This document shows, piece after piece, positions 1 to 48,625 of a stretch of 48,625 nt of DNA (its first letter is position 1; each line of letters begins with the position of its first letter). The stretch comes from Chloroflexota bacterium. Its GTDB lineage: Bacteria; Chloroflexota; Anaerolineae; JAAYEA01. The position numbers and the translations under genes are program-made. The stretch is taken from positions 1-48,625 of the forward strand of contig JAAYEA010000433.1 in the NCBI GenBank assembly GCA_012689325.1, given 5' to 3'. Under the pieces are notes generated by a model, which made no database searches, had not been told where the DNA came from, and saw nothing but the letters and a program-made list of their open reading frames with translations.

Positions 1-866
1 CGCACATGCGGCAGCGCGGCCAGCTCACCGATCACGTGCGCCACCCGCCTCTCCCAGACGGCCATCTCGGTAGCGTGGTTCTTGCGCGTATACAGCTCCA
101 CCGCCTTGACCACCGCGACGATCTCCTCTTTACCCGCCTTCATCGGGCGTCCGATCGCCATGTTCGGGCTGTCGTTGAGGCGGCAGGCCTCCACCAGATC
201 GGCTCGCCCCAGCACAAAGCCGGTGGACTGCGGCCCGCGGATCGCCTTGCCCCCGCTGAACGCCACCAAATCGGCGCCCTCGCGCACAAAGCGCGCCAGG
301 TTCTCCAGCGGTGGCACCTCCGCGGCGGCGTCCACGATCAGCGGCAATCCCGCCGCATGGGCCAGCTCCGCCACCCTCGGCAGCGGCAGCACCGGCAGCC
401 GGCAGAACCAAGCGAAAGTGGAATAGACTCCCGCGGCGTCCGGCCGGCGCAGAGCGCTCGCCAGTTCATCCTCATCGGCTGCCACGTCCACAAAGCTGGC
501 TCCCGTCAGCCGCAGCGCCTGGTCGAATGGGTTGTGGTGTGGCCGCTGGATGACAAACATGTTTCTCATTCCAGTCGTATCCGGCAGGCGGGCGATCCTT
601 TCGCCATCCGCCCCGGTCATGCAAGCCGCCGCCATCAGGGCGATCCCCGCCGCGGCGCCTGAGGTGACGTGCGCCGCCTCCACGCCGACCAGCTCAGCGA
701 TCCGCTTCCCCGCCGCCAGGTGGAGCTCGCTCATGTCCACAAAGGCTCGGCTGGCCGCCGCCATAGCATCCGTCACCTCGGGCAGCATCAGCGACCCGCC
801 CAGCGTGGTCAGCGTTCCCCCCGCGTTGATCAGCGGCTCGACGCCCAGTTCGCGATAGACATCCAT
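1..866 (-). CDS. SelA-like PLP-dependent lyase/transferase, 3' end outside window
   Basis: Reading leftward from an ATG at 866, the first 288 residues of a fold-type I PLP enzyme related to selenocysteine synthase (SelA) and the sugar-acid ammonia-lyases of that family are visible. The N-terminus (MDVYRELGVEPLINAGGTL) is typical. The likely PLP lysine lies in FSGGKAIRGPQS, followed by the usual STGFVLG stretch. A strong ribosome site (GGAGGAG) precedes the start. It is the last visible gene of the leftward sulfatase cluster, 18 bases after the preceding stop. Family relatives eliminate ammonia or water from amino-sugar acids or act on Ser-tRNA; with no selenium genes nearby a catabolic role on an amino-sugar or sugar-acid derivative is more likely, but that is inference. 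The C-terminal part (roughly 80-110 residues in relatives) lies beyond base 1. Confidence 0.85.
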   Translation of the reverse strand, partial: MDVYRELGVEPLINAGGTLTTLGGSLMLPEVTDAMAAASRAFVDMSELHLAAGKRIAELVGVEAAHVTSGAAAGIALMAAACMTGADGERIARLPDTTGMRNMFVIQRPHHNPFDQALRLTGASFVDVAADEDELASALRRPDAAGVYSTFAWFCRLPVLPLPRVAELAHAAGLPLIVDAAAEVPPLENLARFVREGADLVAFSGGKAIRGPQSTGFVLGRADLVEACRLNDSPNMAIGRPMKAGKEEIVAVVKAVELYTRKNHATEMAVWERRVAHVIGELAALPHV

Positions 867-884
867 AGGTGGTTCTCCTCCAGG

Positions 885-2282
885 TTAATAGGTCCAGGTG
901 CGCGGCAGCGACCGCTCCATCTGCAACAGGCGCTGCAACAGCCGCAGCCGGGCGTCGTGGAGCGCCTCGGCGTATTCCGCTTCGCCGGCCAGGTTCTGGT
1001 AGCCACCCGGGTCATGCCTCAGATCGAACAGGCTCTCCTTGCCGCTGGCCTCCACCACGTAGCGCAATCCAGGCAGCCGCAAGCTCTTCCAGCCATCGCC
1101 CTCCGTCAGCGCCGAGTCGCGGCCCTCCTGCGCGCGTCCCTCCAGCAGGTCGAGGAACGAACGGCCCTGCAGGTGCGGCGGCGTGGGGATCGCTGCCGCC
1201 GCCAACAGGGTGGGCAACACATCGATCGCCTCCACCACCGCTTCCACCCGGCGGCCCTCCGCAACCACGCCCGGCCAGCGGACGATGAGCGGGGTTCGGC
1301 TGACGCAGTCGTGGCCTGGGTAGCCCTTCCCGTACCGAAGGTGCTCGCCCAGCCACTCCCCGTGGTCCGAGGTAAAGACCACGATGGTCTCGTCGGCTAT
1401 GCCCAGCTCGTCCAGATAGGCCAGCATGCGCCCCACCTGCGCATCCACCTCGCTAACCATGGCATAGTACCCATGCTTGGCGCCGCGCAGCTCGGCGTCC
1501 GTATAGGTGGAGCCCGCGCGCCGGGCCTCGACCTCTGGCGGAAACTGGGGCAAGCTCAGCCGCCCAGGGTCATAGAGGTCGCGGTACTCTTGCGGCGCCA
1601 GGCAAGGGCTATGCGGCGCATAGATCCCGGCGATGCAGAGGAACGGCCCCTCGCGGCGCTGGCGCACGAATTCCATCGTCTGCTCCGCCACAAAGGCGGC
1701 CTGCGTCACGTCCTTGCGCACCGCGGTTTCGATGCCATAGCCGGGTGCGCCTTTGGCCGGGTGTGGGAAATCCTCCAGCGGCCCCACCTCGTCTCGGTAG
1801 ACCTGCGCCGCCGGCGGAAGCACCCGGCTGATGTAAGGCAGTTGATCGGGCGCCTTGCGGCGCACCCAGGCGCGATATACGTCCTCATAGCAGCCCGGCT
1901 CGTCCGATATCTCCATATGGTCAAAGCCATAGTCGGGGTGTATCTGCCGGTGATCGCGGTTGGCGTGCGGCAAAAAGTGGATCTTGCCCACGTTCCCGCT
2001 CACGTAGCCATAGTTGCGCAGAATCCGCGGCAAGGTGATCGCATCCTCCGGGACCGGCGAGCCGTTCTTCAGGCTGCCGACGGTGGAGGGGTACTGCCCC
2101 AGGAGAAAGCTGGCACGGCTGGGCATGCAGACGGGGTTCTGCACATAGTGGTGCAAAAAGGTCGCGCCCTGCGCGGCCAGCCGATCCAGGTTCGGCGTGA
2201 TGACTTCCTCGTTGCCGTTAGCCCCCACAGCATCCCATCGTTGCTGATCCGTCTGGATGATCAGGATGTTCGGTCGCTTCAT
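885..2282 (-). CDS. Sulfatase (formylglycine-dependent), cytoplasmic
   Basis: A 465-residue type I sulfatase that hydrolyses sulfate esters. The metal-binding N-terminus carries D12 in IIQTDQQRWD. The cysteine to be converted to formylglycine is C52 in VCMPSRASF, matching the C-x-P-S-R signature. K100 and H102 follow in NVGKIH, and the second metal site is TSDHGEW near residue 305 with K319 downstream. The protein begins directly with MKRPNILII, so there is no signal peptide and it should act in the cytoplasm, needing an anaerobic or aerobic formylglycine-generating enzyme encoded elsewhere. It sits between an SGNH hydrolase (35 bases upstream) and the SelA-like gene (18 bases downstream). 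The sulfated substrate cannot be read from sequence; a glycan is likely given the neighbours. Confidence 0.92.
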   Translation of the reverse strand: MKRPNILIIQTDQQRWDAVGANGNEEVITPNLDRLAAQGATFLHHYVQNPVCMPSRASFLLGQYPSTVGSLKNGSPVPEDAITLPRILRNYGYVSGNVGKIHFLPHANRDHRQIHPDYGFDHMEISDEPGCYEDVYRAWVRRKAPDQLPYISRVLPPAAQVYRDEVGPLEDFPHPAKGAPGYGIETAVRKDVTQAAFVAEQTMEFVRQRREGPFLCIAGIYAPHSPCLAPQEYRDLYDPGRLSLPQFPPEVEARRAGSTYTDAELRGAKHGYYAMVSEVDAQVGRMLAYLDELGIADETIVVFTSDHGEWLGEHLRYGKGYPGHDCVSRTPLIVRWPGVVAEGRRVEAVVEAIDVLPTLLAAAAIPTPPHLQGRSFLDLLEGRAQEGRDSALTEGDGWKSLRLPGLRYVVEASGKESLFDLRHDPGGYQNLAGEAEYAEALHDARLRLLQRLLQMERSLPRTWTY

Positions 2283-2317
2283 GTGATGTCTCTCCAGCCT
2301 TTCGCGCGACTGGCCGC

Positions 2318-3304
2318 CTATACGAAGTAGCGACGCGCCGCCACGTCGAGAAAGCTGCGGCCCATGATCCGATACCCCTCGGCGTTCGGGTGCAGCTCGT
2401 CCGGCAACAGGCGGCCCAGGTCCTCTCCAAAGACGGCGAGGCCGTTCACATAGTGCACGTTCCTATCGCCATGCGCCTGCATCGCCGCCACTGCCTCCGC
2501 CACCTCCTCGCGCATGGCCTGCAGCGTGAAACCCACGGCATTGAGCGCCGTCTCCCGCGGCGGCGAGTAGATGGGCGACATGATCACGAAAGGCGTATCA
2601 GGGTGCTTCTCTCGCACGATCTCGGCAAACCCGATGATCCCCCAGCGAAAGGTCCGCGGCCCCAGCGACGCCCCGCCATAGATGTTGATCCCCACGCACA
2701 TGGAAAGGTAATCCGCGGGCAGATCCCGCATCAGTCGCGCGATCAGCGGGTCCAGGTGGCACTGCCCGCCAAAGCCCAGCGACGTCAGGTGCAGCCCCAT
2801 CTGGCGCGCCACGATGGCGGGCCAGGTCTGCGTCGGCGAGGCGGCAGTCCGGCAATGGGTGATCGAGCTGCCGTAGGTGATCCAACGAGGCCGCGTGTCC
2901 TCAGCCTGGACCAAGGTCGCCCCCTCGCTCAACTCCAGCCCTTGCAGCTTCAGCAGATCCGCCTGCGGCAGCCACAGCTCGATGAGCTTGTCTCGCGAAG
3001 CCAGCCCATCGAAGCGAAAGCTCTGCTGTCCTTCCAGCGGGCAGGATCCGACGAACTCGCCATCGCAACAGATGTCGATGGGCGCCATGTCGGGGGCGGG
3101 AACGAACGCGCCGGCCACATGGGTGGTGTCGCTGCGGAAGGCGAGCCGCACCCCGGAAGGCATGGCCGCCCGGATCAGCAGCTGGTCGTTATAGAGCATC
3201 CGGTCGGCATGCGGGATGCGCCAGGGCATGACCCACCCGTCTCCTTGCTCGACCGAGACGGCGCCCGGCCAGGTCAGACGGGGATCACCGGGATGAACGA
3301 ACAT
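2318..3304 (-). CDS. SGNH/GDSL-type hydrolase with N-terminal beta-sandwich
   Basis: A 328-residue esterase-type protein. The first ~150 residues look like an all-beta accessory domain of the kind found in SsfX3-like enzymes. The C-terminal half is an SGNH fold: the nucleophile block is WITYGSSITHC (Ser in the GDS-like position), block III is MCVGINIYGG, and the acid/base pair is in PDELHPNAEGY near the C-terminus. The reading frame stays open further upstream, but the ATG at 3304 is chosen because homology begins there and the extension would run into the upstream sulfatase gene; only 4 bases separate the two. SGNH enzymes remove acetyl or other acyl groups, often from carbohydrates. Paired with two sulfatases, O-deacylation of a sulfated sugar is a reasonable inference. 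Confidence 0.85.
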   Translation of the reverse strand: MFVHPGDPRLTWPGAVSVEQGDGWVMPWRIPHADRMLYNDQLLIRAAMPSGVRLAFRSDTTHVAGAFVPAPDMAPIDICCDGEFVGSCPLEGQQSFRFDGLASRDKLIELWLPQADLLKLQGLELSEGATLVQAEDTRPRWITYGSSITHCRTAASPTQTWPAIVARQMGLHLTSLGFGGQCHLDPLIARLMRDLPADYLSMCVGINIYGGASLGPRTFRWGIIGFAEIVREKHPDTPFVIMSPIYSPPRETALNAVGFTLQAMREEVAEAVAAMQAHGDRNVHYVNGLAVFGEDLGRLLPDELHPNAEGYRIMGRSFLDVAARRYFV

Positions 3305-3308
3305 GGAC

Positions 3309-4775
3309 TCACTCCTCCAATGCAATGGCCGGCCCCCAGGGCGCCAGAGCCACCGTGATATAGCGGTTGAACAGGTGATCTCGTTGTTGGTCGGCAAAGC
3401 GCCACATGCGCTTCACCAGCTCGCGCTTGATCCCCTGGTAGCCCGGGTGCTCACTCAGGTTTCGCATCTCGTGGGGATCGTTGCGCAGGTCATAGAGCTC
3501 ATCATAGTCAAAGCCGTTATAGACATACTTGAACTGGTGCGTCATGGTCACGCGCTGGGTGTAGTAAAGCTCGACGCCGTTGAACTGGGAGTGAAAGGCG
3601 TCGGGCCAGTCCACGGGGGTCTCGCCGCGCAGGATCGGCAGCACGCTACGCCCGGCCGTGCGCTCCGGCGCCGCCAGCCCCGCCAGATCCAGGAACGTCG
3701 GCGCCCAGTCGGCATGCGTGACGAACGCCTCCACTGCTCGCCCGGGCTGGGCCAGTCCCTTCGGCCAGCGGACGATGGCGGGGACATGATAGGCCTCGCG
3801 GAACGCCGGCACCCCCTTGGCAAAGAGGCCGTGCGCCCCGCCATAGTCGCCATGGTCGCTGATCCGCAGCACCAGCGTGTCGTCCGACTGGCCGGTGGCT
3901 GCCAGCGCCTCCAGCACCTCTCCAAACATCATGTCGAGCATGGTGCAATAGGCGTAGTAGTGCTTGATCGCCTCGCGGACCTCCTCGGGCCCAAGCTGGC
4001 TCCAGACCTGCTCGCGCACCCGCTGGTAGATCCGCGGCTTGTCCGCCAGGCTGTCATGGTAGCTGGGCGGCAATGGGATCTCGATCCCGTCGTACATGCG
4101 CACGAACCGCTCCGGGACGATATAAGGGTCGTGCGGGCCGCTCGGACCCACAAAGAGCACCCACGGCTGCCCAGCATCGGCCAGACGCGGCAACGCCTCG
4201 ATGGCTGAGCGCACCACCGCATAGTCGCGGTGCTCCTCATGGCCCTTGGGGCCGGCGGTGGGATAGGAGCCATAGAGCCGATAGTTGCCCCAGCCAGGGC
4301 GGAGCACCTCTCCGGGCTGGCGCTCCCCCGGGGCCAGGTCGCCAGCCGCCTTGCCCTCGCGCCACAGGCTCAGGTCGGCGTCGTGGCTATTGCCCTTGAC
4401 GGCCGTCACGTCCAGCTCCTCCCAGCCTCGGTCCGCCGGGTTCTCGTCGGCGCTGACGTGCCACTTGCCCGCATAGGCCAGGTGGTAGCCCACCTCGCGC
4501 AGCCGCTCGCTGAAGGTAACCACACCCTCCTTCAGCCCCGAGTGGATGCGCGTGGTGGTGAGCACATTGTTGTAGACCCCATGGCGGCTTGGGTAGAGGC
4601 CCGTCATAAAGGTCGCCCGCGACGGGCAGCAGTGCGCCGCGGGGGTGTAGGCCTGGCGGAACGAGATGCCCTCCTCCGCCAGCCGCGCCGCATGAGGCGC
4701 AATGCAGGGGCTCCCCTCGCTCAGCACGTCCCCGCGTTCGTGGTCGGTCATGTAGATCAGGATATTCGGTGGCAT
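3309..4775 (-). CDS. Sulfatase (formylglycine-dependent), cytoplasmic
   Basis: A 488-residue type I sulfatase, distinct from its neighbour at 885-2282. The N-terminus MPPNILIYMTDHERGD supplies the first metal ligand (D11). The formylglycine cysteine is C49 in AHCCPSRATF, in the C-x-P-S-R context. The second metal site is ISDHGDYGGAHG, followed by FAKG with the conserved lysine. The frame is open 45 residues further upstream, but that extension overlaps the ADP-ribosylglycohydrolase gene; the ATG at 4775 has AGGGAG eight bases before it. No signal peptide, hence cytoplasmic. Together with the adjacent SGNH hydrolase (4-base gap) it forms a desulfation/deacylation pair within one operon. Substrate unknown. 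Confidence 0.92.
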   Translation of the reverse strand: MPPNILIYMTDHERGDVLSEGSPCIAPHAARLAEEGISFRQAYTPAAHCCPSRATFMTGLYPSRHGVYNNVLTTTRIHSGLKEGVVTFSERLREVGYHLAYAGKWHVSADENPADRGWEELDVTAVKGNSHDADLSLWREGKAAGDLAPGERQPGEVLRPGWGNYRLYGSYPTAGPKGHEEHRDYAVVRSAIEALPRLADAGQPWVLFVGPSGPHDPYIVPERFVRMYDGIEIPLPPSYHDSLADKPRIYQRVREQVWSQLGPEEVREAIKHYYAYCTMLDMMFGEVLEALAATGQSDDTLVLRISDHGDYGGAHGLFAKGVPAFREAYHVPAIVRWPKGLAQPGRAVEAFVTHADWAPTFLDLAGLAAPERTAGRSVLPILRGETPVDWPDAFHSQFNGVELYYTQRVTMTHQFKYVYNGFDYDELYDLRNDPHEMRNLSEHPGYQGIKRELVKRMWRFADQQRDHLFNRYITVALAPWGPAIALEE

Positions 4776-4792
4776 CGATACTCGCTCCCTTG

Positions 4793-6148
4793 CTAGCCGT
4801 TTCTGACCCGCTCGATCACCCCCATCGTCTCGCGCGCCAGGTCGGCGACGCGCACGCGATGGTACCCGGCAACTCCCGTCTCTAGCGTGTCGTGCACCGG
4901 CGCAGTCCACCGCTCGGGCAGCCGCTTAGCGCCGAGCATCGCGCCGACGATGGAGCCCACCGTCGCCCCGTTGCAGTCCGTGTCGAAGCAGGCCTGCACC
5001 GCCCGGCAGATGGACAGCCCGTAATCCCTCTCACCCCACAGCAGCCCGATCGCCACCACCATGGCGTTGCTGATGGTATGGCACCAATCGTGCGCGTGGT
5101 TCTCGTCCCAGCGCGCATGCAGCCGCTCGGCGGCAGCGTCATAGTCGATGCCCTCCACACGCCACGCCAGGACCTCCTGGATCGCTTCAGCCAGTCGGGA
5201 GCGCTCCGGGATCTGGGCCAGCCCCGCCGCGATGATCTGCGACACGTCATCGCTAACGAGGGCGGCGGCTAGCATCGCCGCCACCCACATCTCGCCATAG
5301 ATGCCGTTCTTGACGTGCGAGATGCTGGCATCGCGCCAGGCCAACTCGGCGGCCAGTTCAGGGTTCCCCGGCGCGGCATAGCCGAACATGTCCGCGCGGA
5401 TTTGAGCGCCGATCCACTCCCGGTAGGGGTTGCGAACCACCGCCGAGCGCGGAGGCGGGATCAGTTGGCAGAGGTTGCGGTAGGCGACGCGCTCTGCCGT
5501 GCAAGTCCGCAGGATCGGGATGTTGTTCAGCCAGAAGGTCGCCACATCGGTGGGCGCAAAACCTGGCCCGTACTTGCTCAGGATAGCGAGGCCGGTGGCC
5601 GTATAGTTGGTATCATCGTCTTCGGGCATGTGGTCAACGGTGTCAATGAATGCGCGTGCGGGAGAGAGCTCGTATCGCTCGCGCACCGCCTGGGGCACCG
5701 CCAACGTGAAATAGTCGCTCAGCGGCCAGCGCCCCGCGTCCTTCAGGTACCCCCACATCCGCGGGCGCCGCCAGCCTTCCACCGGCTTGCCCAACAAGCA
5801 GCCACAGACTCGGCCCAGCCAGGCGCCGTACACACGGTCCAGCAGCCCCTCGTCGCTGGCCGGCAGGACTCGCCAGGGCTCGCCCTTCGGCCGCCGCGCC
5901 CGGATTTCCTCCAGGTCCGACGGCTCCTCGTAGCCATAGTCGCCCCTCAGGGGCAGCGCCGCGGCCTTGTCTAGCAGCGTCTGGGCCGCTGGCTGATTGC
6001 GCCGGTCCTCCAGATCGAGCGCCCGCACGCGCGCGAACTCGGCCGCCAGAGGCGCAGGATCCTTGCCCTCCTCGATGCACTGTTTCCACTCGATATCCAG
6101 ATCGGTGCGGCTGATGTAAAGCCATCTGTGATTCCAGAATGACGACAC
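4793..6148 (-). CDS. ADP-ribosylglycohydrolase-fold protein
   Basis: A 451-residue member of the ADP-ribosylglycohydrolase (DraG/ARH) family. The core begins near residue 100 (LLDRVYGAWLGRVCGCLLGKPVEG). The first metal-binding acidic cluster is MPEDDDTNYT (Asp 177-179). The C-terminal metal motif is FDTDCNGATVGSIVGAMLGA. An N-terminal extension of about 100 residues rich in charged residues precedes the core and is not typical. Translation starts at GTG 6148, five bases after a strong AGGAGGTGAC site. It is the first gene of the leftward operon and has its own promoter (6216-6243). In sugar-catabolic clusters such proteins probably cleave N- or O-glycosidic bonds of small molecules rather than ADP-ribosylated proteins; this is inference. 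Confidence 0.88.
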   Translation of the reverse strand: MSSFWNHRWLYISRTDLDIEWKQCIEEGKDPAPLAAEFARVRALDLEDRRNQPAAQTLLDKAAALPLRGDYGYEEPSDLEEIRARRPKGEPWRVLPASDEGLLDRVYGAWLGRVCGCLLGKPVEGWRRPRMWGYLKDAGRWPLSDYFTLAVPQAVRERYELSPARAFIDTVDHMPEDDDTNYTATGLAILSKYGPGFAPTDVATFWLNNIPILRTCTAERVAYRNLCQLIPPPRSAVVRNPYREWIGAQIRADMFGYAAPGNPELAAELAWRDASISHVKNGIYGEMWVAAMLAAALVSDDVSQIIAAGLAQIPERSRLAEAIQEVLAWRVEGIDYDAAAERLHARWDENHAHDWCHTISNAMVVAIGLLWGERDYGLSICRAVQACFDTDCNGATVGSIVGAMLGAKRLPERWTAPVHDTLETGVAGYHRVRVADLARETMGVIERVRNG

Positions 6149-6215
6149 GCGTCACCTCCTGACCGAATCTCGCCCGGGCGGGGCAACGCTTGCCCGCTGG
6201 CGCGCTGCCGCGATC

Positions 6216-6243
6216 ATGATACCATCTTGCACCGAATCGCCAA
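6216..6243 (-). promoter_or_regulatory. Promoter of the leftward sulfatase operon
   Basis: On the minus strand, a -35 box TTGGCG (6238-6243) and a -10 box TATCAT (6216-6221) are separated by 16 bases. Transcription would begin near 6209 and leave a leader of about 60 bases before the GTG at 6148. Its -35 box is the exact mirror image of the -35 box of the rightward promoter at 6262-6290. Confidence 0.6.
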
Positions 6244-6272
6244 ACCTGCAGGCTCGCGCGCTTGGCGATTCG
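6233..6272. promoter_or_regulatory. Operator-like 11-bp inverted repeat between divergent promoters
   Basis: CGAATCGCCAA at 6233-6243 and its perfect reverse complement TTGGCGATTCG at 6262-6272 flank 18 bases, which include the palindrome CCTGCAGG at 6245-6252. Each arm contains the -35 box of one of the two divergent promoters, so one protein binding this site could control both operons together. No regulator gene lies next to it in the window. Confidence 0.55.
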
Positions 6273-6290
6273 CGACACCCGTGTTACACT
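6262..6290 (+). promoter_or_regulatory. Promoter of the rightward dehydrogenase/amidohydrolase operon
   Basis: TTGGCG at 6262-6267, a 17-base spacer and TACACT at 6285-6290. Expected start of transcription is near 6297, about 95 bases before the ATG at 6392. Confidence 0.65.
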
Positions 6291-6297
6291 GCCGCTT

Positions 6298-6376
6298 GAG
6301 GCGCCAGCGAGTGCGCAGCGGCGGCCACCCCTGCGGTCTGGGTCAGAACCGCGGGCGCACACTGGTTATCCGCCTC
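6298..6376 (+). promoter_or_regulatory. Possible structured 5' leader before the dehydrogenase gene
   Basis: The predicted untranslated leader can fold into one long nested hairpin: GAGGCG (6298-6303) with CGCCTC (6371-6376), CCAG (6304-6307) with CTGG (6362-6365), GTGCGC (6311-6316) with GCGCAC (6355-6360), and CTGCGGT (6331-6337) with ACCGCGG (6348-6354, one G-U pair). The structure starts at the expected transcript start and ends just before the AGGAGGT ribosome site. It does not match any riboswitch class that I recognise. Confidence 0.3.
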
Positions 6377-6391
6377 AGGAAGGAGGTCAAG

Positions 6392-7486
6392 ATGAAGGTT
6401 CTGATCTACGGCGCGGGCGTCATCGGCAGCCTCTATGCGGCGCGGCTCAAGCAAGGCGGCCATGATGTGACGCTGCTGGCGCGAGGCCAGCGCCTCGCCG
6501 ACCTCCGCAAGCGCGGCCTCGAGATGGAAGACCTGATCACCGGCGAACGACTGACCATGACCATCGACGCGGTGGACGCATTGGGCCCCGAGGATCGCTA
6601 TGACCTGGTCATCACGCTGGTGCCCAAGCATTGCGTAGCCGAGATCCTGCCGGCGCTCTCTGCTAACCACCTGGTTCCCTGCATCCTGTTCCTCGGTAAC
6701 AACGCCGCCGGGCCCGAGGCGCTGGCCGCCGCCGTGGGCCGCGAGCGCGTCCTTATGGGCTTCCCCGGCGCAGCGGGCACGCGGGAAGGCAACCTCGTGC
6801 GCTTCATGGACTCGCGGAAGGGGCGCCGCTTTCCGGTGATCGTCGGCGCGCCGTATCCCGAAGCAACTGCGCGCCTGCCCGAGGCCATGGCCCTGTTTCG
6901 GCAGGCGGGCACCCCGGCGCTGCTCGAGCGCCGCATCGACGACTGGCTCAAGTCGCATGCCGCCTTTATCCTGCCGTTGGCCGGCGCGACTTATATGACC
7001 GACATGGACGTCGCGCGCCTGGCCGATACTCGCGACGCCTTGGTGATGCTGGCTCGCAGCCTGCGGGAAAGCATGGGCGCGCTGCGCGCTGCCGGCGTCA
7101 CGGCCACACCCTTCTTTTTCCGGCTCCTCCGTTGGCTGCCGGAGCCGCTCCTGGTGTATGTCGCGCGACGCCGCTTGCGCACCCCCGCCGCGCAGCACGG
7201 CCTCTCCCATGCGCACGGTGCTCGTCAAGAGCTCGCGCACCTCGCCCAGGAGTTCAGTGAGCTGTCCAGCGCCTCCGGATACTCGATGCCGATCACCGAT
7301 TTCCTGTGCGCCCACATCGCCCCCGAGGCGGAGCCGCTGCCCGGAGGTTCCACGCAACTGCCCCTGGACTGGCGTGGCGTGTGGCGCGACGTGGCCCTGC
7401 TGATGGGGGCAGCGGCCGTCTGGACCATGGTCCGCATCTATCGCCGCGAGCGGCGCGCGCTCGCCCGTGAAACCCGCGAGTTGTGA
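6392..7486 (+). CDS. Ketopantoate reductase-family dehydrogenase (ApbA/PanE-like)
   Basis: A 364-residue NAD(P)-dependent oxidoreductase. The Rossmann motif GAGVIGSLYAARL starts at residue 7, and residues LLAR at the end of the second strand suggest NADP preference. A helical C-terminal domain follows, longer than in true PanE (~300 residues), ending in a hydrophobic stretch and a basic tail. An open frame extends 55 codons upstream, but the ATG at 6392 has AGGAGGT five to seven bases before it and starts at the homology. As the first gene of an operon with amidohydrolases it probably oxidises or reduces a 2-hydroxy/2-keto acid or a sugar derivative; pantothenate synthesis is not indicated by the neighbours. 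Confidence 0.85.
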   Translation: MKVLIYGAGVIGSLYAARLKQGGHDVTLLARGQRLADLRKRGLEMEDLITGERLTMTIDAVDALGPEDRYDLVITLVPKHCVAEILPALSANHLVPCILFLGNNAAGPEALAAAVGRERVLMGFPGAAGTREGNLVRFMDSRKGRRFPVIVGAPYPEATARLPEAMALFRQAGTPALLERRIDDWLKSHAAFILPLAGATYMTDMDVARLADTRDALVMLARSLRESMGALRAAGVTATPFFFRLLRWLPEPLLVYVARRRLRTPAAQHGLSHAHGARQELAHLAQEFSELSSASGYSMPITDFLCAHIAPEAEPLPGGSTQLPLDWRGVWRDVALLMGAAAVWTMVRIYRRERRALARETREL

Positions 7487-7503
7487 GCCAAGAGGTGTCC
7501 ATC

Positions 7504-8283
7504 GTGATACTGGATCTCAACGTCTATCTCGGCCAGTGGCCCTTCCGGCGATTGCGCCATGGGGGGACGGAGGGCGTTCACCGCCTCTTGGCCCGCACCG
7601 GCGCCAGCCAAGCCTTGGCCGCGCCCCTCCAGGGCATCTTTTACAAGAATCCCGCGGAGGGCGTCCGCGAGATGCTCGACGAGCTGGGGATCGACCACCC
7701 AGACCTGCTGCCCCTGGCGATGGTGAACCCCGCCTTCCCCGGCTGGGAACGCGATCTCCGCCAGATGGCCGAGGAATGGGGCTGCGTCGCCTGCGGGCTG
7801 GCGCCCATCTACCACGGCTACCGCGTCTATGACGATGGCGCCGCGGCGCTCTGCGGCGCGCTGCGAGAGCTGGGGCTCCCAGCGGTGCTCTTCGTCCGGC
7901 TGCAAGACGAGCGCTCGCATCCGCTGCTCATGCAAGTGCCCGCCCTGCCCACCGACGACATGGCCTATCTGCTGAAGGCCTTTCCCGACCTGCCCATCGC
8001 CATCTGCAACGCCAACCTGCCCGCGGAGGCGACGCCCCTTGCCCCCCTCCTCGGCGATCGCGCCGCGACGCTCTTCACCACCTCCTACAAGTCGCTCCAA
8101 CTGGCGCGTATGGTGGAGGTCTTGGGCGCAGAGCATCTCGCCTATGGCTCGGGCCTGCCCCTCTATTACCCCGAGTCCGCCCTGCTGCAAGTGCAACGGG
8201 CCGATATCGGCGAGGCGGCACGCGCGTCCATCATCGGCGGCAACGCGCGCGCACTTCTGGGCCTGGGAGGCGCCCCATGCTGA
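7504..8283 (+). CDS. Amidohydrolase-fold protein lacking metal ligands (likely pseudoenzyme)
   Basis: A 259-residue protein with the overall layout of the amidohydrolase-2 TIM-barrel family, but the catalytic positions are gone. The N-terminal H-x-H is replaced by ILDLNVYLG. The later barrel histidines are missing (AVLFVRLQDE, IAICNANLP). The usual GSD aspartate is replaced in YGSGLPLYYPES. Start: GTG at 7504 has AGAGGTG seven bases upstream; GTG 7483, overlapping the previous stop, is an alternative adding seven residues. It overlaps the following intact amidohydrolase gene by seven bases, so the two are surely co-translated. A structural or regulatory partner of that enzyme is plausible. 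Confidence 0.75.
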   Translation: MILDLNVYLGQWPFRRLRHGGTEGVHRLLARTGASQALAAPLQGIFYKNPAEGVREMLDELGIDHPDLLPLAMVNPAFPGWERDLRQMAEEWGCVACGLAPIYHGYRVYDDGAAALCGALRELGLPAVLFVRLQDERSHPLLMQVPALPTDDMAYLLKAFPDLPIAICNANLPAEATPLAPLLGDRAATLFTTSYKSLQLARMVEVLGAEHLAYGSGLPLYYPESALLQVQRADIGEAARASIIGGNARALLGLGGAPC

Positions 8284-9041
8284 TCGACACCCACATCCAC
8301 CACGAGTTCGGGACCACCAACACGGCCACCTTCGTCCAGCGCGCCGAGCGCGGCCTCACGGACCACTTCTGGGTTTCCACCCTCAAGGGCGGCTACTATC
8401 CCAGCCCTGCCGACATCCGCCTCAGCAACGACGCCGTCCACGTCTTGATGCAGCGGCTGCCCGCGCATGTGGTTGGCTTCTGTTATGTCAATCCCGTGCA
8501 CGGCAGCCTGGCCGTGGACGAACTGCGCCAGCGCGTGGAACAGCAGGGCTTCCGCGGCGTCAAGCTGTGGGTAGCCACCTACGCCGACGACCCGCGTGTG
8601 GACTCCATCGTGGAGGCGGCCGCCGCCTACGGCATCCCGCTCCTGGTGCATTGCTGGGTCAAGGTGGGCGGGCAGAGCGTCTCGGGCGGCAACCTGCCCT
8701 TCGAGAGCACGCCCATGCACCTGGGCCGACTGGCCCGGCGCCATCCGAAGGCGCGTTTCATCATGGCCCACCTCGGCGGCGATTGGGAGTATGGCGTCCG
8801 AGTCGCCCGCGATTGCCCCAACATCTCTGTGGATACCAGCGGCTCCCTCGCCGAGAGGGACAGCATCGAGTCGCTGGTAGATGCCGTGGGCATCGAGCGG
8901 GTGCTCTTTGGCACGGATAACTCGGACCTGGACTTTTGCCTGGGCAAGATCGTCGGCGCCGACCTCACCGACGATCAGCGTGAGGCGATCCTCTGGCGCA
9001 ATGCCGCGCGGCTGCTGGATCTGTCGTCGAGCACTCGCTAG
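8277..9041 (+). CDS. Metal-dependent amidohydrolase (amidohydrolase-2 family)
   Basis: A 254-residue TIM-barrel hydrolase. All expected metal ligands are visible: DTHIHHEFG (H6, H8), LLVHCWVK near residue 124, FIMAHLGGDWEYG near 163, and VLFGTDNSD near 213. Relatives hydrolyse lactones or decarboxylate aromatic/keto acids. Translation starts at ATG 8277 inside the end of the preceding gene, with GGGAGG upstream. It is the active partner of the ligand-less homolog at 7504-8283. In this context lactone hydrolysis in a sugar-acid route is likely, but unproven. Confidence 0.88.
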   Translation: MLIDTHIHHEFGTTNTATFVQRAERGLTDHFWVSTLKGGYYPSPADIRLSNDAVHVLMQRLPAHVVGFCYVNPVHGSLAVDELRQRVEQQGFRGVKLWVATYADDPRVDSIVEAAAAYGIPLLVHCWVKVGGQSVSGGNLPFESTPMHLGRLARRHPKARFIMAHLGGDWEYGVRVARDCPNISVDTSGSLAERDSIESLVDAVGIERVLFGTDNSDLDFCLGKIVGADLTDDQREAILWRNAARLLDLSSSTR

Positions 9042-9044
9042 CTT

Positions 9045-9073
9045 TTGGCGCAGCGGGGCAATCGGGCTACAAT
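9045..9073 (+). promoter_or_regulatory. Promoter before the TIM-barrel gene
   Basis: TTGGCG (9045-9050), 17 bases, TACAAT (9068-9073). It lies right after the stop of the amidohydrolase at 9041, leaving a leader of about 70 bases before the ATG at 9152. Confidence 0.65.
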
Positions 9074-9151
9074 GGGACGACTACCGGGACGCGCCCTCGC
9101 CGCGAGAGCGGCGACCTCCCGCAATCCACTACCTGACAGGAGATAGACGCG

Positions 9152-9940
9152 ATGCGCAAGGTCCAGATCGGCAACATCGAGATTTCCCGCCTGGTCATTG
9201 GCGGCAACCCCTTCAGCGGCTTTTCCCACCAGAGCCCCAAGCGGGACCAGGAGATGATCCACTATTACTCCGCCGGCAACATCAAGGACGCCCTGCGCAA
9301 GGCGGAGGCCGCCGGGGTCAATACCTTCTTTGGGCGCACCGATCGCCACGTCAGCCGCCTGATGCTCGAGTACTGGGACGAAGGCGGAGCGATCCAGTGG
9401 GTGGGCCAGACCGCCAGCGAGTACCAGGATCAGATTCAGGCCGCCAAGCAGGCCGTGCGGATGGGCGCCAAGGGCGTCTATATCCACGGCGGCATCGTGG
9501 ATTTCTGGTATGCCCAGGGGCAACTGCAGATGATCAAGGACGCTGTCCTGGCCATCCGCGACGCCGGGGTACCCGCCGGGCTGGCCGGGCATACGGTGGA
9601 GGTGCACCGGTGGATTCGGGATAACGTGCCGCTCGACTTTCAGATGTGCTGCTATTATGACCCCTCACCCCGCGCCAACAACCCGCACCACGTCGCAGGC
9701 GCGGTGGAAAAGTGGGAGGAGAGCCATCGCACCGAGATGGGCGAGCTGATCCAGACCATCCCCTGGCCGGTGGCGCACTACAAGGTCTTTGCTGGGGGCA
9801 ACAAGCCCATCGACGAGGGCTGGCGATTCCTGGCCAAGACCATGCGCGCCAACGATATCGCCTGCATCGGCCACTACCTGGGCGACAACCCCAACATGAT
9901 CGCCGAGAACGCCGCCACCTTCGACCGGCTCATCAAGTAG
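9152..9940 (+). CDS. TIM-barrel protein with aldo/keto-reductase-like N-terminus
   Basis: A 262-residue soluble protein. The opening (VQIGNIEISRLVIGGNPFSGF) resembles the first strand and loop of aldo/keto reductases, and repeated strand-helix units with Gly-rich turns (GVNTFFGRTD, GAKGVYIHGG, HYKVFAGGNKP) fit a TIM barrel. I cannot find a convincing Asp-Tyr-Lys-His reductase tetrad, so oxidoreductase activity is doubtful; an isomerase, lyase or aldolase-like role is possible. The ATG at 9152 follows GGAGA. It has its own promoter (9045-9073) but follows the amidohydrolase pair by 110 bases and shares their strand, so it probably belongs to the same pathway. A terminator lies directly downstream. 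Confidence 0.7.
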   Translation: MRKVQIGNIEISRLVIGGNPFSGFSHQSPKRDQEMIHYYSAGNIKDALRKAEAAGVNTFFGRTDRHVSRLMLEYWDEGGAIQWVGQTASEYQDQIQAAKQAVRMGAKGVYIHGGIVDFWYAQGQLQMIKDAVLAIRDAGVPAGLAGHTVEVHRWIRDNVPLDFQMCCYYDPSPRANNPHHVAGAVEKWEESHRTEMGELIQTIPWPVAHYKVFAGGNKPIDEGWRFLAKTMRANDIACIGHYLGDNPNMIAENAATFDRLIK

Positions 9941-9960
9941 GGAGAATAGAGGGAAAAAGC

Positions 9961-9989
9961 AGCTCCGGGCCCAGTTTGGGTCCGGAGCT
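9961..9989. terminator. Hairpin terminator between convergent genes
   Basis: AGCTCCGGGCCC (9961-9972), loop AGTTT, GGGTCCGGAGCT (9978-9989): a 12-bp stem with one G-T pair. On the minus strand it is followed by a run of five T (from 9957-9953), a textbook factor-independent terminator for the leftward UroD-family gene; the plus side has only a weak T-rich tail. Confidence 0.85.
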
Positions 9990-9996
9990 GTGTTGT

Positions 9997-11064
9997 CTAT
10001 CGGTAGAGCGCCGGGTGCTCTCGAGCGTGCCGATCCAGACCATCCATGATGGCGCGGCAGCTATCCTGCCAGCGGTGCTCTGGGATATCCTCGGTGATGC
10101 CCATGATCACGCCATCAGGGCTCCCCGCCTGGTTCACCAGGTCCGCGGCGATCTCTGCCACCTCCTCGTCCGACTTGAGGTGCGCGGACGAGGTGTAGTT
10201 CAGCCACAGCACCTTATCCGGCCAGGCTGCCCGCGCATCCGCCACAGACATGTCCGTGTCCGGCGCCGGAGTGAACGCCTCGATATAGTCCAGGTCGGTC
10301 TCCGCGATGGCCTTGGAGAGGAGCTTGCAGTCGGCGTCAAAGTGACAGCCGATGAGCTTTCCATGGCGGTGCATGACCTCGGCCGCCTCGTTGTAGTGAG
10401 GCACATAGTACTCCTGAAAGTTGCGCAGCCCGATCACGGTCGGCACCACGTTTCCGCCATAGTTGGCGTGCGACGCCGGCGATTGCGCCACGATCGGATA
10501 GATCTTGCGGCGCTGCTGCACTTGGGCCTCGTACAGCTTGAGCACCTCGTCGCGGTTTTCCATCCACTGCATGCACCAGTCCTGCATGGAGAGATAGCCG
10601 CCCGAGATGAACTGCTGCATCGGCTCCAGCCCAAAGCCGGCGCGCAAGACAAAGTCGTCGCCTAGCTGCCGCTCCTTCTGCGCAAAAGAGTCGTAGGTCG
10701 GCACATAGTTTTCGTCCTGGATCAGGAAGAGCAGCACCTTGTAGTCGTCCGGGGTCTTGAACATCCGCTCGTGGTGCCAGGAAGTAAAGCCCACCGGCTC
10801 ATCCACCGTGCTCACCACGCCCACCGGCGTTTCATAGCGCGTGCGGACGAACTTGCGCTCGCCCTCGTAGTAGACGTCCTGCGTGACCTTGACGTTCGGG
10901 CGCACCGTCTTGAAGACATTCGTGCGAAAGACGATGCACATCCCGCGGTTGCGCATCTCGCGCTCGGCCACACACTGCGGCGCCTTGCTCTCGTACATGG
11001 TAAAGGGCACCACGTCGGCGTGCCCGCCTCTCAGCGCCTGCATTACCCGCTCTCGTGGGGTCAT
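9997..11064 (-). CDS. Uroporphyrinogen decarboxylase-family protein (not HemE)
   Basis: A 355-residue TIM-barrel protein of the UroD/MtaA/CmuA superfamily. The start MTPRERVMQALRGGHADVVPF is the family hallmark (the 'R-x-R-x-x-x-A-L-x-G-x-x-P-D-x-v-P' type opening). The C-terminal half has the GVIMGITEDIPEHRW segment typical of this group. The porphyrin decarboxylase substrate motifs of HemE are not evident and no heme genes are near, so methyl transfer to or from a corrinoid, or a related C-C/C-O cleavage, is more likely; no corrinoid protein is adjacent. ATG 11064 has GAGGAGC eight bases upstream; an upstream in-frame ATG lies in the preceding gene. It is the last gene of the leftward train and ends at the hairpin at 9961-9989. 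Confidence 0.8.
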   Translation of the reverse strand: MTPRERVMQALRGGHADVVPFTMYESKAPQCVAEREMRNRGMCIVFRTNVFKTVRPNVKVTQDVYYEGERKFVRTRYETPVGVVSTVDEPVGFTSWHHERMFKTPDDYKVLLFLIQDENYVPTYDSFAQKERQLGDDFVLRAGFGLEPMQQFISGGYLSMQDWCMQWMENRDEVLKLYEAQVQQRRKIYPIVAQSPASHANYGGNVVPTVIGLRNFQEYYVPHYNEAAEVMHRHGKLIGCHFDADCKLLSKAIAETDLDYIEAFTPAPDTDMSVADARAAWPDKVLWLNYTSSAHLKSDEEVAEIAADLVNQAGSPDGVIMGITEDIPEHRWQDSCRAIMDGLDRHAREHPALYR

Positions 11065-11077
11065 TCCACTGCTCCTC

Positions 11078-11956
11078 TCACCAAAGGATTTGAAAGTCAC
11101 GCTCCTGATCGTTGCCCCAGTGATACGACTCGAGCGTCGGGTGCTCCGCGTCCTTGGAGCGCTCAGGGTTCATCACGTCGTCCAGCCAGCCTGGGACCTC
11201 TGGCAGTCGGTGGGTGGTCACGCTTATCTTGCCCGGCTCGATATCCAGCAGCCGATAGCAGCAGGTGGACAAGCCCAGGGCACCGGTCACCACCTGCTCG
11301 GTCTCCCGGCCAACACTCACCCGGCTGTTGATGTGCTGGTGGCCGCAGAACCAGGCCCGGACCTGGCCATCGCGCGCGCCGATCACCCGCCGCAGCTCAG
11401 GCAGCGCCGCTTCGATCCGGCCGTACTCCCAGGTATGGCAGAAGCCATCGCTGCGCGAAGGGACCAGCGGGTAGTGGCAGAAAACGAGTGCCGGCCGCCC
11501 GTCGCGCAGTGCATCCTCCAGCCAGGCCACTTGCCCCTCCGCGTCGTCATTCCGAATCGAAAAGAACAGGCCCTTGATGCCACCTAGGTCGCGAGCGGAG
11601 CGGATCCCCTCGCCGCCAAAGACCTGCCCGAAGCGCGTCTCCAGCAGGTGACAGGGCTCCATGTCCTCCACTCCGGGGTAGCGCGCAGCAAGGCGTGGCG
11701 ATGGCGCGATGTCATGGTTCCCGGCGATCACCTGATACGGCGCGCCCGCCTGGTCGAGCTCGTCCCGGAAGGCGCGCAGCTCTTCGATGCGCGCGGAGCC
11801 GCGATTCACGCAATCGCCCCCCACCACCAGCAGATCGATCTCGCCGCGCAGTTCGCCAAGCAACTGACGGAACTTGGGCATGGTCGCCACGGTCTTGGGG
11901 TACCACGGCTCCGAGGGGCCGTAGTAGTGCACGTCGTTTACATACAGCAGTCTCAA
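11078..11956 (-). CDS. Calcineurin-like metallophosphoesterase
   Basis: A 292-residue phosphoesterase with the complete dinuclear metal signature in order: YVNDVHYYG (D-x-H), VVGGDCVNRG (GD), VIAGNHDIA (GNHD), LVFCHYPL (H), and WFCGHQHINS (GHxH). No signal peptide. The best start is TTG at 11956, six bases after GGAGG; an ATG at 12010 would add 18 residues with no family similarity and overlap the upstream epimerase gene. Substrates of this family range from cyclic nucleotides to phosphodiesters of sugars and lipids; the sequence does not decide. It sits 13 bases before the UroD-family gene. Confidence 0.85.
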   Translation of the reverse strand: MRLLYVNDVHYYGPSEPWYPKTVATMPKFRQLLGELRGEIDLLVVGGDCVNRGSARIEELRAFRDELDQAGAPYQVIAGNHDIAPSPRLAARYPGVEDMEPCHLLETRFGQVFGGEGIRSARDLGGIKGLFFSIRNDDAEGQVAWLEDALRDGRPALVFCHYPLVPSRSDGFCHTWEYGRIEAALPELRRVIGARDGQVRAWFCGHQHINSRVSVGRETEQVVTGALGLSTCCYRLLDIEPGKISVTTHRLPEVPGWLDDVMNPERSKDAEHPTLESYHWGNDQERDFQILW

Positions 11957-11984
11957 ACCTGCCTCCAGACGGCCAGTGCCCGTA

Positions 11985-12692
11985 TCACTCTTCCGAGTCC
12001 TGGGGCGCATAGCCCAGCACCAGCCTCGTATGATCCAGGTCGAACCGGCAACGCGGGTTGGCCGAGACGCCGAACACGATCTCGAAGCTCAGGCCAGGAC
12101 GGCTTAGCGCCAGGTCAAAGAGCTGCACGGCATCCCGCGGCGACAGGTACTTGCCGACCCGCGCCGCCTCGGGGGCAAGCTGCCCGCTCGCAGGGAACGT
12201 CCCCACGCGCACGCACACCACCTCGAGCCCATAGCGATCGGCATACATATAGCCCAGCGCCTCGCCGAACACCTTGCTGGCCGCATAGTCGCTCTGCGGG
12301 CGCGGCGGCATATCCCAGCGAATGGGCTCCTCTGGCGGATAGCCGTTGATCACCTGCGAGGTGCTGGCGAACACGACTCGCTTGACCCCTTCCAGCCGCG
12401 CGGCCTCGAACAGGTTGTGCGCCCCCAGGATGTTGGCCGAGTGCACCTCTTCCCAGGCCGCGCGCCCCGTGGCCGCGGCGGCCAGGTGAAGGATCGCGTC
12501 CATCCCCCTGGCCGCCGAGCGAAAAGCCTCCAGATCGCTGACATCGCCCGCCGCCAGCTCGGCTATCCCAGGCGCCGCCACCGGAGTCCTGCAAAAGGCC
12601 CGGACCTCGTAGCGCTCGGCCAACCCCGGGATCACCAGGCGGCCAATGCGCCCCGTCGCGCCAGTGACAAGGAGGAGCCTGCGCTCGCTCAC
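11985..12692 (-). CDS. NAD-dependent epimerase/dehydratase (short-chain, extended type)
   Basis: A 235-residue Rossmann oxidoreductase. The cofactor motif is VTGATGRIGRL at the N-terminus, then DVSDLE (adenine pocket), ILHLAAAATG, and the catalytic SDYAASK (Tyr-x3-Lys) with a serine in VFASTSQV. At 235 residues it is shorter than classic sugar-nucleotide epimerases (~310) and closest to the hexuronate dehydrogenase-like group, which oxidises uronic acids; that would fit a glycan-degrading setting but is inference. The start is GTG 12692, overlapping the upstream oligopeptidase stop by four bases (GTGA), so the two are translationally coupled. Confidence 0.85.
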   Translation of the reverse strand: MSERRLLLVTGATGRIGRLVIPGLAERYEVRAFCRTPVAAPGIAELAAGDVSDLEAFRSAARGMDAILHLAAAATGRAAWEEVHSANILGAHNLFEAARLEGVKRVVFASTSQVINGYPPEEPIRWDMPPRPQSDYAASKVFGEALGYMYADRYGLEVVCVRVGTFPASGQLAPEAARVGKYLSPRDAVQLFDLALSRPGLSFEIVFGVSANPRCRFDLDHTRLVLGYAPQDSEE

Positions 12693-14485
12693 GCTAGGCC
12701 GCCCGCCAGCGACTCGAACCGGTCGATGTCCTTGCGAATCACGTCGAGGCTAGCTTTCCAGAAGGCCGCGCTGCGGGTGTCGATGCCGAAGCGAGCCGCC
12801 AGCTCCGCCGCTTGGCCCATGCCTGTGGAGGCAAGGAGTTCATCGTATCCGGCCTTGAAGCCCTCCGGGTCCATACGATACTGGGCGTATAGCCCCAGGC
12901 CAAACAACAGCCCGAACATGTAGGGATAGTTGTAGAATGACGATCCATAGTAATGGGGCTTGACCGCCCACATGTACGGATGAAGATACCGGGGATCCAG
13001 CCCGTCGCCATAGGTCTGCCGCTGCGCATCGAGCATCAGTTCGTTGAGCTCTTGCGCCGATAGCTCGCTCTGCTTCCGGCGGGCAAAGACGCCGCGCTCA
13101 AAGAGGAATCGGCTCGTGATATCCACCACCACCTGGCACGAATCTTGCAGCGACGATTCCAGAATAAGGAGCTGCTCCTGAGCATCCGCCTCCTTGAGCA
13201 CCGCCTCCTGCACGATGGTCTGGCAAAAGATGCTGGCGGTCTCGGCCAGGGTCATCGGGGTGTCGCGCTGGAGGATGGTGCGCTTGGACTCGGCCAGGTT
13301 ATGGTAGGCGTGCCCGAGCTCGTGCGCTAGCGTGCTCACCTCGCCGAATACGGGAGCATAGTTGGCCAGGATGCGTGACTCGTCCTTGCGCAGCCACATG
13401 CAAAAAGCGCCGCCGCGCTTGCCCTCCCGCGGCTCTGCATCGATCCACCGCTCGTCAAACGCCCGCTTGGCAAGCCCGCTCAGCTTTGGCGAGTAGGTGG
13501 CGAACTGCTTCACGATGAACTTGCCCGCCTCCTCATAGGGCCATTCGCGGCTGCTTTCGCCCACCGGCGCGAAGAGGTCGAACCAGGCCAGCGCCTCCAC
13601 GCCCAGGATGCGCGCCTTGGCTTTCAGGTAGCGCCGAAAGTCCGGGAAAGCCTCCCGCGCCGCCCCCATCATGGCATCGAGCGTCGCCTGGTCGATGTGG
13701 CTCTCGAAAAGCGCCTCCTCCAGCGGGTCCGCCCACCGCCGCCGCTCCGTGAGGGTGTTCGTCTCTCCCTTGACGCCGTTGAGCGCCGCCAGGATCGGCA
13801 CCTCGGCCCGCTTCCAGGCCGCCAGCTCCGCCTCGTAGGCTCGCCGCCTGACCTCCCGCCTCGAACCGTAGGCTAGGTTGCGGATGGCGGTCATGGGCAG
13901 CTCCCGAGTCTCCCCGTCCAGCTCGATGGGCGCCATGATCTGCGAGGAATAGTTGCCGTGCAACTTGGTCCAAGCGGTTCCGCCAGTCAGGTCCAGTCTG
14001 GCGGCAAGCTCCTCTTCCGCCGGGCTCATCAGATGCGCCGCTTTGGCCTTCGCCTTGCGCAGCATAAAGGCATGGTCCCGGGCCATCCCTGACCGCTCGA
14101 TGAGTTGCTCTACGTCCACTGAGCCAATCCACGCCGTAAAGCGGGTGCTCAGCACCGAGAGCCGGACCAGTTGCTGCTCCAAGGCGCTCATCAGCTTTTG
14201 CGCCAGCGCGTTGCGCGAGTCCGTGGTCACAAAGGCCGCCACGTACGCGCGTTGCGTGATGATACCTTCCAGGGTGCGGTTGAGCGCGCTGGCGGCCAGC
14301 TCGAACGCCGCCACGGTCTGCTCTATGTGCAGGACTGTCTCCAGCTTGGCGATGCCCTGGGCATCGAACAGGGCGGCCAGTTCATCCACCGCCTTGACAT
14401 TGGCCGCGTAGGCAGCCGCGTACTCGGGCGAATCCAGCCCAGGAAACACCACGCTCATGTCCCAATGCGGTAAGGTACTTGCCAT
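12689..14485 (-). CDS. M3-family oligoendopeptidase (PepF-like)
   Basis: A 598-residue cytoplasmic zinc metallopeptidase that degrades short peptides. The zinc motif is LAHELGHAYH near residue 388, with the third ligand in LAETASIF about 25 residues later, as in M3B peptidases. The C-terminus holds the family's HPYMWAVKPHYYGSSFYNYPY block, which lines the substrate channel. Length matches PepF (~600). Start ATG 14485 preceded by GAGGAGC. No signal peptide. Nothing in the neighbouring genes links it to a particular peptide. Confidence 0.93.
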   Translation of the reverse strand: MASTLPHWDMSVVFPGLDSPEYAAAYAANVKAVDELAALFDAQGIAKLETVLHIEQTVAAFELAASALNRTLEGIITQRAYVAAFVTTDSRNALAQKLMSALEQQLVRLSVLSTRFTAWIGSVDVEQLIERSGMARDHAFMLRKAKAKAAHLMSPAEEELAARLDLTGGTAWTKLHGNYSSQIMAPIELDGETRELPMTAIRNLAYGSRREVRRRAYEAELAAWKRAEVPILAALNGVKGETNTLTERRRWADPLEEALFESHIDQATLDAMMGAAREAFPDFRRYLKAKARILGVEALAWFDLFAPVGESSREWPYEEAGKFIVKQFATYSPKLSGLAKRAFDERWIDAEPREGKRGGAFCMWLRKDESRILANYAPVFGEVSTLAHELGHAYHNLAESKRTILQRDTPMTLAETASIFCQTIVQEAVLKEADAQEQLLILESSLQDSCQVVVDITSRFLFERGVFARRKQSELSAQELNELMLDAQRQTYGDGLDPRYLHPYMWAVKPHYYGSSFYNYPYMFGLLFGLGLYAQYRMDPEGFKAGYDELLASTGMGQAAELAARFGIDTRSAAFWKASLDVIRKDIDRFESLAGGLA

Positions 14486-14511
14486 TGTCTTGTGCTCCTC
14501 ATTGGTCGGTT

Positions 14512-14539
14512 TGGCGCGGCGGGAGAAGCCGCCGCGCCA
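14512..14539. terminator. Strong hairpin between GH130 and oligopeptidase genes
   Basis: TGGCGCGGCGG (14512-14522), loop GAGAAG, CCGCCGCGCCA (14529-14539): a perfect 11-bp GC-rich stem with no T run on either side. It may be an mRNA stabiliser or attenuator inside the leftward gene train rather than a full terminator. Confidence 0.5.
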
Positions 14540-14557
14540 CTTCTCGCTTCGCGTCGC

Positions 14558-15547
14558 CTAAGCCATCGGCTCGCACATGGCGATGAGATCGGCCACGTCG
14601 GCGGTGGCCAGGCAGGTCGTGGTATCCGCGGCGCCGTAGTAGAACTTGACCTCGCCGTCATCCTCCAGCACCAGGCCGCAGGGGAACACGGCGTTGTTGC
14701 GAAAGCCGCCCGAGATCTCGTAAGGCGCCTCGGGAGCCAGCAGCGGCGACCTGGCCAGGCCGACCACCTTGCGCGGGTCGTCCAAGTCGAGCAGCATGAC
14801 GCCAGCGGTATAGCGCTTCTGCCACTTGGCCTCCCAGCCATTCTTGCCCCGGCCGGAGTCAAAGTCCACCGCATGGAAGGTAGTCAACCAGCCCTTGGGC
14901 GTCTTGACGGGTGGAGCGGCAGGCCCGATCTTCAGGTTGGCATAGGGCACGTGCTCCACGCCCAGCACCAGGTCCGAGTTGCCCCAATAGACCAGGTCGG
15001 GCGAATCCGACAGCCAGATATCGAAGCGCTCTCCGCCGCCGCGCCCATAGACTGGGAACGGGCGCTCCAGCCGAACATACTTGCCGCCGATCCTTTCGGA
15101 GAAGAGCACCATGTTGCGGTTATCGGGCACGGACATGTGCACGATCTCATAGTGGTAAAAGTCGTCGGTGACGGCGATGCCGCCGCGCACGCCGTGCCGC
15201 GTGTCCACGGCGAAGCACATATAGATGCGCCCGTCCAGCAGCATCAGGCGTGGATCATAGACGCGGCTGACTTCATCCGTCTTCATCGCCCAGCACGGCG
15301 TTGGCTGAACCTGCCAGCGCAGGCCGTCGTCACTAAAGGCCAGACCCAGATTGGTGCCGTCCAGCCGCTGATCTTCCAGGGACCCATAGTCGTTGCGAAA
15401 GACCATGACGTACTTGCCCTGGTACTTCATGACGCCCGCATTGAAGACCAGCATCGCGGGATAGGGCACATCCTGGGCCGACAGCACCGGATTCCCAGGA
15501 TAACGCGTGATGGCCGGGCTCGATTTCAGTTCGCCGATGAGCTGCAT
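14558..15547 (-). CDS. GH130-type beta-mannoside phosphorylase/hydrolase
   Basis: A 329-residue five-bladed beta-propeller of glycoside hydrolase family 130, whose members phosphorolyse beta-mannosides (to mannose 1-phosphate) or hydrolyse beta-1,2-mannosides. Visible family features: the substrate-binding FNAGVMKYQGKYVMVFR segment, the likely general-acid D98 in RVYDPRL, KIGPAAPPVKTPKGWL, and the C-terminal KFYYGAADTTTCLA block. No signal peptide, so it acts on imported oligosaccharide. ATG 15547 follows GGGAGG. It lies 45 bases after the cupin gene, likely in one transcript. Whether it is a phosphorylase or hydrolase depends on phosphate-binding residues that I cannot assign confidently. 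Confidence 0.9.
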   Translation of the reverse strand: MQLIGELKSSPAITRYPGNPVLSAQDVPYPAMLVFNAGVMKYQGKYVMVFRNDYGSLEDQRLDGTNLGLAFSDDGLRWQVQPTPCWAMKTDEVSRVYDPRLMLLDGRIYMCFAVDTRHGVRGGIAVTDDFYHYEIVHMSVPDNRNMVLFSERIGGKYVRLERPFPVYGRGGGERFDIWLSDSPDLVYWGNSDLVLGVEHVPYANLKIGPAAPPVKTPKGWLTTFHAVDFDSGRGKNGWEAKWQKRYTAGVMLLDLDDPRKVVGLARSPLLAPEAPYEISGGFRNNAVFPCGLVLEDDGEVKFYYGAADTTTCLATADVADLIAMCEPMA

Positions 15548-15592
15548 GTTAAGCCTCCCAGTGTATTATGCGCGCGGGTGCCGGCGAGGAGT

Positions 15593-15976
15593 CTATCCTT
15601 CCGCCGCATCCAGGCAGCGCTTGTAGCTGTATTCTGTGGTGTAGCCAGGGATAAAGGCCGTGGCCAGCTTGAGCGTCTCCGCCCCGGTGTTCTTGAGCTG
15701 ATGCATCTCCCCTGCGCGCACCCAGAGCACCATATCGCCCTGCACCTCCATCTCTTGCCCCTCGCAGATCGAGATGCCCCGTCCCGAGACGATATGGATC
15801 AACTCGGGCCGGTCATGGGCGTGATAGTCGGTCTGACTGTGCGGGTCGAGCAAGGCCAGGTTGAACGAAAGCTCGGGGACGTTGCCCTTGTCCGGCGCCA
15901 GCAGGACTTTGATGGTGCGGCCATAGGGCTCTGGGATGTGCACGCCCTCTTCTTCCCATGCTCTGACGACTTCCAT
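15593..15976 (-). CDS. Small cupin-fold protein
   Basis: A 127-residue single-domain cupin. The first metal motif is DYHAHDRPELIHIVSG (two His and Glu), the second is GEMHQLKNTG. Such proteins serve as sugar isomerases, sensory or ligand-binding domains or small dioxygenases. The ATG at 15976 has a consensus AAAGGAGGT. It precedes the GH130 gene, suggesting a sugar-related role such as epimerisation; not provable from sequence. Confidence 0.85.
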   Translation of the reverse strand: MEVVRAWEEEGVHIPEPYGRTIKVLLAPDKGNVPELSFNLALLDPHSQTDYHAHDRPELIHIVSGRGISICEGQEMEVQGDMVLWVRAGEMHQLKNTGAETLKLATAFIPGYTTEYSYKRCLDAAEG

Positions 15977-16008
15977 TCTGACCTCCTTTGTGGCGCAATG
16001 GGGACCAA

Positions 16009-16041
16009 AACCCGCGCTGGCCGGTCACGAGGGCGCGGGTT
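16009..16041 (-). terminator. Hairpin at the end of trkH
   Basis: On the minus strand AACCCGCGC (16041-16033) pairs with GCGCGGGTT (16017-16009) across a 15-base loop and is followed by TTGG, giving four T in a row. The stem overlaps the trkH stop codon. It may partly separate the potassium genes from the cupin gene. Confidence 0.5.
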
Positions 16042-17548
16042 CGCCAGCCTGCCGCGCCCGTCGGACGTCCCCAGCGAATTGCCACACCCCATAGATCACG
16101 ACAAAGAACTCCAGGCGCCCCAGGACCATCGCCACGATCTCGGTAATCCGAATCAGCGCTGGGGCAGTGGCGCTGGTGATCCCCACCGAAAGGCCGGCCG
16201 TGCCAATGGACGAGGCCATCTCGAAGAGGCTATCACGCATCGGATAGCCATAGGCCAGAAAGACGATCACCCCGGCCACGTAGACCAGCAGGTACAGGAG
16301 GAAGAACGAGCTCACGTTGATTAGCTCGTCTGAGGTCACCTTTTCCCACTGATCGCCGGTCCAGACCCTGTTCTCCACCAGCGCTCGGCGCGGCAGCATC
16401 CGGCGGCGCAGCTTCCACCGGATCGAGCTAAGCAGCAGGTAGACACGGTACAACTTGAGGCCGCCGGCCGTCGAGCCGGCGCCGCCTCCAATGAACATCA
16501 ACAGCGTCAGCACGAACACCGCCAGATCCGGCCAGCGCCCATAGCTCGTGCTGGAAAACCCGGTGGACGACAGCGCTGACATGGCCTCAAAGCCCGCGGT
16601 GCGCAAGCTCTTGAACGACCAGCCATACTCGGGCAGAGCCGCCAGGCTGAGGAATAGCGCCGGGATGGCCACCAGCAGCAGCCCTCCCGCCACCCTCCAC
16701 TCGCGGTTGCGCAGCCCGTCCCGCCAGTTCCCCCTCAACAACAGGAAGTGGGTCGTATAGTTCGTTGCCGCGAGGAACATCAGGAGAAATGCAATCAACT
16801 CGAGCACCCACGAGTCCCAGATCGCAAAGTTCTCCAGGTAGGTGCCGAATCCGCCGGTAGAGATGGTGGCCATGGCATGGTTGACGGCATCCAGGAAGCT
16901 CATCCCCCCCACCCAGTAAAGCGCCACCGAAGCTACGCCCATCCCCACGTAAATGGCGACGATCAGCTTGACCGTGTGGCGCACGTTGGGCAGCAAGAGG
17001 GAACTGCGCCCCTCGGCGAGGTACAGCGACTGAGCGCTCGTCCCGATGATAGCAATCAACGCGATCAACACCACGCCCAGCGCCCCAAGGAACTGGGTCA
17101 GCGAGCGCCACAGCAGAAACATGTCCGGTATGGCGCTCGGGTTCATCACGCTCAGGCCGGTCGTCGTCCAGCCGCTCACGGACTCGAAGAGGGCGTTCAG
17201 GGGGCCGAGTTGGCCGCCAATCCAGAAAGGCAGCGCGCCGAGGACAATGGCCACGCCCCAGACCACCACCACCAGGATCGCGCCATCCTGAACCGAAAGC
17301 GGATAGGGAGTCCCCCGAGGCCGCCAGCGCAAGTAGGGCCAGGCGCCCAGCGCGATGCCCAGCAGGGCTGGCGCCACAAAGGCGAGGACATCCTGCCACG
17401 GGTGCGGATGAAAGGGGAGCAGCAACAAGGGCAGCAGATGGAACGCGCCGATCAATAGGACGATGCCGCCGATGGCGCTCAGCAGCGTCTCGTATTTGCG
17501 GCGCATCGCGGCGCGTAACGGCGAGGGGGCGTCACGCATGCGAGCCAT
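16025..17548 (-). CDS. trkH: TrkH/KtrB-family potassium transporter, membrane subunit
   Basis: A 507-residue polytopic membrane protein forming the K+ pore. The four filter-type pore loops are visible in order: SVSGWTTTGLSV, MATISTGGFGTY, ALSSTGFSST and SSIGTAGLSVG, each with the conserved Gly. About ten hydrophobic helices surround them. It overlaps the end of the RCK gene upstream by 17 bases. ATG 17548 is chosen because TGAGGA lies just before it; ATG 17539 three codons later is nearly as good. It is the last gene of a three-gene potassium uptake operon; the RCK proteins gate it in response to nucleotides. Confidence 0.93.
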   Translation of the reverse strand: MARMRDAPSPLRAAMRRKYETLLSAIGGIVLLIGAFHLLPLLLLPFHPHPWQDVLAFVAPALLGIALGAWPYLRWRPRGTPYPLSVQDGAILVVVVWGVAIVLGALPFWIGGQLGPLNALFESVSGWTTTGLSVMNPSAIPDMFLLWRSLTQFLGALGVVLIALIAIIGTSAQSLYLAEGRSSLLLPNVRHTVKLIVAIYVGMGVASVALYWVGGMSFLDAVNHAMATISTGGFGTYLENFAIWDSWVLELIAFLLMFLAATNYTTHFLLLRGNWRDGLRNREWRVAGGLLLVAIPALFLSLAALPEYGWSFKSLRTAGFEAMSALSSTGFSSTSYGRWPDLAVFVLTLLMFIGGGAGSTAGGLKLYRVYLLLSSIRWKLRRRMLPRRALVENRVWTGDQWEKVTSDELINVSSFFLLYLLVYVAGVIVFLAYGYPMRDSLFEMASSIGTAGLSVGITSATAPALIRITEIVAMVLGRLEFFVVIYGVWQFAGDVRRARQAGEPAPS

Positions 17549-18272
17549 TGTCCTCAGGGCGTCTATCCGCAAAGGCGCGCCGCCCGCCGATCTCCAGGAT
17601 ACTGGCGTCCTCCAGGTCGCAGACGGCCTCCGCCGCCTGCATGAAGGCATCATAGCGGCAGACGATGATCACGCGATCATGCGAGTCCAGCACCGTGTCA
17701 CCGCGAGGGATGATCGGCTCATCACCACGGATGATCGCCGCCAGGATGCTTTGGGCTGGCAGGCGCAAATCTCGGACCATCTTGCCGACTGCCGGATCAT
17801 CCTGGTCCAGCGCCAACTCGAATACCTGCAGCTTGCCCTCCTCGATAGGGATCGCTTCGATCAGTTGCTGCGCCGCCACGCGGTGCTCAATGGCCGTGAT
17901 AATCAGCGAGGTCGGGCAAAAGACCGTGCCGATGCCCAGCCGCCTGAATATCGTCTCATTGCGCGGGTCACCGACCACGGCCAGGGTGCGGGGAATATGG
18001 AACCGCCGCGCCGCTTGCTGGCAAGAGATCAGGTTATTGGCGTCGTCCGGCGTCGCCGCGATGAACACGTCCGTGCCCAGCGCGCCAGCATCCTCGAGCA
18101 CATCGGGATGGGAGGCATTGCCCAGCACCACCACCGCTTGAGGAAGCTGTCGAGCCAACTCCTCGGCTTCGGGCCGCTCCCGCTCCAACACCGTGACCAG
18201 GTGGCCGGACTCGACCAGGGCCTTGGCGAGAAAGTATCCGAGCCGGCCGCCGCCCGAGATCATCACCCTCAT
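17532..18272 (-). CDS. trkA: TrkA-type RCK regulatory subunit (RCK_N + RCK_C)
   Basis: A 246-residue cytosolic regulator of the K+ channel. Residues 1-120 form an RCK_N (TrkA-N) Rossmann domain with GGGRLGYFLAKAL binding a nucleotide (NADH or ATP/ADP) and an acidic residue ending the second strand (TVLERE). Residues about 145-225 form an RCK_C domain (VRDLRLPAQSILAAI ... DRVIIVCR). The start ATG overlaps the preceding RCK gene stop by four bases (ATGA). With the shorter RCK protein it should form the heteromeric ring under TrkH. Confidence 0.92.
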   Translation of the reverse strand: MRVMISGGGRLGYFLAKALVESGHLVTVLERERPEAEELARQLPQAVVVLGNASHPDVLEDAGALGTDVFIAATPDDANNLISCQQAARRFHIPRTLAVVGDPRNETIFRRLGIGTVFCPTSLIITAIEHRVAAQQLIEAIPIEEGKLQVFELALDQDDPAVGKMVRDLRLPAQSILAAIIRGDEPIIPRGDTVLDSHDRVIIVCRYDAFMQAAEAVCDLEDASILEIGGRRAFADRRPEDNGSHA

Positions 18273-18700
18273 GAGCCACCCCTGCCCTTCCCAGGTTGCG
18301 CGCTTTCCGTGAGCATCTCGCGCAGCCTTAGCGCCCCCATGATGGTTGGACAGATGGTCTTGATCTCTAGCTCTCGGTAGCTCTCCTCGCGGTTGGGGTC
18401 TTCCACCCTGGCCAGGACCACGGGCACGCCATAGATCTCGCGCGCGATCTGCGCCACCATCAGGTTGACGTTGTCGCGCTTGGTAGTGGCAACCAGCGCC
18501 GTCGCGGCATCGATGCCAGCTCTCTCCAGGACATCCACCTCGGTGACATCACCGATCACCTTGATGCCGCTGAACGAAGAGGATAGCTGGGAGAAAGCCT
18601 CCTCCTGCCAATCCACGACCACGACCTCCCACCCTTCGGTCGACAACAGGTTGGCGAGGTACGCACCCAAGTTGCCGCATCCCACGATCAGTACGGACAT
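18269..18700 (-). CDS. Single-domain RCK (TrkA-N) protein
   Basis: A 143-residue RCK_N domain without RCK_C: VGCGNLGAYLANLL nucleotide loop, VVVDWQEEAF with the ribose-binding Asp, and ATKRDNVNLMVAQIA helix. It ends soon after the domain. It is first in the K+ operon, behind a good promoter (18751-18779), and overlaps the two-domain RCK gene by four bases. The arrangement distributes across two genes what E. coli TrkA holds as tandem RCK units in one protein. Confidence 0.9.
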   Translation of the reverse strand: MSVLIVGCGNLGAYLANLLSTEGWEVVVVDWQEEAFSQLSSSFSGIKVIGDVTEVDVLERAGIDAATALVATTKRDNVNLMVAQIAREIYGVPVVLARVEDPNREESYRELEIKTICPTIMGALRLREMLTESAQPGKGRGGS

Positions 18701-18750
18701 TCGACCCCTTCCGGCCCGCGCCCCATGGCCGTCACCAGTGCTCTCGGCCC

Positions 18751-18779
18751 ATTATACGCCCAAGGGACGTCGCAAGCAA
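18751..18779 (-). promoter_or_regulatory. Promoter of the potassium-uptake operon
   Basis: Minus strand TTGCTT (18774-18779), 17 bases, consensus TATAAT (18751-18756). About 45 bases of leader before the ATG at 18700, which is preceded by AAGGGG. Confidence 0.75.
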
Positions 18780-18786
18780 TTCGCAT

Positions 18787-18814
18787 TTGCCAGAATCGGC
18801 GAACTGGCTAGAGT
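18787..18814 (+). promoter_or_regulatory. Putative promoter of the VOC/sulfatase genes
   Basis: TTGCCA (18787-18792), 16 bases, TAGAGT (18809-18814), divergent from the potassium promoter. The short repeat CTGGC/GCCAG flanks the -10 box. Weaker match than its neighbour. Confidence 0.4.
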
Positions 18815-18854
18815 CTCGCCAGCAAGCACCATCTTGTTCAGGGAGACGAACACC

Positions 18855-19310
18855 ATGCCAATCGGAAAGCTCAGCAGCCAGGCGATCACCCAGGTGGGTC
18901 TGGTGGTCCGGGACATCGACACGACTTCCAGGGCTTTCGCCGACTTGTTCGGCGTCGAGGTTCCCGCCTGGCACATGACCGACACGGCGGACACCGCTCA
19001 CACGCGCTACCGCGGGCAGCCCACCGAGGCCCGCGCCAAGCTGGCCTTCTTCCGGCTGCCAGGCGTCACCATCGAGCTCATCGAGCCAGTGGGCGGCCCC
19101 AGCACCTGGCAAGAGTTCCTGGAGACCAGGGGAGAGGGCGTGCACCACATCGCCTTTCAGGTGCCGGATATGCCCGCCGAGGTGGCCATGCTGGAGGCCA
19201 AGGGGCTTCCGGCCGTGCAATCGGGCGACTATACCGGCGGCTGCTATACCTACATCGACGGCGAAGCCAAGCTGGGCGTCATCCTGGAGTTGCTTGCTCG
19301 CACCGGCTAG
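18855..19310 (+). CDS. VOC-superfamily protein (methylmalonyl-CoA epimerase/glyoxalase-like)
   Basis: A 151-residue vicinal-oxygen-chelate domain protein. Two beta-alpha-beta-beta-beta modules are visible: TQVGLVVRDIDTTSRAFADLFG and GVHHIAFQVPDMPAEVAMLEAKG. Metal ligands expected at Q/H near residue 12, H in VHHIAF and E in GVILELL; the first is Gln rather than the usual His. The closest pattern is methylmalonyl-CoA epimerase, but no methylmalonyl-CoA genes are near, and location before an ARSK-like sulfatase hints at a sugar or small-molecule epimerase or lyase. The frame is open far upstream, but ATG 18855 matches the domain start and has GGGAGA before it. Confidence 0.8.
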   Translation: MPIGKLSSQAITQVGLVVRDIDTTSRAFADLFGVEVPAWHMTDTADTAHTRYRGQPTEARAKLAFFRLPGVTIELIEPVGGPSTWQEFLETRGEGVHHIAFQVPDMPAEVAMLEAKGLPAVQSGDYTGGCYTYIDGEAKLGVILELLARTG

Positions 19311-19351
19311 GGCCGCCCGTCAGGGCAACACTATATACAAGGAGTTGACCG

Positions 19352-20818
19352 ATGTCTCGACCGAATATCGTCTGGGTACACACGGATAGCCACGATGGGC
19401 GCGTCATGGGCTGCATGGGCCATCCCGCCATGAGCCGCGCCACGCCCAACATCGACGCGCTGGCCTCGCGCGGCGCCATGTTCCGCCGCTTTTACTCGAA
19501 CAACCCAATCTGCCTCCCCTCGCGCGCGAGCATGATCACCAGCACGTACACGTACCAAAACGAGGCCTGGAACAACTATCGCGGCATCCCCGATGACCGC
19601 CCCAACCTCTACACCTACTTTGACCAGCAGGGCTACGACACCGCCATCATCGGCAAGACGGATTACCTCTCGGGCAACCACACCATCCGGGCGCGGGTAT
19701 CAGCCTGGACCCGCAGCGCCGGGATCAATCGGCCAGCCTACAACGAGGGCGGCCCCGAGGTGCTGGAGGGCGATGTGGAGCGTGTCCACGAGCGGGACTG
19801 GGCGATCTTTGACCGTGGCATCGCCTACCTGCGCAAGCAGTCCGCCCGCCCCGAGCGGCCCTTTATGCTCTACCTCGGCCCTGGCATCCCTCACCCCAAG
19901 TTCGTCACTTCCGAGCGCTACCTCAAGCTCATCGACGAGGCCGGCGTCGATATCCCGAAGCAGGATGACCACCAGAATCATCCCGTGATGGCCTATAACC
20001 GCATGAGCAAGAACTGGACCCACGGCTTTGACCCCGAGATGGTCAAGTTGACCCGCCGCGTCTACTTTGCCATGGTGGCCGAGCTGGATGCCATGATGGG
20101 GATGCTCATGCGCGCCATGGACGAACTGGGGCTCTGGGAGAACACCTACCTGGTCTTTTCCAGCGACCACGGCGAGATGGCCCTGGAACACAACAACTGG
20201 TACAAGATGGCCATGTTCGAGGGCGCCGAGCGCGTCCCCTTCATCGCTGCCGGGCCGGGGATTGTTCCTGGCGCCGCCACCGACAACTTGGCCTCCCTGA
20301 TCGACGTCTATCCGACGCTGCTGGACATGGCCGGCCTGCCCGAGCCGGAGGGCTTTATGGGCCAGTCGCTGCTGCCCGAGCTACGCGGCCAGCCCAGCTC
20401 CCGCCAGGATTGGGTCCTCTCCGAATACCACGACACCACCGCCATGACGGGCATGATCATGCTCTGCCAGGGCCACTGGAAGTACATCGCCTATCCCGGC
20501 TATCGCCCTCAGCTCTTCGACCTGGCCGCCGACCCCGACGAGCTCCACGACCTGGCCGCCAAGCGCCCTGAGGTGGTTGCGCGGATGGATGCCAAGCTGC
20601 GCGAGATCGTGGATTATGAGGCAGTGGACGCCAAGGTCAAGGCGTACGACAAGCGCGCTTTCCGCCGCTGGCGACAAGAGCAGAAGGGGCTCGGCACGTA
20701 CGAAAAGAACATGGCCCTCGTCTATAGCGGCTGGGACGAGATCACGCCCGAGATGGCTCAGCCGTGGACCGAGGAGGATGAGCGGCGCGTCGTGGCCTGG
20801 ATGAACGACCAGGACTGA
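19352..20818 (+). CDS. Arylsulfatase K-like sulfatase, cytoplasmic
   Basis: A 488-residue type I sulfatase with the formylglycine cysteine C54 in PICLPSRASM and second metal site FSSDHGEMALEHN. Several stretches recall animal arylsulfatase K (glucuronate-2-sulfatase): TDSHDGRVMG near residue 11, NEAWNNYRGIPDD near 70, and GKTDYLSGNHTIRARVSAWT near 101. That similarity suggests a 2-sulfated uronate substrate, recalled from family knowledge rather than tested. No signal peptide, so cytoplasmic. ATG 19352 follows AAGGAG. It is 41 bases after the VOC gene and is followed by an inverted repeat and an MFS transporter that may import its substrate. Confidence 0.9.
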   Translation: MSRPNIVWVHTDSHDGRVMGCMGHPAMSRATPNIDALASRGAMFRRFYSNNPICLPSRASMITSTYTYQNEAWNNYRGIPDDRPNLYTYFDQQGYDTAIIGKTDYLSGNHTIRARVSAWTRSAGINRPAYNEGGPEVLEGDVERVHERDWAIFDRGIAYLRKQSARPERPFMLYLGPGIPHPKFVTSERYLKLIDEAGVDIPKQDDHQNHPVMAYNRMSKNWTHGFDPEMVKLTRRVYFAMVAELDAMMGMLMRAMDELGLWENTYLVFSSDHGEMALEHNNWYKMAMFEGAERVPFIAAGPGIVPGAATDNLASLIDVYPTLLDMAGLPEPEGFMGQSLLPELRGQPSSRQDWVLSEYHDTTAMTGMIMLCQGHWKYIAYPGYRPQLFDLAADPDELHDLAAKRPEVVARMDAKLREIVDYEAVDAKVKAYDKRAFRRWRQEQKGLGTYEKNMALVYSGWDEITPEMAQPWTEEDERRVVAWMNDQD

Positions 20819-20849
20819 CCGCCCGCGCCCGAGTGCCAATAGCCGGACC

Positions 20850-20888
20850 AAGGCTGCAGCCGCCAACCAATGGAACGGCTGCAGCCTT
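20850..20888. terminator. Perfect 12-bp inverted repeat between sulfatase and MFS genes
   Basis: AAGGCTGCAGCC (20850-20861) and GGCTGCAGCCTT (20877-20888) are perfect reverse complements across 15 bases. There is no clear T run, so it may be a weak terminator, an mRNA-stabilising hairpin, or an operator for the MFS gene 50 bases downstream. Confidence 0.5.
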
Positions 20889-20938
20889 GATGCGTGCCTA
20901 CCAGGACCCGCGCCACGCCGAGCGCGTTGGAGATTGCC

Positions 20939-22180
20939 ATGCTCAAGACCTACATTGCCAAGATGCGCCTCTTTAGCCGAAACCTCTGGCTCGTGCTGAT
21001 CGCCATGGCCATGATCAGCTTTAGCTACATGGGCATCTTTGGCGCCATCTTTAACCTCTACCTGCTGCGCCTGGGCTACGGCCCCGAGTTCGTGGGGCAG
21101 GTCAACGGCTCCGGCTGGCTCATCTATGCCCTGGCCTGCCTTCCCGCAGGGCTCCTGTCGCGGCGCTTTGGCGTCCGGCGCATGATGATCCTGGGCGAGG
21201 TGCTGACGGTGGTCGGCATGGTGGCGGTGGCCCTTTCCGAGCTGATCCCGGGCGCCTGGCAGCGCGAATGGATTCTCGGCTCCAACCTGCTGGCCTACGT
21301 CGGCGGGCCGTTGATCTGGGTGAACGCCGCCCCGGTGCTGATGGCCTCCACCGGGCCCGGCGAGCAGGAACACGCCTTCTCCGTCCAGTTCGCACTGAAC
21401 CCCCTGGCCGCCTTCATTGGGAACGTGGCTGGCGGCCTTTTGCCGGGGGTATTCGGGGCGATGCTTGGGCTCTCCCTTCACGAAGCCGCCCCGTACCGGT
21501 ACGCCCTCCTGGTTGGTGCGCTGTCGCTGGTGATCGGCGTATGGGCGTTGCTGGCCATGGCCGAGGTCTCCATGGAACAGCCGAAGCAGGGCCCAACGCG
21601 CGGCGTCGCCCCGTACGCGATCATCATCGCCATCGCAGCCTTTTATCTCGTGCGCGCCGTGGGCGAGTTCATGGTCCGCACCTTTTACAACGTGTACATG
21701 GATGCCGAGTTGGGGGTGCCAACGGCGCAGATCGGGGCCATCCTGGGGGTGGTACAGCTCGCCTCGGCCGTCGCGGCGCTCGTCACGCCCACGCTGACGG
21801 CGCGCTGGGGCGATGTGAGAACGGTCATCACGTCCGTCGTTGCCTCCGGACTCTTTGTTCTACCGCTAGCTCTGGTTCCGCACTGGGGCGCTGCGGCAGG
21901 CAGCTACCTGCTCATGTTCGCCGCGCTGGCGATCCTGCGCCCCTCGGCCATGCTCTACTCGCAGCGGCGCGTCAGGCCGGAATGGCGTTCCCTGATGTCC
22001 GGCGCCGTCGAGCTCGTTTGGGGCACCGGCGGCGCGTCCGCCTCCTGGCTGGGCGGCCACCTGGCCGCCACCATGGGCTACGCCCCCATGTTCGGCATCG
22101 CGGCGGGCATCTTGGTGATGGCGGGGCTCTTTTTCTGGGCCTGCTTCGGGGCCAAGCGGACGGGGATCGCCATCGGGTAA
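20939..22180 (+). CDS. Major facilitator superfamily transporter
   Basis: A 413-residue integral membrane protein with about 12 hydrophobic helices in two halves. The signature loop between helices 2 and 3 is GLLSRRFGVRRMMILGE, close to the MFS G-x-x-x-D/R-R-x-G-R-R pattern. The equivalent loop in the second half is TLTARWGDVRT. ATG 20939 has TTGGAG seven bases upstream; longer in-frame starts lack a ribosome site. Location directly after the ARSK-like sulfatase suggests uptake of a sulfated or desulfated sugar. Specificity cannot be read. Confidence 0.88.
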   Translation: MLKTYIAKMRLFSRNLWLVLIAMAMISFSYMGIFGAIFNLYLLRLGYGPEFVGQVNGSGWLIYALACLPAGLLSRRFGVRRMMILGEVLTVVGMVAVALSELIPGAWQREWILGSNLLAYVGGPLIWVNAAPVLMASTGPGEQEHAFSVQFALNPLAAFIGNVAGGLLPGVFGAMLGLSLHEAAPYRYALLVGALSLVIGVWALLAMAEVSMEQPKQGPTRGVAPYAIIIAIAAFYLVRAVGEFMVRTFYNVYMDAELGVPTAQIGAILGVVQLASAVAALVTPTLTARWGDVRTVITSVVASGLFVLPLALVPHWGAAAGSYLLMFAALAILRPSAMLYSQRRVRPEWRSLMSGAVELVWGTGGASASWLGGHLAATMGYAPMFGIAAGILVMAGLFFWACFGAKRTGIAIG

Positions 22181-22195
22181 GGCGAAGAGCCCTCC

Positions 22196-23017
22196 CTATG
22201 GGACCCTGGTATCCGCCAGGAACGTGTTGGGCCTTTTGGGCTCCCGCAGGCGCGTCACAGCCGCTTCGCGCCACGCTGTGATGCGGGGGTGTTCCAGTAC
22301 CCGCGCTCCCGTGGGGCAGGCTCGGGTGCAGGCACAGCAGAGGATGCAAGCGCGCCCATCGGTGGTCACCGTCTCGCCCACAGCCACTGCCCCCACCGGG
22401 CAGACCTCGGCGCACTTGCCGCACTTGATGCACAGATCCTCCCGCGTCTCTGGCGCCGCCTCGTCCGCCTTGGGGTTGCGCGGCTTGTAGGGGCGGTTAC
22501 CGGGCACCTGCAGCGGCTGCAGATCGCTCAGGGTCTTGATCGCCGCCAGCCTGGCCTGCACCGCCGCGCCGAACGCCTCCGCCTCGCCCAGGTCTCGCCT
22601 GTCAGGTCGTCCGGCGGCGATCGGCGTCCCCGGCGTCGAGTACGAATGCTCCCCGACAAACGCCGCCCCAGCCACCGGCACAAAGCCAAGCTCGATCGCC
22701 AGATCGCGCAGTTCCAGCAGGGCGTCATCGTATTCGCGATTCCCGTACACGGCCACCACCGCCGCCGGGGCTCCGCTGCCCTGCAACCTGCGCAGCCGCC
22801 GCTCGGCCACCGCCGGGACGCGTCCGGCATAGACCGGCGCGCCGATCAGCACAAGCGCGCCGCCCACCTCGGGGAGCGGGCGCGTCTCCTGCTCTGGCAG
22901 CGTCAGGTCGAGCACGAACACCTCGCTCGCCCCGACCCCACGCGCCACGGCCTGCAAGATGCGAAGGGTCGTCTGTGTAGGCGAAAAGCAGGCGATGATA
23001 GCCTTTGTTATGTTCAC
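22196..23017 (-). CDS. EFR1-type protein: flavodoxin-like domain plus two 4Fe-4S clusters
   Basis: A 273-residue electron carrier. Residues 1-170 form a flavodoxin-like domain; the phosphate loop reads FSPTQTTLRI instead of the classic S-x-T-G-N-T. Near residue 197 is CIKCGKCAEVCPVGAV and near 226 CILCCACTRACPTGA, two [4Fe-4S] motifs. Start GTG 23017 with GGGAG six bases upstream. It is last in the leftward group that begins at 27052 and converges on the MFS gene with only 15 bases between. Partner enzymes are unknown. Confidence 0.9.
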   Translation of the reverse strand: MNITKAIIACFSPTQTTLRILQAVARGVGASEVFVLDLTLPEQETRPLPEVGGALVLIGAPVYAGRVPAVAERRLRRLQGSGAPAAVVAVYGNREYDDALLELRDLAIELGFVPVAGAAFVGEHSYSTPGTPIAAGRPDRRDLGEAEAFGAAVQARLAAIKTLSDLQPLQVPGNRPYKPRNPKADEAAPETREDLCIKCGKCAEVCPVGAVAVGETVTTDGRACILCCACTRACPTGARVLEHPRITAWREAAVTRLREPKRPNTFLADTRVP

Positions 23018-23121
23018 TGTCTACTCCCATCTTCTCGATTATGTCAATTTGGTCAGGTGCGCTGGACCGCTCGGCTGGGCGCGAACGCTGACCCGTCCGC
23101 GCCGTCGCCGGCGCAACATCG

Positions 23122-23835
23122 TCACGCGCCCTCGTACTTGACCACCTGCGCCAGCTTGCGCGCCGCCTCCACGGTGCTCCGCACCTCCTTCGGCAGCGGC
23201 GCGATCCCGTCAAAGCCGGTGCGCTCAACGAACTCGCTCAGCGCCAGAAGCAGAGCCTCCGGTTCCCAGGCGGCAATCGCCGCCGGAGTCTCTGCGCCCG
23301 CGTCGTAGTACAACCGGGCGCGCACCGCCTTCAGGCCCGGCAGCCGCGCCAGGTCGGACGGCTTGACCAGTTCGAGGATAGCCGCCGTCGCCACTTCGGC
23401 CTGTCCAGCCAGGCGCTCCCGATCCGCAGGCGTGCGCCCCGCCGCCAGCATCTGCGCGGCATTGTCGATGCCCAGGTCGTGCAGCCGGGCGATCAAGCTT
23501 GCGTCCACGCCACGAAGAGCGGCCAGAGGAAACGCCCGGCGCGTCGCCGCGACGGACGCCCCCCTCACCGAGCTCGCCTGCTGCGCCAGGTCCTGCCTTC
23601 CCAGATACCCGTAATACAGGGCCACCGCCCGCAGCTCGTTCTTCGCCCCGCCTTTGTCCAGCGGGCCAAGGGCGGCGATGTACTCGGCCAAGTCCGTGTC
23701 CGCTGCGTCGCCGAGCGTGACTCCCCGGTTCGCCAACTGCGCGGCGTACCGCCGGACTCCGCCGAGCAACTCGTCGATGACATGCTCCTTTTTGCCCTTG
23801 CGTCTCAGGTAGCGGCGGTACCCCTCCTCGTCCAC
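23122..23835 (-). CDS. DUF4332-like helix-hairpin-helix protein with recombinase-type N-terminal domain
   Basis: A 237-residue, helix-rich, basic-and-acidic protein. The first ~90 residues resemble the SAM-like core-binding domain of tyrosine recombinases (YRRYLRRKGKKEHVIDELL ... ALYYGYLG), but no recombinase catalytic domain follows. Residues ~110-190 contain paired helix-hairpin-helix-like segments (LIARLHDLGIDNAAQMLAAG, LARLPGLKAVRARLYYDAG) of the DUF4332 kind, generally associated with nucleic acid binding. GTG 23835 is favoured, preceded by GGAGGT; TTG 23856, overlapping the methyltransferase stop, is the alternative. Function unknown. Confidence 0.65.
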   Translation of the reverse strand: MDEEGYRRYLRRKGKKEHVIDELLGGVRRYAAQLANRGVTLGDAADTDLAEYIAALGPLDKGGAKNELRAVALYYGYLGRQDLAQQASSVRGASVAATRRAFPLAALRGVDASLIARLHDLGIDNAAQMLAAGRTPADRERLAGQAEVATAAILELVKPSDLARLPGLKAVRARLYYDAGAETPAAIAAWEPEALLLALSEFVERTGFDGIAPLPKEVRSTVEAARKLAQVVKYEGA

Positions 23836-23852
23836 GCTCCACCTCCGTCCGT

Positions 23853-24503
23853 TCAAGGGATGCTCGTCGCGTCGAGGATCGCGACGCGCACGTGCCTATC
23901 CTTGATGGGATCGTATCCGTCGCGGTAGCCCACCGGACATAGGCCCAACTGCAGCAATCTGTCCAGGATGTACCGCGTCGGATGGTTTTCGGGCAGCACC
24001 CCTCGTTCCGGTCGCGGGTCGCCCTCCATATAGTTGGCCACCAGCAGGCGACCTCCCGGCAACAGGAATTCGCGCAGCAGCCGCTCCACAAAGGCTCGCT
24101 CATGTTCGCCGGGCACATAGCAGAGCTCGGTTCGCACATAGTCAAAGCGCCGCGGCGGCATCCAGTCGTACGCGTTCCCGACATAGAGGTGCTCGGCATA
24201 GGCCGGCAGCCGCATCCGAGCCAGCGCCACCAGCTTGTCCGAGATGTCCAGCCCATAGGGCTCGATCCGCACGCCTCGCTCCGCCGTCCAGCGCAGGCAG
24301 CATTCTAGGAGATAGCCGTTGGCGCAGCCGATATCCAGCAAGGCCCCCGACCGGTCCATGCAATCCGCCACGGGCCTGCGCAGGCTCACCCACCGTTCCT
24401 CCGGCCCGGACATCCCCGATTGCCGCCACGGCTCCTCATGCGCGAGGTAGGCCGTCTCCAGGACCGAATGCACCTTGTCGAAGAACCGGTCGAGGTCGCT
24501 CAT
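23853..24503 (-). CDS. Class I SAM-dependent methyltransferase
   Basis: A 216-residue methyltransferase. Motif I is ALLDIGCANGYLLE near residue 54, motif II carries YGLDISDKL, and motif IV is RFDYVRTELCYV. No target-recognition domain, so probably a small-molecule substrate. Starts at ATG 24503, three bases after the amidohydrolase stop. Confidence 0.85.
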   Translation of the reverse strand: MSDLDRFFDKVHSVLETAYLAHEEPWRQSGMSGPEERWVSLRRPVADCMDRSGALLDIGCANGYLLECCLRWTAERGVRIEPYGLDISDKLVALARMRLPAYAEHLYVGNAYDWMPPRRFDYVRTELCYVPGEHERAFVERLLREFLLPGGRLLVANYMEGDPRPERGVLPENHPTRYILDRLLQLGLCPVGYRDGYDPIKDRHVRVAILDATSIP

Positions 24504-24506
24504 CGC

Positions 24507-25793
24507 CTAGAGGCCCAGCCCAAAGAACGCGTTCGCGTTGTCGAAGAGCCAATCCCGCGCCACCTCCTTCGCCTCGTCCAGCCCCAGGTACTCCAGCTCG
24601 ACCATGTCTGAAAGGGCGATGGCGATGTTGTCGCGCGCGATCTGCGCGTGCGCCCAGGCGCACTCGACGCGTCCCACATAGTCCGTCCCATAGCCATGAA
24701 TCTTGCCGTGCGGCACGCAGGTGAGCGCTTGCCGGAAGAGGTTCTGGCAGTACATCGGGTCGATGATGTTGGTCCAGCAAAAGTCGAGCGCCACGTTAGG
24801 ATAGTTCTTGCCCAGGTACAGCAACTCGCCGCCATAGGGCCAGTTGGCGTGAAAGAGGTCAAAACGGACCTCCCGGTGCAGCTCGATGACCTTGGTCAAG
24901 CCGACGGCGTTGGTCTTGGCGATGTCGTTGCGGATGCCCGCCATGTGCCCGGTGTGGATCTGCACCGGCAGGCTCAGGTCTCGCGCCATGCGCAGAAACG
25001 AGTGGAAAAGGTAATCATCCAGCGGCCGCGTCTCCTCCGGATAGGCTGCCGAGCGGCGCGGATCCTCCATGAAGTGGTTGAACACCGCCTCGGCCTCCGC
25101 GCGAGTGGGGTTGCCATAGTCGAGGGGACGGCTGTAGGCCGACTGGTCCTTGAAAGCCACCGCCCCGTACTCCTTGTGGGCCACAAATAAATCCCAACAC
25201 GCCTGCAGATACTCGTCCAGACTGGTCACAAGGCGCCCCAGGGGCGCCACGTTGGCCTGCACGCTGGCATAGTCCTGGATGCTGTGATACGTGGGCAGCG
25301 AGATGCACAGCCGGCCCCGTGGCGTCAGTGGCAACGTCCCATCCACCACTTTCTTCACATCCGGCCACACGTCCAGCAAGCGCACGGCGATATTGGCCTT
25401 CTCCAACACGGCGTCAAAGGCGCGCGGATCGGTGTAGTCCAGCAACCGCCCGGCCATGCGCTGCAGCGCCTCGAACGTCGGCTCCGCCTCCCCGTAGAAC
25501 TCGCGCAGCACCCGGCGAGTCACCTGGGCGTACCCCGTGTGCTTGGTCCGCTGCCAGGCGCGCTCGAAAACCGGCCAGCGCTCCTCGAGCGGCCTAGTCA
25601 GGTCTTCCATGAAGGCCACTTCCGCATCACTCGAGGCGCTCAGAATATCGCTGCGAAAGTAGCCCGGCATGAGCGCCAGGATCGGATCGGTATACTTGGG
25701 GCCGCACTCGGTGGAGTGGTCGTGGCAATCCACCAGCGGGACCGATTCGCAATAGTCCCGCAGGGCGTCGTAGCACTTGGCTTTTCCTCGCAT
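24507..25793 (-). CDS. Large amidohydrolase-superfamily metal hydrolase
   Basis: A 428-residue TIM-barrel hydrolase. The H-x-H metal motif is LVDCHDHSTECG near residue 24, another His is in VQIHTGHMAG, a further one in FDLFHANWPYGGE, and the likely catalytic Asp is in IHGYGTDYVGR. At 428 residues it is longer than the usual amidohydrolase-2 members because of an insertion of about 150 residues after the first strand. Overall arrangement also recalls uronate isomerases, so isomerisation cannot be excluded. ATG 25793 follows AGGAGCTC; 14 bases separate it from the UroD-family gene. Confidence 0.82.
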   Translation of the reverse strand: MRGKAKCYDALRDYCESVPLVDCHDHSTECGPKYTDPILALMPGYFRSDILSASSDAEVAFMEDLTRPLEERWPVFERAWQRTKHTGYAQVTRRVLREFYGEAEPTFEALQRMAGRLLDYTDPRAFDAVLEKANIAVRLLDVWPDVKKVVDGTLPLTPRGRLCISLPTYHSIQDYASVQANVAPLGRLVTSLDEYLQACWDLFVAHKEYGAVAFKDQSAYSRPLDYGNPTRAEAEAVFNHFMEDPRRSAAYPEETRPLDDYLFHSFLRMARDLSLPVQIHTGHMAGIRNDIAKTNAVGLTKVIELHREVRFDLFHANWPYGGELLYLGKNYPNVALDFCWTNIIDPMYCQNLFRQALTCVPHGKIHGYGTDYVGRVECAWAHAQIARDNIAIALSDMVELEYLGLDEAKEVARDWLFDNANAFFGLGL

Positions 25794-25807
25794 GTTGAGC
25801 TCCTCTT

Positions 25808-27052
25808 CTAGGGTTTCTGCGCCAGCTCTTGCGCGATCCGGGTCCAAACGCCGAGCGTCTTGGGGTTGCCGTTGAGCGAATGGATGTCGCTAAGGTTCAG
25901 GTCCATCGGGCGGCCCTCCGCTGCATCGACCAGATGGCGCAGCTCGGCGCGCATATCCTCCGGCGAGGAGGCGAACATCACTCTGCCGGGGTGCGCGTGC
26001 ACCTCCATCACCACCTTGCCCTCCAGAATGGGCCCGATGACCTCCACCTTTGACCACGGCGAGACGTGAAAGCGCCGCAGGTTGGGCAGCCGCTTGATGA
26101 TCTCCGCCTTGTAGTCGAGCACCTCACAGCCGTGGTAATAGACCGACCCCCGCGTAAAGGGCACGGCCAGCCGCACATGATAGCGGTTAATCAAGTCGGC
26201 ATACATCCGCGGCCCCAGCCCCGCCGAGGACTGGTCGGTGACGTACGCCCATTCGTCGGCAAGCCGGGGCGGGCGCTGGCCGAAATCGGCCGGGAGATAG
26301 GCGCAGATGATGCGCCAGGGGGAGTACATGGCCATATACCTGCGGCTCGCATCGGGCACGCAATTGATCCAGCCCCGGGCCTCCCGCTGTCGATGATGCT
26401 CCTCCATGGCCGCGGTGATAAAGTCCATCAGCGCATGCACGGCCTCCGGCTGGTCCACCACATCCAGCAGGAGGTTCTGCATGCCACGCATGCGCACCGC
26501 TACCTCGAACGGCGCATACCCCATGGTGGGATACAGGAGACGCGCCCCCATGCGCCCGTCCACCAGCTCGAGCGCCTGCTCCACCCGCTCTCGCGTCGCC
26601 GCCTCATCCGCCACCGTCTCGGGCCGGGTGAGCCTGCCCACATCGATGCCCCCAGCGAAGGGCGTGATCATCTGCTTGGCGCCCAGCTCCTCCTTGGGGA
26701 CCAGCCAGTCGAGCTTGACGCCCCAGTCCCGCCGCTCCTGCGTTACCGCCGAGACCCACAGGTGCGGCCAGACGATGTGATCGTCGCCCACGTTCTCCGC
26801 CACCCAGATGCGCTTCTTCAGGTCGAACTCGATGCCTCGCGCCAGGGAGCCAGAGCACCTGAGGTGATCGGCGCCAAAGACCAGCTCCCACTGTGGCGCA
26901 GGGATTCCTTCGTAGGTGACGCACACCGGGATCTTGTCGGTAGGCAGCAGCGCCTGGTGCCGCGCCCAGAGCTCCTTCTTGCGATCCTGTTCGGGAGCGG
27001 CGGAGAGCTCCAGAACGCGGTCGACCAGCGGGCGTAGGATGTCGCGATCCAT
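25808..27052 (-). CDS. Uroporphyrinogen decarboxylase-family protein (second copy, divergent)
   Basis: A 414-residue UroD/methyltransferase-superfamily protein, quite different from the one at 9997-11064. Features: KKELWARHQALLPTDKIPVCV near the N-terminus, WGVKLDWLVPKEELG, DQPEAVHALMDFITAAMEEH, and a C-terminal EVHAHPGRVMFASSPEDMR block. HemE active-site features are absent. ATG 27052 is preceded by GGGAGG; the longer open frame upstream crosses the promoter and terminator. It is first in the leftward group with the amidohydrolase, methyltransferase, DUF4332 and EFR1 genes. A corrinoid- or SAM-linked demethylation role is possible, since a methyltransferase and redox protein follow. Confidence 0.75.
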   Translation of the reverse strand: MDRDILRPLVDRVLELSAAPEQDRKKELWARHQALLPTDKIPVCVTYEGIPAPQWELVFGADHLRCSGSLARGIEFDLKKRIWVAENVGDDHIVWPHLWVSAVTQERRDWGVKLDWLVPKEELGAKQMITPFAGGIDVGRLTRPETVADEAATRERVEQALELVDGRMGARLLYPTMGYAPFEVAVRMRGMQNLLLDVVDQPEAVHALMDFITAAMEEHHRQREARGWINCVPDASRRYMAMYSPWRIICAYLPADFGQRPPRLADEWAYVTDQSSAGLGPRMYADLINRYHVRLAVPFTRGSVYYHGCEVLDYKAEIIKRLPNLRRFHVSPWSKVEVIGPILEGKVVMEVHAHPGRVMFASSPEDMRAELRHLVDAAEGRPMDLNLSDIHSLNGNPKTLGVWTRIAQELAQKP

Positions 27053-27108
27053 GCGGTCCTCCCAGTCGAAATGGCCGAGCAGCCGATTGGCGCTAAGCGA
27101 TTGGCCGC

Positions 27109-27134
27109 ATTGTAGCACACCTTGCCCGGCAAGG
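27109..27134 (-). promoter_or_regulatory. Putative promoter with overlapping palindrome
   Basis: Minus-strand -10 TACAAT at 27109-27114, about 57 bases before the ATG at 27052. The -35 region is poor (TTATCC, 18 bases away), but the perfect palindrome CCTTGCC-C-GGCAAGG (27120-27134) covers the spacer, suggesting a regulator-binding site. Confidence 0.45.
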
Positions 27135-27140
27135 ATAACA

Positions 27141-27184
27141 GGAGCCGCAGGGCCGCTGACGCACATCAGCAGCCCCGCGGCTCC
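27141..27184 (-). terminator. Long hairpin after the AIM24 gene
   Basis: GGAGCCGC (27141-27148) pairs with GCGGCTCC (27177-27184); after one mismatch GGGC pairs with GCCC; after another, GCTGA pairs with TCAGC, closed by a six-base loop. Seventeen pairs in total. It lies 23 bases beyond the stop of the leftward AIM24 gene, followed by TGTTATCCTT, a weak U tract. A terminator is the simplest reading. Confidence 0.65.
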
Positions 27185-27206
27185 CATCAGGCTCGGCGGC
27201 CAGGCG

Positions 27207-27890
27207 CTATTTGTGGCTGGAGGGCAGGTACCGGGCGATCTTGGCGGCCAGATTGCTCAACGGCATGCTTTGCAGCCAGACCTTGCCCGGGCCCCGCAAC
27301 GTGGCCAGGAACAGCCCTTCGCCGGAGAACAACATGTTGGTCACGCCCTTGACCGTGGTGATGTCATAGTCCACCGTGGGCTCGTACATCGCCAGGTGGC
27401 CGGGGTCTACCATGATCACTTGGTTGGCCGACAGGTCGTACTCGCGAATCTCGCCAGCCAACTCCACAAAGACCAGGCCAGGGCCAGTGACCTTTTGCAG
27501 GATGAAACCCTCCCCACCGAACAGCCCGGCCCCCAGGCGCTTGCGGAAGTGCATCTCCAGGCCCACGGTCTCTTGGGCGCACATAAAGCTGTCCTTCTGG
27601 CAGATCAGGCTCTGTCCGGCAGCCAGCTCGAAGGCAAGGACCTTGCCGGGCGCTTCAGGCGTAAAGGTGACCAACGCCCGGTCCCCGCGGCAGGTGTAGG
27701 TGGTCATGAACAGCGACTCTCCGGCCAGCATCCGGCCCAACCCCTTCAGCAGGCCGCCCCTGGTGTTGGTCTGCATCTCGACCTCACCGGAGAGCCAGGC
27801 CATGCCCCCGCTCTCGGTATAGACCGATTCTCCCTTCACCAGCTCGATCTCGACGGCCTGCATCAGCGTGCCATTGATCTCGTACTTCAT
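27207..27890 (-). CDS. AIM24/TIGR00266-family protein
   Basis: A 227-residue beta-rich protein of the AIM24 family. Visible features: VEIELVKGESVYTESGGMAW near the N-terminus, GLGRMLAGESLFMTTY, the Gly-rich GLFGGEGFILQKVTGPG, and MLFSGEGLFLATLRGPGKVWLQS, a tell-tale block of the family. The fold is a trimeric double beta-roll; bacterial function is not known (mitochondrial homolog shapes cristae). ATG 27890 follows AAGGAGGG. It stands alone between its own promoter (27924) and a hairpin (27141-27184), so it is probably monocistronic. Confidence 0.92.
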   Translation of the reverse strand: MKYEINGTLMQAVEIELVKGESVYTESGGMAWLSGEVEMQTNTRGGLLKGLGRMLAGESLFMTTYTCRGDRALVTFTPEAPGKVLAFELAAGQSLICQKDSFMCAQETVGLEMHFRKRLGAGLFGGEGFILQKVTGPGLVFVELAGEIREYDLSANQVIMVDPGHLAMYEPTVDYDITTVKGVTNMLFSGEGLFLATLRGPGKVWLQSMPLSNLAAKIARYLPSSHK

Positions 27891-27923
27891 CTGAACGCCC
27901 TCCTTGACTATCAGCTTGGTGCC

Positions 27924-27932
27924 ATTATAGCA
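27924..27932 (-). promoter_or_regulatory. Extended -10 promoter of the AIM24 gene
   Basis: Minus strand TGCTATAAT: consensus TATAAT (27924-27929) with the TG extension. No good -35 box, as expected for an extended -10 promoter. About 28 bases of leader precede the ATG at 27890. Confidence 0.6.
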
Positions 27933-28065
27933 GGCGCTGTCCCACCAGACATGACCGCAAGCCGACCAATGCCTGACAACTCGCGCTCTGGTTGGTCAGC
28001 GCCGAATGCTGCGCCCCATTCTAGCCCGGCTTTCCCGCCTGGTCAAGCCGCAAGCGCCCCTTGTT

Positions 28066-28094
28066 TTGCGGTTTGACCCGTTATGTGGTATAAG
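28066..28094 (+). promoter_or_regulatory. Promoter of the SRPBCC-PDZ-DinB gene
   Basis: TTGCGG (28066-28071), 17 bases, TATAAG (28089-28094). The expected start near 28101 leaves about 26 bases of leader before ATG 28127. It diverges from the AIM24 promoter across about 140 bases in which I see no further structure. Confidence 0.55.
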
Positions 28095-28126
28095 AAGACC
28101 AGTTTGCACCATGGCAGGGGATCATC

Positions 28127-29353
28127 ATGGCCGAGATCATCCAGAAAGCCCAAGTGTCAGCCCCACAGGCGGCGCTGTTCTCCGCGTTCGTCGAGCCCAA
28201 GGAGCTTCGCGGCTGGCTGTGCAATCATGCTTATACCAAGCCTCAGCCCAAAGGCCGCTACTGGATGCGTTGGGACGACGGCTATCGCGTCGAGGGGCAC
28301 TATATCAATGTCACAGAGCCCGGCAGCCTCAGCTTTGCCTGGCGAACCGCCCAGGCTCCCGGCCAGACCACTGTCAGCGTCGCCCTCCGGCCCATCAGCG
28401 AGCACGACACCCAGGTCACCTTATCGCACTCTGGCTTTGGTGTGGGCGCGGACTGGGATGGCTACCGCGAGCAATGCGCGCGCCGCTGGGAGGAGGCCCT
28501 CCAGAACCTGAAATCGGTGGTCGAGACGGGCGTGGACCTGCGCGGGATTCGTCGTCCTTTTCTTGGCATTCAGTGGGCGCTGGATGAGGACGGGAACATC
28601 CAGGTCACCTCGGTTACGGGCGGCAACGGGGCGGACCCCCAGGCGCTGCGCCCCCAGGACCGCCTGCTGCAGTTGGACGCACAGCCAATCCGGGACTATA
28701 CGAGCCTTGTCGATGCCCTGGAGGCCTGCCGCCCCGGCGACGCCGCGCGGGTCCGGGTCCTGCGCGAGGGGCAGGAATGCTCCCTGAGCGTCCGGCTGGG
28801 CAGCGTGGCCTGGCAAGAGGATCTGCTCGATCCACGAGGCATCATCGCGCGCGTGCGTGACCGGCAGCGTGCCGAGCAGGAACGGCTGGCGGACACCCTC
28901 CGCGGCGTCACCGAGCGAGAGGCTGATCTCCGTCCCGCGCCGCAGAGCTGGACGGTGCGGGAGATCTTGGCGCACCTCTCGATCACCGAACGCGATCTGC
29001 ACCATCGCCTCTACCAGATCACCATGCGCTCTTGGGATGACCGGCCCAAGGGCGATCCCGCCATGCTGCCGGAGGCCCTGGCGGCCGCCATGGCTCAGGC
29101 CGACACCGCGCCCAAGCTGCTGGCGCGTTTTGTGGAGGATCAGGCCGAGACCCTGGCCTTCTTCGAGGCGCAAGGACAGGACATGCGGCAGAATCGCGCG
29201 CAATGCCGCCGGCTGGCTCAAGCGATGGACCTCTCCGATCACACGCGCGAGCACGTGGACGAGGTCGCTCGCCTGCTCGAGCTCGTACGACAGCAGGCCC
29301 GCGATCGGCGCGCCCAGGAAACGGCAGAGAATGACACAAGGAGGCAATCATGA
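28127..29353 (+). CDS. Three-domain protein: SRPBCC (AHSA1-type) - PDZ - DinB
   Basis: A 408-residue cytoplasmic fusion. Residues ~1-135 are a START/SRPBCC domain of the Aha1 C-terminal type (KAQVSAPQAALFSAFVEPKELRGWL ... SHSGFGVGADWDGYREQCARRWEEAL). Residues ~145-225 are a PDZ domain (FLGIQWALDEDG ... LRPQDRLLQLDAQPI). Residues ~235-395 are a DinB-type four-helix bundle (WTVREILAHLSITERDLHHRL ... MDLSDHTREHVDEV) with histidines placed as metal ligands. None has a signal peptide. SRPBCC domains bind small hydrophobic ligands, DinB relatives are often thiol-dependent transferases, and PDZ binds peptide tails. The following SH3 gene overlaps by four bases. Confidence 0.8.
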   Translation: MAEIIQKAQVSAPQAALFSAFVEPKELRGWLCNHAYTKPQPKGRYWMRWDDGYRVEGHYINVTEPGSLSFAWRTAQAPGQTTVSVALRPISEHDTQVTLSHSGFGVGADWDGYREQCARRWEEALQNLKSVVETGVDLRGIRRPFLGIQWALDEDGNIQVTSVTGGNGADPQALRPQDRLLQLDAQPIRDYTSLVDALEACRPGDAARVRVLREGQECSLSVRLGSVAWQEDLLDPRGIIARVRDRQRAEQERLADTLRGVTEREADLRPAPQSWTVREILAHLSITERDLHHRLYQITMRSWDDRPKGDPAMLPEALAAAMAQADTAPKLLARFVEDQAETLAFFEAQGQDMRQNRAQCRRLAQAMDLSDHTREHVDEVARLLELVRQQARDRRAQETAENDTRRQS

Positions 29354-29955
29354 CCACTGGCGGCGACAACCTGAACGAGCTCTTGGACGAGGCCACGCCC
29401 CGGCCGGCGCGACGGCGCCGAGAGCGCTTGGTCCTGCCCAACTGGGCCTGGCCGCTCATCGGCGCAGGCTGCGTGTTGGCTGGGCTGCTCTTGGGTTGGC
29501 TGATCTGGCGGCCCGGTTCGGAACCGCAGGCTGCGGTTACGCCGACAGCTTCACCCACTGTGCTCGCGCAGGCCCCCACGGCGACGATGGTGCCGCCGAC
29601 CAAGGCCGCTCTTCCCACTGGGACGAACACCGCTACGGCAGCGCCCACCAGCACCGCCGTGCCCTCCGCCACGCCGACCACCATGGACACCGCGACGCCC
29701 ACCCCATCGCCCACCTTGGCCCTCTCCATCGCCGTCGGTGGGCGCGTGAAGGTTGGCGATACCAGCGGAGCGAACCTTCGCCTCCGCGCCAGCCCGGGCC
29801 TGGACTCGATAACCTTCAAGATCGTCACGGATGGCGCCGTTCTGGAGGTCCTCAGCGGCCCGGAGAAAGCCGACAACTATACCTGGTGGCGCCTGAAGGA
29901 CGAGGTCGGGGCGGTCGGCTGGGGCGCCGAGAACTGGCTTATCCCGCTACCCTAG
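29350..29955 (+). CDS. Membrane-anchored SH3-domain protein with Thr/Pro-rich linker
   Basis: A 201-residue protein: a cytoplasmic basic N-terminus (RPARRRRERL), one membrane helix at about residues 32-53 (WPLIGAGCVLAGLLLGWLIW), a Thr/Pro/Ala-rich spacer of about 70 residues, and a C-terminal bacterial SH3 domain (VGDTSGANLRLRASPGLDS ... VGWGAENWLIPLP). The SH3 domain lies outside the membrane and may bind cell-surface peptides. The long low-complexity linker is characteristic of Chloroflexota surface proteins. ATG overlaps the previous stop by four bases, so the two genes are coupled. Confidence 0.88.
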   Translation: MTTGGDNLNELLDEATPRPARRRRERLVLPNWAWPLIGAGCVLAGLLLGWLIWRPGSEPQAAVTPTASPTVLAQAPTATMVPPTKAALPTGTNTATAAPTSTAVPSATPTTMDTATPTPSPTLALSIAVGGRVKVGDTSGANLRLRASPGLDSITFKIVTDGAVLEVLSGPEKADNYTWWRLKDEVGAVGWGAENWLIPLP

Positions 29956-29963
29956 GCGTCTAG

Positions 29964-32036
<2,073 letters not shown>

Positions 32037-32046
32037 AAGGGCGAGC

Positions 32047-34584
32047 ATGGGCCTGATCGAAGCGCTCCGCGCACTGCGCTCCACCCCCGACTATGCCCGC
32101 TGCATCGCGACCTGGCGGCAGATCCCGCCGCGTCCTGCGGCGTATGCTGACTTGCCTGCGGGCATCGCGCCGGAGGTCCGTTGCGGGCTAGCGCGACAGG
32201 GGATCGAGCGGCTCTACACCCACCAGGCCGCGGCCATCGGCCTCTCCCTGGCCGGCCAGCACGTCGTCGTCGTCACCCCCACCGCCTCCGGCAAGACCCT
32301 CTGCTACAACGTGCCAGTGCTGAACGGCATCCTGGACGATCCCTCGGCCCGCGCCCTTTATCTCTTTCCCACCAAGGCGCTGGCACAGGACCAGTTGCAC
32401 GAGCTGGACGAGCTAATCCGGGCCATGGAAGCCAAGGTCAAGGTGCAGACCTACGACGGCGACACCCCCAGCGCCCAGCGCCAGGCCATCCGCCGCGATA
32501 GCCACATCATCATCTCGAACCCCGACATGCTGCACACCGGCATACTGCCGCACCACACCCGCTGGGCGAGCTTTTTCCAGAACCTGCGTCACGTCGTGGT
32601 GGACGAGGTCCATGCCTACCGCGGCATCTTTGGCAGCCACCTGGCCAACGTACTGCGCCGGCTCAGGCGAATTTGCCGCTTCTACGGTTCGGCGCCTCGC
32701 TTCGTCCTCTGCTCCGCCACCGTGGCCAACGCCGGCGCGCTGGCCGAGCGCCTCCTGGAGGCCCCCGTCGCCGTGGTGGACGAGAACGGCGCCCCTTCGG
32801 GCGCCAAGCAGATGATCTTTTACAGCCCGCCGCTGATTAGCCCCGAGCTAGGGATCCGCCGCAGCGCCATCACCGACGCTCGGCACCTGGCCAGCGAGTT
32901 CGTTCGCCAAGGGGTGCAGACCATCGTCTTTGCCCGCAGCCGCCTGGCCGCCGAGATTCTGGTCCGCTATCTCCAGGATGACTTGCGCGCCAGCCACCAG
33001 GACGAAGCGCTCGTCCGCGGATATCGTGGCGGGTACCTCGCCGGCCAGCGCCGCGAGATCGAGCGCGGCTTGCGGGAGGGCCAGGTCCGCGCCGTGGTGG
33101 CAACCAACGCCCTCGAGCTGGGCATCGACATCGGACGGCTCGACGCTTGCATCATGACCGGCTATCCGGGGACCATCGCCAGCACCTGGCAACAGGCAGG
33201 TCGCGCCGGACGGCGGCAGGACCTCTCCACGGCCATTCTCGTCGCCAGCGCATCGCCGCTCGACCAGTACCTCGTGACGCATCCCGACTATTTCTTCGGG
33301 CGCTCGCCCGAGCGCGTGCTGATCAACCCCAATAACCTCATCATCCTGGTCAACCACCTGCGCTGCGCCGCTTTCGAGCTCCCCTTCCAGGCCAACGAGG
33401 CCTATGGTAGTCTCTCGGCGGAACAGACGCAGCAGATTCTGGATTACCTCTCGGGGCAGGGAGAGCTGCACCAGGTGGGACAGACCTGGCACTGGATGAG
33501 CGCCGCCTACCCGGCCCAGGGCATCAGCCTGCGCACGGCGGAGGCCGACGGCTTTGTCATCATGGATGCCGACTCGGGCAATCGGGTCATCGGCATGATG
33601 GACCTGGCCACGGCGCCGATGCTCATCCATGAGGGCGCGATCTACCTGCACGAGGGCGCTTCTTACATCGTGGACAAGCTGGACTGGGAGGGCCGTACGG
33701 CCTGGGTCCGCCCCTCCGACGCCGAGTACTACACCCAGGCGAACTGCACCGTGGACGTCCAGGTGCTCGACGTCCTGGCCGAGCAGCCGCAGCCTCACGG
33801 TCGCATTGCCCACGGCGAGGTATCCGTTACCACCCTGGCGACAACGTATCGCAAAGTGCGCTTCTACACCAGCGAGGTGCTCGGCTACGGCGATATCCAC
33901 CTGCCCGAGCAAGAGATGCACACCACCGCGTTCTGGTTCGAGCTCGACGAAGAGGTTGCGCGCGAGGTGGAGAGCCCCGACCGCGGGCCGAACTGGCCGG
34001 AACAGCGGCGCCGCGCTCGCCAACGGGACCACTATGCCTGCCAGGTCTGCGGCGCGACCGAGCTCTCCCTGGGCCGAGAGCATGACGTGCACCATATCCG
34101 CGCCTTTCGCGAGTTCGGCTACGTCCCCGGGGAAAACGACCACTATCTGGCCGCCAACCAGATCGATAACCTGGTCACGCTCTGCCGGACCTGCCACAGC
34201 AAGGTGGCTGGCGACCGGTTCTCGCGGGACGCGCTCGCCAACGGGCTGCGCGGCCTGGCCCACCTGCTCCACCACCTCGCGCCGCTCTACCTGATGTGCG
34301 AGCCGCACAACCTAGGCGTCTTTTCCGAGCTGCGCTCGCCGCTCAACGGTCGCCCCGCCATCTATCTCTACGATCAGGTTCCCGCTGGCGTGGGCTTTAG
34401 CGAGGCGCTCTACGAGTTGTATGGCGAGCTGCTGGCCCGCGCGGAGGAGCTCGTCTCCTCGTGCCCTTGCGCGGATGGCTGCCCCTCTTGCGTCGGACCG
34501 GCCACCGCCGAGGGCGCGGGCGGCAAGCAGGCTACCCTGGTTCTGTTGCGTCGGCTCATGGGCCGAGAGGAGAGGAATGAATGA
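32047..34584 (+). CDS. MrfA-like superfamily 2 helicase with an HNH module
   Basis: An 845-residue helicase. Motifs: Walker A TPTASGKT near residue 77, Walker B VVDEVHAYRG near 185, SAT motif LCSATVAN, and motif VI QQAGRAGRR near 385. The middle region and C-terminal four-cysteine cluster (CPCADGCPSCVGP near 805) match the MrfA/YprA mitomycin-repair family with its zinc-binding C-terminal domain. An HNH nuclease-type zinc module is placed at about 655-735: CQVCGA, VHHIRAF, NLVTLCRTCHSKV. The His pair and four Cys of an HNH are present. The role is presumably DNA unwinding in repair, perhaps with nicking; the HNH could also be only structural. Downstream S4 gene overlaps by four bases. Confidence 0.92.
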   Translation: MGLIEALRALRSTPDYARCIATWRQIPPRPAAYADLPAGIAPEVRCGLARQGIERLYTHQAAAIGLSLAGQHVVVVTPTASGKTLCYNVPVLNGILDDPSARALYLFPTKALAQDQLHELDELIRAMEAKVKVQTYDGDTPSAQRQAIRRDSHIIISNPDMLHTGILPHHTRWASFFQNLRHVVVDEVHAYRGIFGSHLANVLRRLRRICRFYGSAPRFVLCSATVANAGALAERLLEAPVAVVDENGAPSGAKQMIFYSPPLISPELGIRRSAITDARHLASEFVRQGVQTIVFARSRLAAEILVRYLQDDLRASHQDEALVRGYRGGYLAGQRREIERGLREGQVRAVVATNALELGIDIGRLDACIMTGYPGTIASTWQQAGRAGRRQDLSTAILVASASPLDQYLVTHPDYFFGRSPERVLINPNNLIILVNHLRCAAFELPFQANEAYGSLSAEQTQQILDYLSGQGELHQVGQTWHWMSAAYPAQGISLRTAEADGFVIMDADSGNRVIGMMDLATAPMLIHEGAIYLHEGASYIVDKLDWEGRTAWVRPSDAEYYTQANCTVDVQVLDVLAEQPQPHGRIAHGEVSVTTLATTYRKVRFYTSEVLGYGDIHLPEQEMHTTAFWFELDEEVAREVESPDRGPNWPEQRRRARQRDHYACQVCGATELSLGREHDVHHIRAFREFGYVPGENDHYLAANQIDNLVTLCRTCHSKVAGDRFSRDALANGLRGLAHLLHHLAPLYLMCEPHNLGVFSELRSPLNGRPAIYLYDQVPAGVGFSEALYELYGELLARAEELVSSCPCADGCPSCVGPATAEGAGGKQATLVLLRRLMGREERNE

Positions 34585-34781
34585 CCGAGAACGCACCGCA
34601 GATTCGGCTCGACCAGTTCCTGAAATTCGTGGGCGCCGCGGGCACGGGCGGCGAAGCCAAGTTCGTCATCCAAACAGGCGAAGTCAAGGTCAACGGCCAG
34701 ACGGAAACCCGGCGCTCGCACAAGCTGGCCAACGGCGACGTGGTGCTGGTGGGCGGGCGGACCTATACCGTGAACCTATGA
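34581..34781 (+). CDS. Small S4-domain RNA-binding protein (YbcJ-like)
   Basis: A 66-residue single S4 domain: IRLDQFLKFVGAAGTGGEAK, then VIQTGEVKVNGQTETRR and the final beta strands GDVVLVGGRTYTV. This is the YbcJ/RlbA-type subfamily of about 70 residues that binds RNA. Its ATG overlaps the helicase stop (ATGA), implying coupled translation. The reason for coupling to a DNA repair helicase is not obvious. Confidence 0.92.
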   Translation: MTENAPQIRLDQFLKFVGAAGTGGEAKFVIQTGEVKVNGQTETRRSHKLANGDVVLVGGRTYTVNL

Positions 34782-34818
34782 ACGTCATTCCCGGCGTCAG
34801 CGCCCCGCCCCAGCTCGC

Positions 34819-34847
34819 TTGCGCGAGTTCGCGATGTAGAGTAACAT
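34819..34847 (+). promoter_or_regulatory. Possible promoter of the PDZ-protein gene
   Basis: TTGCGC (34819-34824), 17 bases, TAACAT (34842-34847). The spacer holds a small palindrome, CGCGA-GT-TCGCG. A second possible -10 is TAGAGT at 34837-34842. Moderate match only. Confidence 0.35.
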
Positions 34848-34886
34848 ATCAGCAGTAGACATAGGACGAAACGAGGGAGGGTGCTC

Positions 34887-35459
34887 ATGGAGAGACAACG
34901 TCCCCCAAGCCCTTCGTGGGTGTGGGTTGTGCTGATTGCGGTCGCTCTGGTGAGCCTGGGTTGCGGGCTGCTCTTTGGCGGCCTCGGCGGATTCCTGTTG
35001 GGCCGGCTCGGCCAGGAGCGGCGCATCAGCTCCTGGCGACAGGCAATCCCCACTCCCGAGCTCGGCATCACGCCCGAGACCCCGCGGCGGCCACGCACGC
35101 CCCAAGCGCCCCAGCCATCGGTGCCGACGCCCTTCGTGCGGGACCTGGAGTATGGCGCGCTGGTGATGTCGGTGGTCGCCGATAGCCCAGCCGACGAGGC
35201 CGGTCTACAGCGCGGCGATATCATCACCGCCGTGGAGGGCGAGCCGCTTTCTGAGGAGCGCGACCTCGCGGCGGCGATCCAGAGCTTCCGGCCCGGCGTG
35301 GAGGTCCGACTCACGATCTGGCGGGGCGCTGGGCATGGCAATCGCGAGGAGTTGACGCTGCGCGCCACGTTGACCGAAAAGCGCACCGAGGAAGGCGCAA
35401 CCATCGCCTATCTCGGCGTGACGGTCACCGACGCGCCCTGGCTCATGCCATACGACTGA
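34887..35459 (+). CDS. Membrane-anchored PDZ-domain protein
   Basis: A 190-residue protein. One N-terminal membrane helix at about residues 10-37 (WVWVVLIAVALVSLGCGLLF), a Pro-rich spacer (RRPRTPQAPQPSVPTP), then a single PDZ domain (GALVMSVVADSPADEAGLQRGDIITAVEGEPLSEERDL). There is no protease domain, unlike HtrA/DegP relatives, so it is a stand-alone adaptor on the outside of the membrane. A hydrophobic Tyr/Asp C-terminus follows. ATG 34887 with GGGAGG upstream; GTG 34881 is a possible alternative. Confidence 0.82.
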   Translation: MERQRPPSPSWVWVVLIAVALVSLGCGLLFGGLGGFLLGRLGQERRISSWRQAIPTPELGITPETPRRPRTPQAPQPSVPTPFVRDLEYGALVMSVVADSPADEAGLQRGDIITAVEGEPLSEERDLAAAIQSFRPGVEVRLTIWRGAGHGNREELTLRATLTEKRTEEGATIAYLGVTVTDAPWLMPYD

Positions 35460-35486
35460 CGCCACCTGCCACATAGGAACGGAAGA

Positions 35487-35508
35487 GGCCGCCTCGGCCG
35501 CGGCGGCC
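35487..35508 (+). terminator. GC-rich hairpin after the PDZ gene
   Basis: GGCCGCC (35487-35493), eight-base loop, GGCGGCC (35502-35508), then ATTCCGCTTT. A weak terminator candidate just before the next promoter. Confidence 0.4.
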
Positions 35509-35516
35509 ATTCCGCT

Positions 35517-35545
35517 TTGACCGCTGCCAGCCTCCGTGCTATACT
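35517..35545 (+). promoter_or_regulatory. Strong sigma70-type promoter of the DUF362 operon
   Basis: TTGACC (35517-35522), 17 bases, TATACT (35540-35545). Start of transcription near 35552, 30 bases before ATG 35582, which has AAGGAGC upstream. Confidence 0.8.
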
Positions 35546-35581
35546 GCCCGACACGATCTCATCCTGGCCCAAGGAGCGCGC

Positions 35582-36760
35582 ATGACTGCGGTCTATATCG
35601 CTCGCTGCGCTGACTACGACAGGGACTCGCTGCAGGCCGCCGTGCAAGAGACGGTGGACGGGCTCGGCGGCCTAGCCGGCCTGATCAGACCCGGCTGGCG
35701 CGTGCTGCTCAAGCCCAACCTTCTTCGCCCCGCCGCGCCCGAGCAAGGCGTCTCTACTCACCCCGAGCTGGTGCGCGCGGTCGCGCAGTTGGTTCTGGAT
35801 GCGGGGGCCACGCCGGTCATCGCCGATAGCCCCGGGGGTCCGCACAATCGGGCCTATCTTGCTGTTCTCTATCGCCAGAGCGGCATGCACGAGGTTGCCC
35901 GCGAGCTGGGCATCGACTGCAACGATGATATGCGCACCACCAGCGTGTCCAACCTCGATGGGGATCTCCTCAAAGGGGTCGAGATGCTGGCCGTTGCCGC
36001 CGAAGCCGACGCTATCATCAACCTGCCCAAGCTCAAGACGCACAGCTTTACTCTGCTGAGCGGCGCGGTCAAGAACCTCTTTGGCGTCATCCCGGGGATG
36101 GGCAAGACCGCCTACCACGCCAAGCTGCAAACCGCGCACGAATTCTCGCGCATGCTCGTGGACCTCGCGCTCGTCTGCAAGCCAGTGATCACCATCATGG
36201 ACGGCGTGCTCGGGATGGAGGGCAACGGGCCCTCCGCCGGCGACGTTCGCCGCGTGGGAGTCATCCTGGGGTCCACGGACGATCTCGCCCTGGATGTCGT
36301 GGCGGCGGCGCTGGTAGGCATGGACCCTCAACAGGTTCCGCCGCTGGCCGTGGCAACGGCGCGCGGCTTGACCACCGGGCGGCTGGAGGACGTCGAGTTG
36401 CGCGGGCTTCCCCTGGAGCAAGCTCGCCTGGACCCGCCCTTCCGGCTCCCCACCGCAGCGACGGCACGTCGCGGTCCCAGCATCCTGGGAGCCATCTCGC
36501 GCGTCTGGCCTGGGCAGGTCACCAAGCCCTACCCGGTGGCCAACGCAGACTGCACCGCTTGCCGCACCTGCGTGCGCGCCTGCCCGGTGAAAGCCATCAC
36601 CATCGAGAACGGTCGGGCCCGCATGGCGACCAATCTTTGCATCCAGTGCTATTGCTGCCATGAGCTGTGCCCCTATCACGCCATCGATCTGCAGCTACAT
36701 TGGCTGGGCAGGCTGCTGACGCGCAGCACGGGAGGGAACCATGGCCAAAGTCGCCATTGA
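35582..36760 (+). CDS. DUF362 protein with C-terminal 4Fe-4S ferredoxin domain
   Basis: A 392-residue protein. The DUF362 domain spans about residues 1-290: VLLKPNLLRPAAPEQGVSTHPELVRA near the N-terminus, IADSPGGPHN, IINLPKLKTHSFTLLSGAVKNLFG and the GMGKTAYHAKLQ segment, all hallmarks. A ferredoxin domain from ~322 has CTACRTCVRACPVKAI and CIQCYCCHELCPYHAI, two [4Fe-4S] clusters. Some DUF362 members take part in reductive or iron-sulfur processes, but the reaction is unknown. First gene of the operon with the flavin-reductase-like gene, whose start lies inside its end, so electrons may pass between them. Confidence 0.9.
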   Translation: MTAVYIARCADYDRDSLQAAVQETVDGLGGLAGLIRPGWRVLLKPNLLRPAAPEQGVSTHPELVRAVAQLVLDAGATPVIADSPGGPHNRAYLAVLYRQSGMHEVARELGIDCNDDMRTTSVSNLDGDLLKGVEMLAVAAEADAIINLPKLKTHSFTLLSGAVKNLFGVIPGMGKTAYHAKLQTAHEFSRMLVDLALVCKPVITIMDGVLGMEGNGPSAGDVRRVGVILGSTDDLALDVVAAALVGMDPQQVPPLAVATARGLTTGRLEDVELRGLPLEQARLDPPFRLPTAATARRGPSILGAISRVWPGQVTKPYPVANADCTACRTCVRACPVKAITIENGRARMATNLCIQCYCCHELCPYHAIDLQLHWLGRLLTRSTGGNHGQSRH

Positions 36761-37319
36761 TGTCTACCGGCCCATTTATCCCACGCCTGCCGCGCTCATC
36801 ACCTCCATCTCGCCCGGGGGCAAGCCCAACATCATCACACTGGGCGAGACGTTCAACATCAGCATTCGGCGCCCGGTCATCGTGGGAATCGCCGTCGGAA
36901 AGGCGCGATATTCCCACGAGCTGATCAGCCAGACTCGCGAATACGTGGTTAACCTGCCCACTGCGCGCATCCTGACGCAACTGGACCAGTGCGGCTCCGT
37001 CTCGGGCCGCCGCGTGGACAAGTTCGCCGCCACCGGCCTCACCGCGCTCCCTGCCCAGGTCGTCAAGCCGCCGCTGATCGCCGAGTGTCCGATCAACATC
37101 GAGTGCAAGGTGATCGGAGTCCACGAGGTGGGCGATCACGACCTCTTTTTGGGCGAGGTGGTGGCCGCCCACGTCGATACCGACCTCCTGGACGAAACCG
37201 GCAAGCTGTGCACGGATCGGCTGGATACCATCTGCTTCTTGCATTCCTTCAATTGCGGCGCCGAGTATTGGTCGCTTGGGCGCAAGCTGGCCGATACTTG
37301 GTTCACGCGCAGGTCGTGA
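36741..37319 (+). CDS. Flavin reductase-like (FMN-binding split barrel) protein
   Basis: A 192-residue FMN-binding split-barrel protein related to flavoredoxin and flavin reductases: PTPAALITSISPGGKPNIITLGETFNIS, then PVIVGIAVGKARYSHELI and the EYVVNLPT strand, and IECKVIGVHEVGDHDLFLGEVV. It overlaps the DUF362/ferredoxin gene by 20 bases and has GGAGGG before the ATG. Such proteins accept or donate electrons through FMN, consistent with a redox pair. Confidence 0.88.
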   Translation: MAKVAIDVYRPIYPTPAALITSISPGGKPNIITLGETFNISIRRPVIVGIAVGKARYSHELISQTREYVVNLPTARILTQLDQCGSVSGRRVDKFAATGLTALPAQVVKPPLIAECPINIECKVIGVHEVGDHDLFLGEVVAAHVDTDLLDETGKLCTDRLDTICFLHSFNCGAEYWSLGRKLADTWFTRRS

Positions 37320-37362
37320 CGGCTCTACGCCCCGCGCGGCCATCCACCAAAGGAGAAAACCC

Positions 37363-38454
37363 ATGAGAAGCGACTATCGGGTCACGCAGATATCGGCGGG
37401 GAACAAGCCTGCGATCCACAACCACTATGACATCTGTCCGGAGAGCCCCGATGGCCAGCAGGTGATCTATTTCTCGTTCCTGGGCGCGCCGCCGAGCCCT
37501 GGCGTGGTCACCATCGTGAACCGGGACGGGCAGCGCGAGCGGCGCGTGGGGCTCACCACCTACGGCAGCGTCGAGCGCGGCGCCAACCAGCAGTGGGTGG
37601 ACCAGGGGCACGTTGCCTACCACACCCAGTCCGAGGCCGGCCCCGTGACCATCGTCGTGTCGCTGCAAGATGGCAAGCGCCTGCAGATGCCGGGCAACCT
37701 CCGCATGTTCGCCCCCGCCCACGCCAAGGGGCTGTATGCCTCCCCGGCGGCGAGGCATTTGGGCGGCTGCTGCCAGCTCGAGGCGGTCTATGTCACCGAT
37801 TTCGACGCCCGAGACACTTGCCCGGTGCTGGTGCGCGAGGAGGTGGTGGCCAGCCATCCGCTCGCCTCCCAGTTCCCAACCGACGCGCCTCCTGCCTTCA
37901 CGCAGGTCAAGTGGTCGCCCGATGGCTCGAGGTTGCTCGCCGTCTTGAGCAACGCCAACTATGCCGCCCAGCATCCCACGGCGCGGCGGATTCACTCGCT
38001 TTTCGTCGCCAAGGCGGACGGGACCGAGCTTCGCTACCTGGGCGAGTTCGGGCGGCAACCGATGTGGTCGCCGGACGGCTCTTTCGTTCACACGCTGGAC
38101 GCCCACCCAAGCGGCCAGGAGGCCCTCGTCGCCCATCCGATCGATGGAGGCGAGGCGAGGATCCTGTTTGCCCAGGTCCCAGGGCTGCACCCCAGCCTGC
38201 ACCCGGACGGCCAGCGAGTCCTCACTGATGTGACAGACTGGCCCACGGCGGGACAGGCGGCGGTCGTGCTGTACGAGCCGAACGGGATCGACTTTGCCGT
38301 GCTGGCAGCCTGGGCGACGGCCTCGGGCGGCGCGCAGCCGCGCTACCACGCCCATCCGGCTTGGTCCCGCGACGGTCGGCGCGTCTACCTGAACGCCGTC
38401 GAAGGAGACGTGGTGCGCCTGTTTGCCGTCGACGCCGGCGAACGCGGCTTCTGA
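37363..38454 (+). CDS. WD40/TolB-like beta-propeller protein (oligogalacturonate-lyase-like)
   Basis: A 363-residue cytoplasmic beta-propeller. Repeated blades carry S/H-PDG turns: ICPESPDGQQVIYFSF, VKWSPDGSRLLAVL, PMWSPDGSFVHTL, LHPDGQRVLTD and HPAWSRDGRRVYLN. The His-rich openings (HNHYD near 20, HAHP near 330) recall the oligogalacturonate lyase family, where His binds a metal; this is suggestive only. No signal peptide, so an enzyme rather than a periplasmic TolB. ATG 37363 follows AAAGGAG. Lies 43 bases after the flavin-reductase gene. Confidence 0.75.
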   Translation: MRSDYRVTQISAGNKPAIHNHYDICPESPDGQQVIYFSFLGAPPSPGVVTIVNRDGQRERRVGLTTYGSVERGANQQWVDQGHVAYHTQSEAGPVTIVVSLQDGKRLQMPGNLRMFAPAHAKGLYASPAARHLGGCCQLEAVYVTDFDARDTCPVLVREEVVASHPLASQFPTDAPPAFTQVKWSPDGSRLLAVLSNANYAAQHPTARRIHSLFVAKADGTELRYLGEFGRQPMWSPDGSFVHTLDAHPSGQEALVAHPIDGGEARILFAQVPGLHPSLHPDGQRVLTDVTDWPTAGQAAVVLYEPNGIDFAVLAAWATASGGAQPRYHAHPAWSRDGRRVYLNAVEGDVVRLFAVDAGERGF

Positions 38455-38465
38455 TCGAGGTTGCC

Positions 38466-39614
38466 ATGAGTGAGAGGGTGACGCCGATCTCTGCCAGCCA
38501 GGCGCAATTGATCTGCTCAGCTTGCCGGGCCGCGTTCGCCCTCGAATCGCTCCGTTGGCGCTGCGACTGCGGCGGGCTGCTGGACATCGCGATCTCGCCG
38601 CGGCTGGACCTCGACACCCTGCGCCAGCGCCCGCCCACCCTCTGGCGCTACCGTGAGGCCATCCCGGTCCGCGATGAGCGCCATGTAGTGTCGCTGGGCG
38701 AAGGAGTGACCCCTCTTGCCAGCGTTGCTGTCGGCGGTCGGGAGCTGCTCGTCAAACAGGATCAGCTCTTTCCCAGCGGCTCGTACAAGGATCGCGGCGC
38801 CGCCGTCCTGGTGAGCGCGGTCCGGGCGGCCGGCGTCCGCCACGTCGTCGAGGACTCGTCCGGCAACGCGGGCGCGGCCATCGCCGCATATTGCGCCCGA
38901 GCGGGCATCGCCTGCGACATCTATGTGCCGGAGGGCACCTCCGCAGCCAAGCTGGCCCAGATCGAGCTCTCCGGCGCCAGGCTCGTCCGCGTGCCTGGGA
39001 ATCGGGAGGACACGGCGCGCGCCGTTTGGCAGGCCGCGCAAGGCGCCTATTACGCCAGCCACTCCTGGAACCCCTTTTTCTTGCACGGGACTAAGACCTG
39101 GGCCTACGAGGTCTGCGAGCAGCTTGGCTGGCGCGCTCCCGACGCTGTGGCCCTGCCCGTGGGCAACGGTACGCTACTGCTCGGCGCGGATATCGGATTC
39201 CGCGAGCTGGAGGAGATGGGCCTCATCCCGCGCGTGCCGCGGCTGATCGCCATCCAGGCCGCCAACTGCGCCCCGCTCTACCGCGCTTTCCGCGAGGGCC
39301 GCGACTCCGCCTCCGCGATCGAACGGAGCGAGACCGTCGCGGAGGGCATCGCCATCGCCGCCCCCGTTCGCGGGTCCCAGATCCTCTCCGCGGTGCGCCG
39401 CAGCGGCGGCGAGATCCTCGCCGTGGGAGAGGCCGAGATCGTTGACGAGCTGCGGGGGTTGCTGCGCCAAGGGTATTGCGTCGAGCCAACCGCCGCGGCG
39501 ACCATCGCCGGGGCCCGCGCCTACTTGCGCGCCGCGGCAGACCCCGGCCTCGTCGTCTCCACCCTGACCGGGCACGGGCTCAAAGCGATGGACAAGCTGT
39601 CGCACCTATTGTAA
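38466..39614 (+). CDS. Threonine synthase-like PLP enzyme
   Basis: A 382-residue fold-type II PLP enzyme. It has an N-terminal zinc-ribbon-like segment (C17, C20, C33, C35 in LICSACRAAF and WRCDCGG) as in class-II threonine synthases. The PLP lysine is K108 in PSGSYKDRGAA; EDSSGNAGAAIA is the phosphate/carboxylate block, and PVGNGTLLLGA the PLP-phosphate-binding Gly loop. Real threonine synthase converts O-phosphohomoserine to threonine, but its neighbours (ABC permease, DUF362) are not threonine genes, so a related beta-elimination or replacement is possible. ATG 38466 with GAGG upstream, 11 bases after the propeller gene. Confidence 0.85.
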   Translation: MSERVTPISASQAQLICSACRAAFALESLRWRCDCGGLLDIAISPRLDLDTLRQRPPTLWRYREAIPVRDERHVVSLGEGVTPLASVAVGGRELLVKQDQLFPSGSYKDRGAAVLVSAVRAAGVRHVVEDSSGNAGAAIAAYCARAGIACDIYVPEGTSAAKLAQIELSGARLVRVPGNREDTARAVWQAAQGAYYASHSWNPFFLHGTKTWAYEVCEQLGWRAPDAVALPVGNGTLLLGADIGFRELEEMGLIPRVPRLIAIQAANCAPLYRAFREGRDSASAIERSETVAEGIAIAAPVRGSQILSAVRRSGGEILAVGEAEIVDELRGLLRQGYCVEPTAAATIAGARAYLRAAADPGLVVSTLTGHGLKAMDKLSHLL

Positions 39615-39624
39615 GGGCCGATCC

Positions 39625-41787
39625 ATGAGCACGGTGAATGTCGTCAATGCGCCTTCGTGGAGGCGTCGGGCCTTGCGCATCGCCGCCGCCCTGGCGGTGG
39701 CTGCCCTGGCAGCCATCTTACGCCTGCGCGCCGTCGCCCTGCTGCCCATCGACTATGATGAGGATGACTATTTGCGGGGCGGGCTCGAGTATGCCGCCGC
39801 CATCCAGCGCGGCGATTGGGCCGCCTTGACCCAGCTCAACTATCGGCCTGAGCATCCCGCCCTGCACAAGCTGGCCTACGGGCTGGCCCTGGCTCCCTTC
39901 CCTCCGGCCACCGTGCCCGATCGCCCCACCACCGCCGCGCCCGCCCCTTCTCTCCCGCAGCCGCACCTTTACGTCGCCCGTCTGGTCTCGGCGTTTTTTG
40001 GCACGCTGCAGGTGCTGGTCCTGGCGCTCATCAGCCCGGTGGCAGGGCTCTTTCTCGCCATCAGCACCTGGGCCGTCAAGTATACCAGCCAGGCCATGCT
40101 CGAGGGGATCCCGTCCTTCACCAGCCTCTTGGTGGTCGCCTGCTACGCCAGGGGGCGCATCCGCGGCTGGCGCTGGCTTGCCCTCTCGGGAGCGGCGCTG
40201 GGCCTGACGGCGGCTTCCAAGTACCTCTACTGCGTGGCCGGCGCCGCGGTGGCGGTTCACTGGCTCGCCAGCACAGCGCCGCGCAGAGGCGCCAGGAGCA
40301 AGGTCGCCCTCTGGAGGTGGCTGCGGCCGGTGCTGCTCTGGGCGGTGCTGGCCGTGGCCGTCTTTGCCGCGGCAGACCCTTACCTTTGGCCGGATCCCGT
40401 GGGCAGGCTGAGGGACTCGGTCTTTTTCCACCCTTATTACACGCAGAGCCAGGCGGTGCAGTCCCTGAACATGCCCTTCTGGCAGACCCTCGCGCTGCTC
40501 TTTAGCTCGGTCCCCTGGCACCGCTCCGTGTTCCTGGTTGCCCTGGACCCGCTGGTCACCCTCCTGGCCGCCATCGGCCTGTTTGGCAGGAAAGAGCCTC
40601 GCCTGTGGGTCACCTGGCTGGTTGTCGCCGCCGCCTTTCTGCTCGTCTGGCCGACCAAGTGGCCGCAATACCTCCTCTGCCTGCTGGCTCCGGTCTGCTA
40701 TCTCGGCGCGGCAGCCCTGGCGCGCTGGGTCGCGATGCTCGAGCGGGCTTGGGCGGCCAGGGGCGACTGGCATTGGCGCCCAGCGTGGCCAAGCTCGGCC
40801 TCCTGGATAGGCTTGCGTCGAGCGCTTCCCTGGCTTATCCCGGGGCTCGCCGCGGCGGGGCTGCTCCTGATCTACCCGATGATCTACCAGTTCGCCATCT
40901 CGCTCACCGATCTGCAGGCGACCTCCATCCGCGACGGCGTTACCGGTGGAGTGTGGCGCGAGGTCTGGCTCGGCCTCACCGGCCAGGTCTCACCCGTGAC
41001 CCCGTCGGCTCTGGGCCATGGTCCCGCCACTCGCGTGCACTATGCCGGGCCCGGGCTCCTGGCCCAGGTGCTCCTCAGCATCGACGAGGTGCTCGCCTTC
41101 GAGATCGTGTGGACCGTCTTGGCTGTGGGTACACAGGCGGCGCTCGGATTGGGTGTGGCACTGCTCCTCAACCGCCGCGGCGTCAGGTTCACGGGCTGGT
41201 GGCGGACCCTCTACATCCTCCCTTGGGCCGTCCCCGAGTTCGTGGCGGCTCTCAGTTGGTCGCACATCCTGGAGCCCCGCTTCGGCTGGCTCAGGCTGGC
41301 CACCGCCCCCTGGGCGCAACAGGCCCCGGCGCTTGCCCGTGCCAGCGCCGGCTGGATGGCGCGAACGGATCAGGCGCTCCTCCTCTTGCTGATGGCGGCG
41401 CTTTGGTACGGCTTCCCCTTCATGTGCCTGGCGGCCAGCGCGGGGCTGCGCATGATCCCTCACGAGCTGCACGAGGCGGCCTGGATGGATGGCGCCGGGG
41501 CCTGGACGCGGTTTCGTTATGTCACCTGGCCCCTGCTCGCGCCGCTGCTGGTCCCTGCCCTCCTCATCCGCGCCATCGGCGCCTTCAACCAGTTCTACCT
41601 CTTTGTGGTGCTGCGCCCACCGCACCCCCTGGCCACGCTGGCCACGATCTCGTATACGCAGTTCGCCAGCAACAGGCAATATGCCGTCTCCGCGGCGATC
41701 AACACCGTCACCGTGGCGATCCTGCTGGGACTGGTGCTCTGGTTCGAACACAAGAGCAGGGCCAGCGAGGGACTGACCTATGCATAG
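39625..41787 (+). CDS. Fusion: GT39-type membrane glycosyltransferase + MalF-type ABC permease
   Basis: A single uninterrupted 720-residue frame with two unrelated membrane modules. Residues 1 to about 385 resemble dolichol-P-mannose-type (PMT/ArnT, GT39) glycosyltransferases: the acidic first-loop motif PIDYDEDDYLRGG near 42, then YRPEHPALHKLAYG and many hydrophobic helices. From about 398 it becomes a sugar ABC permease: ALPWLIPGLAAAGLLLIYPMIY is the MalF-type first helix and EAAWMDGAGAWTRFRYVTWPLL (near 616) is the EAA loop that contacts the ATPase. The ATG at 39625 is ten bases after the threonine-synthase-like stop. The MalG-type gene overlaps by eight bases. No frameshift is visible at the junction. 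Whether the transferase supplies or modifies the transported sugar is unknown. Confidence 0.85.
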   Translation: MSTVNVVNAPSWRRRALRIAAALAVAALAAILRLRAVALLPIDYDEDDYLRGGLEYAAAIQRGDWAALTQLNYRPEHPALHKLAYGLALAPFPPATVPDRPTTAAPAPSLPQPHLYVARLVSAFFGTLQVLVLALISPVAGLFLAISTWAVKYTSQAMLEGIPSFTSLLVVACYARGRIRGWRWLALSGAALGLTAASKYLYCVAGAAVAVHWLASTAPRRGARSKVALWRWLRPVLLWAVLAVAVFAAADPYLWPDPVGRLRDSVFFHPYYTQSQAVQSLNMPFWQTLALLFSSVPWHRSVFLVALDPLVTLLAAIGLFGRKEPRLWVTWLVVAAAFLLVWPTKWPQYLLCLLAPVCYLGAAALARWVAMLERAWAARGDWHWRPAWPSSASWIGLRRALPWLIPGLAAAGLLLIYPMIYQFAISLTDLQATSIRDGVTGGVWREVWLGLTGQVSPVTPSALGHGPATRVHYAGPGLLAQVLLSIDEVLAFEIVWTVLAVGTQAALGLGVALLLNRRGVRFTGWWRTLYILPWAVPEFVAALSWSHILEPRFGWLRLATAPWAQQAPALARASAGWMARTDQALLLLLMAALWYGFPFMCLAASAGLRMIPHELHEAAWMDGAGAWTRFRYVTWPLLAPLLVPALLIRAIGAFNQFYLFVVLRPPHPLATLATISYTQFASNRQYAVSAAINTVTVAILLGLVLWFEHKSRASEGLTYA

Positions 41788-42622
41788 GCTCAGCGCCTCC
41801 CGCCAGGCTCTTTGCCAGGCCGCGTTGTTGCTCGTCGGTATCTTTGTGCTCCTTCCGCTGTGGAGTTTGAGCCGCCTGGCGCTGGATGGGGCTATCAAGA
41901 GCGTCCCCACCGCCTTTATGCTCTGGCCGCAACAGCCCACCCTGGGAGTGTTCGGGCAGGTGTGGCAGCGCGCCTCGCAGTCCCTCTCGTTCCTCGGCTT
42001 GCTAGCCAACAGCCTCTGGGTATCTTGCCTGGCCGCCGGCCTATCGGTGGTGATGGGCGCCAGCACCGCCTATGCTTTCGCCCGCCTGCGTTTTGCGGGC
42101 CGGCGAGTCGGGCTGCTGAGCCTGTTGGTGGGGGCGTTTCTTCCGCCTGTGGCGCTGATGACGCCCCTTTACCTTATCTTGGAGAGCCTTCATCTGCGCG
42201 ACTCGACCTTCGGGCTGGTGCTGGTCTACGCGGCCTTTTCGCTGCCCTTCTGCATCTGGAACATGCGCGCGGCCTTTCAGGCGGCGCCTCGCGAGCTGGA
42301 GGAGGCGGCGGCGCTGGATGGGGCGACTCCCTTGGGTTGTTTTTTGCGGGTGGCGCTGCCGTTGGCCCTGCCGGCCATCGGCACGGCGGCGCTGGTGGCG
42401 TTCCTGGGCGCCTATTCCGAGTTCGCCGTGGGCTGGCTCTTTGTGGAGAACGGCCGGGACGTGACCCTGGCCATGGCGATCTGGGGCATGCGCACCATGG
42501 GCGGTGTGCCCTGGAGCCAAATTGCCGCGATGGCGATCCTGATGACGCTGCCGGTGACGGCCGTCTTCCTCGTGCTACGCAAGGCGCTCTTCGACCGAAT
42601 GGCTTTCGGGTCCCCCGAGTAG
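41780..42622 (+). CDS. MalG-type carbohydrate ABC transporter permease
   Basis: A 280-residue permease with six hydrophobic helices. The EAA loop is EEAAALDGATPLGCFLRVALPLALP, and GAFLPPVALMTPLYLILESLHLRDS is the usual helix preceding it. The ATG lies within the end of the fusion gene (8-base overlap), so the two subunits are made together and should form a heterodimeric channel. Neither a solute-binding protein nor an ATPase gene is in the window; the ATPase may be shared from elsewhere. Confidence 0.92.
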   Translation: MHRLSASRQALCQAALLLVGIFVLLPLWSLSRLALDGAIKSVPTAFMLWPQQPTLGVFGQVWQRASQSLSFLGLLANSLWVSCLAAGLSVVMGASTAYAFARLRFAGRRVGLLSLLVGAFLPPVALMTPLYLILESLHLRDSTFGLVLVYAAFSLPFCIWNMRAAFQAAPRELEEAAALDGATPLGCFLRVALPLALPAIGTAALVAFLGAYSEFAVGWLFVENGRDVTLAMAIWGMRTMGGVPWSQIAAMAILMTLPVTAVFLVLRKALFDRMAFGSPE

Positions 42623-42642
42623 GAGCGCTTGCCCGGCCAGCT

Positions 42643-42671
42643 TTGACGGCTGCGGGCGCCGGGCGTACAAT
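42643..42671 (+). promoter_or_regulatory. Promoter of the GH43-like propeller gene
   Basis: TTGACG (42643-42648), 17 bases, TACAAT (42666-42671), about 50 bases before ATG 42721. This makes the gene independent of the transport operon upstream. Confidence 0.8.
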
Positions 42672-42720
42672 GCGGCGCATCGCGTTTGGTCGCCAGCCCA
42701 GGGACTGCAGAGGAGGCGCC

Positions 42721-43584
42721 ATGAAAATCCAGCGTCTGCCCGCGAACCCCATCATCGGCCCCCACATGGACGAGCGCATGGGCGAGAACATCAATGGCCC
42801 CTCGCTGATCCGCGTGCCCGGCTGGGTCCCGAACCCACTGGGCCGCTACTACCTCTATTTCGCCCACCATCAGGGCGCCTATATCCGCTTGGCCTACGCT
42901 GACCGCCTGGAGGGCCCCTGGCGCATCCACACGCCCGGGGTGCTGGACCTCGGCGACTCGTTCTTTGACCGCCACATCGCCTCGCCTGATGTCCACCTGG
43001 TGCCGGAGCGCCGCGAGATCTGGATGTACTATCACGGTTGCTGTCGTCCGGTGGAGCCGCGGCAGGCCACCCGGCTGGCCATTTCCGGCGATGGGCTGAC
43101 CTTTGCCGCCCGAGAGGAGGTCTTGGGCGGGCCCTACTGGCGTGTTTTTCACTGGGGAGGGTGGCATTACGCGCTGGCGGGGGCCGGCTTGACTTACCGC
43201 TCCCGCGATGGAATCTCGGGCTGGGAGCAAGGGCCCAATCTCTTCACGGAGGACCTGCGGCACCTAGCGGTGCGCCTGCGAGGAGACGACTTGGAGGTGT
43301 TCTTCACCTATGCCTGGGACTGCCCGGAGCGCATCCTGCACGCCACGATCCACCTGACGCAGGACTGGGCTTCCTGGCAGCCCAGCGAGCCCGTGACCGT
43401 GCTGGAGCCCGAGCAGGACTGGGAAGGGGGAAACCTGGAGCTTGTCGCCTCGCGCCGAGGCGCCATTCACGAGCCAGCGCGGCAGCTCCGCGATCCCGCC
43501 ATCCATGAGGAGGATGGGCACGCCTACCTGCTCTACTCCGTGGCCGGGGAGCACGGCATCGCCATCGCCGAGATCAGCGAATAG
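42721..43584 (+). CDS. GH43-like five-bladed beta-propeller glycosidase
   Basis: A 287-residue cytoplasmic protein of the GH43/GH32/GH130-like propeller group. Blades carry typical turns: GRYYLYFAHHQGAYIRLAYAD, DSFFDRHIASPDVHLVPERREIWMYYHG, ATRLAISGDGLTF and the final RDPAIHEEDGHAYLLYSVAGEHG. An Asp in IASPDVHL fits one catalytic acid position. No signal peptide. Substrate not deducible; an arabinoside, xyloside or galactoside is typical. ATG 42721 follows GAGGAGG. It may be an intracellular partner for sugars brought in by the adjacent permeases. Confidence 0.82.
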   Translation: MKIQRLPANPIIGPHMDERMGENINGPSLIRVPGWVPNPLGRYYLYFAHHQGAYIRLAYADRLEGPWRIHTPGVLDLGDSFFDRHIASPDVHLVPERREIWMYYHGCCRPVEPRQATRLAISGDGLTFAAREEVLGGPYWRVFHWGGWHYALAGAGLTYRSRDGISGWEQGPNLFTEDLRHLAVRLRGDDLEVFFTYAWDCPERILHATIHLTQDWASWQPSEPVTVLEPEQDWEGGNLELVASRRGAIHEPARQLRDPAIHEEDGHAYLLYSVAGEHGIAIAEISE

Positions 43585-43598
43585 CGTCTCTGGGACTC

Positions 43599-44726
43599 CT
43601 ATAGCGACCGGCGATACACCCGGTGCACCTTGTACGGCTCGCCGCCTAGCGTATGCGCGTCGGATAGCATTCGCACCACAAAGTCGGCCATCTGCACCAT
43701 CTCGCCCTCGACGAACTGCCCCGACGAGAGCGACTTGTGCAGCTCGTTGTAGAGGATGGCGTTCCCGCCCAGGCCGCGGTAGCGCTCCAGGATGCCCATG
43801 CCGTTGAGGTCCACCCAGGTCGTGCGCTTCATCTCGCGCAGCAAATAGTACCACCCCAGCGGGAAGAGCCTTCCGCGACACCGCTGCAGCGCCTTGCCGA
43901 CGTTGAGAAAGGCGGTGAGAAAGCCGACGATCTGGCCCTCCTCGTTGACGATCACCTTGATCATGTCGGGCCGGGTAATCTGCAGCATCTGCCCGGCCAC
44001 GGCCTTGGCCTCCTGCGGCGTCACCGGCATGTACTCCCAGTTCTCCGTGAAGGTGCTGTTATACGCCTCCACGATCTCAGGGATGCGCCGCTTCAGCTCG
44101 GCGGCCGAGGAGAAGTTCATAGCCCGCAGGCCGCGCCGCTGTTGGACTTTCTGCGCCAGCTCCGCCACCCGCTCCGGCATCTTGAAACCCGCCACGGAGA
44201 GGTAAAGCGAGTGAAAGTCCACCTCTTTCTCAAAGCCAGACAGCTCCGTCAGCCGGTTATAGTAGGCATAGTTGTAGGGGATGCCCATCGCCGGGAGATG
44301 ATCGAATCCCTTCTGCAGCATCCCGATGCCGTCAAAGACCACAAAGCCCTTGGGCCCCACCAGCTTGGCCAGCCCGCGCGCCCTGCACCACTCCATCGCT
44401 GCGCCATACAGCGCATCCGAGACGGCGGGATCATCGATCGTATCGAACAGGTAAAAGAAGCCGTGCCGGGCGTGGTGATAGCTGTTATAGTTGCGGTTCT
44501 CCATCACCGCGATCCGGCCAACCGCCTCCCGCCCCTCCGTGGCCAGGAAGAAGGCGGCTTCAGAGTGGAGAAAGTACGGGTTGCGCCGGGGGTTGACCTG
44601 GTTGAGCGCGTCCGCGACGAGGGGAGGCACCCAGTACGGCGAGTCGCGATACAGGTCAAAGGGCACCTGCACGAATCGGTGGGCATCTTGCCGGCGGCCG
44701 GTGTCGAGCTGCAGTATCTGGACCAT
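43599..44726 (-). CDS. GNAT-fold N-acetyltransferase-like protein
   Basis: A 375-residue protein of a large GNAT-like family. The C-terminal part has a GNAT acetyl-CoA motif, MGILERYRGLGGNAILYNEL (R-x-x-G-x-G type), and FLTAFLNVGK preceding strand 5. The N-terminal part (FDLYRDSPYWVPPLVADAL, FFLATEGREAVGRIAVMENRNYN) is a second GNAT-like half, giving about twice the length of a usual GNAT. The ATG at 44726 has GAGGAAG nine bases upstream. It is 50 bases after the DegV gene and probably in the same transcript. Substrate unknown. Confidence 0.8.
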   Translation of the reverse strand: MVQILQLDTGRRQDAHRFVQVPFDLYRDSPYWVPPLVADALNQVNPRRNPYFLHSEAAFFLATEGREAVGRIAVMENRNYNSYHHARHGFFYLFDTIDDPAVSDALYGAAMEWCRARGLAKLVGPKGFVVFDGIGMLQKGFDHLPAMGIPYNYAYYNRLTELSGFEKEVDFHSLYLSVAGFKMPERVAELAQKVQQRRGLRAMNFSSAAELKRRIPEIVEAYNSTFTENWEYMPVTPQEAKAVAGQMLQITRPDMIKVIVNEEGQIVGFLTAFLNVGKALQRCRGRLFPLGWYYLLREMKRTTWVDLNGMGILERYRGLGGNAILYNELHKSLSSGQFVEGEMVQMADFVVRMLSDAHTLGGEPYKVHRVYRRSL

Positions 44727-44776
44727 GTGGGCTTCTTCCTCGCAGGAGTGAGTTGACGGGTCGGTCGGGCGATCAG

Positions 44777-45613
44777 CTAGGCGAAGAAGCCCAGGCTAAA
44801 GGTACCCGGTCCGCCATGGGTCACGATGGCCGGTCCGAGCTCGCTCACCATGATCTGCACCTCGCCGAACTCGGCCTTGAGCCGCGCGGCGATCTCTTCC
44901 GCCACGTCCGGCGCGGCGGCGTGCCCGACCGAGAACATGGGCTCGCCATCGCGGGGGGCCTGCTCGATGGCCAGGCGCACCAGGTGCTCTAGCGCTCGCT
45001 TGCGGGTCCGCTCGCTCACGAAAGGCTCCACCTGCCCGTTGCGCCAAGTCAGCACGGGCTTGATCTGCAGCAGGTTAGCCACCAGCGCCTTGGCCCCGCC
45101 GATGCGGCCGCCTCGCTGCAGGAACTCGAGCGTGTCCACGGTGAAATAGAGGCGCATCCGTCCGGTCATGTCCAGCAGGCGCTGCCAGATCGTCTCGGCG
45201 TCCGTACCCTCCGCCGCCCACTCGGCCGCCTTGCGCACCATCCAACCGAGCGGCCCGTCGATGGCCTGCGTGTCCATGATGCGGATATCTGCCTCCGGAA
45301 ACTCTTGCCGGGCGATCATCGCCGAGCGCACCGTCCCGCTCACCTTGGAAGAAGGATGGATGCACAGAATCGGCTGGCCATCGGACGCCAGCCGCGCAAA
45401 GTGCTCCACGAACATCTCGGGAGGCGGCGCCGCGGTCTTGGGCAAAGCCTTGGAGCTGGCGAGGCGTTGCGTGAACATGGCCGCGTCCATCTCGGAACCT
45501 TCGAGGAAAGACTCGTTTCCAAAGTTGATGATCTGGGGGACGAGGGGGATATGGTACTTGTCGAGCAGATCCTGCGATAGCCCTGCGGTTGTGTCAGCGA
45601 TGATGTGCACCAT
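44777..45613 (-). CDS. DegV-family fatty-acid-binding protein (FakB-like)
   Basis: A 278-residue DegV protein, which binds a free fatty acid and, as FakB, presents it to the kinase FakA. Visible: MVHIIADTTAGLSQDLLDKY, the Ser-containing IHPSSKVSGTVRSA loop, IMDTQAIDGPLGWM, and the FLQRGGRIGGAKAL block. ATG 45613 lies 11 bases after GGAGG; GTG 45625 upstream would overlap the ribosome site. It has its own promoter at 45649-45676. No FakA is visible in the window. Confidence 0.93.
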   Translation of the reverse strand: MVHIIADTTAGLSQDLLDKYHIPLVPQIINFGNESFLEGSEMDAAMFTQRLASSKALPKTAAPPPEMFVEHFARLASDGQPILCIHPSSKVSGTVRSAMIARQEFPEADIRIMDTQAIDGPLGWMVRKAAEWAAEGTDAETIWQRLLDMTGRMRLYFTVDTLEFLQRGGRIGGAKALVANLLQIKPVLTWRNGQVEPFVSERTRKRALEHLVRLAIEQAPRDGEPMFSVGHAAAPDVAEEIAARLKAEFGEVQIMVSELGPAIVTHGGPGTFSLGFFA

Positions 45614-45648
45614 GCGTGTTCGCACCTCCGATTCTGTGGCCGTGCGCT

Positions 45649-45676
45649 AGTATACCCAGATTTGCTCTAGACACAA
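45649..45676 (-). promoter_or_regulatory. Promoter of the DegV gene
   Basis: Minus strand TTGTGT (45671-45676), 16 bases, TATACT (45649-45654), about 36 bases before ATG 45613. It is divergent from the LspA-like promoter at 45710. Confidence 0.65.
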
Positions 45677-45709
45677 CCCCGCGCCTCGTTGGCCGTTGCG
45701 GCGGCTCAG

Positions 45710-45753
45710 TTGCGCGATTGCGGCAACTGCCCTATACTGGCCAGCAGTTGCCG
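45710..45753 (+). promoter_or_regulatory. Promoter with operator-like 10-bp inverted repeat before the LspA-like gene
   Basis: TTGCGC (45710-45715), 17 bases, TATACT (45733-45738). A perfect inverted repeat CGGCAACTGC (45721-45730) / GCAGTTGCCG (45744-45753) is centred on the -10 box, with 13 bases between the arms. A repressor bound there would block the polymerase. Start of transcription near 45745, leader about 75 bases. Confidence 0.7.
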
Positions 45754-45820
45754 GCGCACTCGGCAATAACGCTGCCGCGCACTCGCGCCCTCTCTCCGAG
45801 ACGCGGCCAAAGGAGAGCCC

Positions 45821-46525
45821 TTGGCCAAGCTTGCCGCCTTTTTGAGACCCACCTGGACCAAAGCCGTGTTCCTCGTCCAGTGGGTGTTCTTCATCCTCCT
45901 CACCGCCATCCAGGGCGATCTGGGCACCCCTGGGCAATGGGTCGCCATCCTCTGGCCGCTGGCCTTTTTCTACCTCGCGGCCTGTGGGCTGGTCGCGTGG
46001 TCCCAACGCACCACCCAGGTCGCCAGGGGCTGGCGGCTGGTCGCCCTGGCCGCGGCCTTGGCCGCGCTCGACCAGGGCGTCAAGGCGGCGCTGGCCCGCT
46101 GGCTCCCCGTGGGACGTGAAATCCCGCTCCTGCCGGGCTTGTTGCACCTTTCCCCCACTCCCAACATGCACGGCACCTGGCTCGCCGGGTTGCTGGACCT
46201 TCCCTTCCAGACCAACCTCGTGCTGATGGTCTTGGTCATCCCGGTCCTGCTCGGCTCGCACCACTACCACCGCCGCTATGTCGAGACCGAGAAGCCCAGC
46301 CTCTGGGTGGATATCGCCTATATTGGCCTGGCGGCCGGGATCGCCAGTTGGCTCTTCGAGATCGCCACGCGCGGCTACATCTTGGACTATATCGGCCTTC
46401 CTGGGGTGGTGGCCGCCGATCTCAAGGACCTCTGTTTGGCTTTTGGCGCCGCCTCCGCGGTGGCTGAGACCTTGGGGCGGCCCGACACAGCGCAGCCGCC
46501 CGCTGATGGAGGTAAGGATGGATAG
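45821..46525 (+). CDS. Signal peptidase II (LspA)-like membrane protein with altered active site
   Basis: A 234-residue membrane protein with about six hydrophobic helices, longer than LspA (~165) by two N-terminal helices. The core recalls lipoprotein signal peptidase: ALDQGVKAALARWLP (the DQ-x2-K helix), PLLPGLLHLSPTPNMHGTW (the N-x-G loop) and GVVAADLKDLCLAFGAA (the F-N-x-A-D helix). The canonical N-x-x-D-R with one catalytic Asp is not recognisable at FEIATRGYILDY, so it may lack peptidase activity. Starts at TTG 45821, five bases after AAAGGAG. First of a three-gene operon with PAP2 and LOG genes (8-base overlap, then 1 base). Confidence 0.7.
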   Translation: MAKLAAFLRPTWTKAVFLVQWVFFILLTAIQGDLGTPGQWVAILWPLAFFYLAACGLVAWSQRTTQVARGWRLVALAAALAALDQGVKAALARWLPVGREIPLLPGLLHLSPTPNMHGTWLAGLLDLPFQTNLVLMVLVIPVLLGSHHYHRRYVETEKPSLWVDIAYIGLAAGIASWLFEIATRGYILDYIGLPGVVAADLKDLCLAFGAASAVAETLGRPDTAQPPADGGKDG

Positions 46526-47435
46526 CATCCTGCGATGGGGCATCGACCTGATCACGGTCGTTCAACAGGTCCGCAGCCCGCTCCTCGACGGCCTCTTCAA
46601 GGCCATCACCTTCCTTGGCGACGAGGAAGCCTACCTGCTGATCCTGCCGCTGCTCTTCTGGTGCGTCGACTGGCGCATGGGGACTCGCGTCGGCGCCATC
46701 TTTTTGCTGTCCACCTTTGTCAACGTGGGGCTGAAGGACGTGCTGAAGCAGCCGCGCCCCTTCGATCTCGAGCCCAGCGTCGCGGTGTCCTACGCCGAGG
46801 GCTACGGGCTGCCCAGCGGCCATAGTCAGGGCGCCGTCGTGCTATGGGGCGCCGTCGCTGCCTGGGCGCGCAAGCGATGGGTCTGGGCTGTGGCGCTCCT
46901 GCTGATGCTCCTCATTGGCTTTTCCCGCATCTACCTGGGCGTGCATTTCCCCACCGACGTGTTCGTCGGCTGGGTCCTCGGCGCGCTGCTGCTGGGCGCC
47001 TACCTGCTCTGGGGGCCGGGCGTGGAGCGTTGGCTGGCCCGGCTGCCGCTCTGGACCCACCTGCTCCTTGGCGCGCTCCTACCGCCCCTTCTGCTGGCCA
47101 CCCATCCCGTGAAGGACAGCACTGCGGCGATGGCCACGCTTTGCGGGCTGGGAGTCGGCGTGCCGTTGATGGCTCGCTTCGCCCCGCTGGCAGCGCCGCG
47201 GGGCTGGTGGGAGCGGCTGGCCCGGTACGTCCTTGGCCTCGCCGTGACGCTCCTGCTCTATATCGCCCTAAAGGCCCTTTTCCCGGGCGAGGAATCGGGG
47301 TTCTACCTGCCCTTCCGCTTCCTCCGCTTCGCTCTGCTGGGCCTCTGGGTCAGCCTGGGCGCTCCGTGGCTCTTCCGAGTCGCCCGACTGAGCCGGGGAG
47401 CGGAGGATACCCTTCCCGGCGCCTTGGAGGCGTGA
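46518..47435 (+). CDS. PAP2-superfamily membrane phosphatase
   Basis: A 305-residue membrane phosphatase. All three PAP2 motifs are present: [12 protein letters not shown] (K-x6-R-P), LPSGHSQG (PSGH), and [13 protein letters not shown] (S-R-x5-H-x3-D). The catalytic His sits in the third. About eight hydrophobic helices. Members act on undecaprenyl pyrophosphate, phosphatidic acid or phosphatidylglycerol phosphate. The long C-terminal helical part beyond the PAP2 domain is unusual. ATG 46518 follows GGAGGTAAGG and overlaps the LspA-like gene by eight bases. Confidence 0.92.
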
Positions 47436-47436
47436 C

Positions 47437-48018
47437 GTGAAGCGAGTCTGCGTCTTTTGCGGCTCCAGCCCGGGGGCTCGGCCCGAATACGGCGAGATGG
47501 CCCTCGAGTTGGGGCATCTCCTGGCCGAGCGCGGCCTGGGGCTGGTCTATGGCGGCGCGCATGTCGGCCTGATGGGCCGTGTCGCCGAGGGGGCCCTGCA
47601 GGCCGGCGGCGAGGTCATTGGCGTGATCCCCTACTGGTTCGCCGACAAAGGGCTGGCCCACCCCCAGCTCGCCGAGCTCCACATCGTCGGGTCCATGCAT
47701 GCGCGCAAGGCCCTGATGGCCGAGCTATCGGACGCCTTTATCGCGCTCCCCGGCGGAATGGGCACCCTGGAAGAGCTCTTTGAGGCCCTGACCTGGACCC
47801 AGCTAGGACTGCACGACAAGCCTTGCGGGTTGCTCAACGTCTGTAGTTATTATGACAAGCTCCTCGCCTTTCTCGACGAGGTCGTGGCGCAACGACTGAT
47901 GCGCGTCGAGCACCGCCAGATGCTGCTTCTCTCCGATCAGCCTGCCCCGCTGCTGGACCAACTAGCCGCCTTTGTCCCGCGCCGCGTGGACAAATGGTTG
48001 GACCGCGACCCACAGTGA
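47437..48018 (+). CDS. LOG-family phosphoribohydrolase
   Basis: A 193-residue protein of the 'lysine decarboxylase-like'/LOG family, which cleaves cytokinin riboside 5'-monophosphates or related nucleotides into base plus ribose 5-phosphate. Signatures: [12 protein letters not shown] at the N-terminus, [11 protein letters not shown], and the catalytic [16 protein letters not shown] preceded by HARKALM with the conserved Arg. Starts at GTG 47437, one base after the previous stop, with GGAGG seven bases upstream. Confidence 0.95.
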
Positions 48019-48019
48019 G

Positions 48020-48076
48020 GAACCACCCCGCCCAACCTCCGGCGGCTCGTGGATGGGCGGCTCGGGGAAATGGTTC
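48020..48076 (+). terminator. Multi-part hairpin after the LOG gene
   Basis: GAACCA (48020-48025) with TGGTTC (48071-48076), and CCGCCCA (48028-48034) with TGGGCGG (48054-48060). No T run follows; it may be a weak terminator of the LspA-PAP2-LOG operon. Confidence 0.35.
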
Positions 48077-48105
48077 TCACCAATACAGCTCAGAACGGAG
48101 GCCCT

Positions 48106-48625
48106 ATGCAGGAGAAGCAAGACCGGCTTTTAGGCATCCTGCCCGACGTTCGTATCCGCGACCCGTTCATCCTGCCCGACCCCGCCACACGCACCTACTA
48201 CCTGGTCACCTCGCGCACGTGGCTCGCCGCTGGCTCGCAGGGCGTGGATGTCTACACGAGCCCCGACCTGCGCGCCTGGTCTGGCCCCCGCCCTGTCTTT
48301 GAGGTCCCACAGAGCTTTTGGGGCGACCAAGCCGTCTGGGCGCCCGAGATGCACGCCTATCGCGGCAGATACTATCTCTTTATGACCTTTACGGGCCAAG
48401 AGCTCGCCCCACGCCCACCCAACTGGTCCAAGCTGGAGCAACGGGGCACCCAGGTCCTCGTGGCCGACTCGCCGCTGGGACCGTTCCTTCCCTTCCAGAA
48501 CCGCGCCCATACCCCCGCCGACTGGATGGCGCTGGATGGGACGCTCTGGGTGGAGGATGGGCAGCCCTACATGGTCTTTTGCCACGAGTGGATCCAAGTC
48601 AAGGACGGCACCATGGAGTTGGTCC
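48106..48625 (+). CDS. GH43-family glycosidase, 5' part only
   Basis: The first 173 residues of a GH43 propeller enzyme are visible before the window ends. The catalytic-base Asp is in VRIRDPFILPDP near residue 19, then AVWAPEMHAYRGRYYLFMTFTG, and the second acid is in WMALDGTLWVEDGQPYMVF near 145; the proton-donor Glu should follow outside. No signal peptide (MQEKQDRLLGILP), so it acts inside the cell, unlike most secreted arabinanases and xylosidases. ATG 48106 has GGAGG upstream. Confidence 0.85.
   Translation, partial: MQEKQDRLLGILPDVRIRDPFILPDPATRTYYLVTSRTWLAAGSQGVDVYTSPDLRAWSGPRPVFEVPQSFWGDQAVWAPEMHAYRGRYYLFMTFTGQELAPRPPNWSKLEQRGTQVLVADSPLGPFLPFQNRAHTPADWMALDGTLWVEDGQPYMVFCHEWIQVKDGTMELV

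Follow-up and report, generated by a model that had tools for sequence, protein, structure and literature searches.

Glycosyltransferases with lipid-linked sugar substrates are usually treated as one system, on the export side of the cell, and ATP-driven sugar importers as another, on the import side. The stretch of DNA analysed here, a contig of 48,625 nucleotides from a Chloroflexota bacterium which is referred to as the window, contains a gene in which one member of each appears to be joined in a single chain. This raises the questions of whether the join is real, and of what a glycosyltransferase would do at the mouth of a transporter, or a transporter at the foot of a glycosyltransferase. 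A sequence-only reading of the locus had described a GT39-type enzyme fused in frame to a sugar ABC permease and paired with a MalG-type partner, and had proposed coupled glycosylation and transport, or an exporter or importer handing its substrate to the enzyme.

As a description of the gene, this reading was confirmed throughout: the frame of 720 residues is uninterrupted, both modules are present, and the partner overlaps it by 8 bases (Table 1). In the C-terminal half, residues 507-702 match the Pfam family BPD_transp_1 (E 5.7e-17, 62.5 bits against a cut-off of 26.4), the nearest named family is MalF (NCBIfam, E 1.1e-22), and the MalF chain 2r6g_F of the PDB is matched with an E-value of 4.7e-38. 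The EAA loop follows the pattern EAAxxDGA, and its residues A618, A619, D622, G623 and P636 are kept in 95-100% of the listed relatives and are also present in canonical MalF. The N-terminal 370 residues of the window's own protein have no Pfam match, no curated NCBIfam glycosyltransferase model containing this core was found, and a single-sequence PDB search with a solo copy of the enzyme returned nothing useful. The PMT/ArnT-like assignment comes from the family and from structure prediction. PMT_2 is matched by 13 of 33 aligned relatives (best 1.7e-6) and PMT by three of them (best 4.2e-5), while yeast Pmt4 is the sole PDB match of the family profile (E 5e-5). An AlphaFold model based on 54 aligned homologues (pLDDT 90.2, pTM 0.88) led, in Foldseek searches, to Pmt4 and ArnT for the N-terminal half, where a GT-C multi-transmembrane fold with an extracytoplasmic first loop is seen, and to MalF and SugA for the C-terminal half, in which the transmembrane core of the permease is complete. 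With the predicted order of helices, the DYDEDDY loop lies outside the cell and the EAA loop in the cytoplasm, matching the requirement of both families. A Reg_prop-like look of the DGxxGGxW segment of the fusion was considered and dropped, as the model makes this segment helical.

Table 1. Features of the fusion locus and related proteins; coordinates refer to the window unless a locus label precedes them.
Feature	Coordinates	Strand	Evidence or remark
PALP (threonine synthase-like) gene, 10 nt before the fusion	38361..39614	+	context; not common to relatives' loci
GT39-like / MalF fusion gene, 720 aa, ATG to stop open throughout	39625..41787	+	single frame; AlphaFold
GT-C (GT39, PMT/ArnT-like) domain, residues ~10-370	39652..40734	+	family profile to Pmt4; PMT_2 in 13/33 members; Foldseek Pmt4 and ArnT
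DYDEDDY acidic first extracytoplasmic loop, residues 43-49	39751..39771	+	D43, D45, E46, Y49 common to fusion, solo and propeller forms
EHPxLxK motif, residues 76-82	39850..39870	+	H77, P78, K82 common to three architectures
KYTSQxMLE motif, residues 152-160	40078..40104	+	K152, L159, E160 conserved across architectures
WPTKWPQY motif, residues 342-349, closing the GT domain	40648..40671	+	
End of long last GT helix and cytoplasmic inter-module linker, residues 371-391	40735..40797	+	AlphaFold: lowest confidence at 382-389
MalF-type (CUT1) permease domain, residues 392-720	40798..41784	+	Pfam, NCBIfam, PDB match, Foldseek
EAA loop of the MalF half (EAAWMDGAGAWTRFRYVTWP), predicted NBD coupling site	41473..41532	+	
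MalG-type partner (MalG2), 280 aa, 8-nt overlap with the fusion gene	41780..42622	+	
EAA loop of MalG2 (EAAALDGATPLGCFLRVALP)	42302..42361	+	
MalG2 C-terminus (RMAFGSPE), without canonical GGVKG tail	42590..42622	+	
Weak GH43-like gene, 287 aa, downstream	42721..43584	+	Pfam E 0.014, below cut-off
GT-C + TM + Reg_prop beta-propeller proteins	L128:9902-12013, L129:7321-9456, L134:9253-11370, L130:9295-11466		behind SBP-MalF-MalG

A scan of 84,980 species genomes yielded 79 loci, all in Chloroflexota and drawn from the best 80 of 140 confirmed stretches. In at least 65 relatives from other Chloroflexota assemblies the fusion is present as one frame of 640-823 residues, 37-54% identical to that of the window along both halves. 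These relatives show the fusion to be genuine and no assembly error, and rule out a missed stop or frameshift. By BLAST labels, a frame with both modules occurs in 75 of the 79 listed loci, some of them ending at contig ends, so that the architecture is overwhelmingly fused. The near-exceptions are two overlapping frames at the linker in L084, possibly a true split, a break inside the GT part in L014, a broken copy in L087 and a truncated one in L086; some relatives carry the GT only. Of 400 evenly sampled Chloroflexota genomes, 28 contain the GT core (E <= 1e-30), and about 11 of these are MalF fusions as judged from frame length and motifs. The fusion is kept across much of Chloroflexota and is a new architecture assembled from known families.

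The partner gene, for which MalG is the nearest named family (NCBIfam), travels with the fusion. Among the matches listed, 69 of 75 fusion loci have kept it, the 8-nt overlap is exact in 42 of 58 relatives, and an EAA loop is found by pattern in 59 of 68 MalG2 proteins. The C-terminal G-G-V-K-G tail, present in 38/38 canonical MalG proteins, occurs in 0/68 MalG2, again among the matches listed. In E. coli the MalG tail reaches into MalK, and the missing tail means that the pair may be coupled to its ATPase differently from MalFGK2; a search of the accessible literature found no paper on the MalG tail. The permease half of the fusion is likewise distinct. A tree separates its 28 rows, as a group with support 98, from 39 canonical Chloroflexota MalF proteins; it does not fall with the canonical MalF of its neighbourhood as an orthologue from MalFGK2 would, and its origin as a simple, recent duplicate of the neighbouring MalFG is rejected. 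Several of its positions are switched with respect to canonical MalF, such as W526 and, in the channel segment, R649 and Q656.

The surroundings of the pair follow two recurrent patterns. In 36 of the 79 listed loci (type A) it lies in or beside a maltodextrin cluster, usually in the order ROK-SBP-MalF-MalG-secreted GH13-[GT-MalF2]-MalG2-GH13, with a MalK-type ATPase in some; among these 36, an SBP gene is present in 30, MalF in 29, MalG in 30 and a secreted GH13 in 26. In 26 of the 79 (type B), about a third, it has moved to a housekeeping locus, where prfA and prmC flank it and the vicinity holds no sugar gene. Four genomes (G027, G149, G327 and G362) possess the GT core elsewhere, together with a cluster in type A order in which the secreted GH13 gene is followed directly by the cytoplasmic one, and in G027 the pair was directly observed at prfA/prmC; since the same maltodextrin cluster exists without the pair, the two genes behave as one inserted or removed unit. 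Standalone GT paralogues directly precede the fusion at some prfA-prmC loci (L029:7881-9053, also L040, L046, L060 and L073); these paralogues make up a separate clade, and their loop is altered (DADEGIY in L029).

The window locus is neither type A nor type B and is without SBP, ATPase or amylase. The earlier statement that no ATPase or binding protein is adjacent holds for this window only, as many relatives possess both. On a different contig (C499), the window's genome encodes a canonical SBP-MalF-MalG-MalK set, and an OB_MalK-type ATPase was found in 5/5 fusion genomes tested. The same genome also encodes a tandem permease, with two BPD_transp_1 domains in one frame of 670 residues (G000:C457:5128-6414). 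The GH43-like gene begins 99 nt past MalG2 and is possibly a five-bladed glycosidase. Binding proteins adjoin the fusion itself in L010, with the order SBP-fusion-MalG2-SBP and no canonical MalF between, and in L017, where a double binding protein lies directly upstream. Tandem binding proteins are of two kinds: two SBP_bac_8 domains in one chain (L011:1498-3888), and Peripla_BP_4 (ribose-type) joined to SBP_bac_8 (maltose-type) directly upstream of the GT gene (L017:5597-7909 and L081:489-2864).

The GT core occurs in three forms: fused to MalF; solo, with ~370-400 residues, as in a genome of the window's own family (G001), where it is 51% identical; and followed by one transmembrane helix and a Reg_prop propeller, with ~705 residues in all. 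All three keep the motifs of active-site type: besides the residues listed in Table 1, R119, K199 and D308 are conserved throughout, as is most of WPTKWPQY. In several genomes, of the Chloroflexus type and two others, the propeller form immediately follows SBP-MalF-MalG or GH13 genes. Its AlphaFold model, examined with Foldseek, has a helical half and a propeller resembling the sensor part of hybrid two-component systems from Bacteroides, with a pTM of only 0.52 that leaves the domain arrangement unsure. In a tree of the GT core, the fusion copies fall in one supported clade (97) with solo copies inside it and the propeller forms outside, a topology consistent with one fusion event followed by several losses or re-separations of the permease. 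Type A loci are spread over many parts of the fusion clade and type B loci sit in one subclade, mixed with type A, from which it follows that the association with maltodextrin genes probably predates the fusion.

The reading tentatively favoured here, which is given somewhat less than an even chance, is that of a second importer core of the CUT1 type, which serves the uptake of alpha-glucan and has an active glycosyltransferase built in on the extracytoplasmic side. Its MalF subunit would bear the GT-C enzyme at the N-terminus and MalG2 would be the second membrane subunit; the two would pair with each other, borrowing a MalK/MsmK-type ATPase and a binding protein from elsewhere in the genome, and would import an oligosaccharide that is probably derived from alpha-glucan. 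On the outer face, the active site of the enzyme would transfer a sugar from a polyprenyl-phosphate donor to an acceptor working at the transporter, and the fusion would hold the enzyme at the port of entry. Since the GT half most resembles protein O-mannosyltransferases, the likeliest acceptor would be found on the uptake system's surface lipoproteins (binding protein and amylase), in their Thr/Pro-rich tethers, the oligosaccharide itself being less likely. In SBP and GH13 lipoproteins, T, S and P make up 33% of the 35 residues after the lipobox compared with 18% of the rest, although such tethers are common in lipoproteins and are hence a weak pointer to the acceptor.

Sequence and model show a single chain, a GT-C fold with its acidic loop, a complete MalF fold, conserved EAA loops in both permeases, a conserved MalG partner and a recurrent linkage to maltodextrin genes, which extends to non-fused forms of the same GT core; all this would fit such a role. 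The strong and separate constraint on the two halves argues for two working activities, and the binding proteins adjacent to the fusion in L010 and L017 argue for real transport. Of the roles proposed by the sequence-only reading, coupled glycosylation and transport gains from the gene context, namely the SBP-MalF-MalG-GH13 clusters and the SBP directly upstream of the fusion in L010, which would fit it. An exporter is unlikely and not supported, both permease halves being type I importer (CUT1) subunits with EAA loops (NCBIfam and PDB matches). Against the importer reading stand the loss of the MalG2 tail, the 26 of 79 listed loci that are far from any sugar gene, the absence of SBP, ATPase and amylase from the window, and the GT-only relatives, which indicate that the enzyme can work without a permease.

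There is a rival, unlikely yet of some weight, in which the permease half and MalG2 no longer transport and are a structural platform anchoring the enzyme, for example beside a true MalFG, so that only the glycosyltransfer matters. The tail is gone from 68/68 MalG2 among the matches listed, there is no dedicated ATPase gene, solo enzymes inside the fusion clade show that the permease is dispensable while the enzyme stays, the propeller form has no permease domain, and L081 has kept the GT, next to SBP and GH13 genes, but not the permease. However, EAA loops serve NBD coupling only, and the permease residues, those of both loops included, are as strictly conserved as those of the enzyme; a mere anchor also sits poorly with the retention of MalG2 in nearly all listed fusion loci and with the binding proteins beside the fusion in L010 and L017.

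It is improbable that the ABC half instead serves the enzyme, flipping its lipid-linked donor outward or returning spent polyprenyl phosphate, which would make the glycosyltransferase self-supplying. GT39 enzymes do require a donor in the outer leaflet, the pair occurs without any sugar gene in the type B loci, and R649 and Q656 never vary among the fusions and are replaced by other residues in neighbouring MalF. However, an arginine at a similar place to R649 is also found in other CUT1 permeases, both subunits belong to CUT1 permeases for soluble, binding-protein-delivered sugars, a family in which we know of no lipid flippase, the model shows no large deviation from the MalF-type fold, and binding proteins adjoin some copies. 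An equally small chance is given to a closer coupling, in which the GT half would act at the entrance of its own ABC channel, using a lipid-linked sugar to modify the oligosaccharide on its way in, or a glycan that the binding protein carries, with uptake and transfer forming one cycle. An assembly or frameshift artefact that joined two genes has a next to negligible probability: the overlapping frames of L084 speak for it, and against it stand the single-frame fusions in independent assemblies, with linker position and downstream overlap conserved.

The fusion suggests a physical link between the attachment and the uptake of sugars in these bacteria. Its wide spread, together with the linkage of the same GT core to maltodextrin importers in Chloroflexus-type genomes through a different fusion, indicates that surface glycosylation and sugar uptake are functionally connected, which is directly testable, possibly in a cultivated organism. 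Targeted literature searches, with most subscription papers outside their reach, found neither a description of a GT39-ABC permease fusion nor an account of how widely it occurs or of one GT core being tied to maltodextrin import in several architectures.

Compared with known systems, the C-terminal half and MalG2 share with MalFGK2 and SugABC (E. coli MalF, 2r6g; M. smegmatis SugA, 7cad) the permease fold, the order of transmembrane helices and the EAA loops, with a TM-score of 0.84 between the fusion and SugA. Unlike MalF, the fusion has no large P2 domain, and its GT-C enzyme replaces the two extra N-terminal helices; it alone has the conserved periplasmic segment DGxxGG(I/V)WREVW, absent from the canonical MalF of its neighbourhood. 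In further contrast with the canonical systems, MalG2 is without the GGVKG tail and a dedicated SBP or ATPase gene is usually missing. The N-terminal half resembles Pmt4 and ArnT in its predicted topology and in the acidic DE loop after the first transmembrane helix, and has the HPxLxK motif as in PMTs, whereas it is short (~370 residues), has no MIR or C-terminal periplasmic domain, carries its own WPTKWPQY motif and is fused to a permease. The sister architecture is that of the Chloroflexia GT-C/Reg_prop propeller proteins (e.g. L128:9902-12010), which have the same GT core motifs and are also found directly behind SBP-MalF-MalG, but end in one transmembrane helix and a propeller like the sugar-sensor domains of hybrid two-component systems where the fusion ends in a permease.
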